DNA from: Rhodoplanes elegans
GTDB taxonomy: Bacteria > Pseudomonadota > Alphaproteobacteria > Rhizobiales > Xanthobacteraceae
NCBI RefSeq assembly: GCF_016653355.1
Contig: NZ_NHSK01000079.1
Coordinates: forward strand, 1 to 47,821
Direction of reading: 5' to 3'
DNA length: 47,821 bases
The position numbers and the translations under genes were made by a program. The notes under the pieces are model-generated. The model had not been told where the DNA came from. It ran no database searches and saw only the letters and a list, made by a program, of their open reading frames with translations. This document shows, one piece after another, positions 1 to 47,821 of this stretch (position 1 is its first letter; every line of letters begins with the position of its first letter).

Positions 1-34
1 CTTCTCCCTCCCCCGCAGGCGGGGGAGGGAGAAG
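1..34. repeat. Short perfect hairpin repeat (family A)
   Basis: Two perfectly complementary 16-base arms (CTTCTCCCTCCCCCGC at 1-16 and its reverse complement at 19-34) form a strong hairpin. The same C-rich/G-rich arm type recurs in a longer element at 42820-42984, so this is probably the edge or a short copy of a dispersed intergenic element. It lies 77 bases beyond the stop of the propionyl-CoA synthetase gene and could also help terminate that transcript, but no T-run follows it. Confidence 0.7.
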
Positions 35-110
35 GTTGCCGCATTACGTGCCGGCACCGGCACCGGCCTCGCAGCTCCGCCCCTCCCGACGCGCCGAGGG
101 CCGCGTGGCC

Positions 111-2078
111 TCAGCCGCCGCCGATGCCGTGGCCCTTGAGGGCCGCGTCGATCTCGTCGAGCGCGGCCGGGTCGTCGATGGTGGCCGGCATGGTCCACGG
201 GTCGTGGTCGGCGATCTTCTTCATGGTGCCGCGGAGGATCTTGCCGGAGCGCGTCTTCGGCAGACGGTTGACGCAGATGGCGATCTTGAACGCCGCGACC
301 GGGCCAATCTTGTCGCGCACCAGCTTGACGATCTCCTGCTCGATGTCGCTCGGCTTCTTGTCGACGCCGGCCTTGAGCACGACGAAGCCGCACGGCACCT
401 CGCCCTTCAGCTCGTCCTTGATGCCGATGACGGCGCACTCGGCGACGTTCGGATGCGAGGCGAGCACCTCCTCCATGCCGCCCGTCGACAGGCGGTGTCC
501 GGCGACGTTGATGATGTCGTCGGTGCGACCCATGATGTAGAGGTAGCCGTCCTCGTCCTTGAAGCCGGCATCCGCGGTCTTGTAGTAGCCCGGATACTCG
601 TGGAGATAGCTCTCGACGAAGCGGTCGTCCTGCTGCCACAGGGTCGGCAGGCAGGCCGGCGGCAGCGGCAGCTTGACGACGATCGAGCCCATCTTGTTGG
701 TCGGCAGCTCGTGGCAGCCCTCGTCGACGATGCGGACGTCGTAGCCCGGCATGGCGACGGTCGGCGAGCCGGGCTTCACCGGCAGGCGGCCGAGGCCGAC
801 CGGGTTGCCGGCGATCGCCCACGCCGTCTCGGTCTGCCACCAGTGATCGATCACCGGCACGCCGAGGATGCGCTCGGCCCACATCACGGTGTCGGGGTCG
901 GCGCGCTCGCCGGCCAGGAACAGGGCGCGCAGCTTCGAGAGGTCGTAGCGCTCGAGGTGCTTGGCGTCCGGATCCTCCTTCTTGATCGCCCGGAACGCGG
1001 TCGGCGCCGTGAACATGGTCACGCAATTGTGCTCGGCGATCACCCGCCAGAAGGCGCCGGCGTCCGGCGTGCCGATCGGCTTGCCCTCGTAGAGGATGGT
1101 GGTGCAGCCGTGCAGCAGCGGCGCGTAGACGATGTAGGAGTGGCCGACCACCCAGCCGACGTCGGAGGCCGCCCAGTACACCTCGCCGGGGGCGACGTCA
1201 TAGAGGTTCGGCATCGTCCACTTGAGCGCGACCATGTGGCCGCCGTTGTCGCGCACCACGCCCTTCGGCCGGCCGGTGGTGCCCGACGTGTACAGGATGT
1301 AGAGCGGATCGGTCGCCGCGACCTGGACGCATTCGGCGACGCGGCCCGACTTGAGCGCGGTGGCGCGCAGCGTCGCCCAGTCGTGATCACGTCCGGAAAT
1401 GAGCTCGGCCTGGGTCTGCGGCCGCTGCAGCACCAGCACGGCCGACGGCTTCTCCGAGGCGAACGTGATGGCGGCGTCGAGCAGCGGCTTGTAGGCGACG
1501 ACGCGACCCGGCTCGATGCCGCAGCTCGCGGTGAGGATCACCTTCGGCTTGGCGTCGTCGATGCGGGTGGCGAGCTCCTTGGCCGCGAAGCCGCCGAACA
1601 CCACGGAGTGGATCGCGCCGATGCGGGCGCAGGCCAGCATGCCGATCAGCGCCTCCGGCACCATCGGCATGTAGAGGATGACGCGATCGCCCTTGCCGAC
1701 GCCGAAGTCGCGCAGGATGGCGGCGAGCGTGCGCACCTCCTGCAGGAGATCGCCGTAGGTCATCGTGCGCTTGGTCGCCGTGACGGGCGAATCGTAGATG
1801 ATGGCCGGCTGGTTGGCGCGGCCGTTCAGCACGTGACGGTCCACCGCGTTGTAGCAGGTGTTGCAGACACCGCCGACGAACCAGCGGCCGTAGGGGCCGA
1901 GGCTCGGATCGAAGATCGTCTTCGGCTTCTCGTACCAGTCGATCGCCTCGGCGGCCTCGCCCCAGAACGCCACCGGGTCCTTCAGCGACTGCGCATAGAC
2001 CTCGTGATAACGGGTGGCGCCGGCGCCGGCGTCGTGGCGGGCGGAGTCCAGATGCACTGCGGGTGCGGAATTCGTCAC
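111..2078 (-). CDS. prpE: Propionyl-CoA synthetase (propionate-CoA ligase)
   Basis: This is an ANL-superfamily acyl-CoA ligase of about 655 residues that activates propionate (probably also acetate) with ATP and CoA in the cytoplasm. Seen: the P-loop YTSGTTGRPKG, the conserved HWWQTE block, the YKTADAG and GRTDDIINVAGHRLSTG hinge, and a C-terminal RSGKILRGTM with the lysine that is the target of acylation control in this family. HRLSTG rather than HRMGTAE and the YHEVYAQS amino end favour PrpE/ACSS3 over classical Acs. A GTG start is chosen because AGGAGG lies 8 bases upstream; longer in-frame starts give a low-complexity arginine-rich leader unlike the family. It stands alone, divergent from the TSUP gene. 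Substrate preference is inferred. Confidence 0.9.
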   Translation of the reverse strand: MTNSAPAVHLDSARHDAGAGATRYHEVYAQSLKDPVAFWGEAAEAIDWYEKPKTIFDPSLGPYGRWFVGGVCNTCYNAVDRHVLNGRANQPAIIYDSPVTATKRTMTYGDLLQEVRTLAAILRDFGVGKGDRVILYMPMVPEALIGMLACARIGAIHSVVFGGFAAKELATRIDDAKPKVILTASCGIEPGRVVAYKPLLDAAITFASEKPSAVLVLQRPQTQAELISGRDHDWATLRATALKSGRVAECVQVAATDPLYILYTSGTTGRPKGVVRDNGGHMVALKWTMPNLYDVAPGEVYWAASDVGWVVGHSYIVYAPLLHGCTTILYEGKPIGTPDAGAFWRVIAEHNCVTMFTAPTAFRAIKKEDPDAKHLERYDLSKLRALFLAGERADPDTVMWAERILGVPVIDHWWQTETAWAIAGNPVGLGRLPVKPGSPTVAMPGYDVRIVDEGCHELPTNKMGSIVVKLPLPPACLPTLWQQDDRFVESYLHEYPGYYKTADAGFKDEDGYLYIMGRTDDIINVAGHRLSTGGMEEVLASHPNVAECAVIGIKDELKGEVPCGFVVLKAGVDKKPSDIEQEIVKLVRDKIGPVAAFKIAICVNRLPKTRSGKILRGTMKKIADHDPWTMPATIDDPAALDEIDAALKGHGIGGG

Positions 2079-2177
2079 GTCGCTTCCTCCTGATCGGCAC
2101 GCCCTTCGGCCCCGACGCGCGAGCGCAGGAGCCGGACGCGGCTGCCGTGTTTCTGTCCCCGGGGGCTTTTGGCCGCG

Positions 2178-2205
2178 ATTGTGCCGTACTCGCACCGGTT
2201 TGCAA
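2178..2205 (-). promoter_or_regulatory. Candidate sigma-70 promoter for prpE
   Basis: Reading the minus strand, TTGCAA (2205-2200) and CACAAT (2183-2178) are separated by 16 bases, about 100 bases upstream of the prpE GTG. The hexamers match consensus only partly, so this is a candidate. The rest of the 295-base gap to the TSUP gene shows nothing else I can name. Confidence 0.35.
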
Positions 2206-2373
2206 GAGTGTTGCCCCTTAGCCTTTGGTCGTCGCCGCGGCCGGCGGCCGGCGGCGGATCGCCACACCGGCGGCGCGCCATGCGGCGCCGCGGACTAATC
2301 CCTGCTGGCGCGGCGCGCCCGGATCGGCTTTGATGCGCGGCCCCTGCTTCCCGCCTCACGCCGCCTGTCGACC

Positions 2374-3141
2374 GTGGACATCATCCAAGATCCGATCTTC
2401 TACTTCGTCGCCCTGCCGGCCGTGACGGCCATCGGCCTTTCGAAGGGCGGCTTCGCCGGCGTCGGCACGATGGCGACGCCGCTGCTCGCGCTCTATGCGC
2501 CGCCCCTGCAGGCCGCCGCCATCCTGCTGCCGATCGTCATCATCCAGGACCTCATCTCGGTGTGGGTCTATCGCCGCGACTGGGACCCGTGGAACCTGAA
2601 GATCCTGCTGCCCGGCGCGGCGATCGGGGTCGGGATCGCCTGGGCGATCGCGGCGCATGTCTCGGACGACCTGATCCGCATCGCGGTCGGGCTGATCGGG
2701 CTCGGCTTCGTGCTCAACGTCTGGTTCGGCCGGCCCCCCAAGGCGGGCAAGCCGCCGAACCCGGCCGCGGGCGTGTTCTGGGGCGGCCTGTCGGGATTCA
2801 CCTCGACGCTGTCGCAGGGCGGCGGGCCGCCCTTCCAGGTGTTCGTGCTGCCGCAGAAGCTGCCGAAGCTGCGCCTCGTCGGCACCACGACGATCTTCTT
2901 CGCCGTGGTGAACGCCCTCAAGGTGCTGCCCTATTTCGCGCTCGGCCAGTTCACGGGCGAGGCGCTCGGCACCTCGGTCGTGCTGCTGCCGCTCGCGGTC
3001 GCGACCAACTTCCTCGGCATCTGGCTGGTTCGGCGGACCCCGACCGAGCTGTTCTACAAGATCAGCTACGCGCTGATCTTCCTGATCTCGGTCTCGCTGA
3101 TCTGGCAGGGCGGCTCGCACCTGGTGTTCGGCCGCGACTGA
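2374..3141 (+). CDS. TSUP family (TauE/SafE-type) membrane transporter
   Basis: A 255-residue polytopic inner-membrane protein. The amino end carries the family-typical hydrophobic segment with GLSKGGFAGVGTMATPLLAL, and a second related motif, GGLSGFTSTLSQGGGPPFQVF, begins the C-terminal half, which is the internal duplication expected of TauE/SafE (sulfite, sulfoacetate or other organic anion export). About seven or eight hydrophobic stretches are visible. GTG at 2374 begins the protein directly at the first membrane segment. It is followed after 118 bases by an acyl-CoA synthetase gene on the same strand, so co-transcription is possible. The substrate cannot be assigned. Confidence 0.85.
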   Translation: MDIIQDPIFYFVALPAVTAIGLSKGGFAGVGTMATPLLALYAPPLQAAAILLPIVIIQDLISVWVYRRDWDPWNLKILLPGAAIGVGIAWAIAAHVSDDLIRIAVGLIGLGFVLNVWFGRPPKAGKPPNPAAGVFWGGLSGFTSTLSQGGGPPFQVFVLPQKLPKLRLVGTTTIFFAVVNALKVLPYFALGQFTGEALGTSVVLLPLAVATNFLGIWLVRRTPTELFYKISYALIFLISVSLIWQGGSHLVFGRD

Positions 3142-3259
3142 GCCGCGGGCCGGCGGACCGCCAAGCGCCGGCCGCGACATCGTCTCCGCCGAGCGGCGTA
3201 TTGGAGGGCATCGACGGCTTCGCTAACGTGGGTCGGTTTTCCAGGGAGCGAATTGCCCA

Positions 3260-4888
3260 ATGGCCGCGAACGCCTACGACACCGATCTCGACCGCAACCC
3301 CGCCAACCATCAGCCGCTCACCCCGCTCGTCTTCCTCGAGCGCGCCGCCCGCACCCATCCCGACCACCTCGCCGTGGTGCACGGGCCACTGCGCCGGACG
3401 TATCGGGATTTCCATAAGCGTGCAAAACGGCTCGCCTCGGCGCTGGCGAAACGCGGCATCGGGCGCGGCGACACCGTCTCGGTGATGCTGGCGAACACGC
3501 CGGCCATGCTCGAATGCCACTACGGCGTGCCGATGACGGGCGCGGTGCTGAACACGCTCAACACCCGGCTCGACGCCGCCATCATCGGCTTCTCGCTCGA
3601 CCACGCCGACGCCAAGGTGGTGATCACCGACCGCGAGTTCTCGCGCGTCATGAAGCCCGCCCTGGCGGCCGCCAAGGTGACGCCGCTGGTGATCGACTAC
3701 GATGATCCCGAGTTCACGGGTGCGGGCGAGCGCATCGGCACGCTCGACTACGAGGCGTTCGTCGCCGAAGGCGATACGGATTTCGTGCGAAAGCATCCCG
3801 GCGACGAGTGGGACGCGATCTCGCTGAACTACACGTCGGGCACCACGGGCAACCCGAAGGGCGTCGTCTATCATCACCGCGGCGCCGCGCTGACCGCCAC
3901 CGGCAACGTCGTCAATTGCGGGATGGGCAAGCACCCGGTCTATCTGTGGACCCTGCCGATGTTCCATTGCAACGGCTGGTGCTTCCCGTGGTCGATCTCG
4001 GTGGTCGCCGGCACCCATGTGTGCCTGCGCCAGGTGCGCGCCGGGCTGATGTACGAGCTGATGGCGGAGCACGGTGTCACCCATCTGTGCGGCGCGCCGA
4101 TCGTCATGTCGACGCTCCTCAACGCCGCCGACCACGAGCGCAAGCCGCTCGCCGGCCCGGTGCAGTTCTTCACCGCCGCGGCGCCGCCGCCCGAGTCGGT
4201 GCTGGTCGCCATGAAGGAGGCCGGCTTCGAGGTGACGCATCTCTACGGCCTCACCGAGACCTACGGCCCGTCGGTGATCAACGACTGGCACCGCGACTGG
4301 GACGCCCTGCCGGTCGAGCAGTGGGGCGCCCTGAAGGCGCGCCAGGGCGTGCCCTATGTCGGCCTCGACGACCTCACCGTGATGGACCCGGCCCACATGG
4401 TGCCGGTGCCGGCCGACGGCACGACGCTCGGCGAGGTGATGTTCCGCGGCAACGTCGTGATGAAGGGCTACCTGAAGAACAAGAAGGCGACCGACGAGGC
4501 GTTCGCGGGCGGCTGGTTCCACTCCGGCGATCTCGGCGTGATGCATCCGGACGGCTACGTCCAGCTCAAGGACCGCGCCAAGGACATCATCATCTCGGGC
4601 GGCGAGAACATCTCGTCGATCGAGGTCGAGGACGCGCTCTACAAGCACCCGGCCGTCGCCGCCGTCGCCGTGGTGGCGAAACCCGACGAGAAATGGGGCG
4701 AGACGCCCTGCGCCTTCGTCGAGCTGCGCGAGGGCAAGAGCGCGAGCGCCGAGGATCTGATCACCTGGTGCCGCGAGCACCTCGCCGCCTTCAAGTGCCC
4801 GCGCCACGTGGTGTTCACCGAGATCCCCAAGACCTCCACGGGCAAGATCCAGAAGTTCAAGCTCCGCGACATGGCCAAGGGGGCGTGA
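3260..4888 (+). CDS. Acyl-CoA synthetase (AMP-binding, fatty acid or methylmercaptopropionate type)
   Basis: A 542-residue ANL-superfamily ligase that adenylates a carboxylic acid and transfers it to CoA. Visible motifs are YTSGTTGNPKGV near residue 193, the aromatic-rich TLPMFHCNGWCFPW, HLYGLTETYGP, GWFHSGDLGVMHPDGY, the hinge KDIIISGGENISSIEVEDALY and the C-terminal catalytic STGKIQKFKLR. FHCNGW and the overall length fit the medium/long-chain and DmdB-like group rather than acetyl-CoA synthetases. ATG at 3260 yields the expected amino end. Substrate is not predictable from motifs; a fatty acid or 3-methylmercaptopropionate is possible. Confidence 0.9.
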   Translation: MAANAYDTDLDRNPANHQPLTPLVFLERAARTHPDHLAVVHGPLRRTYRDFHKRAKRLASALAKRGIGRGDTVSVMLANTPAMLECHYGVPMTGAVLNTLNTRLDAAIIGFSLDHADAKVVITDREFSRVMKPALAAAKVTPLVIDYDDPEFTGAGERIGTLDYEAFVAEGDTDFVRKHPGDEWDAISLNYTSGTTGNPKGVVYHHRGAALTATGNVVNCGMGKHPVYLWTLPMFHCNGWCFPWSISVVAGTHVCLRQVRAGLMYELMAEHGVTHLCGAPIVMSTLLNAADHERKPLAGPVQFFTAAAPPPESVLVAMKEAGFEVTHLYGLTETYGPSVINDWHRDWDALPVEQWGALKARQGVPYVGLDDLTVMDPAHMVPVPADGTTLGEVMFRGNVVMKGYLKNKKATDEAFAGGWFHSGDLGVMHPDGYVQLKDRAKDIIISGGENISSIEVEDALYKHPAVAAVAVVAKPDEKWGETPCAFVELREGKSASAEDLITWCREHLAAFKCPRHVVFTEIPKTSTGKIQKFKLRDMAKGA

Positions 4889-4929
4889 GCGGAGGGCCGT
4901 GCGCGGGGGATCGGCAGGGGTTCCGAATT

Positions 4930-5010
4930 CCGCTCGTCCCCGCGAAGGCGGGGACCCAGGGGCCGCACGCCCTGCCGCCCCTGGATGCTCGCCTGCGCGG
5001 GCATGAGCGG
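4930..5010. repeat. Dispersed palindromic repeat (family B), left copy flanking GIY-YIG gene
   Basis: The stretch begins with a hairpin (GTCCCCGC - GAAG - GCGGGGAC) and then has imperfect complementary arms, GGGACCCAGGGGC against GCCCCTGGATGC, closing with a GCGGGCATGAG block. A 34-base inverted copy of its first part lies at 5361-5394 on the other side of the GIY-YIG gene. Confidence 0.75.
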
Positions 5011-5032
5011 AGCTTGGGGCGAGCACTCGCCA

Positions 5033-5332
5033 CTATCCGGCGATCTCGGCCCACAGATCGCGCCATGCCGGATTTTGCTCCTCGACGAGACGGAGCTTCC
5101 AGGCACGATTCTATTTTTTTAATTGCCGCTCGCGCAGAAAGGCCGAGTGTCGGCTACCGTGGCACTCAAACCAGACCAGCGTCTTCACGCCGTACTGACG
5201 GGTGAATCCCGCGACGGCGCCGGTTCTGTGTTCCCAGACACGCCGCACCAGATTGTCAGTCATGCCGACATAGAGTGTTCCGTTGCGGTCACTCGCCAGA
5301 ATGTAGACAAAGAAGGCCTCTGCCCCGACCAA
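5033..5332 (-). pseudogene. GIY-YIG nuclease family protein, interrupted by an in-frame amber codon
   Basis: A small stand-alone GIY-YIG domain protein of about 99 codons. FVYIL and LYVGMT form the GIY...YIG core, followed by DNLVRRVWEHR and a FLRERQLKK motif. A TAG (5113-5111) stands where relatives have a tryptophan in QLKKWxRAWK, and translation continues in the same frame past it as NRAWKLRLVEEQ then NPAWRDLWAEIAG to a second TAG at 5035-5033. One G-to-A change (TGG to TAG) therefore accounts for the break; there is no frameshift. The short form would be 73 residues ending at 5114. The start is uncertain: TTG at 5332 is the nearest fit, since the frame upstream runs into repeat DNA. The gene sits between inverted repeats 4930-4964 and 5361-5394. 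Confidence 0.75.
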
Positions 5333-5360
5333 TCTCGAACGCGGCGACGATGTCGCCCCA

Positions 5361-5394
5361 GGCCCCTGGTCCCCGCCTTCGCGGGGACGAGCGG
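5361..5394. repeat. Inverted copy of repeat family B, right flank of GIY-YIG gene
   Basis: This 34-base block is the reverse complement of 4930-4964 apart from one base (GGACC against GGACCC). Together the copies make an inverted-repeat frame around the GIY-YIG gene. Confidence 0.8.
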
Positions 5395-5439
5395 AGTGTG
5401 CGGCGACGCGTGTCATCCTGATCAGTCGGCCGGAGAGGT

Positions 5440-6471
5440 TCAATCCCCCTTCAGCCCCAGGCGCCGCACCAGGTCGCCCCACTTCTTCTCCTCGCGGTCG
5501 ATGTCGGCGGCGTATTCAGAGGGCGTGCTGGTGAGTGGCGCGCCGCCTTCGGCGCGGATGCGCTTGGCGACGTCCTCGGTCTTCACCAGCGCCTGCAGGG
5601 CGGCGTTGATCTTCGAGACGATCGGGGCCGGCGTGCCGGCCGGCGCCAGCAGGCCGTAGTGCAGGACCGACTCGAAGCCCGGCAGCCCGGACTCGTCGGC
5701 GGTGGGCACGTCGGGCAGCAGCGGAAAGCGCTCGCGGCTCATCACGGCGATCACCCGCAAGGTCTTGGCCTCGATGTTGCCGAGCGCCGGCGCCAGGATC
5801 CCGAAGGCGATCGGCACGTGGCCGCCGACGAGGTCGTTCATCATCGGGCCGGTCCCCTTGTAGGGGACGAGCGTCGCCTCGATGCCGGCGCTCGCCTTGA
5901 ACAGCTCGGCCGTCATGTAGCCGCCGGTGCCCACCGCCGAGGTGCCGATGCTGATCTTGCCGGGCGCCGCCTTGGCGGCGGCGATCACGTCGGCGACCGT
6001 CTTGCCCGGGAAGGACGGATGGGCGAGCAGCACCACCGGCATGGTCGCCATCAGGCCGATCGGGGCGAAGTCCTTGCGCGGGTCGTAGCCGGCCGTGGCG
6101 AACAGACTCGGATTGACCGAGATGGTGCCGGTGTGGCCGAGCAGCAGCGTGTAGCCGTCCGGCGCCGCGCGGGCAACCGCCCGGGTCCCGATATTGCCGC
6201 CGCCGCCGCCGCGGTTGTCGACGATGACCTGCTGGCCGAGCGCGCCGGACAGCTTGTCGGCGACGATGCGGGCCATGGCGTCGTTGCCGCCGCCGGCCGG
6301 GAACGGGACGATCAGGGTGATGGGCCGCGACGGCCAGCCGGCGGCGTCGCCGGCCGCGGGGGTCGCGCCGCCGGACTGCGCCGATGCGGACGGGGCCGGT
6401 CCCGCCAGCGCGAGGCCGGCGAGCGCCAGAATCGCCGCGAGCGCGCGGCGGCGGGGGTGATCGGCACGCAT
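5440..6471 (-). CDS. Bug/TctC-type periplasmic solute-binding protein, copy 1
   Basis: A 343-residue exported binding protein of the tripartite tricarboxylate transporter receptor family. The amino end has two arginine-rich residues blocks, a hydrophobic core and an ASAQS-type signal cleavage region; the mature part starts WPSRPITLIVPFPAGGGNDA, the family signature, with IVDNRGGGGGNIGT, YTLLLGHTGT and VPYKGTGPMMNDLVGGHV following. The ATG at 6471 is preceded by AGGAGCG at good distance. No TctA/TctB membrane genes are beside it, so it is an orphan receptor, common in this family. It is a clear paralogue of the next gene upstream (6862-7881). Ligand unknown; small organic acids are usual. Confidence 0.92.
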   Translation of the reverse strand: MRADHPRRRALAAILALAGLALAGPAPSASAQSGGATPAAGDAAGWPSRPITLIVPFPAGGGNDAMARIVADKLSGALGQQVIVDNRGGGGGNIGTRAVARAAPDGYTLLLGHTGTISVNPSLFATAGYDPRKDFAPIGLMATMPVVLLAHPSFPGKTVADVIAAAKAAPGKISIGTSAVGTGGYMTAELFKASAGIEATLVPYKGTGPMMNDLVGGHVPIAFGILAPALGNIEAKTLRVIAVMSRERFPLLPDVPTADESGLPGFESVLHYGLLAPAGTPAPIVSKINAALQALVKTEDVAKRIRAEGGAPLTSTPSEYAADIDREEKKWGDLVRRLGLKGD

Positions 6472-6590
6472 GGTCGCTCCTGCTTGTTGTTGGTCTGGTT
6501 GGTCTGGTCGTCTTGGTCCGGTGACGCTCGCGCCGCGGCAAGCGGCCACTGCGCAGCGCGAGCAGCCCGACGTTCGGCAGCCCGCCGAAA

Positions 6591-6614
6591 GGCGGTGAAA
6601 ACGTTTTCACCGCC
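6591..6614. promoter_or_regulatory. Perfect 24-base palindrome, LacI-type operator candidate
   Basis: Arms GGCGGTGAAAAC and GTTTTCACCGCC are exact reverse complements with no spacer and a central AACGTT. TGAAAACGTTTTCA resembles operators of LacI-family regulators, which favour a symmetric CG centre. It lies 120 bases upstream of the binding-protein gene ending at 5440. The absence of a loop argues against a terminator. No LacI-family gene is in the window, so the regulator is unknown. Confidence 0.5.
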
Positions 6615-6646
6615 TCCCCAGCAGACTGTCGGAATTCCGATTCTGG

Positions 6647-6762
6647 TCGTTCCGGGGCCGGCCGAAGGCCGGAGCCCGGAACCCATAACCCCTGTGCTTC
6701 CAAAACCAATCGGACTGGGGACATGGATTCCGGACAGCCGCTTCGCGGCTTCCGGAATGACG
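6647..6762. repeat. Dispersed palindromic repeat (family C), copy 1
   Basis: GTTCCGGGGCC...GAACCC at one end and GGATTCCGG...CCGGAATGACG at the other, with internal hairpins GGCCGAAGGCC and GCCGCTTCGCGGC. The same architecture recurs at 14804-14909 and 35738-35843. Confidence 0.75.
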
Positions 6763-6861
6763 AGACGGGCCTTTCACAGCCCTCGGGCGTCTCGACCTTT
6801 CGGGCGCACCCCCGAGGGGAAGCTCGGGCGCCGGCGATGCACCGGCGCCGGCCGGCGCCGC

Positions 6862-7881
6862 TCACTCGACCTTGATGTCGAGCGAGCGCACCAGCGTGCC
6901 CCAGGTCTTCTCCTCGGTGTCGATATAGTCGGCGTATTGCTGCGGGGTCATCGGCCGCGGCTCCAGGCCCTCGGCGGCGAAGCGGGCCTTCACGTCGGGG
7001 TTCGCGAGCGCCGCGTTCAGCGCGGCGTTGAGCTTCGCCACCACGGCGGGCGGCGTGCCGGCCGGCGCCAGCAGCCCGTACTGCAGCTCGGCCGAGAAGC
7101 CGGGCAGGCCCGCCTCGGCGACGGTCGGCACGTCGGGCAGCAGCGCGCTGCGCGTCTTGCTGGTCACCCCGAGCGGACGCAGCGTGCCGCCCTTGACGTT
7201 GCCGAGTACCGGGACGATCGGCACGATCATCATCGCCACGTGCCCGCCGACGAGGTCGTTGAGGGCCGGCGCCGTCCCCTTGTAGGGGATGTGCGACAGC
7301 TTGATCCCGGCCTCCTTGGCGAACAGCTCCGCCATGATGTGGCCGACCGTGCCGGCGCTCGACGAGGCGTAGTCGAGCTTGCCGGGGGTCGCCTTGGCGA
7401 GCGCGATGAACTCGGCGATAGAGGTCGCCGCCACCTTGGGATTGACCACGAAGACGCTCGGCGACACGCCGATCATGCCGATCGCGGCGAAGTCCTTGCG
7501 GGGGTCGTAGCCGGCGTTGCGGTAGACGCTCGGATTGATCGACAGCGTCCCGGTGTAGCCGAGCAGCAGCGTGTAGCCGTCGGCCGGGGCCCGGGCGACC
7601 GCGCGCGTGCCGATGTTGCCGCCGCCGCCGCCGCGGTTGTCGACGATCACCTGCTGGCCCAGCGCCCCCGACATCTTGTCGGCGACCACCCGGGCCGTGG
7701 CGTCGTTGCCGCCGCCCGCCGGGAACGGAACGATCAGGGTGACGGGCCGGGTCGGAAAGGCCGCGTCCTGGGCGGCCGCCGGGCCGCCCGACAGCACTCC
7801 CGCCGCGCCGAAAATCGTGAAGCTGAACAATGAGATGGTCGCGAGCGCCAGCACCCGGCGCCGCGAAACGTCCCCGCGCAT
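6862..7881 (-). CDS. Bug/TctC-type periplasmic solute-binding protein, copy 2
   Basis: A 339-residue exported receptor closely related to the gene ending at 5440. A signal peptide with RRR, a long hydrophobic core and PAAAQDA cleavage region precedes FPTRPVTLIVPFPAGGGNDA; the IVDNRGGGGGNIGT, YTLLLGYTGT, IPYKGTAPALNDLVGGHV and LPDVPTVAEAG blocks are all present. ATG at 7881 follows AAGGAG at 9 bases. The gene is divergent from padR, with 159 bases between the start codons containing two palindromic sites, so PadR control of this gene is plausible though not shown. No transporter membrane subunits are adjacent. Confidence 0.92.
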   Translation of the reverse strand: MRGDVSRRRVLALATISLFSFTIFGAAGVLSGGPAAAQDAAFPTRPVTLIVPFPAGGGNDATARVVADKMSGALGQQVIVDNRGGGGGNIGTRAVARAPADGYTLLLGYTGTLSINPSVYRNAGYDPRKDFAAIGMIGVSPSVFVVNPKVAATSIAEFIALAKATPGKLDYASSSAGTVGHIMAELFAKEAGIKLSHIPYKGTAPALNDLVGGHVAMMIVPIVPVLGNVKGGTLRPLGVTSKTRSALLPDVPTVAEAGLPGFSAELQYGLLAPAGTPPAVVAKLNAALNAALANPDVKARFAAEGLEPRPMTPQQYADYIDTEEKTWGTLVRSLDIKVE

Positions 7882-7970
7882 TTTTATCTCCTTGTGAGTT
7901 CCTCGCGCGCCCAGCGAACCAGTCCCGGTGCGCGTTCGCAAGCGCATCCGAAGAAGCACGACAAAAAATA

Positions 7971-8027
7971 TCTAAGATATATCTTGTGCTATGACACCCT
8001 TCGTTCTATCTGGAGATATATCTTAGA
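7971..8027. promoter_or_regulatory. Twin inverted operator sites in the padR/tctC divergent region
   Basis: TCTAAGATATATCT (7971-7984) is repeated in inverted orientation as AGATATATCTTAGA (8014-8027); each contains the self-complementary AGATATATCT. The centres are about 43 bases apart, close to four helical turns. A possible promoter, TTGTGC at 7985-7990 and TATCTG 17 bases later, lies between them. The second site ends 13 bases before the padR ATG. PadR-family proteins bind such A/T palindromes and autorepress, so these are its likely operators. Confidence 0.65.
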
Positions 8028-8040
8028 CAGGAGAACACGA

Positions 8041-8727
<687 letters not shown>

Positions 8728-8800
8728 CGGTGCGCCCGCAGTCGTTCGCGACGCCGGCGGAGACGATCTCCGGATCGCCTCCGGACGGGCGGGTGCCCGT

Positions 8801-8838
8801 AAAACAGAACCGCCGGCCTCGTTTCCGAGAGCCGGCGG
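8801..8838 (-). terminator. Intrinsic terminator after the ydcH-like gene
   Basis: Stem CCGCCGGCCTCG against CGAGAGCCGGCGG (8810-8838, one bulged base, loop TTTC). On the minus strand the stem is followed by TTCTGTTTT, so it suits the gene that stops at 8878; it may also stop padR from the other side. Confidence 0.7.
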
Positions 8839-8877
8839 ATCTACCAAACACTACGATGAATTATTCCGAACTAATCC

Positions 8878-9054
8878 TCAGTGTACGCTGCTCAGGTGCT
8901 GCATCCGAACGATGGCGTCCTTGAGCTGCAGTTTCCGACGCTTCAACTCGGCGAGCTGGAGATCATCGACTGACGGATGCTGGAGCGCATCATTGAGTTC
9001 CGCTTCCAGCATCCGGTGCCGTTGTTCGAGTTCAGCAAGCGAGAGCGTGGCCAT
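8878..9054 (-). CDS. YdcH/DUF465 family small protein (copy 1)
   Basis: A 58-residue highly charged helical protein, starting MATLSLAELEQRHRMLEAEL and continuing with LAELKRRKLQLKDAIVRM before the stop. The E-x-x-H/R-x-x-L heptad pattern and the LKRRKLxLKDxI block are the DUF465 signature. ATG at 9054 gives the standard amino end; AGGAG-like sequence (GAGGAGAAAAGGC) lies just upstream. A second family member (9344-9547) is divergent from it. Function of the family is not established; it is often found near purEK in Rhizobiales. Confidence 0.85.
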   Translation of the reverse strand: MATLSLAELEQRHRMLEAELNDALQHPSVDDLQLAELKRRKLQLKDAIVRMQHLSSVH

Positions 9055-9343
9055 GTGCCTTTTCTCCTCATGTCAGATTGCTGCCTGACTCTGACAGTGT
9101 GCCACGATGACACTTTGGTGTCGACGACGATCGATGGCATCCCGCACGACACCGTTTCGTGATCGTTGCCGTGATCGAGTCGGGCCACTCTGGGAACCTT
9201 GAAAAAACGGCGACGCCGGGCGATACATGCGGCGACAGGCCGCGATCACGTTCGACCCGGGCATGACAGGACCGCGGCCGGTGCAGCGGTCCCATGGTCT
9301 CCGACGGTCCGGTGACCGACCGTACGGTGGCAAACGCGGTCCG

Positions 9344-9547
9344 ATGAACGAGAACGAAGCCGACCTCAAGGGACAGCTCGAGCGCCTGCGCCAGGAGCAT
9401 CGCGACCTCGATGTCGCGATCTCGGTCCTGCAGGACACGCCCGGGTCCGACATCCTCCAGGTGCAGCGCCTCAAGAAGCGCAAGCTCTGGCTGAAGGACC
9501 GCATCTCCTTCATCGAAGACCAGATGACGCCCGACATCATCGCCTGA
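9344..9547 (+). CDS. YdcH/DUF465 family small protein (copy 2)
   Basis: A 67-residue charged, probably helical-hairpin protein: MNENEADLKGQLERLRQEHRDLD, then VQRLKKRKLWLKDRISFIEDQ. LKKRKLxLKDxI matches the same motif in the 8878-9054 protein, so the two are distant paralogues arranged head to head with a 289-base gap that shows no other feature I can support. ATG at 9344 fits the usual length. Cytoplasmic; function unknown. Confidence 0.88.
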   Translation: MNENEADLKGQLERLRQEHRDLDVAISVLQDTPGSDILQVQRLKKRKLWLKDRISFIEDQMTPDIIA

Positions 9548-9587
9548 TCGGCGGCCGGCCGGCTCGATACCGCCTGCCCATACACGG

Positions 9588-9781
9588 CGTGCCCCGGGAC
9601 AAGGGGTGTAGGGCGAAAAGCCCGACGCCCCGCAGAGCCGGGGCCCAGGGGCCGCACGACGGGCGGCACGGCACGCTGTTCACGACACAGACGCCTCGAT
9701 CGAACGTCCGAGCCGGCGGCCTCTGGGTCCCGGCTCGCGGCGCATCGCTTCGCGCTGCAGCGCGTCCGGGACACGGTCGCA
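9588..9781. repeat. Dispersed repeat (family D), copy 1
   Basis: Intergenic GC-rich block containing GTGCCCCGGGACAAGG, GCAGAGCCGGGGCCCAGGGGC and a closing GGCCTCTGGGTCCCGGCTCG...GCGTCCGGGACACGG. The same pieces occur in opposite orientation at 20318-20467. It fills most of the gap between the second ydcH-like gene and the diguanylate cyclase gene. Confidence 0.65.
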
Positions 9782-9802
9782 GTGCTCGCCGGTAAGCAGA
9801 CT

Positions 9803-10549
9803 CTACCCGCCCCCTCCGCTCCGCTGGCGCTTTCGCGCGTACATGGCAGCGTCGGCGCGGGCGAGGGCCTCGGCGGCGGCGTCCGGGTCCGTGAGCGCGG
9901 CCGAGCCGGCCGAGGCGCCGACGGCGATCTCGCCCTCCCGCCACGGCACCCGGGCGGCCGCGATCATCGCCTCCAGCACGGCCGCCTTGGTCTCGGCATC
10001 GTGGTCCGACAGGTTCCACAACAGCACCGCGAACTCGTCGCCGCCGAGCCGGGCGACCAGATCGGAGGCGCGGACATGGCCTTGCAGCAGCGCCGCGACG
10101 GCCTGCAGCACGGCGTCGCCGGCGGCGTGGCCGTGGGTGTCGTTGACCGGCTTGAAGTCGTCGAGATCGAGATAGACCAGCACCAGCCGGCCGCCGTAGC
10201 GCTGGACATGGGCACTCGCGCGCAAAAGCTCGCGCTCGAAGCCGCGGCGGTTGAGGAGGCCGGTGAGCGGGTCGCGGTCGGCATGGGCTTCGAGTTCGGC
10301 GAGGCGCGTCCGCATCGCCGCGAGCTCGGATTCCAGGCGGGCGACCTCGCGGGCGAGCTTTTTCGCGACGCCGGCTTCCAGCCGGTCGACCTCGTCCGCC
10401 AGCCGGCCCGGCTGCGACCGCCCCGGCGCGGGGCGGTGTTGGGGGACTGCGGGCGCGGTCGACGGAGCCTCGGCCGGCGACGACGGCGCCGGCTTGCGGC
10501 CGGCCGCCCCGGTCCGCTGCGTCTGCCGTTCCGCCGTCTTGCCCCGCAT
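9803..10549 (-). CDS. Diguanylate cyclase (GGDEF domain)
   Basis: A 248-residue soluble protein that should make cyclic di-GMP from two GTP. Residues 1-48 are Pro/Ala-rich and probably disordered, 49-90 form a charged coiled coil, and 91-240 are a GGDEF domain: DPLTGLLNRRGFE, VLVYLDLDDFKPVNDTHGHAAGDAVL, and the intact active-site GGDEF at 169-173. RASD at 160-163, five residues before GGDEF, is an RxxD inhibitory site, so product inhibition is expected. No membrane or named sensor domain is seen. The ATG at 10549 is preceded only by a weak GGGAC; longer in-frame starts exist, making the amino end uncertain. It is transcribed divergently from purEK. Confidence 0.9.
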   Translation of the reverse strand: MRGKTAERQTQRTGAAGRKPAPSSPAEAPSTAPAVPQHRPAPGRSQPGRLADEVDRLEAGVAKKLAREVARLESELAAMRTRLAELEAHADRDPLTGLLNRRGFERELLRASAHVQRYGGRLVLVYLDLDDFKPVNDTHGHAAGDAVLQAVAALLQGHVRASDLVARLGGDEFAVLLWNLSDHDAETKAAVLEAMIAAARVPWREGEIAVGASAGSAALTDPDAAAEALARADAAMYARKRQRSGGGG

Positions 10550-10708
10550 GTCCCGGCCGCCGCGCGCCCTGTGATGCTCTCCGCTGTACGTGATTCGCGA
10601 CTCCGGCCGAAGCGACGGCCGTTTCGGCGCGTTCGGCCGACCGGCTCGCTTGCCGCCCGTTACCCCAGCCGATAAAACCGCGCGTCGACCGCCCCGGCGG
10701 TCCTTTGC

Positions 10709-10740
10709 TTGTCCGAGAGAGCCATTGTCCGAGAGAGCCG
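10709..10740. repeat. 16-base tandem duplication at the purE start
   Basis: TTGTCCGAGAGAGCCA (10709-10724) is followed at once by TTGTCCGAGAGAGCCG (10725-10740), 15 of 16 bases identical. The second copy supplies the bases just before, and the G of, the chosen purE GTG. The duplication doubles the purine-rich GAGAGA that could serve as a ribosome-binding site. Confidence 0.8.
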
Positions 10741-11237
10741 TGGCCGCGACTCCGGTCGCCATCATCATGGGCAGCCAGTCCGACTGGGCCACCATGCGGC
10801 ACGCCGCCGAGACACTGGCCGCGCTCGGCGTCGGCCACGTCACCCGCATCGTCTCGGCCCACCGCACGCCCGACCGGCTCTACGCCTTCGCCAAGGGCGC
10901 CAAGGCGGAAGGCTTTCAGGTGATCATCGCGGGCGCCGGCGGCGCCGCCCACCTGCCCGGCATGACGGCGGCGATGACGCCGCTGCCGGTGCTCGGCGTG
11001 CCGGTGGAGTCGAAAGCGCTGTCGGGGGTCGATTCGCTCTACTCGATCGTCCAGATGCCGCCCGGCGTGCCGGTCGGCACGCTCGCCATCGGCCGCGCCG
11101 GCGCCATCAACGCGGCGCTGCTCGCGGCCTCCATCCTGGCGCTGCACGACGCGGATCTCGCCGACCGGCTCGACGCCTGGCGCCGCCGGCAGACCGAGTC
11201 GGTCGCCGAGGCGCCGTCCGAGGAGGCCTCCGCGTGA
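10740..11237 (+). CDS. purE: N5-carboxyaminoimidazole ribonucleotide mutase (PurE class I)
   Basis: A 165-residue cytoplasmic enzyme of purine synthesis that converts N5-CAIR made by PurK into CAIR. Seen: the phosphate-binding [12 protein letters not shown] at the amino end, [14 protein letters not shown] with the catalytic histidine, and [14 protein letters not shown]; length is normal for class I PurE. GTG at 10740 gives the usual amino end; TTG at 10725 is an alternative that adds five residues. Its TGA overlaps the GTG of purK by four bases, so the two are translationally coupled. Confidence 0.95.
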
Positions 11238-12334
11238 TCGTTGCGCCGCGTCCGCTCGGGCCGGACGCCACCATCGGCATCCTCGGCGGCGGCCAGCTCG
11301 GCCGCATGCTGGCCCTCGCCGCCGCCCGGCTCGGCTTCAAGTGCCACGTGCTGTGCCCGGACCCGCAGTCCTGCGCCTTCGACGTGGTGCGGCGGGTCAC
11401 CGAGGCCGACTACACCGACAAGGAGGCGCTCGACCGCTTCGCCAACGACGTCGACGTGGTCACCTACGAGTTCGAGAACGTCCCGGCCGAGACCGCGACG
11501 TTCCTGTCGGCCCGCAAGCCCGTCCTGCCCGACCCGAAGATCCTCGCGACCACCCAGGACCGGCTGACCGAGAAGAATTTTGTGACCGCGCTCGGCATCG
11601 CCACTGCCCCCTATGCGGCGGTCGACGATCGCGCCTCGCTCGACGCGGCCCTCGCCGCGCTCGGCCGGCCGGCCGTGCTGAAGACGCGGCGGTTCGGCTA
11701 CGACGGCAAGGGCCAGGTGACGATCCGGGCCAACGACGATCCCGGCGTTGCCTGGGACGAGATCGGACAGCAGCCGGCGATCCTCGAGGCCTTCGTGCCG
11801 TTCGAGCGCGAGGTTTCCGTGGTGGTCGCGCGCGGCCTCGACGGCACCGTCCAGACCTTCGACCTGTGCGAGAACGAGCACCGCGACCACATCCTCAAGG
11901 TCACCCGGGTCCCGGCCGCCGTGCCGGCCGAGATCGCCGCGGCGGCCCGCGACATCGCCGGCCGGATCGCCGATGCGTTCGGCTATGTCGGCGTGATGGC
12001 GGTCGAAATGTTTTGGGTCGCCGACGGCGGGGCCGGCCCCGGCGGCCGCGTGCTGGTCAACGAGATCGCGCCGCGCGTCCACAATTCCGGCCACTGGACC
12101 CAGGACGGCTGCACGGTGTCGCAGTTCGAGCAGCACATCCGCGCGGTGGCCGGCTGGCCGCTCGCCGTGCCGGTCCGCCACGGCCGGGCCGAGATGATCA
12201 ACCTGATCGGCGCCGAGGTCGACGAGCACAAGGCCTGGCTCGCCGTCCCGGGCGCCTCGGTCCACCTCTATGGCAAGCCGATCGTCCGCCCCGGCCGCAA
12301 GATGGGCCACGTGAACCGGGTGTTCGTGGACTGA
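11234..12334 (+). CDS. purK: N5-carboxyaminoimidazole ribonucleotide synthase (PurK)
   Basis: A 366-residue ATP-grasp enzyme that carboxylates aminoimidazole ribonucleotide with bicarbonate and ATP, feeding PurE. The amino-terminal pre-ATP-grasp fold shows [57 protein letters not shown], and the metal-binding [16 protein letters not shown] are all intact. The start is the GTG that overlaps the purE stop; a frame-open region upstream lies inside purE. The end is followed by a 36-base gap and then a convergent small gene. Confidence 0.96.
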
Positions 12335-12370
12335 GGCACCCGTGCGAGACCATCGCCGCGCGGCCGACGG

Positions 12371-12634
12371 TCACGTCTGTTCGCTGTCGCTCGGGTTCCA
12401 GTCGGACTTCGTAAAATCCGGCTGGATGTCGAGACCGAGGACGCGGGCATAGGCCGAAGCGACCGCATGCGTGTAGAAGGCGTCGTCGTGGATCGGCTGC
12501 AGCACGACGAATTTCGTCCGGTCGGCGGTCTGGAGGATGTCATTTCCGCGGATGACGACATGCCTGCAGCCGTTCCGAACAGCGATATCGATCAGCTGCT
12601 TCTGTCGCGGATAGGCCGGCAAAACCGTACGCAT
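12371..12634 (-). CDS. Hypothetical small protein
   Basis: I do not recognise this 87-residue protein. It begins MRTVLPAYPRQKQLIDIAVRNG, has a beta-like RHVVIRGNDILQTADRTKFVVLQPI and a helical HDDAFYTHAVASAYARVLGLD before a polar tail ending DSEQT. Codon third positions are GC-rich and the segment reads like a folded protein, unlike the frame upstream. ATG at 12634 is a choice without a strong ribosome-binding site; GTG at 12679 would add 15 residues. It converges with purK and has no operon partner on its strand. Confidence 0.5.
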   Translation of the reverse strand: MRTVLPAYPRQKQLIDIAVRNGCRHVVIRGNDILQTADRTKFVVLQPIHDDAFYTHAVASAYARVLGLDIQPDFTKSDWNPSDSEQT

Positions 12635-12823
12635 TGTCGATCCGATCGAGACCTGCTGCCATCCGGACCGGCATTGCACCGAGCCGCAGTCCGCGGCAAA
12701 CTCTGAGGTGTCATGCCCGCGACGGTCGCCACTCTGCCGCGAACCCGTGCAGCGGTACAGTGATCCTGGACGTCCGGACCAGCACGGTCCCGCTTTCCAC
12801 AAAGTCGGCCGACAAGGACCTCG

Positions 12824-13150
12824 ATGCAGGCACTTCGGATCAGGGCGATCGCATTCCGAGAGCGGAGCATGTGGTGTGCTCAATGCCTCGAGCACGACAT
12901 CGCCGTGCAGGCCGATGACCTCGCCGGCTTGAGCGTCGCCTTGCGGCAGGCCTTGGTGGACCAGATCGAGATCAGCCGCGACCTCGGAGGCGAGCCGTTC
13001 GCGGCACTGCCGCCGGCACCCGCCCGGTATTTCGCCATGTACGAGGCCGCCGAACCGCCGAATGCCGACGCGAGGGCCGCCGACCCGGTCGGCGCGATCG
13101 GCGCCGGAGAGGCGTTCCTCGTCGCCCCGGAGTTGCGGCTGGTGGCCTGA
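12824..13150 (+). CDS. Conserved small protein, HicB-like fold suspected
   Basis: A 108-residue soluble protein. The centre, MWCAQCLEHDIAVQADDL followed by a helix LSVALRQALVDQI, has the strand-then-helix pattern of HicB-like or related small proteins, and PFAALPPAPARYFAMYEAA is a strongly patterned block. I recall similar bacterial proteins carrying WCAQCLE and LxPAPxRFWEMFE motifs, none with a known function. ATG at 12824 has AAGGA seven bases upstream. No toxin partner such as a HicA gene is adjacent, so an antitoxin role is not supported. rpsU follows after 203 bases in which no gene is visible. Confidence 0.7.
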   Translation: MQALRIRAIAFRERSMWCAQCLEHDIAVQADDLAGLSVALRQALVDQIEISRDLGGEPFAALPPAPARYFAMYEAAEPPNADARAADPVGAIGAGEAFLVAPELRLVA

Positions 13151-13353
13151 CCGGCGGCGCGGCTGCAGAGCGCGGCCGAGCCGGCCGCGATCGTCCGCAC
13201 AATCTCGGATCCACCGTCCGAATGGCGCGACGCATGATGGACTTCGCCCGGATATTCTGCTAAACGCCCGCCCACCTGGGAGCCCGCGCGATCGTTCGAC
13301 CGCTGGCGGACGGCCCGCCAGATCAACCGACAAGACCTTCGAGAGGACGCTTC

Positions 13354-13656
13354 GTGCAGGTACTCGTTCGTGACAACAACGTCGACCAGGCCCTCAAGGC
13401 GCTGAAGAAGAAGATGCAGCGCGAGGGTATCTTCCGCGAGATGAAGCTGCGCGGTCACTACGAGAAGCCCTCCGAGCGCAAGGCGCGGGAGAAGGCCGAG
13501 GCGATCCGCCGTGCCCGCAAGCTGGCCCGCAAGCGCGCCCAGCGCGAGGGTCTGATCCCCGGCAAGCCGAAGCCCGCCCCGCGGGCCGGCGGCCCGGGCG
13601 CCCGTCCCGGCATGGGCGGTGGCGGCGGCGGCTTCCGCAGCAGCGCCCCGCGCTGA
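13354..13656 (+). CDS. rpsU: 30S ribosomal protein S21
   Basis: A 100-residue basic protein of the small ribosomal subunit, near the anti-Shine-Dalgarno region of 16S r[44 protein letters not shown] and the long Arg/Lys-rich helix are typical of alphaproteobacterial S21. The last about 30 residues form a Pro/Gly-rich tail ([16 protein letters not shown]), an extension frequent in Rhizobiales. The start is GTG, with GAGAGGA 8 bases upstream. A strong terminator follows, so it is probably a single-gene transcript. Confidence 0.96.
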
Positions 13657-13680
13657 TCCGACCGGTCGAACGACGTTTCG

Positions 13681-13711
13681 CGAGCGGGTGGCCCGGCCGC
13701 CCGCTCGTTTT
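13681..13711 (+). terminator. Intrinsic terminator of rpsU
   Basis: Stem CGAGCGGG (13681-13688) and CCCGCTCG (13700-13707) with an 11-base loop, followed by TTTT. It starts 24 bases after the rpsU stop. Confidence 0.85.
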
Positions 13712-13847
13712 GCGTGGCGGGGCGGCAGCGCAGCCCCGCGTTTCGCGCAGACGGCCGGCGTCGCCGCAAGATCGCCGCGATTGTCCGTGACCCAGGGCTG
13801 GGCCGCACCGTACCGCGACCCTGTCGATGCGCGTCACGAGGAAGACC

Positions 13848-14780
13848 ATGGGTTCCGGTAGCGAAAGTCTCGGCTGGTCCAACCGCCGTCGCAGCGCCGG
13901 TCCCGGGTCCCGCAGCCTCCTCGCCAAATCTTTGATCTCGAAGACGCTTCTGGCCGGCCTAACGGCCGGCGCGCTGGCGCTCGGCGGCTGCTCGACGATC
14001 ATGAACATGCCGACCACGATGGTCGACGACGCGACCTCGGCGGCCTCGCCCGCGAATCTCGCGTCGCTCACCGCGGTGCTGTCGAAGAACCCGAACGATC
14101 CGCAGGCCTACAACATGCGCGGCTCGGTGCTCGGCCAGTCGGGGCGCTACCAGGACGCGCTCGCCGATTTCGACAAGGCGATCCAGATCGACCCGAACTA
14201 CGCCCAGGCCTACGCCAACCGCGGGCTCGCCTATCGCCAGACCGGCAAGCTCGACCAGGCGCTCGCCGACTACGACCGCGCCCTGCAGATCGACCCGGCC
14301 TATGCGGTCGCCTATGTGGGCCGCGGCATGGCGTATCGCGACAAGGGCGAGCTGCTGCGCGCCCTGCAGGACTTCAACAAGGCGGTCCAGATCCGGCCCG
14401 ACAACGCCCAGGCCTACTACAATCGCGGGCTCCTCTATCAGAGCCAGCGCCAGTACCAGTTCGCCATCGACGACTTCTCGACGGCCATCGGTCTGTCGCA
14501 GCAGCAGGCCGAGCCGTTCATCGCCCGCGGCCTCACCTATCTGGCGGTCGGCGACCTCAAGGCCGCCGCCGGCGACCTCGACGACGCGGTCGAGCTCGAG
14601 CCCGAGAACGTCCAGGCCTGGACCAGCCGCGGCCTCGCCTACGAGCGCATGAACGACAAGGAGAAGGCGGCCGGCTCCTACGCCCGCGCCCTCGCCCTGC
14701 GCCAGGGCTACCAGGCGGCCGCCGACGGCTTTCGCCGCGTCGGCGGCGAGCCGGGCCGAACCTACACGACGTTCAACTGA
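13848..14780 (+). CDS. TPR-repeat lipoprotein
   Basis: A 310-residue predicted lipoprotein. A basic stretch (residues 11-33) and a hydrophobic segment end in the lipobox LALGGC, with Cys48 as the lipidated residue. After an Ala/Ser-rich linker, residues about 85-285 hold six consecutive tetratricopeptide repeats, each with the AYxNRGLAYRQTGKLDQALADYDRALQ-like pattern (for example AQAYANRGLAYRQTG and AQAYYNRGLLYQSQR). Such NlpI-like proteins are scaffolds at the envelope. ATG at 13848 is preferred for the preceding GAGGAAG; ATG at 13827 is an alternative. The signal region is longer than usual, so an even later start cannot be excluded. Confidence 0.88.
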   Translation: MGSGSESLGWSNRRRSAGPGSRSLLAKSLISKTLLAGLTAGALALGGCSTIMNMPTTMVDDATSAASPANLASLTAVLSKNPNDPQAYNMRGSVLGQSGRYQDALADFDKAIQIDPNYAQAYANRGLAYRQTGKLDQALADYDRALQIDPAYAVAYVGRGMAYRDKGELLRALQDFNKAVQIRPDNAQAYYNRGLLYQSQRQYQFAIDDFSTAIGLSQQQAEPFIARGLTYLAVGDLKAAAGDLDDAVELEPENVQAWTSRGLAYERMNDKEKAAGSYARALALRQGYQAAADGFRRVGGEPGRTYTTFN

Positions 14781-14803
14781 TAATACGCCCAGACTGGCTC
14801 GCG

Positions 14804-14909
14804 ATCGTTCCGGGGCGGGCCGAAGGCCCGAACCCGGAATCCAGCCAGGAGCCGGGAGCGTGCCGCTGGAGTCCGGGTTCGCGCGTTCCGCGCGCCCCGG
14901 AATGACGGT
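14804..14909. repeat. Dispersed palindromic repeat (family C), copy 2
   Basis: ATCGTTCCGGGGCGGGCC...AACCCGGAATCCAGC pairs with TGGAGTCCGGGTTC...GCGCCCCGGAATGACG. It occupies the convergent gap between the TPR lipoprotein gene and the hydrolase gene and may act as a bidirectional terminator. Confidence 0.8.
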
Positions 14910-14915
14910 GGAGCA

Positions 14916-15731
14916 TCACTCCGCGGCCGGTCGCGCCCCGGCGAGAAAATCCCGCACCGCGTCGAGCGCGCCGAAATCGTCGAGATCCTCGTGATCGCCG
15001 CCTTGCAGGCGGACGAGGCGCTTGTCGCTGCGGAAGGCGGCGAACAGCGCCTCGCCGAAGGCGATCGGGATCACCGAGTCCTGCGTCCCGTGCAGGATCA
15101 GGACCGGTGCCGTGACATCCGGCGCCCGCAGATCCGAGCGGAACTGGTCCTTCATCAACAGCCCGATCGGCGCGAACGGATAGGCGATGCGGGCGACGTC
15201 GGCCGTCGACGTGTAGGGCGCCTGCAGGATCAGCCGCCCGACCGGCCGGGTCGCGGCCAGCGCCACGGCGACGCCGGTGCCGAGCGATTCGCCGAACACG
15301 ACGATGCGGCCGGCGCCGTAGCGCTCCGCCGCGACGGCGTGGGCGGCCGCGGCGTCGGCGATCAGCCCGGCCTCGCTCGGCGCGCCGGTCGACCCGCCAT
15401 AGCCGCGGAACGACACCGCCAGCAGGCCGAAGCCGTCGCCAGCCAGCGCGGAAAAGCGTGGTGCCCGGTGGCGCAAGGCGCCGCCATTGCCGTGCAGATA
15501 AAGGATGACGGGCTTTTCGCCACGCGGCGGGACGTGCCAGGCGACGATCCGCTCGCCGTCGGCGGTCGCGAGCGTGATCTCCTCGGCCTGCGGCAGCCCG
15601 GCCGCGGCCGGCGCGGTGCGGCGCGTCTCGGCCGGGTACATCAGGGTGCGCTGGGCGAGGAACAGCACCAGCACCAGGCCGGCATAGACGAGAGCGGCGC
15701 CCAGGGCGAGCCGCACCAGCAAGGAGATCAT
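14916..15731 (-). CDS. Alpha/beta hydrolase, membrane-anchored (BEM46/ABHD13-like)
   Basis: A 271-residue serine hydrolase. Residues 3-27 form one hydrophobic segment, probably an uncleaved membrane anchor leaving the enzyme on the periplasmic face. The oxyanion-hole motif is LHGNGG (80-84), the nucleophile Ser149 lies in FGESLGTG, the acid is probably Asp218 in HGTQDSVIP and the base His247 in GGDHEDL, so the triad is complete. ATG at 15731 has only a weak GGCGGGCGG ahead of it. It lies 34 bases downstream of a DUF3551 gene and could be its operon partner. Substrate unknown; thioesterase or peptidase-like activity is reported in the wider family. Confidence 0.87.
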   Translation of the reverse strand: MISLLVRLALGAALVYAGLVLVLFLAQRTLMYPAETRRTAPAAAGLPQAEEITLATADGERIVAWHVPPRGEKPVILYLHGNGGALRHRAPRFSALAGDGFGLLAVSFRGYGGSTGAPSEAGLIADAAAAHAVAAERYGAGRIVVFGESLGTGVAVALAATRPVGRLILQAPYTSTADVARIAYPFAPIGLLMKDQFRSDLRAPDVTAPVLILHGTQDSVIPIAFGEALFAAFRSDKRLVRLQGGDHEDLDDFGALDAVRDFLAGARPAAE

Positions 15732-15765
15732 GCCGCCCGCCGCGTCGTCCACCGCACCGGCCGGA

Positions 15766-16053
15766 TCAGCCGGCCGGGTTGCGGCTCTTGCGGCTCTTGC
15801 GCGGCGGCGGCGCCGTATTGAGGCCCCACGAGAACGGGTTCTCGTAGCAGAAGCCGCCATTGCCGCTGATCGCCTGCTGGCACTGCCACAGATTGGCGAA
15901 GTAGCAGTTGGTGCCGCCGCCCCACGCGCCGCCGTACTGGGCGCACCAGGGATAGATCGGCCCGGCCGGGGACGGCACCTGGGCCTGGCTCGCGGCCGCG
16001 CCGGCGACCACCATTGCGGCGGCGAGCCCGGCCGTCACGAGAAACGCGCGCAT
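15766..16053 (-). CDS. DUF3551 secreted small protein, copy 1
   Basis: A 95-residue exported protein. Residues 1-24 are a signal peptide (MRAFLVTAGLAAAMVVAGAA...SQAQ). The mature core is GPIYPWCAQYGG, TNCYFANLWQCQQAISG and NGGFCYENPF, with four conserved cysteines that could form two disulfides. This is the DUF3551 pattern common in Bradyrhizobium and relatives; function unknown. A basic RKSRKSR tail follows. ATG at 16053 has GGAGG seven bases upstream. First of three paralogues in a row; its upstream DNA resembles that of copy 2. Confidence 0.9.
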   Translation of the reverse strand: MRAFLVTAGLAAAMVVAGAAASQAQVPSPAGPIYPWCAQYGGAWGGGTNCYFANLWQCQQAISGNGGFCYENPFSWGLNTAPPPRKSRKSRNPAG

Positions 16054-16191
16054 CGCGACCTCCAACGCAGATTCGAGAATGGCCACGCTAGCATGGTGAC
16101 ACCGCCCGCAGCACGCGCGATGTTCACGACCGCGTGCCGACGCGGCCCATGGCCGTCGGTCGGCGCAGGCCGAGGGCGGCGTGTCCCGGCC

Positions 16192-16476
16192 TCAGTATTG
16201 GCGGTAGTTCTGACCGCTGCGCCGGCGGTCACGCGGCTCGGAGGCCTGGGCCGAGAACGGGTTGCGGTAGCACCAGCCGCCGTTGCCGCTGATCGCCTGC
16301 TGGCATTGCCCGAGATTGGAGAAGTAGCAGTTGGTGCCGCCGCCACCGCGACCGCCATAGTCGGCGCACCAGGGATAGATCGGGCCGACCGAGGACGGCA
16401 CCTGGGCCCGGCTCGCGGGCACGGCCGCGACGACCATCACCGCCGCGAGTCCCGCCGTCACGAGTAGCGCACGCAT
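16192..16476 (-). CDS. DUF3551 secreted small protein, copy 2
   Basis: A 94-residue exported protein, with signal peptide MRALLVTAGLAAVMVVAAV...SRAQ and the same four-cysteine core: GPIYPWCADYGG, TNCYFSNLGQCQQAISG, NGGWCYRNPFSAQ. The tail SEPRDRRRSGQNYRQY is nearly that of copy 3, while the signal peptide is nearly that of copy 1, so copy 2 looks like an intermediate or a recombinant of its neighbours. ATG at 16476 has GGAGG seven bases upstream. A glycine-rich insertion (GGRGGGG) is seen before the second cysteine. Confidence 0.9.
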   Translation of the reverse strand: MRALLVTAGLAAVMVVAAVPASRAQVPSSVGPIYPWCADYGGRGGGGTNCYFSNLGQCQQAISGNGGWCYRNPFSAQASEPRDRRRSGQNYRQY

Positions 16477-16615
16477 TGCGACCTCCAGCACGGATTCGAG
16501 GACATCGACGCTAGCACGGCGCCGACGGCGGCGGGACGCGCCACGATCAAGACTGCGTGCGTACCGCGCCTCGAAGGCGCGTCTCGGCGACCGGCGAACG
16601 ACCGTGGTCGCGGCG

Positions 16616-16885
16616 TCAGTACGGGCGATAGTCCTGACGCGTGCGCCGGCGGTCGCGCGGCTCGGAGGCCTGGGCCGAGAACGGGTTGCGGTAACACCAG
16701 CCGCCGTTGCCGCTGATCGCCTGCTGGCACTGCCAGAGATTGGCGAAATAGCAGTTGGTGGCGCCGCTGCGGCCACCGTACTGGGCGCACCAGGGATAGA
16801 TCGGCCCGGTCTGGGCGCTCGCGGGCGACGGAACGAAGGCGACGGCGGCGCCGAGAGCCGCCAGCGACAGAAGGATCGCGCGCAT
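16616..16885 (-). CDS. DUF3551 secreted small protein, copy 3
   Basis: An 89-residue exported protein: signal peptide MRAILLSLAALGAAVAF...ASAQ, then GPIYPWCAQYGG, TNCYFANLWQCQQAISG, NGGWCYRNPFSAQ and the Arg/Tyr tail EPRDRRRTRQDYRPY. The four cysteines match copies 1 and 2; the loop before the second cysteine is shortest here. ATG at 16885 is preceded by CGAGGAG. The signal peptide differs from copies 1 and 2, suggesting it is the older lineage of the cluster. Confidence 0.9.
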   Translation of the reverse strand: MRAILLSLAALGAAVAFVPSPASAQTGPIYPWCAQYGGRSGATNCYFANLWQCQQAISGNGGWCYRNPFSAQASEPRDRRRTRQDYRPY

Positions 16886-16997
16886 CGGACACTCCTCGGG
16901 CGGCGGGAGGGCTCGTCGCCCGCGCCCGCCGCGGTTGTGTCCTGTTAGAAGCCGCGGCGGCGCGTTTGGTTCGGAGGCGCGCGCGTCGGAAAAGCGG

Positions 16998-18158
16998 TCA
17001 CTCCCGGTTGGGCGTGAAGCCGCAGGCCATGCCGGCGATGATCATGCGTTGGATGTTCGAGGTGCCCTCGACCACCTGCAGCGACTTCGCATCGCGATAG
17101 AAGCGCTCGGCCGGGTACTCGGTGGAGAAGCCGAACGAGCCGAACACCTTCATGCACTCGTTGGCGGCGTGCACGGCCGCCTCGGAGGCGAACAGCTTGG
17201 CGACCGAGGTCTCGTACTGGCTCGGCTTGCCCTGATCCTTCAGCCAGGCGGCCCGGTAGACGAGGAGCTGCGCCGCCGCGTGCTCGGCCGCCATATCGGC
17301 GATCTGGGCCTGCACCATCTGATGCTGCGAGATCGGCTTGCCGAACTGGGTGCGGCCGTTGGCGTAGTCGACCGCGAGGTCGAGGCAGCCGCCGGCGACG
17401 CCGAGCGCGCCCGCCGCGCAGCCGATCCGCGTCTGGTTGAGCTGCCACATGCAGATGCGGAAGCCGTCGCCCGGCTTACCGAGCACGTTCTCCTTCGGCA
17501 CCTTCATGCCGTCGAAGACGAACTCGCCGGTCGGCGCGCAGTGCAGGCCGAGCTTGGTCTCGATCGCCCGCGCCGAGACGCCGGCCCAGGTCTTCGGCTC
17601 GATCAGGAAGGCGGTGAGGCCCTTGTTGCCTGCCGAACGGTCCGTATAGGCGTAGAGGAGGCCGGCGTCGCCGACATGCGCCTGCGAGATCCACATCTTG
17701 CTGCCGTGGACCTCGAAGTGGTCGCCCTTGTCGATCGCATGCGTCTTCATCGAGGCGACGTCCGAGCCGGTGTTCGGCTCGGTGATGGCGAAGAAGCCGA
17801 GCTGCGTGCCGGCGACCCAGCCCGGGATGTACTTGCTCTTCTGCTCGGGCGTGCCGAACTTCGCCACCGTCAGGGCCGGGCCGAGATTCTGCATGTTGAA
17901 GGGCAGCCGCCACGAGGCCGAGATCTTGGCGATCTGCTCGGCCATCAGCACCGACTCGAGAAAGCCCATCCCGGTGCCGCCGAGCTCCTCGGCGAGCGCG
18001 CAGCCGAAGAAGCCGAGCGCGCCCATGCGGGCGACGCGATCGGTCTTGAAGGCGTGCGCCTTCTCCTCCTCCACCAGGGTCGGCGCGATGTCCTCGAGGG
18101 CGAAGCGCCGCGCCGTCTCCTGGACCATGCGCTGCTCGTCGGTCAGATCGAAATGCAT
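16998..18158 (-). CDS. Acyl-CoA dehydrogenase
   Basis: A 386-residue flavoenzyme that introduces an alpha,beta double bond into an acyl-CoA and passes electrons to ETF. The amino-terminal helical domain starts MHFDLTDEQRMVQETARRF; the central sheet has FAITEPNTGSDVASMKTHA and KMWISQAHVGD; the C-terminal domain has YANGRTQFGKPISQHQ, KVFGSFGFSTEYPAERFYRD and VVEGTSNIQRMIIA, whose glutamate is the usual catalytic base. Length is standard. ATG at 18158 was chosen for the conserved amino end. The true substrate is unknown. A short palindrome and a terminator of the preceding gene lie upstream. Confidence 0.93.
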   Translation of the reverse strand: MHFDLTDEQRMVQETARRFALEDIAPTLVEEEKAHAFKTDRVARMGALGFFGCALAEELGGTGMGFLESVLMAEQIAKISASWRLPFNMQNLGPALTVAKFGTPEQKSKYIPGWVAGTQLGFFAITEPNTGSDVASMKTHAIDKGDHFEVHGSKMWISQAHVGDAGLLYAYTDRSAGNKGLTAFLIEPKTWAGVSARAIETKLGLHCAPTGEFVFDGMKVPKENVLGKPGDGFRICMWQLNQTRIGCAAGALGVAGGCLDLAVDYANGRTQFGKPISQHQMVQAQIADMAAEHAAAQLLVYRAAWLKDQGKPSQYETSVAKLFASEAAVHAANECMKVFGSFGFSTEYPAERFYRDAKSLQVVEGTSNIQRMIIAGMACGFTPNRE

Positions 18159-18343
18159 CGGAGTTCCGTGTTCGGGTGACAGGGACGCGAGCTCGTCGGC
18201 GCGGCGGCTCCAGCCCGGTCGCGGGGGCACCGCCCCGCGCGGGTCGTCGTCGGTCGATCAGCTGGAGCACGCCGCCGGCGTGTGAACGCAGTCAATCATC
18301 CCGGGACCGGCGAGAGCAACCGGTTCGACGGGGGGTGCGATCA

Positions 18344-18355
18344 TTTGTACACAAA
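18344..18355. promoter_or_regulatory. 12-base palindrome upstream of the acyl-CoA dehydrogenase gene
   Basis: TTTGTACACAAA is a perfect palindrome 186 bases upstream of the dehydrogenase start. It resembles GntR- or TetR-type operators of fatty acid genes, but it is short and the regulator is unknown. The remainder of the 277-base gap shows only the terminator at 18363-18394. Confidence 0.35.
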
Positions 18356-18362
18356 CGTGATC

Positions 18363-18394
18363 GCGGCGCCTCCCGGGGGACCGGGAGACGCCGC
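18363..18394 (-). terminator. Hairpin terminator after the Fe-S assembly factor gene
   Basis: GCGGCGCCTCCCGG (18363-18376) pairs with CCGGGAGACGCCGC (18381-18394) around a GGGA loop with one mismatch. It lies 41 bases beyond the gene's stop; no clear T-run follows on the minus strand. Confidence 0.5.
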
Positions 18395-18435
18395 GCCGGG
18401 CGCCGCGCGGGCGCCGCGTCGACAGTCGAAATGCG

Positions 18436-18765
18436 TCAGTGCCGCGTGTCGGAGAACGGCTCGCCGAACTCCCAGCCGAGCGCGAAGCGGCCTTCCTCGG
18501 TCATCCGCTCCGGGCTCCAGGGCGGATCCCAGAGCAGCCGGACCTGGACGCTCGGCGTCTCGGTGAAGGTGCGCCGGAGCGCCGCCTTGGCGGCCCGCGC
18601 CATCACCTCGCCGAACGGGCAGGTGGGCGCCGTCGTGGTCATGTCGACGACGATGCCTTCGGCGGTCCAGTCGGCCCGGTAGACGAGGCCGAGATCGACG
18701 ATCGAGATGCCCATCTCGGGATCGAGCACCTGCTTGAGGGCGCTGATGATGTCGTGATCGAGCAT
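18436..18765 (-). CDS. MIP18/DUF59 family Fe-S cluster assembly factor (SufT-like)
   Basis: A 109-residue cytoplasmic protein. MLDHDIISALKQVLDPEMGISIVDLGLVYRAD is the DUF59 hallmark with its DPE and DLGLV motifs, and TTTAPTCPFGEVMARAAKAAL contains the conserved cysteine that may carry or contact an Fe-S cluster. The C-terminal VQVRLLWDPPWSPERMTEEGRFALG is also typical. ATG at 18765 has GAGGACG ahead of it. No suf or isc genes are adjacent, so this is a stand-alone maturation factor, related to the PaaD/SufT group; which target it serves is not known. Confidence 0.88.
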   Translation of the reverse strand: MLDHDIISALKQVLDPEMGISIVDLGLVYRADWTAEGIVVDMTTTAPTCPFGEVMARAAKAALRRTFTETPSVQVRLLWDPPWSPERMTEEGRFALGWEFGEPFSDTRH

Positions 18766-18942
18766 GGACGTCCTCGCGGGTGCCGATCGCCCGGGCCGGA
18801 CGCGCCGGTCGCTTTCGGGTCGTATCGGGATGGGCGGCTGCGCCTTTGACGTCGACAGGTGTCGCGTCACGAGTCGCAGAGCCGCGGGACCGACACGGCG
18901 CCGGTCCCTGCGCGAAGATTGGGCGGGGCCTCCCCCGAGCGG

Positions 18943-18960
18943 CTTTGTCCTAGGTCAAAG
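18943..18960. promoter_or_regulatory. FNR/FixK-like imperfect palindrome
   Basis: CTTTGTCCTAGGTCAAAG is nearly symmetric around CTAG; within it TTGTC-CTAG-GTCAA resembles the TTGAT-N4-ATCAA class of CRP/FNR sites. It lies about 186 bases upstream of the Fe-S assembly factor gene, and 65 bases beyond the end of the ABC binding-protein gene. Role inferred only from pattern. Confidence 0.4.
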
Positions 18961-19025
18961 TCCGCCCCGTTTGGAGCAATTCTCGTTTCGGTCCAGGCTT
19001 TTGACGAGCTTCGGGAGCTCTGCGC

Positions 19026-20198
19026 TCAGGAGCCCTGCTCGGAGAGCAGCACCCAGTCGCCCTTGCGGATCTCCAGCATGCGCAGGGCCGAGAGGTCGAG
19101 GCCGGTGTGGTCGGTCGGCGACATGGTGACGATGCCGCCGGTGCCGACATGGCCGCGCGTCGCCTCGAGGGCGTCGCGCAGCTTCGCCGGGTCGAAGCCG
19201 CCGGCCCGCTTGGCCGCATCGACCACCAGCATCAGCCCGTCATAGGCGTGGCCGCCGAAGGCCGACACCGGCTGCCCGGTCTTCTGCTGCCAGGTCTTCG
19301 CGTACTCCTGCAGCACGGCCTTCTGCGGGTCGCCGTCGGCGAGCTTGTCGGCGACCAGGAGCGGCGCGGCCGGCAGCCGGACGCCCTCGGCGGCCGGGCC
19401 GGCGAGCGCGATGAACTGCTTCGAGGCGACGCCGTGGCTCTGGTAGAGCGGCAGGGTCAGCCCGGCCTGGCGGTAGGCCCGGGTGACGATCGCCGGCCCC
19501 TGGCCGTGGCCGGCCACCACGACGGCCTGCAGGCCGGGCTTGCGCTTGAGCGCCGCCATCTGGGCCGAGACGTCGGTGTCGGCCGGGCCGTAGATCTCCT
19601 CGTGCGCGACCGTGATGCCGGCGCTGGGCGCCGCCTTGACGCACTGCTCGCGCATCGAGCGGCCGAAGGCGTCGGTGCCGGAGACGATCGCGATGGTGGT
19701 CAGCTTACGGCGCTTGAGGTCCGCAAAAATCTTCTCGCAGGCCATGCGGTCGGTGTGCGGGGTCTTGAACACCCATTTGCGCACCGGCTCGACGATCTGG
19801 ACGGCGCCGGCGAGCGACACGAACGGCACCTGCGCGGCCTCGACCACCGGGATCATGGCGAGCGTCGTCGCCGTGGTGGTGCCGCCGATGACGGCCGCCA
19901 CCTTGTCCTGCCCGACGAGGCGCTCGGTGAGCTTGCGGGCCGTCTCCGGGTCGCCGCCGTCGTCGTGCACGATCAGGTTCAGCTTCTCGCCGCCGACGCC
20001 GCCGGCCGCGTTGATCGCGTCGACCCACAGCTCCAGGGTCCGCTTCTCCGGCGCGCCGAGATATTCGGCGAGCCCGGTCGTCGAGAGGACCGCCCCGATC
20101 TTCACGTCGGCGCGGGCCGGCGCCGCGACGGCGGCGAGACCGAGCGCGAGGCCAGTCGAGACGATGGCGGCCGAGAGGAATCGACGAGAGACACGCAT
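19026..20198 (-). CDS. ABC transporter substrate-binding protein (branched-chain amino acid type)
   Basis: A 390-residue exported type I periplasmic binding protein. The signal peptide (MRVSRRFLSAAIVSTGLALGL...APARA) is followed by DVKIGAVLSTTGLAEYLG, LELWVDAINAAGGVGGEKLNLIVHDDGGDPETA and VAAVIGGTTTATTLAMIPVVEAAQVPFVSL, the standard Peripla_BP_6 pattern. AFGGHAYDGLMLVVDAAKRAG near the end is also typical. ATG at 20198 has GGAGGAG upstream. No permease or ATPase genes are next to it, so it must work with a remote transporter or be a spare receptor. Ligand unknown (amino acid, amide or aromatic acid in this family). Confidence 0.92.
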   Translation of the reverse strand: MRVSRRFLSAAIVSTGLALGLAAVAAPARADVKIGAVLSTTGLAEYLGAPEKRTLELWVDAINAAGGVGGEKLNLIVHDDGGDPETARKLTERLVGQDKVAAVIGGTTTATTLAMIPVVEAAQVPFVSLAGAVQIVEPVRKWVFKTPHTDRMACEKIFADLKRRKLTTIAIVSGTDAFGRSMREQCVKAAPSAGITVAHEEIYGPADTDVSAQMAALKRKPGLQAVVVAGHGQGPAIVTRAYRQAGLTLPLYQSHGVASKQFIALAGPAAEGVRLPAAPLLVADKLADGDPQKAVLQEYAKTWQQKTGQPVSAFGGHAYDGLMLVVDAAKRAGGFDPAKLRDALEATRGHVGTGGIVTMSPTDHTGLDLSALRMLEIRKGDWVLLSEQGS

Positions 20199-20317
20199 GC
20201 GGGGGCTCCTCCCGGGCGTCGTGGTGCGACTGGCGTTTCCGTCCCGAACGTTTCTTTGTTTTGTCGGGGAACCGATCTTGCCCACTGCCGCGGGCGCGCG
20301 CAAGCGGCGGACCGGGA

Positions 20318-20467
20318 CCTCGTGTCCCGGGCGCGGCGACGCGCCGCGAACCGGGACCCAGGGCGATCAGACGAAGCTCTTGCCGAGATGCCTGTCGTGC
20401 CGCCCCTGGGCCCCGGCTCTGCGGCGCACCGGGCCCTGCGGCCCGACGCGCCTTGTCCAGGGCACGG
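20318..20467. repeat. Dispersed repeat (family D), copy 2
   Basis: Contains GAACCGGGACCCAGGGCG and, at the other end, CGCCCCTGGGCCCCGGCTCTGCGGC and TTGTCCAGGGCACGG, the inverse of pieces at 9588-9781. It fills the 283-base gap between the cupin and ABC binding-protein genes. Confidence 0.65.
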
Positions 20468-20481
20468 CCGGCGCATGTCGC

Positions 20482-20940
20482 TCAGTACGGCTCGCCGTTA
20501 CGGTGCACGTAGCGGCCGGTGCTCGCGGTGCGCTCGATCTTGAGGTCGAGCCCGGGATAGTCGACCGTGTCGGTCGCGGCCCGGTTGCCGATCTCCAGCA
20601 CCACGGCGTCGCGGTCGGAGCGGTTGACCAGGCAGTGGCCGAGGCCGCTGCCGGCCTGCCAGGCGGCGGCCTCGCCGGCCTTCAGCACCGTCTCGCCGGT
20701 GTCCTCGACCAGCACCACTTCGCCCTCCAGCACGTAGACGAGCTCGTCCTCGTCGGTGTGCCAGTGCCGCAGCGACGAGGCGACGCCGGGGGCCAGGCGG
20801 CACAGGTTGACACCGAACCGGGTGAGCCCGGCGGCCCGCCCGAGCCGTTGGCGGACGCGGCCTTCGACCGGCCCGCGGAACTGCGCCGGATAGCCGATGC
20901 CGGTGTCGAGCGGAACGGCGTCGATGTCGATCTTGGGCAT
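20482..20940 (-). CDS. Cupin domain protein
   Basis: A 152-residue cytoplasmic single-domain cupin. LRHWHTDEDELVYVLEGEVVL supplies two histidines and a glutamate of cupin motif 1, and the second motif AWQAGSGLGHCLVNRSD has the remaining histidine, so metal binding is likely. A short C-terminal extension (DYPGLDLKIERTASTGRYVHRNGEPY) is typical of the transcription-factor-free cupins annotated near oxalate or sugar metabolism. ATG at 20940 has GGAGGGAG upstream. It lies 33 bases downstream of the YeiH-type transporter gene and is probably co-transcribed with it. Substrate unknown. Confidence 0.87.
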   Translation of the reverse strand: MPKIDIDAVPLDTGIGYPAQFRGPVEGRVRQRLGRAAGLTRFGVNLCRLAPGVASSLRHWHTDEDELVYVLEGEVVLVEDTGETVLKAGEAAAWQAGSGLGHCLVNRSDRDAVVLEIGNRAATDTVDYPGLDLKIERTASTGRYVHRNGEPY

Positions 20941-20973
20941 GGGCTCCCTCCGTCTCCCGGAATCGGGTCGCCG

Positions 20974-22074
20974 TCAGTGCAGGACGATCAGTCCGCCCGT
21001 CACCACGGCGAGAATCACCAGCGTGGCGCCGACGAACACGGCGACGTGCCGCCAGCCGATGCGCAGGATCGCGGCCGGCGAGGTCTGCAGGCCGAGCGCC
21101 GAGATGGCGATCAGCAGGCCGGCCGTCGAGGCGACGTGGAACGCCGTCTTCACGGGCGCATAGAGCGCGGCGGCACCGGGCACGGCCGGCACGACGCTGT
21201 TGACGAGGCACAGCGCGAGGAACACCAGCGCGAACACCGGCACCGGCACCTTGGCGTGAACCTGCGCGCCGTCGCGCGGCAGCAGCCACCAGCCGACGAT
21301 CAGCACCACGGGCAGCAGCAGGAAGATGCGGAATAGCTTCACGATCACGGCCGTGTTGCCGACCGGCTCGGAGACGGCGTAGCCGGCGCCGACCACCTGG
21401 GCCATGTCGTGCACGGTGCCGCCCAGCATGATGCCGGTCGCCTGGGCGTCGAGGCCGAGCAGCGCGCAGAGCGGCGGATAGAGGATCATCACCAGGGTCG
21501 AGAAGGCGTTGGCGGCGATCACCGTGAAGGCGACGTCGGCCGCCTTGCTGGGATAGTTCGGAACCACCGTTGCGGTGGCGAGCGCCGCCGAGGCGCCGCA
21601 CACGGCCGTCGAGGCGCCGGCGAGCGCGCCGTAGCGGCGGTCGAGGTCGAGCAGACGGGCGAACCAGACGCCGGACACGATCGTCGCCGCCATGCCGGCG
21701 ACGATCAGCAAGGCGACGGGCAGGCCGAGCGCGACAATGTCGCCGAGCGCGATGCGGGTGCCGAGCAGCGCGATGGCGATGCGCAGGAGCTTTTTCACGC
21801 TGTAGGTCAGCCCCGGCTCGAACAGCGGCCGCGCGGCGACGCGATTGAAGGCGACGCCGATCAGCAGCGCGATCACCATGGCGGGGATCGGCAGCGCCCG
21901 GCCGACCAGCGGCTCGGCGGCGAGCGCGGCGAGCGCTACCGCAGCGGCGAACGCCAGGCCGGGCGCGTAGCGGCGCAGGACGGCGACCACGGGAGCGGCC
22001 GAGGCCGGCTGCGCCGGCGCGGGCTCGGCGGCCGGCACGCCCTTCACGGCGTCGGAGGGATCGGCGGACGTCAC
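20974..22074 (-). CDS. YeiH/UPF0324 family putative sulfate exporter
   Basis: A 366-residue integral membrane protein with about ten hydrophobic helices. PGLTYSVKKLLRIAIALLGTRI, GASTAVCGASAALATATVVP, IMLGGTVHDMAQVVGAGY and KLFRIFLLLPVVL are family blocks. The amino end is a 30-residue Ala/Pro-rich cytosolic leader. GTG at 22074 is used because no in-frame ATG precedes the first helix and GAGG lies upstream; this start is moderately certain. The ‘sulfate exporter’ label for this family rests on little evidence; other organosulfonates have been suggested. It is the probable operon leader for the cupin gene. Confidence 0.87.
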   Translation of the reverse strand: MTSADPSDAVKGVPAAEPAPAQPASAAPVVAVLRRYAPGLAFAAAVALAALAAEPLVGRALPIPAMVIALLIGVAFNRVAARPLFEPGLTYSVKKLLRIAIALLGTRIALGDIVALGLPVALLIVAGMAATIVSGVWFARLLDLDRRYGALAGASTAVCGASAALATATVVPNYPSKAADVAFTVIAANAFSTLVMILYPPLCALLGLDAQATGIMLGGTVHDMAQVVGAGYAVSEPVGNTAVIVKLFRIFLLLPVVLIVGWWLLPRDGAQVHAKVPVPVFALVFLALCLVNSVVPAVPGAAALYAPVKTAFHVASTAGLLIAISALGLQTSPAAILRIGWRHVAVFVGATLVILAVVTGGLIVLH

Positions 22075-22140
22075 GGAGGCCTCGTGCTCCGGGGGTGGCG
22101 CGGTGATCGCGACACCCGAGCCGGGGAGGCTCGCCACGGT

Positions 22141-22225
22141 CGCGATCCCCGTGTGCGGGATCGCGAGAATGGTCGCAAGCCGCCCGTCGCGCAACAACGC
22201 CCTTCGGCCCTCCGCGGAGGGCCGA
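22141..22225 (-). terminator. Two hairpins between the carboxylate-amine ligase and YeiH genes
   Basis: A 22-base perfect palindrome (TCGGCCCTCCG and its complement, 22204-22225) lies 39 bases beyond the ligase stop, and a second hairpin has CGCGATCCC (22141-22149) pairing with GGGATCGCG (22157-22165). No T-run is seen, so efficiency is uncertain. Confidence 0.45.
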
Positions 22226-22264
22226 GGGACCGCAGGCTGCGGCCGCGGGCGCCGGTCGGCGACC

Positions 22265-23536
22265 TCAGAGGCTGTCCCGATCGGCCTCCGGGTCGTGGCT
22301 CGGCAGCAGCGGCGGGCCGGCGATCGTGCGCGGCTCCGGATCGGCCCGCGTCGCGATCGTCTCGTCGCGCAGCCACTGCAGCACGGCGCGCAGTGCCGCC
22401 CGATGGCCGCCCGCGACGTGCTGCTCGTAGACGGCGAGCTGGGCATCCGCCGAGGTGCCCTCGGCGACGATGGTGCGGCAGTGCGCGACCTCGGCGGCGC
22501 AGTCGAGCGCGTCGATGTCGTCGGCCGCCTGGCGCAGCAGGCGTTCCAGCACGGCCGCGACCGGCTCCGGCCCGTCGCGGGTGACGAAGCTCGCCTGGAC
22601 GCCGGAGCGCTGCGCCCGCCACTGGTTCTCCTGCGCGAGCGCATGGGTCACGGCCGGCATGTCGTCGGCCGCCGGGCGGGTGCGATAGAGATGGCGGGCC
22701 AGCACCCGGTAGAGCGCCGCGACCGCGATGGCGTCGTCGAGCCGGGTGCAGCAGTCGGGCGCGCGCAGCTCCAGCGTCGGGAGCGACGCGGACGGGCGGA
22801 TCGCCCACCACAGATAGCTGGCGTCCGGGATCGCCCCGGCGCGGGCCATCGCGTCGACATAGGTGCGGTACTCGGCCTCGCTGCGGAACGCCGGCGGCAG
22901 GCCGGTGCGCGGCAGCTCCGCATAGGCGGCGAGGCGGTACCCCTTCAGCCCGGTCGGCAGCCCGGCCCAGAACGGCGACGAGGTCGACAGCGCCAGGAGC
23001 AGCGGCAGGTAGGGCACCATGCGGCGCATGATCTCGACCCGGCGGGCCGGATCGGGCAGCTCGACATGGACGTGCAGGCCGCACAGGAGATCGCGGCGGC
23101 CGATCATCTGGAGCTGGTCCATCACCCGGTCGTAGCGCTGCGCCTCGGTCTGGCGGACGCGGCGCCAGTCGGCGCCCGGATGGGTGCCGGCGGCCAGCAC
23201 GGCGAGCCCGTGCGCGTCGGCGGTATCCGCCACCGCCTCGCGCAGCTCCGCCATCTCGGCCCGGGCGCCGCGCAGGGTGTCGTGCACCCCGGAGACGATC
23301 TCGATCTGGGCCTGCAGGAACTCGGGCTTGGCGCGCCCTCGCGTCACCGCCTCGGCGCGGCGGAAGACGGCGGGATCGACGCGGCGCGGCACCGCGAGCG
23401 TGCGGGCGCCGACCAGGAAGAACTCCTCCTCGAGCCCGATCGTGAAGGCGCGGCGGCCGCCGACCTCGCCCGCCGGCTTCGTACGGGCCGAGGTCGACGT
23501 CCTGGCGGGGGATGAGACCACTCGGGTGTTCCGCAT
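22265..23536 (-). CDS. Carboxylate-amine ligase (YbdK/GCS2 family)
   Basis: A 423-residue glutamate-cysteine ligase-like enzyme that should join a carboxylate to an amine with ATP. FTIGLEEEFFLVGART near residue 31 carries the metal-binding glutamates, and FLQAQIEIVSGVH, RDLLCGLHVHVELPD, YLPLLLALSTSSPFWAG and LPTLELRAPDCCTRLDDA are the family's other blocks. The C-terminal SADAQLAVYEQHVAGGH is also typical. Family members show weak glutamate-cysteine ligase activity, and the natural product is generally unknown. ATG at 23536 follows AGGAACCG. A 30-residue Ser/Thr/Arg-rich amino end precedes the domain. Confidence 0.88.
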   Translation of the reverse strand: MRNTRVVSSPARTSTSARTKPAGEVGGRRAFTIGLEEEFFLVGARTLAVPRRVDPAVFRRAEAVTRGRAKPEFLQAQIEIVSGVHDTLRGARAEMAELREAVADTADAHGLAVLAAGTHPGADWRRVRQTEAQRYDRVMDQLQMIGRRDLLCGLHVHVELPDPARRVEIMRRMVPYLPLLLALSTSSPFWAGLPTGLKGYRLAAYAELPRTGLPPAFRSEAEYRTYVDAMARAGAIPDASYLWWAIRPSASLPTLELRAPDCCTRLDDAIAVAALYRVLARHLYRTRPAADDMPAVTHALAQENQWRAQRSGVQASFVTRDGPEPVAAVLERLLRQAADDIDALDCAAEVAHCRTIVAEGTSADAQLAVYEQHVAGGHRAALRAVLQWLRDETIATRADPEPRTIAGPPLLPSHDPEADRDSL

Positions 23537-23875
23537 GTCGGTTCCTGCAGGTTGCTCGGATGATCGCGCCGTGCCGATCGGATGCCGGCGACGTCTCGGA
23601 TCGGGTGTCGAAGGTGCCTTGAGGTGGCGCGCCGCGGCTCGGTTCGCAGACAGGGCGACGCGATGCGTGACCCTTCGAGCCCTGGGAGCCCGGATCAACG
23701 CCCTCGCGCCCCGGACGTTCCCCGGCGTCGCGCAACCGGCAGGATCGGGCGACGAAAAGCCCCGCGGGGCGCGGGCGCACCGTCGAATCGACACAATTTT
23801 GGATGGTCTAGTCGCCCTTATGGTCCGGTGGGGCGACCGCGCCCCGAGCGCCGAGACCCGGTAGAGATTTTCGAC
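23537..23875. other. 339-base divergent intergenic region
   Basis: It separates the ligase gene from the RND operon and must hold promoters for both. A relatively A/T-rich patch at about 23790-23825 is the best promoter location, but I cannot pick convincing hexamers. No gene is supported. Confidence 0.4.
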
Positions 23876-25081
23876 GTGACCGAGCGATTTCCGACCGAGG
23901 GATTTACGACCGACCGCCCGTCGGCCGCCGATGCCCCCGCCCCTGCCCTGTCGCGACGCCGCTGGCGCCCGGTGATCGTCGCGTTGCCGCTGGTGCTGAT
24001 CGCCGCCGGCCTCGCCGCCTATGCGGCCGCGCCCGCCTCTGCGCCCGCACAGGCTCCGGCCGCGGCGCCGGCCCGCGCCGAGGCGCGGCCGGCCCTCACC
24101 GTCTCGGTCGCCGGCGTCGAGACCCGGCGCATCACCCGCAGCGTGGTCGGCACCGGCTCGGTCGCCGCCTGGCAGCAGCTCACCGTCGCGGCCGAGATCG
24201 CCGGCCTGCGCATCGTCGAGGTCACGGTCGACGAGGGCGACCGGGTGACCGCGGGCCAGGTGCTGGCCCGCTTCGAGGACGCGATCCTGCAGGCGCAGCA
24301 CGCCCAGTACGAGGCGGCCGCCCTGGAGGCCGAGGCCAACGCCCAGAACGCCCAGGCGGAACTCCGCCGCGCCCAGGAGCTGCAGGCGAGCCGCAACATC
24401 GCCGAAGCGACCTTCCAGCAGCGCCAGATGACGGCGCGCGCCACCGAGGCGCGGCTCGGCATGATCCGGGCGCAGCGCGACGAGGTGAAGGCGCGCATCG
24501 CCCAGACCGTGGTGCGGGCGCCGACCGACGGCGTCATCGCCAAGCGCACCGCGCTGGTCGGCACCGTGTCGAGCGTCGGCGCCGAGCTGTTCAAGATGAT
24601 CCGCGACGGCCGTGTCGAGCTGCAGGCGCAGGTGCCCGAGCTGGATCTCACGAGCGTCGCGGTCGGCCAGCCCGTGAAGGTCGTGCACGGCGACACGGCG
24701 GTCGCCGGCCGGGTCCGGCTGGTCGCGCCCGTCGTCGATCCGGCGACCCGGCTCGGCACCGTCTACGTGGCGCTGCCGAGCGACAGCGGGCTCCGGCCCG
24801 GCATGTTCGCCAACGCCGAGATCGCCACCGGCAGCGCCGAGGTGCTGGCGGTGCCGCAGGAGGCGCTGGTGTTCCGCGACGGCCGGCCGGCCGCCTTCGC
24901 GGTCGGCCCGGACGGCCGCGTCGCCGTGAAGCTCCTGGACACCGGAACCCGCCAGGACGGCTGGGTGGAGGTGCGCGGCGGCCTCGGCCGCGGCGAGCGC
25001 ATCGTCTTCGCCGGCGCCGGCTTTCTCAACGACGGCGACCTCGTCCGCATCGACAGCGCCGACGCGCGCCCGCCCGAATGA
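23876..25081 (+). CDS. RND efflux periplasmic adaptor (membrane fusion protein)
   Basis: A 401-residue HlyD/AcrA-type adaptor linking an inner-membrane RND pump to an outer-membrane channel. One membrane segment (VIVALPLVLIAAGLAAYAA) lies near residues 30-48. The barrel-sandwich half-motifs TVAAEIAGLRIVEVTVDEGDRVTAGQVLARFED and RAPTDGVIAKRTALVGTVSS flank an alpha-helical hairpin rich in Gln, Ala and Glu (residues about 145-205). The GTG at 23876 is the best start before the TM segment; no in-frame ATG is closer. Its TGA overlaps the ATG of the pump gene by four bases, so the two are coupled. No TolC-type gene is nearby. Confidence 0.9.
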   Translation: MTERFPTEGFTTDRPSAADAPAPALSRRRWRPVIVALPLVLIAAGLAAYAAAPASAPAQAPAAAPARAEARPALTVSVAGVETRRITRSVVGTGSVAAWQQLTVAAEIAGLRIVEVTVDEGDRVTAGQVLARFEDAILQAQHAQYEAAALEAEANAQNAQAELRRAQELQASRNIAEATFQQRQMTARATEARLGMIRAQRDEVKARIAQTVVRAPTDGVIAKRTALVGTVSSVGAELFKMIRDGRVELQAQVPELDLTSVAVGQPVKVVHGDTAVAGRVRLVAPVVDPATRLGTVYVALPSDSGLRPGMFANAEIATGSAEVLAVPQEALVFRDGRPAAFAVGPDGRVAVKLLDTGTRQDGWVEVRGGLGRGERIVFAGAGFLNDGDLVRIDSADARPPE

Positions 25082-28000
25082 GCACGCCGCCGAACGACGA
25101 CGCGGCCGCGCCCCGCCCGGCGCGGACCGTGGTCCATGGCCGCAACAACATCTCGGCCTGGGCGATCCGCCACCCGGTCGCCACCGTGGTGCTGTTCGTC
25201 GTGCTGACCATGGCCGGCCTCGTCGCCTATCCGGGCCTGCGCATCAACAACAATCCGGACATCGACCTGCCCGCCGTGGTGGTCACGGTGCAGCAGCCGG
25301 GCGCCGCGCCGGCCGAGCTCGAGTCGCAGGTGACGCGGCGCATCGAGGACGCGGTCGCCGGCCTCGGCGACATCAAGCACATCACCTCCACGGTCTACGA
25401 CGGCGCCTCGAACACCGTGGTCGAGTTCAACATCGGCAAGAACGTCGACCGCGCCGTCAACGACGTGCGCGACAAGGTCACCCAGACCCGCGCCACCCTG
25501 CCGGCCGACATTCTCGAGCCGATCGTCAGCCGGGTCGACATCTCGGGCGGCGCCATCGTCACCTACACTGTGCGGGCGCCGGCGATGTCGACGGCGCAGC
25601 TCTCCTGGTTCATCGACGACACGGTCGCCCGCGCGCTGCTGTCGATCGCCGGCGTCAGCCGGGTCAACCGGGTCGGCGGCGTCGACCGCGAGATCCGGAT
25701 CGAGCTCGACCCGGCCCGCCTGATGGCGCTCGGCATCACGGCCGTCGACGTCCACAATCAGCTGCGCAGCCAGAACCTCAACAGCCCGGGCGGCCGCGGC
25801 ACGCTCGGCGCGAGCGAGCAGTCGATCCGCACGGTCGGCAGCGCCGAGACGGTCGACGACCTGCGCGCCCGCCTGATCACGTTGCCGGGCGGTCGCAAGG
25901 CGCGCCTCTCCGAGCTCGGCACGGTGGAGGACACGGCGGCCGAGCAGCGCCAGTCGGCCAGGCTCGACAATCAGCCCGTCGTCGCCTTCGAGGTGCTGCG
26001 CACCGTCGGCTCCAGCGAGGTGCATGTCGCCAAGAAAGTCGCGGCCCGGCTGGAGGCACTGGAGCAGGCGACGCCCGGCGTCGAGATCCGCCGGGTGTCC
26101 TCGACGGTGCGGTTCGTCGAGGAATCCTATCGCGGCGCCATCGAGACGCTGGTCGAGGGCGCGGCGCTCGCCGTGCTGGTCGTGTTCCTGTTCCTGCGCG
26201 ACCTGCGGGCGACCTTCATCGCGGCGCTCGCCATGCCGCTGTCGCTGATCCCGACCTTCTTCGTGATGAAGGCGTTCGGCTTCGCGCTCTCCGGCGTGAC
26301 GCTGCTCGCGCTGTCGCTGGTGGTCGGCATCCTGGTCGACGACGCCATCGTCGAGATCGAGAACATCGTCCGCCACATGCGCGACGGCAAGAAGCCGTAT
26401 CGGGCAGCGCTCGACGCCGCCGACGAGATCGGGCTGGCCGTGGTGGCGACGACGCTGACCATCGTGGCCGTGTTCGTGCCGGTCGCGTTCATGCCCGGCA
26501 TCCCGGGCCAGTTCTTCTTCCCGTTCGGCGTGACCGTGTCGGTCGCGGTGCTGTTCTCGCTGGTCGTCGCCCGCATGCTCACGCCGCTGCTCGGCGCCTA
26601 TTTCCTGAAGGTGAAGCCGGAGAAGGGTCCGCGCGACGGCGTGGTGATGCGCGTCTATCTGCGCTTCCTCGCCGCCTCGATCCGCCACCGCTGGCTCACC
26701 GTGATCGGCGCGCTGGTGATCTTCGCCGGCTCGATCGCGCTGATCCCGCTCGTGCCGTCCGACCTGATGCCGGCGCGCGACACCGGCCGCTCGGCGCTCG
26801 GCGTCGAGCTGCCGCCCGGCGCGACGCTGGCCCAGACCGAGGCCGTGGTGAAGCGCGTCACCGACATCGCCAAGGCGCGGCCGGACGTGACCAGCGTGTT
26901 CGCCGCGATCGGCGTCGCGGCGGCCGGCCAGGGGCCGGGCGCGCCCTCGGTCGGCGGCGATCCGCGCAACGCCATCGTCTACATCAACTACGTGCCGGCG
27001 AATGCGCGCCCCCTCACCCAGCAGCAGATCGAGGCCGCGCTGCGGCCCGCCCTCGCCGAGATTCCCGGCACCCGCTTCCGCTTCGGCGCCGACGGCATGG
27101 GCGGCGCCAAGGTGACGATCACGCTCACCGGCGACAACCCGGTCGAGCTCGACCGCGCCGCGACCGCACTCGAGCGCCAGATGCGCACCCTGCCGTCGTT
27201 CCCGACCGCCGCCTCGACGGCGAGCCTGCGGCGCCCCGAGATTCAGATCGTGCCGATGCCGGAGCGCGCCGCCGAGCTCGGCGTCTCGGTCGCCTCGATC
27301 GCCGCCACGGCCCGCATCGCGACGCTCGGCGATGCCGACCAGAACCTCGCCAAGTTCAACCTGCCGAACCGCCAGATCCCGATCCGGGTGCAGATCGACC
27401 CGGCCTCGCGGGCGAGCCTGCCGACCATCGAGAACCTCCGCGTCTCGACGACGAGCGGCGCCAGCGTGCCGCTCAAGGCGGTCGCCGAGATCAGGCTCGC
27501 CAGCGGCCCGGCGACGATCCAGCGGCTCGACCGCACCCGCAAGGCGGCGATCGAGGCGGAGCTGAACGGCCTGCCGCTCGGCGAGGCGCTCACGCAGATC
27601 CACGCGCTGCCGATCATGCGCGAGCTGCCCGCCTCGGTGCGCGAGCAGAAGACCGGCGACGCCGAGATCATGGTCGAGCTGTTCGTCAGCTTCGCGGTGG
27701 CGCTCGGCGCCGGCGTGCTGCTCGTCTACGTCGTGATGGTGGTGCTGTTCGGCGGATTCATGCAGCCGCTGACCATCATGATGGCGCTGCCGCTCGCGGT
27801 CGGCGGCGCCATGACGCTGCTGCTCGTCACCGGCAAGGCGCTGTCGATCTCGGCCGTGATCGGCGTCCTGATGCTGATGGGCATCGTCGCCAAGAACTCG
27901 ATCCTCTTGGTCGAGTACGCCATCGAGGCGATCCGGGCCGGCATGCCGCGCGACGCCGCGCTCCTCGACGCCGCCCACAAGCGGGCCCGGCCGATCGTGA

Positions 28001-28296
28001 TGACGACCATCGCGATGACGGCCGGCATGATCCCGGTGGCGCTCGGCCTCGACGTCGATTCGGGCTTCCGCGCCCCGATGGCGGTCGCCGTGATCGGCGG
28101 CCTGATCACCTCGACGCTCCTGAGCCTCGTCGTGGTGCCGAGCGTGTTCACGCTGATGGACGACCTCCAGAAGAAGCTCGGCCGCCGGCTCGGACGCCTG
28201 CTCACGTCGGGTCCGCAGGACGACGTGCCGGCGGAACCGCACGCGCCCCCGCTCCCGGCACCGGCCGCCGCCGCGTCTCGCGACGCCGGCCTCTGA
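25078..28296 (+). CDS. RND efflux transporter permease (HAE1/AcrB family)
   Basis: A 1072-residue inner-membrane proton antiporter that expels drugs or other small molecules. The amino end has AIRHPVATVVLFVVLTMAGLVAYPGL and the hallmark DIDLPAVVVTVQQPGAAPAELE; the TM4 proton-relay motif is LVVGILVDDAIVEIENI with adjacent aspartates, and TM10-11 contain LMLMGIVAKNSILLVEYAI and AHKRARPIVMTTIAMTAGMIP. Two large periplasmic loops give the usual duplicated architecture. Length is normal. The cytoplasmic tail is Pro/Ala-rich. Substrates cannot be read from sequence; the pair could equally serve metabolite export. Confidence 0.96.
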   Translation: MSTPPNDDAAAPRPARTVVHGRNNISAWAIRHPVATVVLFVVLTMAGLVAYPGLRINNNPDIDLPAVVVTVQQPGAAPAELESQVTRRIEDAVAGLGDIKHITSTVYDGASNTVVEFNIGKNVDRAVNDVRDKVTQTRATLPADILEPIVSRVDISGGAIVTYTVRAPAMSTAQLSWFIDDTVARALLSIAGVSRVNRVGGVDREIRIELDPARLMALGITAVDVHNQLRSQNLNSPGGRGTLGASEQSIRTVGSAETVDDLRARLITLPGGRKARLSELGTVEDTAAEQRQSARLDNQPVVAFEVLRTVGSSEVHVAKKVAARLEALEQATPGVEIRRVSSTVRFVEESYRGAIETLVEGAALAVLVVFLFLRDLRATFIAALAMPLSLIPTFFVMKAFGFALSGVTLLALSLVVGILVDDAIVEIENIVRHMRDGKKPYRAALDAADEIGLAVVATTLTIVAVFVPVAFMPGIPGQFFFPFGVTVSVAVLFSLVVARMLTPLLGAYFLKVKPEKGPRDGVVMRVYLRFLAASIRHRWLTVIGALVIFAGSIALIPLVPSDLMPARDTGRSALGVELPPGATLAQTEAVVKRVTDIAKARPDVTSVFAAIGVAAAGQGPGAPSVGGDPRNAIVYINYVPANARPLTQQQIEAALRPALAEIPGTRFRFGADGMGGAKVTITLTGDNPVELDRAATALERQMRTLPSFPTAASTASLRRPEIQIVPMPERAAELGVSVASIAATARIATLGDADQNLAKFNLPNRQIPIRVQIDPASRASLPTIENLRVSTTSGASVPLKAVAEIRLASGPATIQRLDRTRKAAIEAELNGLPLGEALTQIHALPIMRELPASVREQKTGDAEIMVELFVSFAVALGAGVLLVYVVMVVLFGGFMQPLTIMMALPLAVGGAMTLLLVTGKALSISAVIGVLMLMGIVAKNSILLVEYAIEAIRAGMPRDAALLDAAHKRARPIVMTTIAMTAGMIPVALGLDVDSGFRAPMAVAVIGGLITSTLLSLVVVPSVFTLMDDLQKKLGRRLGRLLTSGPQDDVPAEPHAPPLPAPAAAASRDAGL

Positions 28297-28332
28297 GCGC
28301 GCGACCGCGCGGGCGTCCCCCGCCGCGGCCTG

Positions 28333-28348
28333 TGTGAGCTGTCTCACA
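28333..28348. promoter_or_regulatory. CRP-consensus site upstream of the proline-rich protein gene
   Basis: TGTGA-GCTGTC-TCACA is an exact match to the TGTGA-N6-TCACA consensus of cAMP-CRP, and the arms extend to a sixth pair. It lies 82 bases before the ATG at 28430 and 37 bases after the RND pump stop. A CRP/Clr-type regulator is the natural candidate. Confidence 0.6.
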
Positions 28349-28429
28349 GTTCCTCCTCCACCACTCCTGGATGCTGCGGGCGTCGTCGGCACCCGGCCGG
28401 CGAGACGGACGAACGAACTGAGGGACGTC

Positions 28430-29674
28430 ATGACCAAGCATCTCGGAACGGCCGCGCTTGCCTCGGCTCTGCTCGTTGTTGCGTCTGCGTCGTCGACTGT
28501 CGCCGCCCCTGCGGATCCGGCCGCCAAGCCGGGGCCGCTGACCTTCAAGCGCCCGGTCCAGACCGGCGGCGTCACCGCGACCCGCGTCACGCCGACGCCG
28601 TCCGTCGCGAGCCGTCCGCAGCTCGCGCCGGTTCCGCTGACGAAGCCGCTCTCGAAGCCGCAGACGCAGACCAGCTCCGTCGGGCCGTCGGCCACCCCGT
28701 CGAAGCCGGTCAAGCCGCACATCCTGCTGCTGCCCAAGGACGCCATCAAGCCCGCGTCGGGTCCCGGCGCAGGTCCCGCGACCGGCCCCTTCAAGCCGAA
28801 GTTTCCGTTGCCGAAGAGCGATCAGGTCGGGTCGACGACGCCGACCGGTCCGAAGAAACCCGATTTCACGCTGCCGAAGAGCGACAAGATCGACTCGGTC
28901 AAGCCGAAGTTTCCGCTGCCGAAAGGCGATCAGATCGGGTCGAACACCCCAAACGGCCCGAAGAAGCCCGATTTCACGCTGCCGAAGAGCGACAAGATCG
29001 ACTCGATCAAGCCGAAGTTCCCGCTGCCGCCGAAGCAGTCCGACACGACGCCTCCGACTCCGGGCCCGCAGCCCTGCGTCGGGCCGACCTGCGCGCCCGA
29101 CCCGAACAAGGGCCAGGGTCAGGCCAAGACTCCGCCGGACGTCGGCCCGGGGCCGGGCAACTGCGTGACGGTCGGCGGCAAGCTGATGTGCCCGCCGCGT
29201 CGCGACGTGCACGTGTTGCCGCTGCCCGTCCCGGTGCCGGTGTATCCGCACCAGACCTATGCGCAGCAGCAGGCCTATCCGCAGCGCGTCGTGCCGCAGC
29301 GCGTCGTTACCCAGACGGTCGCGCCGCGTCCGGTGACGCAGGTGATCACGCCGCCGCAGCCCGTCGCCGCACCCGCCTCCGCGCCGCTGGTGTGCAACGC
29401 GGGCGGACAGATGTCGGCCGAGGTGACGGGCGCGACCCAGCTGACGCTGCGCTTCGCGCCGGGCACCGCCGCCGGCACCAGCGTCGCCCCGCAGCCGGGC
29501 GAATGCACCTGGCTGGACCGCGGCTTCGCGACCAACGAGCCGGGCGTGATGATGGTCGGCAACGATGCGAGCCAGACCGCCTACATCGTCGACGGCGTCA
29601 AGAGCGGCGGCCTGTTCTACGCCCACGCCTACAACAACGGCAGTGCGCTGGTGGTGACCAAGGTCGGCCTGTGA
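28430..29674 (+). CDS. Secreted proline-rich repeat protein
   Basis: A 414-residue exported protein I cannot assign to a known family. Residues 1-24 are a signal peptide (MTKHLGTAALASALLVVASASS, cleavage near VAA-PA). Residues about 25-210 are Pro/Lys/Thr/Ser-rich and disordered, with two 36-residue tandem repeats beginning KPKFPLPK and a partial third. Two Cys-containing segments (QPCVGPTCAP; GNCVTVGGKLMCPP) follow, then VPVPVYPHQTYAQQQAYPQ and a C-terminal domain of about 95 residues (LVCNAGGQMSAEV... ECTWLDRGF...) that looks folded. ATG at 28430 has GAGGGA upstream. A structural envelope or surface role is plausible. A strong terminator follows. Confidence 0.82.
   Translation: MTKHLGTAALASALLVVASASSTVAAPADPAAKPGPLTFKRPVQTGGVTATRVTPTPSVASRPQLAPVPLTKPLSKPQTQTSSVGPSATPSKPVKPHILLLPKDAIKPASGPGAGPATGPFKPKFPLPKSDQVGSTTPTGPKKPDFTLPKSDKIDSVKPKFPLPKGDQIGSNTPNGPKKPDFTLPKSDKIDSIKPKFPLPPKQSDTTPPTPGPQPCVGPTCAPDPNKGQGQAKTPPDVGPGPGNCVTVGGKLMCPPRRDVHVLPLPVPVPVYPHQTYAQQQAYPQRVVPQRVVTQTVAPRPVTQVITPPQPVAAPASAPLVCNAGGQMSAEVTGATQLTLRFAPGTAAGTSVAPQPGECTWLDRGFATNEPGVMMVGNDASQTAYIVDGVKSGGLFYAHAYNNGSALVVTKVGL
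28793..29008 (+). repeat. Two tandem 108-base coding repeats
   Basis: Units 28793-28900 and 28901-29008 encode 36-residue repeats that differ at only six residues, and a third starts at 29009 before diverging. Each unit contains FPLPK...GPKKPDFTLPKSDKIDS. Repeat number may vary between strains. Confidence 0.85.
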
Positions 29675-30004
29675 TCCGGCCTGCGCGTCACGCTCACTCT
29701 CCCGAACGCCAAAGAGGACGCCGCCGGCGTCCTCTTTTCTTGTTTGATCGGTCCCGGCCGTTTCTGATCAGCCCGGCAGGCCGCGGGTCACGTTCGCGAA
29801 ACAGAAAACGATGAGCGGGCAGCGGCGGGCGTGGCGGACACGGCCGCGGGCTGCTACAAGGGCGCCGGGCGAGCAGCCGCCCGTCGAACGCGACGGCTGC
29901 CGACCCGTCGCCGCCTCGGATCGCCGAAGTCGCGCGATTCCACCGGCTCGATTCTCCACTCCCGAGCCGCCAGCGGCCTCTATCCAACCCAGGTCCGACC
30001 TCCC
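29675..30004. other. 330-base region between the proline-rich protein and helicase genes
   Basis: It contains the terminator at 29711-29740 and otherwise a GC-rich leader for the helicase gene. The helicase reading frame stays open upstream to about 29831, but those residues do not look like a DEAD-box amino end. No other gene or site is supported. Confidence 0.5.
29711..29740 (+). terminator. Intrinsic terminator of the proline-rich protein gene
   Basis: A 12-base-pair perfect stem, AAAGAGGACGCC (29711-29722) with GGCGTCCTCTTT (29726-29737), loop GCC, followed by TCTTGTTT. One of the clearest terminators in the window. Confidence 0.92.
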
Positions 30005-32053
30005 GTGACATTCCTGCCGACCCGTCCGCCGCTCGCCCGCGCCCTCGCCGCGCGCAACTACGACGATCCGACCCCGGTGCAGGCCGCCGTGCTGGCCGAC
30101 GACGCCGCCGGCCGCGATCTCCTGGTGTCGGCGCAGACCGGCTCCGGCAAGACGGTCGCCTACGGGCTGGCGATCGCGGACGACCTGCTCGGCGACGCCG
30201 ACGGCTTCGAGCCCGGCGCCGCCCCCCTCGCTTTGGTGGTCGCGCCGACCCGCGAGCTCGCCCTGCAGGTGCAGCGCGAGCTCGCCTGGCTCTACGGCCA
30301 CACCGGCGCCCGCGTCGTCTCCTGCGTCGGCGGCACCGACCCGCGCCGCGAACAGCGCGAGCTGGCCGAGGGCGCCCACATCGTGGTCGGGACGCCGGGG
30401 CGGCTGTGCGACCACCTGCGGCGGCACCGCCTCGACATCTCCGGCCTGAAGGCCGTGGTGCTCGACGAGGCCGACGAGATGCTCGACCTCGGCTTTCGCG
30501 AGGACTTGGAGCTGATCCTCGAGACAACGCCGGACAGCCGCCGCACGCTGCTGTTCTCGGCGACTCTTCCGCGCGGCATCGTCGCGCTCGCCCGCGAGTA
30601 TCAGAAGGATGCGCTGCGCATCGACGTCGCCGGCGACGAAAGCGGGCATGCCGACATCGAGTACCGGGCCATCCGGGTCGCGGCGCACGAGGTCGAGCAC
30701 GCGGTCGTCAACCTGCTGCGTTATTTCGAGTCGCCCGGCGCGCTGGTGTTCTGCAACACCCGCAATGCCGTGCGGCACCTGCAGGCGGCCCTGTTGGAGC
30801 GCGGTTTCTCCGTGGTCGCGCTGTCCGGGGAGCTGGCGCAGAACGAGCGGACGCTCGCGCTGCAGGCGCTGCGCGACGGGCGCGCCCGCGTCTGCGTCGC
30901 CACCGACGTCGCGGCACGCGGCATCGATCTGCCCCATCTCGGCCTCGTCATCCACGCCGAGCTGCCGAACGATCCGGCGGTGCTTCAGCATCGCTCCGGC
31001 CGCACCGGGCGCGCCGGCCGCAAGGGCGTCAGCATCCTGCTGGTGCCCAACGCCCGCCGGCGGCGCGTCGAGACGATGCTGTTCCAGGCCGGCATCGACG
31101 CGGTGTGGGGCAGCGCGCCCCAGCCGGAGGAGATCCGCCGGCTCGATCTCGAGCGCGTCCTGCAGGACGCGAGGCTCGCCGAGGAGCCGAGCGAGGACGA
31201 CCTGATCTGGGCGCAGGCGCTGCTCGCGCAGCGCAGCCCCGAGCAGCTCGCGACCGCGCTGGCCCGGATTCTGCGCGCCGGCCTGCCGTCCCCGGAGGAC
31301 ATCGTCGACCCCGGCGAGCGCCCCAGCCGGTCGCGGCGTGATCGCGACGAGGCGTGGGCAGATCGGGCGAGAACGCACGCGTCCGCACAGGCCGACGGGT
31401 CGGACCCCGGATGGGATCCGATCGACGCCCGGCCGAAGCGGCAGGCCGGCCTCGCCGGCGGCAGCGTCTGGTATCGGGCCAGCGTCGGGCGCAACAAGAA
31501 CGCCGAAGCGCGCTGGCTGCTGCCGATGATCTGCCGCCGCGGCGGCATCGACAAGCGCGCCGTCGGCGCCATCCGGATCTGCGACAGCCACAGCGAGATC
31601 GAGATCGCAGCCGACGCCGCCGAGCTGTTCGCCGCGGCCATCGCCCGCCCCGACAAGGAATCGAACATCCGCCTCGAGCCGCTGCCCGACGGCCCGCAGG
31701 CGCCCTCCGGACAGCTCGACCGGCCCGCCGGCCGGCCCCGGCCGCACGGCGGCAGGGTTCGTCCCGGCGACCGATCCCGCCACGAGCGCGGCGCGACGGC
31801 GCACGCGCCGTCCGACAACGGCCCGGCCGCGCCGGAGAAGAAGAGATTCGCGAAGAAGCCGTGGCGCCAGGAGGCGCGTGAGGACAAGCCGCTTCGCGAG
31901 GACAAGCCGTTTCGCGAAGGCAAGCCTCCGTACGAAGGAAAGCCGTTCCGTGAGAAGAAGCCGTTCCGCGCCGGCAAGACCAAGCCCGCCGGAGCCCGAA
32001 AGGCCGCGCGGGGCGCGGTCGGCAAGCCGACAGGCAAGCGCGGCCGCGCCTGA
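30005..32053 (+). CDS. DEAD-box RNA helicase with DbpA-type C-terminal domain
   Basis: A 682-residue ATP-dependent RNA helicase. Core motifs are intact: Q-motif region DDPTPVQAAVL, AQTGSGKT (motif I), PTRELALQ (Ia), GTPGRL, LDEADEML (II), FSATLP (III), VFCNTRN, ATDVAARGIDLP and HRSGRTGRAGR (VI). After a charged linker, residues about 485-545 (VWYRASVGRNKNAEARWLLPMICRRGG...IRICDSHSEIEI) form a DbpA RNA-binding domain, which suggests ribosome assembly. The tail is basic with six-residue repeats built on KPFRE. GTG at 30005 fits the usual amino end; longer in-frame starts lack support. Cold or ribosome-related regulation is only inferred. Confidence 0.93.
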   Translation: MTFLPTRPPLARALAARNYDDPTPVQAAVLADDAAGRDLLVSAQTGSGKTVAYGLAIADDLLGDADGFEPGAAPLALVVAPTRELALQVQRELAWLYGHTGARVVSCVGGTDPRREQRELAEGAHIVVGTPGRLCDHLRRHRLDISGLKAVVLDEADEMLDLGFREDLELILETTPDSRRTLLFSATLPRGIVALAREYQKDALRIDVAGDESGHADIEYRAIRVAAHEVEHAVVNLLRYFESPGALVFCNTRNAVRHLQAALLERGFSVVALSGELAQNERTLALQALRDGRARVCVATDVAARGIDLPHLGLVIHAELPNDPAVLQHRSGRTGRAGRKGVSILLVPNARRRRVETMLFQAGIDAVWGSAPQPEEIRRLDLERVLQDARLAEEPSEDDLIWAQALLAQRSPEQLATALARILRAGLPSPEDIVDPGERPSRSRRDRDEAWADRARTHASAQADGSDPGWDPIDARPKRQAGLAGGSVWYRASVGRNKNAEARWLLPMICRRGGIDKRAVGAIRICDSHSEIEIAADAAELFAAAIARPDKESNIRLEPLPDGPQAPSGQLDRPAGRPRPHGGRVRPGDRSRHERGATAHAPSDNGPAAPEKKRFAKKPWRQEAREDKPLREDKPFREGKPPYEGKPFREKKPFRAGKTKPAGARKAARGAVGKPTGKRGRA

Positions 32054-32058
32054 TCGCG

Positions 32059-32092
32059 CGGGAGAGCGACTTCAGAAGAAGCCGCTCTCCCG
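32059..32092. terminator. Bidirectional hairpin between convergent helicase and htpG genes
   Basis: CGGGAGAGCG (32059-32068) pairs perfectly with CGCTCTCCCG (32083-32092), loop 14 bases. It is 5 bases after the helicase stop and 11 bases beyond the htpG stop. No strong T-run on either side. Confidence 0.6.
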
Positions 32093-32103
32093 ACCGGTCC
32101 TGA

Positions 32104-34080
32104 TCAGCCCGGCAGGCCGCGCGTCACGAGGCGGTTGAGCCGGCGGGCGAAGGCGGCCGGGTCGTCGGGCAGCTCGCCGTCGAGAATCTGCGCCTCCTCG
32201 AACAGCAGCATCGCGAGATCGGCCGCCTCGTCGGCGTGACCGCCGGCGCTCTCGCGCGAGAGCGCACCGACCAGCGCGTGCTTCATGTTCAGCTCGAGGA
32301 TCGGCTTGGTGCCGGAGGCGCGGCTCTGCTTGGCGAGCAGGCGCTCCAGCTCGCGGTCGGGCCCCGTTCCGCCGGCGACCAGGCAGGCGGCGCTGTCGGT
32401 GAGACGCTGCGACGCCTTCACGTCGGAGACGCGCTCGCCGAGTGCCAGCTTCACGGCGGCGATCACCGCGGACTCGTCGACGGCCGGCGTGTCCTTCGTC
32501 TCGGCCTCGGCGTCGGCCTTGGCGTCATCCGCGAGCGGCACCAGGCTGAAGTCGATCTCGCCCTGGCTGAGCGACTTGAAGCCCTTGCCCTTGAAGTCGA
32601 GCCGCAGCGACGTCCACAGCGCGTCGACCGGATCGGTGAGCAGCAGCACCTCGATGCCGCGCGCCTTGGCGGCCTCGAGCTTCGGATTGGCCTTGAGGCG
32701 ATCGAGATCCTCGCCGGCGAGGTAATAGATCTCGGTCTGATTTTCGCGCAATGCCTCGACATATTGGGCGAGGGTGCGGCCCGTGCCCTTGGTCGAGGTG
32801 AAGCGGGCGAGCGGGAGGATCTGCTCGCGCCGGTCCGGGTCCTCGTAGAGGCCCTCCTTGATCACGGCGCCGAACTCGTTCCACACGGTCGCGAGCTTGT
32901 CGGGCTCCTTCGTCGCGACGCTCTCCAGCTCGGCCAGCACCTTGGTGGTGATCGCCTTGCGCATAGCCGCGACCTGCGGATTGTTCTGCAGCATCTCGCG
33001 CGACAGATTGAGCGGCAGGTCCTCGGAGTCGACGACGCCGCGCACGAAGCGCAGCCAGCTCGGCAGCAGCGACGCGTCGTCGGTGATGTAGACGCGCCGG
33101 ACATAGAGCTTCAGGTGGCTCTTGCGGGCCGGATCGTAGAGATCGAACAACGAGCCGGACGGCACGAACAGCAGCACCGCATAGGACTGCCGGCCCTCGG
33201 CGCGGTAGTGCAACGTCACGGCCGGCTCGTCGAAGGCGCCGCAGATGGAGCGATAGGCCTGCGCGTAGTCCTCCGGCTTCAGCTCCGACTTGGAGCGCTG
33301 CCACACCGCGCTCGCGCTGTTGAGCTGGCGCGGCTCGCCGGTCGGCCGCTTGCCGCCCGGGATCAGCATGATCGGGAACTGGATGTGGTCCGAATAGGCG
33401 TGGACGACGCGCTCGATCTCGTACTCGTCGAGATACTTCTTCGCGTCCTTCTTCAGGTGCAGCACGATCTCGGTGCCGCGGGAGAACGTCGCCGCCGTCT
33501 CGGGGTCGGCGGGCGCGACCTCGAAGCCGGCGCTGCCGGTCGAGCGCCACACCCATGTCTCGGCGCTGCCGGCGCGGCGGCTCGTCACCGCGATGCGGTC
33601 GGCCACCATGAAGGCGGCGTAGAAGCCGACGCCGAACTGGCCGATCAGGCCGGAGCCGTCCTTGGCCTGGGCGAGCTTCTGGACGAAGGCACGGGTGCCG
33701 GAGCGCGCGATGGTGCCGAGATTGTCGATCAGCTCCTGCCGGTCCATGCCGACGCCGTTGTCCGAGATCGTCAGCATCGCGTCCGACTTGTCGGCCCGGA
33801 TGCTGATCTTCAGCTCGGGATCGTCGGCGAGCAGCGCAGGGTTCGCGATCGCCTCGTAGCGCAGCCGGTCGCAGGCGTCCGAGGCGTTGGAGATCAGCTC
33901 GCGCAGGAAGACGTCGGTCTCCGAGTAGACCGAGTGCACCATGAGGTGCAGGAGCTCGGCCACCTCGGCCTGGAAGGCATGGGTCTCGCCCGGCGGCGAC
34001 GGCGCGGTGGTCGGGGTCTCGGCGGTCGGGGCGTCGGTATCGGCGGTCACGGCGTCGGGGTTCACGGCGTCGGAAGTCAT
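32104..34080 (-). CDS. htpG: Molecular chaperone HtpG (Hsp90)
   Basis: A 658-residue cytoplasmic ATP-dependent chaperone. The GHKL ATPase domain shows [46 protein letters not shown] and [18 protein letters not shown]; the middle domain has [37 protein letters not shown] with the catalytic arginine region, followed by the dimerisation domain with [10 protein letters not shown] near the end. ATG at 34080 is chosen because AGGACG precedes it; GTG at 34101 is a weaker alternative. The first about 30 residues (Thr/Ala/Pro/Asp-rich) are an extra leader ahead of the conserved [11 protein letters not shown] start. Convergent with the helicase gene. Confidence 0.97.
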
Positions 34081-34210
34081 GGCGTGCGTCCTGGCGGCCA
34101 CTCGGGATGGTGATCGAAACGAAGGGGATATAGCGGCGGATTTTGAGCCTGCAAGTGGCAGCGCGAGGGAGCTCCCGGCGCCAACGGCGGCAGAAATATC
34201 CTGTCCGGCA

Positions 34211-34237
34211 TGTCACGTCCCGCCGGGCCGCTCCGTC
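34211..34237 (+). promoter_or_regulatory. ECF41-type promoter
   Basis: TGTCACG (34211-34217), 16 bases, then CGTC (34234-34237), matches the ECF41 target promoter as I remember it (TGTCACA near -35, CGTC at -10) with one substitution. It lies 51 bases before the ATG of the CMD-family gene, the first gene of the ECF41 operon, so autoregulation by the sigma factor is expected. Confidence 0.75.
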
Positions 34238-34288
34238 TTGTGTTCGGACCCGCGCGGAATCGCGGGCGACAAAAGACAGGAGACCGAC

Positions 34289-34753
34289 ATGCAGGAGCGG
34301 GTGAAGAACTGGCTCGGCCGCAAGCACGAGGGCGTCACGGCACTGATCGGGGTCGAGACGTGGGTCGGCAAGGCCGTCGACCACACGATCCTCGAGCTGA
34401 TCAAGATGCGGGTGTCGCAGATCAACGGCTGCGCCTTCTGCCTGCACATGCACTCGGCCGACGCCCTGAAGGCCGGCGAGAGCGTCGCCCGGCTCGTCCT
34501 GCTCAGCGCCTGGGAGGAGTCCGCCCTCTATACGCCGCGCGAGCGGGCGGCGTTGGCCTGGGCCGAGGCGCTCACCCGGGTCGCCGACACGCACGCCCCG
34601 GACGCCGCCTGGGAAGCGGTGCGGGCGCACTTCTCCGAGGACGAGGCGATCGCCCTGTCGATCGCGATCGGCATGATCAACACCTGGAACCGGCTGGCGA
34701 TCGGTTTTCGGGTGCAGCATCCTGCCGACAAGGCGACCGCCGCGGCCGCCTGA
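34289..34753 (+). CDS. Carboxymuconolactone decarboxylase/AhpD-family protein
   Basis: A 154-residue all-helical protein of the CMD/AhpD fold. The signature is IKMRVSQINGCAFCLHMHS, in which Cys48, Cys51 and His55 form the peroxidatic CxxCxxxH site, so a thiol-based reductase or peroxidase role is likely, possibly in oxidative stress. ATG at 34289 follows AGGAG at 7 bases. Genes of this family are the regular partner of ECF41 sigma factors, and here the sigma factor gene begins 14 bases after this stop, which makes a co-transcribed pair. Physiological substrate unknown. Confidence 0.93.
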   Translation: MQERVKNWLGRKHEGVTALIGVETWVGKAVDHTILELIKMRVSQINGCAFCLHMHSADALKAGESVARLVLLSAWEESALYTPRERAALAWAEALTRVADTHAPDAAWEAVRAHFSEDEAIALSIAIGMINTWNRLAIGFRVQHPADKATAAAA

Positions 34754-34767
34754 CCCGGAGCCCCCGC

Positions 34768-35712
34768 ATGGACGAGCCGGCGAACGCCCCGAAGAGGCCC
34801 CACGTCCCGAAGGGACCGAACGTCCCTCGGACGGCGGACGATCCCGCCCAAGACTTCGAGGCGCATCGCCGGCACCTCGTCGGCCTCGCCTATCGGATGC
34901 TCGGCTCGGTGGCCGAGGCCGAGGACGCCGTGCAGGACGCCTATCTGCGCTGGCACGGCGCCGACCGAGCCGGCGTCGCAAACGTCAGGGCGTTCCTGTC
35001 GCGCACCGTGGCGCGGCTGTGCCTCGACCGGCTGCGCGCCGCCCGGGCGCGGCGCGAGACCTATGTGGGGCCGTGGCTGCCGGAGCCGCTGCTCGGTGCC
35101 GAGGAGCTTTCGGCCGGCACGGCGAGCGAGTACGCGGCCGACCTTTCGGTCGGCCTGATGCTGGCGCTGGAGCGGCTGTCGCCGCTGGAGCGCGCCGCGT
35201 TCCTGCTGCACGACGTGTTCGATGTCGACTTCTCCGAAGTGGCGGGGCTGCTCGGGCGCAGCGAGGAGGCCTGCCGCCAGCTCGCGGCGCGGGCGCGCAC
35301 CCATGTGCGCACCGCGCGGCCACGCTTCCCGGTGGCGGCCGAGCACGGCTCGCGGCTGGTCGCCGCCTTCGCCGAGGCGGTGCAGCGCGGCGACCCCGAC
35401 GGGCTCGCGCGCCTGCTCGCCGCCGACGCGGTGCTGCACAGCGACGGCGGCGGCCGCCGCACCGCGGCCCTCAACCCGATCGTCGGGGCCGATCGCATCG
35501 CCCGCTTCTTCGCCGGCATCGCGACCAAGTTCCCGGGCGTGATCGCCACGAGCCGCGGCGCCACGCTCAACGGCCTGCCCGGCCTGATCATCACGGATGC
35601 GGACGGCCTGCCGCAGACCATGGCGTTCGAGATCGTCGACGGCGCCATCGCGGCGATCTATTTCGTGCGCAACCCGGACAAGCTCGGGCACCTCGCGCCG
35701 CGGCTGCAGTGA
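34768..35712 (+). CDS. ECF41-family RNA polymerase sigma factor with SnoaL-like C-terminal extension
   Basis: A 314-residue extracytoplasmic-function sigma factor. Region 2 is FEAHRRHLVGLAYRMLGSVAEAEDAVQDAYLRW and region 4 is LERLSPLERAAFLLHDVFDVDFSEVAGLLGRSEEACRQL. All three ECF41 hallmarks are present: WLPEP in the linker (103-107), DGGG (226-229) and NPDKL (302-306) in the about 115-residue NTF2/SnoaL-like C-terminal domain, which in this family replaces an anti-sigma factor and modulates activity. The leader of about 25 Pro-rich residues is unusual. ATG at 34768 was chosen; the gene is downstream of the CMD gene in one operon. Confidence 0.95.
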   Translation: MDEPANAPKRPHVPKGPNVPRTADDPAQDFEAHRRHLVGLAYRMLGSVAEAEDAVQDAYLRWHGADRAGVANVRAFLSRTVARLCLDRLRAARARRETYVGPWLPEPLLGAEELSAGTASEYAADLSVGLMLALERLSPLERAAFLLHDVFDVDFSEVAGLLGRSEEACRQLAARARTHVRTARPRFPVAAEHGSRLVAAFAEAVQRGDPDGLARLLAADAVLHSDGGGRRTAALNPIVGADRIARFFAGIATKFPGVIATSRGATLNGLPGLIITDADGLPQTMAFEIVDGAIAAIYFVRNPDKLGHLAPRLQ

Positions 35713-35737
35713 TCGCTTTGCGTCGCGATCGTTTCGC

Positions 35738-35843
35738 CGTCATTCCGGGACGCCTCGCAGAGGCGAACCCGGAATCCAGCGACAGACGCCGTGTTCTCGG
35801 CTGGATTCCGGGTTCGCAGCTTCGCTGCGCCCCGGAATGACGT
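35738..35843. repeat. Dispersed palindromic repeat (family C), copy 3
   Basis: GTCATTCCGGGACGCC...GAACCCGGAATCCAGC against GGCTGGATTCCGGGTTCGC...CCCCGGAATGACG, almost the inverse of copy 2. It sits between the convergent ECF41 and MFS genes. Confidence 0.8.
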
Positions 35844-35859
35844 CGAGGCGTCGAGCGTG

Positions 35860-37158
35860 TCAGGACGCGGCACCGGCCGCGGCCGGGCGCGCCGCTGCGT
35901 GCAGCCGGCGGCCCGTGATCAGCACGGCGGCGACCGAGGCGGCGAGGCAGGCCGTGACGGCGAGGAGCCCGGCATGGGCGCTTCCGGTGTGCTGCAGGCT
36001 GAAGCCGACGACGATCGGCCCGAGAAACCCGCCGAGATTGCCGACCGAATTGATCATCGCGATGCCGCCGGCCGCGGCGGTGCGCTCGAGAAACAGCGGC
36101 GGCACGCCCCAGAACGGTCCGAGCGTCGCGTAGATGCCGACCGTCGCGACCCCGAGCGCGGCGATCGACCAAATGTTCGGCGGCAGCAGAACGGCGGCGA
36201 GGAGGCCGGCGGCGCTCAGCATCGCCGGCAGGGCGACATGCACGACGCGCTCGCCCTTGCGGTCGCTGCGCCGGCCCCAAAACAGCATCGCGGCGGCGCT
36301 GACCGCATAGGGGATCGCGACCAAGAGGCCGACCTGCTCGATCCCGTAGCCGAGCGCCTTGACGAGCTGCGGCAGCCACATGCCGACGCCGTAGAGCCCG
36401 ACCACGATGCCGAAATAGGCGAGGCCGAGCAGCCAGACGCGGGCGTCGGCGAGCGCCGGGCCGAGCGCCGCGTGCAGCCGGGTCTTTGCACCGGCCCGGT
36501 CAGCGGCGAGCCGTGCCGCCACGGTGGCGCGCTCGGCGTCGGAGAGCCAGCGCGCAGTCTTCGGGCCGTCCGGCAGATAGAGCAGCACCGCGACACCGAG
36601 CCCGCAGGCCGGCAGGCCTTCGAGGATGAACAGCCACTGCCAGCCGGACAGGCCGAGAAAGCCGTGGGTCTGCAGGAGCAGGCTCGACAGCGGCGCGCCG
36701 ATCGCGCTCGCCAGCGGCACCGCCATCATGAACAGGCCGACGAAGCGCGCGAGCTTTTCATGCGGGAACCAATAGGTGAGATACAGAATCATGCCGGGGA
36801 GAAAACCGGCCTCGGCGACGCCGAGCAGGAAGCGCAGCACATAAAAGCTCGTCGGCCCCTGGACGAAGGCCATGCCGGCCGAGACGAGCCCCCAGGTGAT
36901 CATGATGCGGGCGATCCACCGTCGCGCCCCGACCCGCTCCAGGATCAGGTTGCTGGGCACCTCGAAGAGAAAGTAGCCGAGAAAGAAGATGCCGGCGCCC
37001 CAGCCGTACACGGCGGCCGACAGCCCCAGCTCGGCATTCATGGTCAGCGCCGCGAACGACACGTTCACCCGGTCGAGAAACGCGACCAGGTAGAGCACCA
37101 TCATGAACGGGATCAGCCGCAGGGCGATTTTTTTGTAGAGGGGGTCGTCGGTGGACAT
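35860..37158 (-). CDS. MFS transporter (anion:cation symporter family)
   Basis: A 432-residue inner-membrane carrier with twelve predicted helices. The amino end LIPFMMVLYLVAFLDRVNVSFAAL with the aspartate-arginine pair, GYFLFEVPSNLILERVGARRWIARIMITWG, and RFLLGVAEAGFLPGMILYLTYWFPH are characteristic of the ACS group (phthalate, glucarate, tartrate and similar carboxylates). ATG at 37158 has GAGGAACG ahead. No catabolic genes adjoin, so the substrate cannot be guessed. Convergent with the ECF41 gene through a family C repeat. Confidence 0.93.
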   Translation of the reverse strand: MSTDDPLYKKIALRLIPFMMVLYLVAFLDRVNVSFAALTMNAELGLSAAVYGWGAGIFFLGYFLFEVPSNLILERVGARRWIARIMITWGLVSAGMAFVQGPTSFYVLRFLLGVAEAGFLPGMILYLTYWFPHEKLARFVGLFMMAVPLASAIGAPLSSLLLQTHGFLGLSGWQWLFILEGLPACGLGVAVLLYLPDGPKTARWLSDAERATVAARLAADRAGAKTRLHAALGPALADARVWLLGLAYFGIVVGLYGVGMWLPQLVKALGYGIEQVGLLVAIPYAVSAAAMLFWGRRSDRKGERVVHVALPAMLSAAGLLAAVLLPPNIWSIAALGVATVGIYATLGPFWGVPPLFLERTAAAGGIAMINSVGNLGGFLGPIVVGFSLQHTGSAHAGLLAVTACLAASVAAVLITGRRLHAAARPAAAGAAS

Positions 37159-37215
37159 GCGCGTTCCTCGACGTCTATCGCGCCGCGAGGGCAATACGCC
37201 CCAGTGGTTTGTGAT

Positions 37216-37545
37216 TCAGCCCGCCAGGCCGAGCACGACCATCAGGGCGCGATCCAGCCGCTCGATAGCCTCGGGGTCCAGCGCTCCGAGGGCGCGGCGG
37301 ATTCGATCGCGGCGGATCGGAGCGACCTTCTCGGTCATGATCTGGGACGTGACACGCAAGCCGTTGGCGACGGTCGCCTCGATCACGGGGCGCAAGCGAG
37401 GGCTGTCGCGAATATCGGACGACATCGGACAGACAAGCACCGTCGTCGTCTCGTCACCGAGGTCGTCGCCCTGAACGACGACGGCCGGGCGCGGCTTTCC
37501 GAGATCGCCCAGCGCGACCATCAGCACGACGTCGCCGCGCTTCAC
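37216..37545 (-). CDS. MazF/PemK-type toxin
   Basis: A 109-residue endoribonuclease-type toxin. MKRGDVVLMVALGDLGKPRPAVVVQGDD is the MazF/PemK amino-terminal strand pattern with the conserved RPAVVVQ; TTTVLVCPMSSD and LRVTSQIMTEKVAPIRRDRI match the family, where the arginine-rich and Thr/Ser residues build the RNase site. The start is GTG at 37545, overlapping the antitoxin TGA by four bases, which gives tight translational coupling. It probably cleaves mRNA when the antitoxin is degraded. Functional state not known. Confidence 0.88.
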   Translation of the reverse strand: MKRGDVVLMVALGDLGKPRPAVVVQGDDLGDETTTVLVCPMSSDIRDSPRLRPVIEATVANGLRVTSQIMTEKVAPIRRDRIRRALGALDPEAIERLDRALMVVLGLAG

Positions 37546-37778
37546 TGCCAGTCGCTCCAGTCGACGGCAGCCTCGATCCAGTCGTCGACGGCGGCGTTGT
37601 CGGGATGCTGCGCCAGCAGGGAGGCCTCCCGGCGAATCTCCTCGCGCACCTTCGGATCACGCAGATCCGGAACCCATCTCTGCACGGGCCGCAGCCCCTC
37701 CGCGCGTAACCGCTCGCGACGCGCCTGCATGCGCTGGCGCGGGCTCTTCGGCGGCGGCTTCTTGACGCGGGCAGGCAT
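37542..37778 (-). CDS. MazE-like antitoxin (DUF3018 type)
   Basis: A 78-residue basic, then acidic protein. The amino half MPARVKKPPPKSPRQRMQARRERLRAEGLRPVQ is likely DNA-contacting and the C-terminal LLAQHPDNAAVDDWIEAAVDWSDWQ is the acidic, tryptophan-rich toxin-binding tail expected of this antitoxin group. ATG at 37778 is preferred, and a 16-base palindrome lies 18 bases upstream, as expected for autorepression. Coupled to the downstream toxin by a four-base overlap. Confidence 0.83.
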   Translation of the reverse strand: MPARVKKPPPKSPRQRMQARRERLRAEGLRPVQRWVPDLRDPKVREEIRREASLLAQHPDNAAVDDWIEAAVDWSDWQ

Positions 37779-37796
37779 GGTTCGGCTCCGGAGACG

Positions 37797-37812
37797 GCGT
37801 AACATGTTACGC
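37797..37812. promoter_or_regulatory. 16-base palindromic operator of the toxin-antitoxin operon
   Basis: GCGTAACA and TGTTACGC are exact reverse complements with no spacer. The palindrome stands 18 bases before the antitoxin ATG, where a repressor would block a promoter. Likely bound by the antitoxin or toxin-antitoxin complex. Confidence 0.7.
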
Positions 37813-37894
37813 ACCGACCCGGTCCGGGGCAAGCTGCTGTCGGCGAACCGAAGCTGGACGCCGTCGCCAGGCTGGGCGCAGCGACGCCCGGCGA

Positions 37895-38140
37895 TCAAGC
37901 TTGCGGGGTGGGGCTCGTCGGAGAACTCGGGATCTCGGTCGGCCCGGACGGCGGCACGCCGAGCGGCTCGCCCGGCGTCGGCGTCTCGGTCGGCCGTGCC
38001 GGTGGAATGCCGATCGGCTCGGACGGCGAGCCCTCGCCCGGCTGCGGCGGCCGCGCCGGCGCCGGATTCGGATCGGCCGGCGTCGGCTCCGGCTCGGCGG
38101 GCGACGCCGGATAGGGCTGGTTCGGAAGCGGAATGGCCAT
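37895..38140 (-). CDS. Proline-rich small protein
   Basis: An 81-residue hydrophilic protein made largely of Pro, Glu, Ser, Thr and Gly: MAIPLPNQPYPASPAEPEPTP, then GVPPSGPTEIPSSPTSPTP. No signal peptide, membrane segment or fold is visible. Similar small proline-rich proteins are common in Rhizobiales genomes, always of unknown function. ATG at 38140 follows GAGGGACC. It lies between the toxin-antitoxin pair and the methyltransferase operon on the opposite strand. Confidence 0.65.
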   Translation of the reverse strand: MAIPLPNQPYPASPAEPEPTPADPNPAPARPPQPGEGSPSEPIGIPPARPTETPTPGEPLGVPPSGPTEIPSSPTSPTPQA

Positions 38141-38196
38141 CGGCGCGGTCCCTCGTTCGAGGGACAAACCCCGAGCCACCGCCACGTTCCGGGAGA

Positions 38197-38261
38197 GTAG
38201 CCCGGGCTGAGCGCAGCGAAGGCCGGGACGACCGTGGCCGAGAGCCCGGATGTCGCTTCGC
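38197..38261. repeat. Dispersed repeat (family E), left copy near the methyltransferase operon
   Basis: GTAGCCCGGGCTGAGCGCAGCGAAGGCCGGGA and then GCCCGGATGTCGCTTCGC resemble the GTAGCCCG...CATCCGGGCTAC element of Bradyrhizobium-type genomes, but the closing CATCCGGGCTAC end is missing here. A fuller copy is at 40845-40924. The 112 bases that follow, up to the methyltransferase start, hold no site I can name. Confidence 0.6.
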
Positions 38262-38373
38262 ACTCTGCTGTCGCCAGTCGGCTACACGCTCGATTTTCCG
38301 AGCAAGTTTTCGGGGCTCCCCTTGCTTTGACGGAACGTTTGATGAACATTGGGGTCGAGGCGACGGGGTGACG

Positions 38374-39549
38374 ATGAAGATTGCTGGATTGTTTGCTGGC
38401 GTCGGCGGGCTGGAGCTCGGGTTGCGGCAAGGCGGCCACGAGAGCGTTGTCCTGTCCGAAGTTTGGGAGCCCGCCCGCGCGGTCTTAGCCGAGCGGTTTA
38501 GCGACGTTCCGAACATCGGTGATGTCGAACGATTGAGATCATTGCCCGCCGATGTCGATCTCCTCACCGCCGGCTTTCCCTGCCAGGACCTGAGCCAAGC
38601 CGGCAAGACCGCCGGGATCAACGGCCGCAAGTCGGGCTTGGTCGGCCATGTTTTTAGGTTGATCGACCAAAGCAGACCGCGCTGGGTCTTGCTGGAAAAC
38701 GTGTCGTTCATGCTGCAACTCGACCGCGGCAGCGCCATGGACAGGCTGGTGTCCGCCTTCGAGGAGCGCGGCTATCGATGGGCGTACCGGGTCGTCAATT
38801 CGCTCGCGTTCCTGCCGCAGCGACGAGAACGTGTCTTCTTCCTCGCGAGTACCGAAGGCGATCCATCGGACGTCCTGCTCGTGGACGAGGTGCAGCCTCG
38901 CGTTCAAGCGACCGATCTCCGTACCCATGCGCACGGCTTCTACTGGACGGAAGGCACGCGCGGCCTGGGCTGGGGACCCGACTGTGTTCCGACGTTGAAG
39001 AATGGCTCGACGGTCGGGATTCCGTCGCCACCCGCAATCCTCCTGCCGAACGGCGAGATCGTCACACCCGATATACGCGATGCGGAGCGGCTCCAGGGGT
39101 TTCGGGCAGACTGGACGAAACCGGCCGCCGCGGTTGGGCGCGCTTCGTTCCGATGGTCGTTGATCGGTAACGCGGTGACCCGACCAGTGGCGGCATGGAT
39201 TGGAAAGCGTTTGACGAAGCCCTCTCGCTTCGATCCTTCGCGGGACTCGGCCGCGTTCACGGGCGTCCGCTGGCCACGAGCCGCCCGTTTCGACGGAGAG
39301 ACCCGGCGCGAAGTTCACATCTCCGCCTTTCCGGCTTGGAAGACCAGACCGCCTCTTCAGGAATTCCTGAAGTACCAGCCGACCTTGTTGTCGGAACGCG
39401 CAACGGCCGGCTTCCTGTCTCGGATCGAGAAGAGTTCGCTGCGTTTCGTGCCCGGGTTCAAGGAACGTGTTCGCTCCCATCTCGACCATGTTCGTGCCAT
39501 CGACCGGTTCGTCGATGGTCGACTTCCCCGCCTCGACGCCGCGGAATGA
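38374..39549 (+). CDS. C5-cytosine DNA methyltransferase (Dcm-type)
   Basis: A 391-residue SAM-dependent enzyme that methylates cytosine C5 in DNA. MKIAGLFAGVGGLELGLRQGG is motif I, GFPCQDLSQAG holds the catalytic Cys70, LLENVSFM is motif VI, PQRRERVFFLAS is motif VIII and LIGNAVTRPVAAWIG is motif X. The target-recognition part between about residues 160 and 240 is short. An extra segment of about 110 residues (280-391) after motif X is not part of the standard fold. ATG at 38374; GTG at 38368 is an alternative. Its TGA overlaps the vsr ATG. Base composition is less GC-extreme than the neighbours, hinting at transfer. Confidence 0.93.
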   Translation: MKIAGLFAGVGGLELGLRQGGHESVVLSEVWEPARAVLAERFSDVPNIGDVERLRSLPADVDLLTAGFPCQDLSQAGKTAGINGRKSGLVGHVFRLIDQSRPRWVLLENVSFMLQLDRGSAMDRLVSAFEERGYRWAYRVVNSLAFLPQRRERVFFLASTEGDPSDVLLVDEVQPRVQATDLRTHAHGFYWTEGTRGLGWGPDCVPTLKNGSTVGIPSPPAILLPNGEIVTPDIRDAERLQGFRADWTKPAAAVGRASFRWSLIGNAVTRPVAAWIGKRLTKPSRFDPSRDSAAFTGVRWPRAARFDGETRREVHISAFPAWKTRPPLQEFLKYQPTLLSERATAGFLSRIEKSSLRFVPGFKERVRSHLDHVRAIDRFVDGRLPRLDAAE

Positions 39550-39968
39550 AGCCACCGGTTTGCGAACGCCCGATCGACCCGAAGCGATCTGCATTGATGC
39601 GTCGCGTGAGACAACGCCGCACCAAACCCGAAGACGACGTTGCAGCCGTGCTCCGCAAGCTGAAATTGGGCTACCGGCGTAACGTGAGATCGCTCCCGGG
39701 ATCTCCCGACTTCGCCAACAAGCGGAGGAAGTGGGCCGTATTCGTGAATGGGTGTTTCTGGCACAGACACGAGGGTTGCGCCCGAACCACGACACCATCA
39801 CGCAATCGGGACTTTTGGGTCGCCAAGTTCGACAGCAACGTCCGAAGGGATGCCATCAAGACCGAGGCGCTCCGAAAGCTGGGCTTTCGTGTCGTGGTCG
39901 TATGGGAGTGCGAGACGATCGATGCGCTCGGGCTCGAACGGCAACTCCTATCGCTGAACTCGCGGTGA
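39546..39968 (+). CDS. vsr: Vsr very-short-patch repair endonuclease
   Basis: A 140-residue mismatch endonuclease that nicks at T:G mismatches arising when 5-methylcytosine deaminates, protecting sites of the linked methyltransferase. MRRVRQRRTKPEDDVAAVLRKL is the amino-terminal helix pattern; LPGSPDFANKRRKWAVFVNGCFWHRHEGC carries the catalytic Asp55, His73 and His75 and zinc ligands among Cys70, His75, Cys78 and Cys122. RDFWVAKFDSNVRRD and GFRVVVVWECE are also typical. Normal length. Start ATG overlaps the methyltransferase stop by four bases; the next gene begins four bases after its stop. Confidence 0.95.
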   Translation: MKPPVCERPIDPKRSALMRRVRQRRTKPEDDVAAVLRKLKLGYRRNVRSLPGSPDFANKRRKWAVFVNGCFWHRHEGCARTTTPSRNRDFWVAKFDSNVRRDAIKTEALRKLGFRVVVVWECETIDALGLERQLLSLNSR

Positions 39969-39972
39969 CGTC

Positions 39973-40806
39973 ATGGCGAAGTCGAAGAACTCCGCGACGA
40001 AACGTTTTTCGACCGAAAACCGATCCCTCACCGAGAACAATATCGGGCGAGAACTTTCATGGGCCGGACCGAGGGATGCGGTCGCAGACGGCAATAGCAC
40101 CGACAAGAAGAACTATGCCGAGTCCTTGTCTCGAGCACTGGCTCAGCGATTTGCAGATGCGCTTCGCAGCTCTTTCTCCGGGATTCTGCCGGACGCCTCC
40201 GGCGCAGGACAGGAATCCAAGGCGCGAACCGGGAAGGGACTGAAGAAGCTCGACGTGAACTACTCCACCATCGAGCTCGGCCTCGGTCTCGGCGTATCGA
40301 TCAAGACCATCAACTTTCGTGACGCGAAAACGAAGCGATACACGAAGAACTACACGCGGGTCGACAACGAGCTGAGAGCCGAGGCCGCCGATTATCACGA
40401 ACGACAACCCTATGCCGTGCTCTGCGCCATCGTCTTCTTACCTTTGGATGCCTGCGACGACGGAAGCTCCGCTCCGTCGAGCTTCGGGCAGGCCGTCCAG
40501 ATTTTCCGCTATCGGGCGGGTCGCGAGAAGCCGGTCGACGATCCGACTTTGTTCGAGCGAATTCTCGTCGGCCTCTATGAGGTGAACCCGGATGACTTCG
40601 GACGTGTCGCGTTCTTCGATGTCATGGACGCACCGCCGCGAACTGGTCGACCTGCATCATTGATGTCGTTCAAAAACGCGATCGAAGCGATCGTCGATGC
40701 CTACGATCAGCGGAACAAAACGACGTTCAAGTGGGCGGAAGGCACGACCGAAGTCGTCGTGCCGCCCGAACCCGAAGCCGAGGACACTGAAGAAGACGGC
40801 GGCTGA
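39973..40806 (+). CDS. Unknown 277-residue protein in Dcm-Vsr operon, candidate restriction endonuclease
   Basis: I do not recognise a named family. The amino 50 residues are polar (RFSTENRSLTENNIGRELSW). Residues 53-68 form a helix, and KKLDVNYSTIELGLGLGVSIKTINF (about 91-115) reads as two strands holding Asp94, Glu101 and Lys111, which could be a divergent PD-(D/E)xK nuclease site with Ser109 in place of the second acid. Then comes a long charged helix (NELRAEAADYHERQ) and a strand YAVLCAIVFLPLD. The Glu/Asp-rich tail ends the protein. ATG at 39973 lies four bases after vsr, so all three genes are one operon. Restriction enzyme for the methyltransferase is the best inference; a modification-dependent or accessory role is possible. 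Confidence 0.6.
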   Translation: MAKSKNSATKRFSTENRSLTENNIGRELSWAGPRDAVADGNSTDKKNYAESLSRALAQRFADALRSSFSGILPDASGAGQESKARTGKGLKKLDVNYSTIELGLGLGVSIKTINFRDAKTKRYTKNYTRVDNELRAEAADYHERQPYAVLCAIVFLPLDACDDGSSAPSSFGQAVQIFRYRAGREKPVDDPTLFERILVGLYEVNPDDFGRVAFFDVMDAPPRTGRPASLMSFKNAIEAIVDAYDQRNKTTFKWAEGTTEVVVPPEPEAEDTEEDGG

Positions 40807-40818
40807 CGCGGGCAATCA

Positions 40819-40955
40819 CTTCACACATCGAGCTTCAACACATCGTAGCCCGCATGAAGCGGCAGCGGAATGCGGGAGCAGTCGTCGACGAGAGCTGGAT
40901 TGCGCTTCGCTCCATCCGGGCTACGGCAGCGCCCGCTTCACACATCCACCTTCAG
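40819..40955. repeat. Family E repeat between duplicated lepA-tail sequences
   Basis: The element GTAGCCCGCATGAAGC...GCTCCATCCGGGCTAC is at 40845-40924. On either side lie two direct repeats, 40819-40838 and 40936-40955, matching at 17 of 20 bases; the second is the true 3' end of lepA (minus strand reading LKVDV-stop) and the first reads LKLDV-stop in the same style. This looks like a displaced copy of the lepA tail. Confidence 0.75.
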
Positions 40956-42749
40956 CGCGGCAATAAAAGCCTCCTGCGGGATGTCGACCTTGCCGAACTG
41001 GCGCATGCGCTTCTTGCCCTCCTTCTGCTTATCGAGGAGTTTTCGTTTGCGCGTGATGTCGCCGCCGTAGCACTTGGCCGTCACGTCCTTGCGGAACGCC
41101 CGCACCGTCTCGCGGGCGATGATCTTCGCCCCGATCGCCGCCTGGATCGGCACCTGGAACATGTGCGGCGGGATCAGCTCCTTCAGCTTCTCGCACATCG
41201 CGCGGCCGCGCCCCTCGGCGCGGGTGCGATGAACCAGCATGGAGAGCGCGTCGACCGGCTCGGCGTTGACCAGGATCGACATCTTCACGAGGTCGGCCTC
41301 GCGGTAGTCGGTGAGGTGATAATCGAACGAGGCGTAGCCCTTCGACACCGACTTCAGGCGATCATAAAAGTCGAACACCACCTCGTTGAGCGGCAGCTCG
41401 TACTTCACCATGGCGCGGTTGCCCACATAGGTGAGCTCGGTCTGCACGCCGCGCCGGTCCTGGCACAGCTTCAAGACGCTGCCGAGATACTCGTCCGGCG
41501 TCATGATGGTGGCCTGGATCCACGGCTCGTGGATCTCCTTGATCTTCACCACGTCCGGCATGTCGACCGGATTGTGGATCTCGATCTCGGACCCGTCGGT
41601 CATGTAGATCTTGTAGATCACGCTCGGCGCGGTGGCGATCAGGTCGAGATTGAACTCGCGCTCCAGCCGCTCCTGGATGATCTCGAGATGCAGGAGACCG
41701 AGGAAGCCGCAGCGGAAGCCGAAGCCGAGCGCCGCCGACGTCTCCATCTCGAACGTGAAGCTCGCGTCGTTGAGCCGCAGCTTTCCCATCGCGGCGCGCA
41801 GATCCTCGAACTGCGCCGCGTCCACGGGGAACAGGCCGCAGAACACCACCGGGATCGCGGGGCGGAAGCCCGGCAGCGCCTTCGCGGTCGGCTTGCGATC
41901 GTCCGTGATGGTGTCGCCGACGCGGGTGTCGGCCACCTCCTTGATCGACGCCGTGATGAAGCCGATCTCGCCGGGGCCTAACGCGTCCTTCTCCTGCATC
42001 TTGGGCGTGAACACGCCGACGCGGTCGACCTCGTAGGTCGCGTCGGTGCCCATCATGAGCACCTTCTGGCCCTTCTTGATGGCGCCGTCGACGACGCGCA
42101 GCAGCACGACGACACCCAGATAGGCGTCGTACCAGCTATCGACCAGCAGGGCCTTGAGCGGCGCGTCGGGGTCGCCCTTGGGGGCCGGCAGGCGGGTGAC
42201 GATCGCCTCCAGCACGTCCGGGATGCCGATGCCGGTCTTGGCCGAGATCTGCAGCGCGTCCGACGCATCGAGGCCGATCACGTCCTCGATCTGCTGCTTC
42301 ACCTTGTCGGGCTCGGCAGCCGGCAGGTCGACCTTGTTGAGGACCGGCACGACCTCGTGGTTGTTGTCGAGCGCCTGGTAGACGTTGGCCAGCGTCTGCG
42401 CCTCGACGCCCTGGCTGGCGTCGACGACCAGCAGCGAGCCCTCGCAGGCGGCGAGCGAGCGGTTGACCTCGTAGGCGAAGTCGACATGCCCGGGGGTGTC
42501 GATGAGGTTGAGGACGTAGTCCTTGCCGTCCTTCGCCCGGTAGGCGAGCCGCACCGTCTGGGCCTTGATGGTGATGCCGCGCTCGCGCTCGATGTCCATC
42601 GAGTCGAGCACCTGCTCGCGCCCCTGCATCTCGCGCTCGGAGAGCGCCCCGGTGAGTTGGATCAGCCGGTCGGCGAGCGTCGACTTCCCGTGGTCGATAT
42701 GGGCCACGATGGAGAAGTTGCGGATGCGGTCGATGGTCTGGGTGGTCAT
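40938..42749 (-). CDS. lepA: Elongation factor 4 (back-translocase LepA)
   Basis: A 603-residue translational GTPase of the membrane-associated type. G-domain motifs are [15 protein letters not shown] (G1), GITIKAQT (G2), [10 protein letters not shown] (G3), NKVDLP (G4) and the SAKTG region (G5); [34 protein letters not shown] and the C-terminal domain ending in [21 protein letters not shown] are diagnostic of LepA/EF-4. ATG at 42749 gives the conserved amino end. A displaced copy of its last codons lies downstream at 40819-40838. Usual single-copy housekeeping gene. Confidence 0.98.
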
Positions 42750-42819
42750 GCGCCGGGGGATATCATCCGTCCCGAACGGCGGCAAGGCGAGGCGGGGGGC
42801 GCAGGGGGGCGCGGCCTGC

Positions 42820-42984
42820 CTTCCCTCGCCCCGCTTGCGGGGAGAGGGTGGCTCGGACCGCAGGTCCGAGTCGGGTGAGGGGGCGTCTCCCAGGCGCCGA
42901 GACTCGCGGAAACGCCCCCTCACCCGGATTTCCCGCCTGCGGCGTGAAATCCGACCTCTCCCCGCACGCGGGGAGAGATGAAAG
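42820..42984. repeat. Dispersed composite repeat (family A)
   Basis: A 165-base block with several nested hairpins: CCTCGCCCCGC-TTGC-GGGGAGAGGG at one end, GGGTGAGGGGGCG...CGCCCCCTCACCC in the middle, and CCTCTCCCCGC-ACG-CGGGGAGAG at the other. This layout is a well-known alphaproteobacterial intergenic element. It fills most of the gap between lepA and the amidotransferase gene. Confidence 0.75.
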
Positions 42985-43011
42985 AGGCGTGGCTCCGGCC
43001 GGCGCGGCGCC

Positions 43012-43803
43012 CTACTCGGCGGCCAGCGCGTTGGCGACCGCGAAGGGCTGCACCTCGACCCGGCGGCCGGCGCGGGCGACGACGACGTGGTCGGGCGCCA
43101 CGGCGTGCCAGCCGGTGCGGTCCTCGTCGAGCGGCTCGGAGACGCACACCACGTCCTGGCCGGAGGCCCGGTAGTAGAGCGTGTTGGCCTGGTCGTTGAC
43201 GGCGTAGCGGAAGGCGTAGAGGTCGCGTCCGTTGGCGATCGCCGCGGTGAAGCGCAACGGGTCGGCGCGGCCCTCCTCGCGGGTCATCTCGGTGATGGCC
43301 GCCATGGTGCGGGCCGTGGCGCCGATCGGATCGCGGTCGAGCCCGGCGCCCAGCATGGCCAGGAACACGGCCTCGGAGTCGGTGGTGCCGGCGCGCGAGC
43401 CGTAGAGCTCGTCCGGGATCAGCCCCTCGACCCGCCGGCGGATGCGGTTCCAGTCGCCGATGAAGCCGTTGTGCATGAACAGCCAGTTGCCGCAGGCGAA
43501 CGGGTGGCAGTTCGGCCGGGTGATCGGCGTGCCGGTCGCCGAGCGCACATGGGCGAAGAACAGGTGCGACTGGATGTGGCGGCAGAGATAGCGCAGGTTC
43601 TCGTCCGACCACGCCGGCCGCACCTCGCGGTAGAGGCCGGGCTCCGGGTGGTCGGCGTACCAGCCGAGCCCGAAGCCGTCGCCATGGGTGGCGGCGGTGG
43701 ATTCCAGGGCGTGGATGCTTTGCGCGACGAGCGAGCGGGCGGGCGCCGTGACGTAGTGTTCGAGTGCGATCGTCTCGCCCCGATAGGCGATCCAGCGGCA
43801 CAT
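43012..43803 (-). CDS. Class II glutamine amidotransferase (YafJ/EgtC-like)
   Basis: A 263-residue N-terminal-nucleophile hydrolase. Met1 is followed by Cys2 (MCRWIAYRG), the catalytic nucleophile once the methionine is removed. [41 protein letters not shown] and [15 protein letters not shown] are the canonical blocks of class II glutaminase domains, shared by YafJ, EgtC and related enzymes. No synthase domain is attached and the partner enzyme is unknown. ATG at 43803 has AAGGAG upstream. A role in ergothioneine synthesis would need egtB/egtD nearby, which is not the case. Confidence 0.92.
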
Positions 43804-43984
43804 GGGGACATGCTCCTTCCCGGCCGCGGCATGTCGGCCCGACCGGCCGATTCACTCTTATAATCGCAGTGCGGCAGGGGGAAGGTCAAATCCGGGATGT
43901 TGCGGGCAAGGGGGACGCCGCCGCACCGGACTGAGGCCCCCCCGATCGTGCGTCGGACGGTCGCCCGCCAGCCTGTCCGATAGC

Positions 43985-44009
43985 AAAACGGCCGGGCGAG
44001 CCCGGCCGT
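43985..44009 (-). terminator. Intrinsic terminator of ahcY
   Basis: ACGGCCGGGC (43988-43997) pairs perfectly with GCCCGGCCGT (44000-44009) and on the minus strand the stem is followed by TTTTGC. It lies about 46 bases past the ahcY stop. Confidence 0.82.
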
Positions 44010-44054
44010 CCTGATGGTGTCGTGGCCGCGCCGCCCTCCGGCGGCGCGGGGGGC

Positions 44055-45482
44055 TCAGTAGCGGTAGAGCTCGGGCTTGAACGGGCCTTCGACCGGCACG
44101 CCGATATAGGTGGCCTGCTTGTCGGAGAGGCGGGTCAGCTTGGCGCCGACCTTGGCGAGGTGCAGGCGGGCGACCTTCTCGTCGAGCGCCTTCGGCAGCA
44201 CGTAGACCTTCTTCTCGTACTTGCCCGGGTTGGCGAAGATCTCGATCTGGGCCAGCGTCTGGTTGGTGAACGACGCCGACATCACGAAGCTCGGATGGCC
44301 GGTGGCGTTGCCGAGATTCACGAGGCGCCCTTCCGAGAGCAGGATGACGCGGTGGCCGTCCGGGAACTCGACCTCGTCGACCTGCGGCTTCACGTTGTGC
44401 CACTTGAAGTTCTTCAGCCCCGCGACCTGGATCTCGCTGTCGAAGTGGCCGATGTTGCAGACGATGGCACGGTCCTTCATCTTGCGCATGTGATCGACCG
44501 TGATCACGTCGAGATTGCCGGTCGCGGTGACGAAGATGTCGGCGCGCGGCGCCGCGTCGTCCATGGTGACGACCTCGTAGCCTTCCATCGCGGCCTGCAG
44601 GGCGCAGATCGGATCGATCTCGGAGATCATCACGCGGCAGCCGGCGTTGCGCAGCGAGGCGGCCGAGCCCTTGCCGACGTCGCCGAAGCCCGCGACCATG
44701 GCGATCTTGCCGGCCATCATCACGTCGGTGCCGCGGCGGATGCCGTCGACCAGCGACTCGCGGCAGCCGTAGAGGTTGTCGAACTTCGACTTGGTCACCG
44801 AGTCGTTGACGTTGATGGCGGGCCACAGGAGCTGGCCCTTCTTCTGCATCTCGTAGAGGCGATGCACGCCCGTCGTCGTCTCCTCGGTGACGCCGCGGAT
44901 CGCCTCGGCGTTGCGCTTGTACCAGCCGGGCTGCTCCTTGATGCGCTTCTTGATCGCGGCGAAGAGGACCTCCTCCTCCTCGTTGGTCGGCTTGGCGATC
45001 AGCGCCGTCTCGCCGGCCTCGACGCGGGCGCCGAGGTGGATCAGCAGCGTCGCGTCGCCGCCGTCGTCGAGGATCATGTTCGGGGTGCCGCCGTCGGCCC
45101 ACTCGAAGATCTTGTGGGTGTACTCCCAGTAGTCGACGAGGCTCTCGCCCTTGATCGCGAACACCGGCGTGCCGGTCGCGGCGATCGCCGCGGCGGCGTG
45201 GTCCTGGGTCGAGTAGATGTTGCACGAGGCCCAGCGGACGTCGGCGCCGAGCGCCTTCAGCGTCTCGATCAGCACCGCGGTCTGGATGGTCATGTGCAGC
45301 GAGCCGGCGATGCGGGCGCCGCGCAGCGGCTGCTCGGGGCCGTACTCGTCGCGGGTCGCCATCAGGCCGGGCATCTCGGTCTCGGCGATGGCGATCTCCT
45401 TGCGGCCCCAGTCGGCGAGGCCGACGTCCTTCACGGCATAATCGGGGGCGGCGGCGGACGCGGGCTTCGCGGAAGCGGTCAT
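44055..45482 (-). CDS. ahcY: Adenosylhomocysteinase
   Basis: A 475-residue NAD-dependent cytoplasmic hydrolase that splits S-adenosylhomocysteine into homocysteine and adenosine, completing the methyl cycle. Amino-terminal substrate domain: [29 protein letters not shown] and [17 protein letters not shown]-like region ([15 protein letters not shown]); [17 protein letters not shown]; Rossmann motif [13 protein letters not shown]; ending FKPELYRY, with KPELYRY typical of the family. ATG at 45482 was chosen from the conserved start. A perfect operator and promoter are placed upstream. Order hprK-EIIA-ptsH-ahcY is a Rhizobiales arrangement, here interrupted by a toxin-antitoxin pair. Confidence 0.98.
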
Positions 45483-45552
45483 GGAGATCCCTGGGCTGTG
45501 GAGTTTTAACGGGCGCGCCCCGGCCCTCGCGGCCACGGGCGGCGTCGCGAGC

Positions 45553-45606
45553 CCTATAGCAGGGCCGGGCCGACCCCGCAAGAAACACATAAAGACTTCT
45601 TTATGT
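45553..45606 (-). promoter_or_regulatory. ahcY promoter and palindromic operator
   Basis: On the minus strand TTGCGG (45581-45576), 17 bases, then TATAGG (45558-45553) make a plausible sigma-70 promoter 71 bases before the ATG. Five bases upstream of the -35 lies ACATAAAGA-N2-TCTTTATGT (45587-45606), a 9-base-arm perfect palindrome. Similar sites precede methyl-cycle genes in alphaproteobacteria controlled by ArsR-type regulators that sense S-adenosylhomocysteine (SahR/SamR); that link is from memory. Confidence 0.65.
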
Positions 45607-45652
45607 CGTTAAGCCGCGGTTAGGGATGACGGCGGCCGCGGCCCCGGCGGGA

Positions 45653-45955
45653 CTACGGTTCGTCGCCCTCCGCGGACCAAGGTTGCCGCCTGGCCCCGTG
45701 GAGAATCCGCAGGATCGTCACCGTGTCAGGGCTCAATTCATAATAGATGACGTACGGATAACGGACGAGCGGGACGCGTCGAACGGCCGGACGCTGCTCC
45801 ACCCGCTCGGCCGCTTCGGGATATCGGCAGATGCGGTCGAAGGTCTGCCGGAGGCTGGCCTCGACGTGTGCGGCAGCGGACGGATTGCGCTCGCCGACGT
45901 ATCCGAGAAGCTCGTCCAACTCGGCCGCAGCGGCGCGCGAAAGCGCGAGCTTCAT
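45653..45955 (-). CDS. ParE/RelE-type toxin
   Basis: A 100-residue toxin. MKLALSRAAAAELDELLGYVGERNPSAAAHVEASLRQTFDRICRYPE is the helical hairpin of ParE/RelE, and RRVPLVRYPYVIYYELSPDTVTILRILHGARR is the antiparallel sheet with the typical YPYVIYY and ILRILHGARR endings. It may target gyrase (ParE) or mRNA (RelE); the sequence does not decide. ATG at 45955 overlaps the antitoxin stop by four bases. It sits between ptsH and ahcY. Confidence 0.9.
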   Translation of the reverse strand: MKLALSRAAAAELDELLGYVGERNPSAAAHVEASLRQTFDRICRYPEAAERVEQRPAVRRVPLVRYPYVIYYELSPDTVTILRILHGARRQPWSAEGDEP

Positions 45956-46185
45956 GCCTTGCGGTGCTTGGCGAAGATCGCCTCGAGCTCGGCTCCGGAC
46001 ACGACCTCACCGCGTCGGACCTGGGCCGCCGCCTCGTCGAGCTTGTCCAGTTCCTCGGAGGTCGCGCGATAGCGCCCGCCGCGGACCTCGCGGTCCATCT
46101 GCGACGCGATCTCGGCCAGGTCGCGCTGCGCCCAATCCGGCCACGTCTCGGCGCGCGCGAGAACGTCCCGAAGCGTCTTGCTCAT
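45952..46185 (-). CDS. Antitoxin of the ParE/RelE-type pair
   Basis: A 77-residue acidic/basic helical protein: MSKTLRDVLARAETWPDWAQRDLAEIASQ and a second half with EELDKLDEAAAQVRRGEVVSGAELEAIFAKHRKA, the latter resembling antitoxin tails that wrap the toxin. It lacks an obvious ribbon-helix-helix motif, so DNA binding is uncertain. ATG at 46185. Its TGA overlaps the toxin ATG by four bases. Confidence 0.8.
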   Translation of the reverse strand: MSKTLRDVLARAETWPDWAQRDLAEIASQMDREVRGGRYRATSEELDKLDEAAAQVRRGEVVSGAELEAIFAKHRKA

Positions 46186-46276
46186 TCCAATACGATAGCA
46201 CGAGACGAACGGCCGACAAGCCGACGACGGCCCTCGGTGCGGAGTGTCGCGGCCCCGCCCGAGCCACCGACGCCCG

Positions 46277-46612
46277 TCAGTCGTCCTCGCCGAAGCGGTT
46301 GCCGATCAGCTCGACCAGGGCGGCGACCACGGCCTCGGCGTCGGAGCCGAGGGCTTCGACCATGATGGTGGTGCCGGGGGCGGCGGCCAGCATCATCAGG
46401 CCCATGATCGAGTCGCCGCCGACCGTCTGGCCGCAGCGGGTGACGAACACCCGGGCCTGGAAGCGCTCGACGGTCTGGACGAACTTGGCCGAGGCGCGGG
46501 CGTGCAGGCCCTTCTGGTTGATGATCGGGATGTGACGCACCACGGCACCTTCGCGGGGCGGCGGAAACTCCGGCCCGCAGATCCCGCCGATCGCGTCGAT
46601 CTCGTCGCTCAT
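46277..46612 (-). CDS. ptsH: HPr-type phosphocarrier protein
   Basis: A 111-residue phosphocarrier. After an unusual 25-residue leader, VVRHIPIINQKGLHARASAKFVQTVERF contains the phosphorylated His37 and GGDSIMGLMMLAAAPGT the regulatory Ser68, the target of HPr kinase. In this setting it belongs to an incomplete (nitrogen-type or regulatory) PTS that lacks a sugar permease and controls other processes. ATG at 46612 lies seven bases after the EIIA stop, so the two are in one operon. Alternative starts inside the leader cannot be excluded. Confidence 0.93.
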   Translation of the reverse strand: MSDEIDAIGGICGPEFPPPREGAVVRHIPIINQKGLHARASAKFVQTVERFQARVFVTRCGQTVGGDSIMGLMMLAAAPGTTIMVEALGSDAEAVVAALVELIGNRFGEDD

Positions 46613-46619
46613 CCCCGGC

Positions 46620-47021
46620 TCATTTCCCGGCCAGAACGCGGCTGGCAATGGTGATGTACTTGCGTCCCGATTCTTGCGCGGCCGCGACCGATTCGGCCAG
46701 CGGGCATTCGATGCGGATCTTGGCCAGCTTGACCAGCATGGGCAGGTTGATGCCGGCCAGCACCTCGACGTTCGGCAGGCTCATCACCGAGATGGCGAGG
46801 TTCGACGGGGTGCCGCCGAACATGTCGGTCAGGATGGCGACCCCGTCGCCGGTGTCGACCCGGCCGACCGCGTCGATGATCTCCTTGCGGCGGAGCTCGA
46901 CATTGTCGTTCGGGTCGATGGTGACGGTCTCGATCTGGCTCTGCGGACCGACGACGTGCTCCAGGGCGGCCCGGAACTCGACGGCGAGCCGACCGTGGGT
47001 CACGAGGACGAGGCCGATCAT
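46620..47021 (-). CDS. PTS EIIA component, mannose type
   Basis: A 133-residue cytoplasmic phosphotransfer protein of the EIIA-Man class. MIGLVLVTHGRLAVEFRAALEHVVG has the phosphorylated His9, and TDMFGGTPSNLAISVMSLP and INLPMLVKLAKIR are diagnostic. There is no EIIB/C/D gene nearby, so it is regulatory, as in other alphaproteobacteria where this EIIA is paired with HprK. ATG at 47021 begins the domain directly. The next gene upstream, hprK, ends 343 bases away. Confidence 0.95.
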   Translation of the reverse strand: MIGLVLVTHGRLAVEFRAALEHVVGPQSQIETVTIDPNDNVELRRKEIIDAVGRVDTGDGVAILTDMFGGTPSNLAISVMSLPNVEVLAGINLPMLVKLAKIRIECPLAESVAAAQESGRKYITIASRVLAGK

Positions 47022-47364
47022 CGGAGCACCCCGCGGCGCGCGAACCGCGCCGCACGACAAAGCGACTGGATCATGACATCCCGGAGCCCGAGCGCAAGTG
47101 CCCGGGTCTTCGGCCTCTGCGTCCGCGGCGTGTCCCCCGACGGCCGGCGCGGCGCGGACAGCCGCGAGCCGGGCGTCGCCGATACCGCAAGGCCAGGGGC
47201 CCGGCAAGCCTCGCCGGAGCACACCTGCACACCGCCCCGCGCCCGGACGACGACCGCCGGATCCTTTCAGGCTGACGGCTAAATTCAAGTTGTCATTCGT
47301 TAATAGGCAGTCGTGACCGTTCGGTGAAGAACCTGCGACGCCACGCCTCGGCGCCGACGGCCCG
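47022..47364. other. 343-base gap between hprK and the EIIA gene
   Basis: Most of it is GC-rich with no coding support. An A/T-rich patch at about 47275-47315 (minus strand CTATTAACGAATGACAAC) is the likely promoter area of the EIIA-ptsH operon, though hexamers are not convincing. The length argues that hprK and EIIA need not share a transcript. Confidence 0.4.
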
Positions 47365-47820
47365 TCACGGTACGGTGGTCGGCTCCGGCCCGAGGCCGGC
47401 CAGGGCGGCAAGCACGGCGGGCAGCGGGTCGACGCCCGCCGGCAGACGCAGCCGCGGCATCGCGACACCTTCGAGGATGACGCGGGTGTCGGACAGGTCG
47501 GGCAGGCGCTCGGCCTGCGGATCGCCGAGATCGACGACCAGCCCGACCACCGCGACCGGCTCGTGCGGGCGGCGGCCGATGCCGAAGCCGCGCACCTCGA
47601 TCATCCCGGCGAGGCCTTCGGGGGGGCGCGCCAGGAGGCGGCCGCCGACCGCGGTCACGATGGTGCGATCGTCCGCCACCAGTCGGGCGAAGCCCCCGGC
47701 CGTCACGGTCGCCTCGATCAGCCGCAGCGCCAGCCGCGACTTTCCCGACCCCGACGGCCCGCGGATCAGTACGGCACGGCGCCCGACCAGCACCGCGGTG
47801 GCGTGGAGGGTGGGGGTCAT
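47365..47820 (-). CDS. hprK: HPr kinase/phosphorylase, short alphaproteobacterial form
   Basis: A 151-residue protein that phosphorylates or dephosphorylates the regulatory serine of HPr. GPSGSGKS (21-28) is the Walker A motif, ARLVADD (near 50) the catalytic acidic region and GMIEVRGFGIGRR the HprK signature. The amino-terminal domain of Firmicutes HprK is absent, as is usual in Rhizobiales and related groups. The ATG lies at 47820-47818, one base inside the window end, so the gene is complete. Confidence 0.93.
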   Translation of the reverse strand: MTPTLHATAVLVGRRAVLIRGPSGSGKSRLALRLIEATVTAGGFARLVADDRTIVTAVGGRLLARPPEGLAGMIEVRGFGIGRRPHEPVAVVGLVVDLGDPQAERLPDLSDTRVILEGVAMPRLRLPAGVDPLPAVLAALAGLGPEPTTVP

Positions 47821-47821
47821 G

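Follow-up and report, generated by a model that had tools for sequence, protein, structure and literature searches.

Several described systems join a 5-methylcytosine (m5C) DNA methyltransferase to the mismatch endonuclease Vsr. In the XorII system of Xanthomonas oryzae and the NgoMIV-type systems of Neisseria, an m5C methyltransferase gene, vsr and a restriction endonuclease gene share one locus. The Dcm-Vsr pair of E. coli is not known to include a restriction gene. The E. coli dcm and vsr genes lie in one operon (PMC12907096, in the part available), and the available part of PMC4853030 names the XorII methyltransferase and endonuclease in its text and cites a reference whose title mentions a vsr homologue. 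MORC and paraMORC neighbourhoods likewise combine an m5C methyltransferase with an endonuclease of the Vsr superfamily (PMC2292703, in the part available).

A related block occupies positions 38374-40806 of the window, the whole stretch of 47,821 nucleotides analysed here. It is one tightly packed unit with all three reading frames on the + strand: M (38374..39549), a C5-cytosine DNA methyltransferase of 391 aa identified by profile matches; V (39546..39968), a Vsr mismatch endonuclease of 140 aa identified by a curated model match and an alignment to 1cw0; and R (39973..40806), a putative Type II restriction endonuclease of 277 aa, so assigned from its linkage to methyltransferases and its invariant residues. 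As in E. coli, the methyltransferase gene is followed by vsr in one operon. We consider it highly probable that the three genes make up a complete Type II restriction-modification operon whose restriction enzyme is uncharacterised, harboured by a Rhodoplanes-like alphaproteobacterium. The layout described in a sequence-only reading of this DNA is seen in the letters themselves: the M stop and the vsr start overlap by four bases, ATGA being common to both, and the third gene begins four bases past the vsr stop, the spacer CGTC preceding its ATG. The lower G+C content claimed there is also borne out, at 61.2% for the cassette (M 63.3%, V 60.0%, R 58.5%) and 70.1% for the window as a whole. Just 4 of 227 sliding windows of cassette length are equally low in G+C, and all 4 overlap the cassette; the lowest value among 202 same-sized windows outside it is 67.2%. 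The gene arrangement is not a product of chance, because Rhodoplanes tepidamans and two named Rhodopseudomonas have these genes in the same M-V-R order, with M and R at least 75% identical and V about 68% identical or more.

The cassette is followed by lepA on the opposite (-) strand (40941-42746). Just upstream, also on the - strand, lie genes for a PemK/MazF-like toxin and a MazE-like antitoxin (37216-37799; PF02452, 2e-18; PF11455, 6.4e-21). Unlike the MORC and paraMORC neighbourhoods, the M-V-R unit contains no recognised GHKL ATPase or helicase gene, and neither was found among the reading frames listed for 36000-43500, some of which were profile-scanned; its neighbours are the PemK/MazE-like pair and lepA. 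A stretch homologous to the PemK/MazE-like pair is also present near lepA in G398, a genome without the cassette. In G398 and G400, where the cassette is absent from the lepA site, part of the lepA 3' end is present a second time, with about 89% identity, some 500 bases downstream of the gene (L040, 2770-2897; L041, 12685-12857).

M is readily classified. It matches Pfam DNA_methylase (9.6e-45), TIGR00675 dcm, at 146.9 bits against a cut-off of 100.65, and the PADLOC model MTase_II PDLC03324, which covers almost the whole protein (residues 1-382; E 7.6e-186). A separate methyltransferase gene with an intact family match, as expected of a Type II system, is therefore present. The nearest solved structure by sequence is M.HhaI (E 9e-20, residues 3-158), and stretches that we take to be the PCQ, ENV, QRR and GNA motifs can be read by eye. 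The match to the DNA cytosine methylase model PRK10458 reaches 37.7 bits only, against a cut-off of 710. The earlier label "Dcm-type" thus holds for the m5C enzyme class, and nothing supports a CCWGG target. V matches TIGR00632 vsr (114.6 bits, cut-off 97.85), and its residues 13-123 align to E. coli Vsr 1cw0 (E 1.4e-21) with PDF, GCFWHxH and WEC stretches in common, so that both the curated Vsr model and the conserved catalytic and zinc stretches are represented. The catalytic residues presumably lie within these stretches.

The identity of R rests largely on the company it keeps. Searches from R alone found 22 distinct loci outside the window: 9 on genome contigs, 6 on plasmid records, 4 on viral contigs and 3 new among 396 genomes from the phylum of G407. 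Each locus is counted once; L010, L021 and L044 are the window itself, L011, L022, L045, L046 and L049 repeat L001, L006, L001, L003 and L002, and L141-L144 repeat L017-L020. R copies reached only via M (L047, L048, L050, L165, L167, L168) stand outside the 22. A methyltransferase adjoins R at 18 of the 22 loci, an adjacent partner gene conserved with methyltransferases being a mark of Type II systems. The homologues of R do not, then, lie mostly away from methyltransferases, an outcome that the sequence-only reading had named as speaking against its own proposal. Ten of the 18 partners are relatives of M (L001-L008, L027, L028). The other 8 are predicted N6-adenine methylases of about 550 aa that precede R (L012, L013, L015, L016, L017-L020), overlapping it by 14 bases in four annotated plasmid cases. 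With 8 of 18 partners of this kind, R follows methylation of either chemistry and not M alone. Among the remaining four loci, L014 has no methyltransferase detected within 6 kb of R, L009 and the match in G1051 lie at contig ends, and one is an unopened Pseudonocardia record. The pairwise identities of M and R co-vary (r=0.71 over 17 M-R pairs), and none of 5000 permutations gave a value as high. In the sequence retrieved for L004, L006 and L007, R stands with no detected vsr.

The R family is rare and patchy. The window's genome has a single copy of the gene. That genome is the one holder among 398 searched in the phylum and again among 397 in the order, whereas 2 of 6 genomes of the genus have it; R stands beside M in 7 of 296 genomes of the family. 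The nearest named relative is in Rhodoplanes tepidamans, with R 94% and M 95% identical. Members were found in Pseudomonadota, Actinomycetota and Planctomycetota. Plasmids and viral contigs also carry the family; in the latter a scan with the single R sequence found none and an alignment search found 4. Phage records gave no R match at E<=1e-5.

Reference libraries do not name this protein. R has no match in Pfam, NCBIfam or PADLOC at E<=1 and none among PDB sequences, one chain reaching E 1.5. An alignment of 14 R members, A1, which spans both clades and L014 and includes five plasmid relatives, gave chance-level matches only against Pfam, NCBIfam and PADLOC, and nothing in a profile search of PDB sequences. 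The best restriction match within A1 is that of one member to the PADLOC REase_II model (E 0.019), so R falls under no profile of a named restriction enzyme family in Pfam, NCBIfam or PADLOC. Its absence from these libraries and from PDB sequences sets the R family apart from the XorII and NgoMIV systems. Literature searches, run by terms other than accession numbers, showed no description of the protein among the papers listed.

Conservation within the family is pronounced. Eleven residues (E81, K91, D94, S109, K111, D117, K125, N126, E137, H142, P146) are invariant in all 14 members of A1, and each of the 17 m5C-partnered R proteins keeps the same 11 unchanged. The PD-(D/E)XK nucleases include an S-x-K variant with a relocated Glu, represented by Cfr10I and NgoMIV. 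Read by eye, R may fit this pattern: E81, D94, S109-x-K111 and E137 form a candidate active site resembling the variant PD-(D/E)XK site. The canonical (D/E)-x-K is absent, position 109 being Ser in every member (14/14 in A1, 17/17 m5C-partnered). In resemblance to the Cfr10I and NgoMIV enzymes, R combines an invariant D94, S109-x-K111 and the downstream E137 with a predicted helix-strands-helix-strand order. Unlike them, it has a D-to-K spacing of 17 residues, and R shows no sequence match or significant structure match. The D-to-K spacing of Cfr10I and NgoMIV is far longer than 17 residues.

Predicted structures bear on this assignment. An AlphaFold model of the window's R (pLDDT 74) contains a long helix, strands 80-83, 95-99 and 103-112, a helix at 125-144 and a strand at 149-157, and this order of helix, three strands, helix and strand is PD-(D/E)XK-like. 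A second model, of a viral-contig relative (pLDDT 83), agrees in the later elements. Both are ill-defined just before D94, and the low-confidence stretch of the second spans the matching Asp. Foldseek searches with both models against PDB and BFVD gave no match at E<=0.001. The weak matches comprise SfsA, YaeQ, XisH and phage exonucleases mixed with unrelated chains such as ATP synthase and KaiC; the match to SfsA has E 0.026 and TM 0.25 with the first model and E 0.75 with the second. SfsA, YaeQ and XisH have PD-(D/E)XK folds, and the phage exonucleases are likewise nuclease-like. Because Foldseek gave nothing significant, a PD-(D/E)XK fold is suggested by the models, not proven. Taken together, R is very probably a DNA-cutting enzyme of a family that none of the searched reference libraries contains.

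Viewed from the methyltransferase, the slot that R fills is variable. A set of 37 loci with M or a relative of M was assembled: 17 come from the family (of 296 genomes, the window included; E<=1e-80, taking 1500 bases of flank), another 10 from 199 genomes in the phylum of G406 (E<=1e-60) and the last 10 from plasmid records (E<=1e-40). The Rhizobium phaseoli plasmid record was placed from search matches, and the M of L154, another plasmid record, aligns in pieces. R alone adjoins M at 11 loci, R together with a protein termed EAK at 1, EAK alone at 7 and neither at 18. R is thus optional from M's side, adjoining 12 of 37 M loci, and beside M and V relatives the slot is filled by R, by EAK, which is unrelated to it, or by an HNH nuclease, or stays empty. 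The HNH_2 nuclease gene lies convergent to the M relative at L056 (E 1.1e-8), a locus counted among the 18. EAK proteins (about 280-317 aa, with a conserved LEAKACMTAH) lie beside M relatives at L052-L055, L151, L169 and L175; vsr is often near, with none detected in L169 and L175. PADLOC gives no match to them at E<=1, and their matches in Pfam and the PDB do not rise above chance level. Homology between R and EAK was considered and is not supported (hhalign probability 7%). A distant EAK relative occurs on a haloarchaeal plasmid (L152).

Such natural swaps beside M and V support the view of R as a restriction enzyme. They also bear on the target of M, whose presumed target-recognition stretch was set by eye at residues 165-250. 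In the EAK-partnered L052-L055, 60-64 of 86 residues in this stretch are identical to the window's, and in the more distant copies compared 38-56 of 85 or 86 are. Because the presumed target-recognition stretch stays alike, the sequences hint that the target of M might be constant across partner swaps.

Loss and exchange of R are visible among close relatives. In G399, a genome of the window's genus, the lepA site likewise holds M and V, which share about 72% identity each with the window's copies. R is missing from that site even at E 10 and from the rest of the genome. R was likely lost in G399, though it may never have arrived there. This arrangement, M and V kept and R absent, is that of L051/L042. 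A different pattern is seen in L047 and L050, from two genomes of the genus group g355, which contains two named Rhodopseudomonas: M is 95% identical between them, R only 44%. At the nucleotide level M and almost the whole of V align at 87.6% identity, as far as base 3043 of L050, which lies in the last 55 bases of vsr; the alignment collapses inside R and recovers to 95% in lepA. The control pair L048/L047 aligns across the whole cassette at 83%, and the R of L050 is an open frame of 285 aa. These alignments indicate that R is exchanged in place beside a conserved M.

Partners can also be stacked. L005, on a 544 kb contig of Planctomycetota MAG-33, packs M (3606-4775), EAK (4772-5572), vsr (about 5583-6050) and R (5995-6726) closely on one strand, as delimited by reading frames and searches. 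This is a single case among the 37 M loci; an EAK search of 14 genomes in the order of L005 gave one other match, G1474, which has no R beside it.

Further genes accompany some of these loci. A DUF262-like gene and a HEPN gene are annotated after R on a Bradyrhizobium plasmid (L013, 6679-8515), and DUF262-related sequences (24-29% identity) lie near M in L057, L058, L060 and L153. The Bosea plasmids L146 and L149 carry an M relative, with vsr and R not detected; both share a neighbourhood with three hypothetical genes on the upstream side and, downstream, a cold-shock gene and further hypothetical genes. On a Mycolicibacterium arabiense plasmid (L150, 3965-7248), a longer m5C methyltransferase gene overlaps by four bases a gene annotated as an Eco57I-type methylase.

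A search for the target through site avoidance used 400 kb each from G1253 and G402, which hold R, and from G398 and G1169, in which no R was found. Among 35 6-base palindromes with enough counts and 227 degenerate palindromes, none was clearly depleted in both R holders only, and the best differences between holders and non-holders are slight. The test does detect strong avoidance, as with GGATCC (0.02 of expected) and ACCGGT (0.03) in G398. That genome, a Rhodoplanes relative (L121-L140, 400 kb), is also depleted in CACGTG (0.10) and CAGCTG (0.13 of expected), suggesting long-lived restriction systems for these four sites in G398. Isoschizomers that use m5C or m6A supplied four candidate targets for the window's system, GTCGAC (SalI/HgiDII-like), CTCGAG, ATCGAT and CGATCG, as did a weak match of the adenine-methylase partner of R to M.BseCI (E 5.2e-7); the palindrome counts gave none of them support. 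Of 1774 cases, about 50% are reported to show avoidance, and systems acquired recently show less of it (PMC4687349, in the part available), so the negative result weighs little against restriction. By analogy, the missing avoidance may reflect a recent acquisition of the system.

Other accounts of the cassette have to be set against these data. The operon might be decaying or domesticated, M and V mattering as epigenetic and repair genes while R is inactive or on its way out. The same-genus relative that keeps M and V at the lepA site without R would fit this, as would the missing site avoidance, and a solitary m5C methyltransferase of Caulobacter is functionally tied to a Vsr-like protein encoded by a non-adjacent gene (PMC12907096, in the part available). 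The window's R is nevertheless full length and keeps every invariant residue, and R and M stay 94% and 95% identical to the R. tepidamans copies, which makes decay unlikely. It is distinctly improbable that R is an accessory of the methyltransferase or of Vsr, whether regulator, specificity helper or repair partner, rather than a cutter. The pairing of R with two unrelated methyltransferase classes, its occurrence without a detected vsr, its replacement by the HNH nuclease or the EAK protein at other loci and its retention of the D...SxK...E pattern all speak against such a role, although M-V pairs do exist without R, the fold search gave nothing significant and cutting by R is a prediction.

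An R that acts as a methylation-dependent, Type IV-like nuclease on modified DNA, and that stands with methyltransferases by chance, is hardly credible. R and M belong to one operon, and an active M would presumably be incompatible with a cutter of M-modified sites.

The preferred reading stays that of a complete Type II restriction-modification operon, and the sequence-only proposal of a restriction-modification or defence cassette, with the restriction enzyme as its third gene, gains support from the linkage of R to methyltransferases, the invariant candidate catalytic residues and the swaps in the slot. From these we infer DNA cutting by R, a target shared with M, a PD-(D/E)XK fold and a part in phage defence. 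In operation, M would mark one cytosine in a short target across the genome, and R, a small and probable PD-(D/E)XK endonuclease, would cut the same target when unmarked, as in phage or plasmid DNA. Vsr would mend the T:G mismatches that arise from deamination of 5-methylcytosine. With M first, and V and R following in frames that overlap or nearly touch, this arrangement might favour production of the protector before or with the cutter.

A broader scheme can be offered tentatively, as a possibility we do not favour strongly. The M-V pair might form a protective core that is stable and keeps its target, beside which unrelated cutters (R, EAK, HNH) are swapped or stacked; the R family might be protected by m5C or by N6-adenine methylation of the same target; and in the M-EAK-V-R operon of L005 a single methyltransferase might protect one site against two cutters unrelated to each other. 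NaeI and NgoMIV share a target, and isospecific systems can have unrelated restriction enzymes. Because such systems are already established, swaps alone amount to no new principle. NaeI and NgoMIV are placed in different branches (PMC4081073, in the part available).

Type II systems as such are well known. The novelty appears to lie in the restriction enzyme family, in its pairing with two methylation chemistries, and in the swapping and stacking seen beside related methyltransferases. The natural swaps offer a ready set for testing how target specificity holds while the cutter is replaced, comprising related M and Vsr with a different cutter, the same cutter family with different methylation, and two putative cutters per operon. 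They also bear on whether loss of R leaves M and Vsr as a stable remnant.
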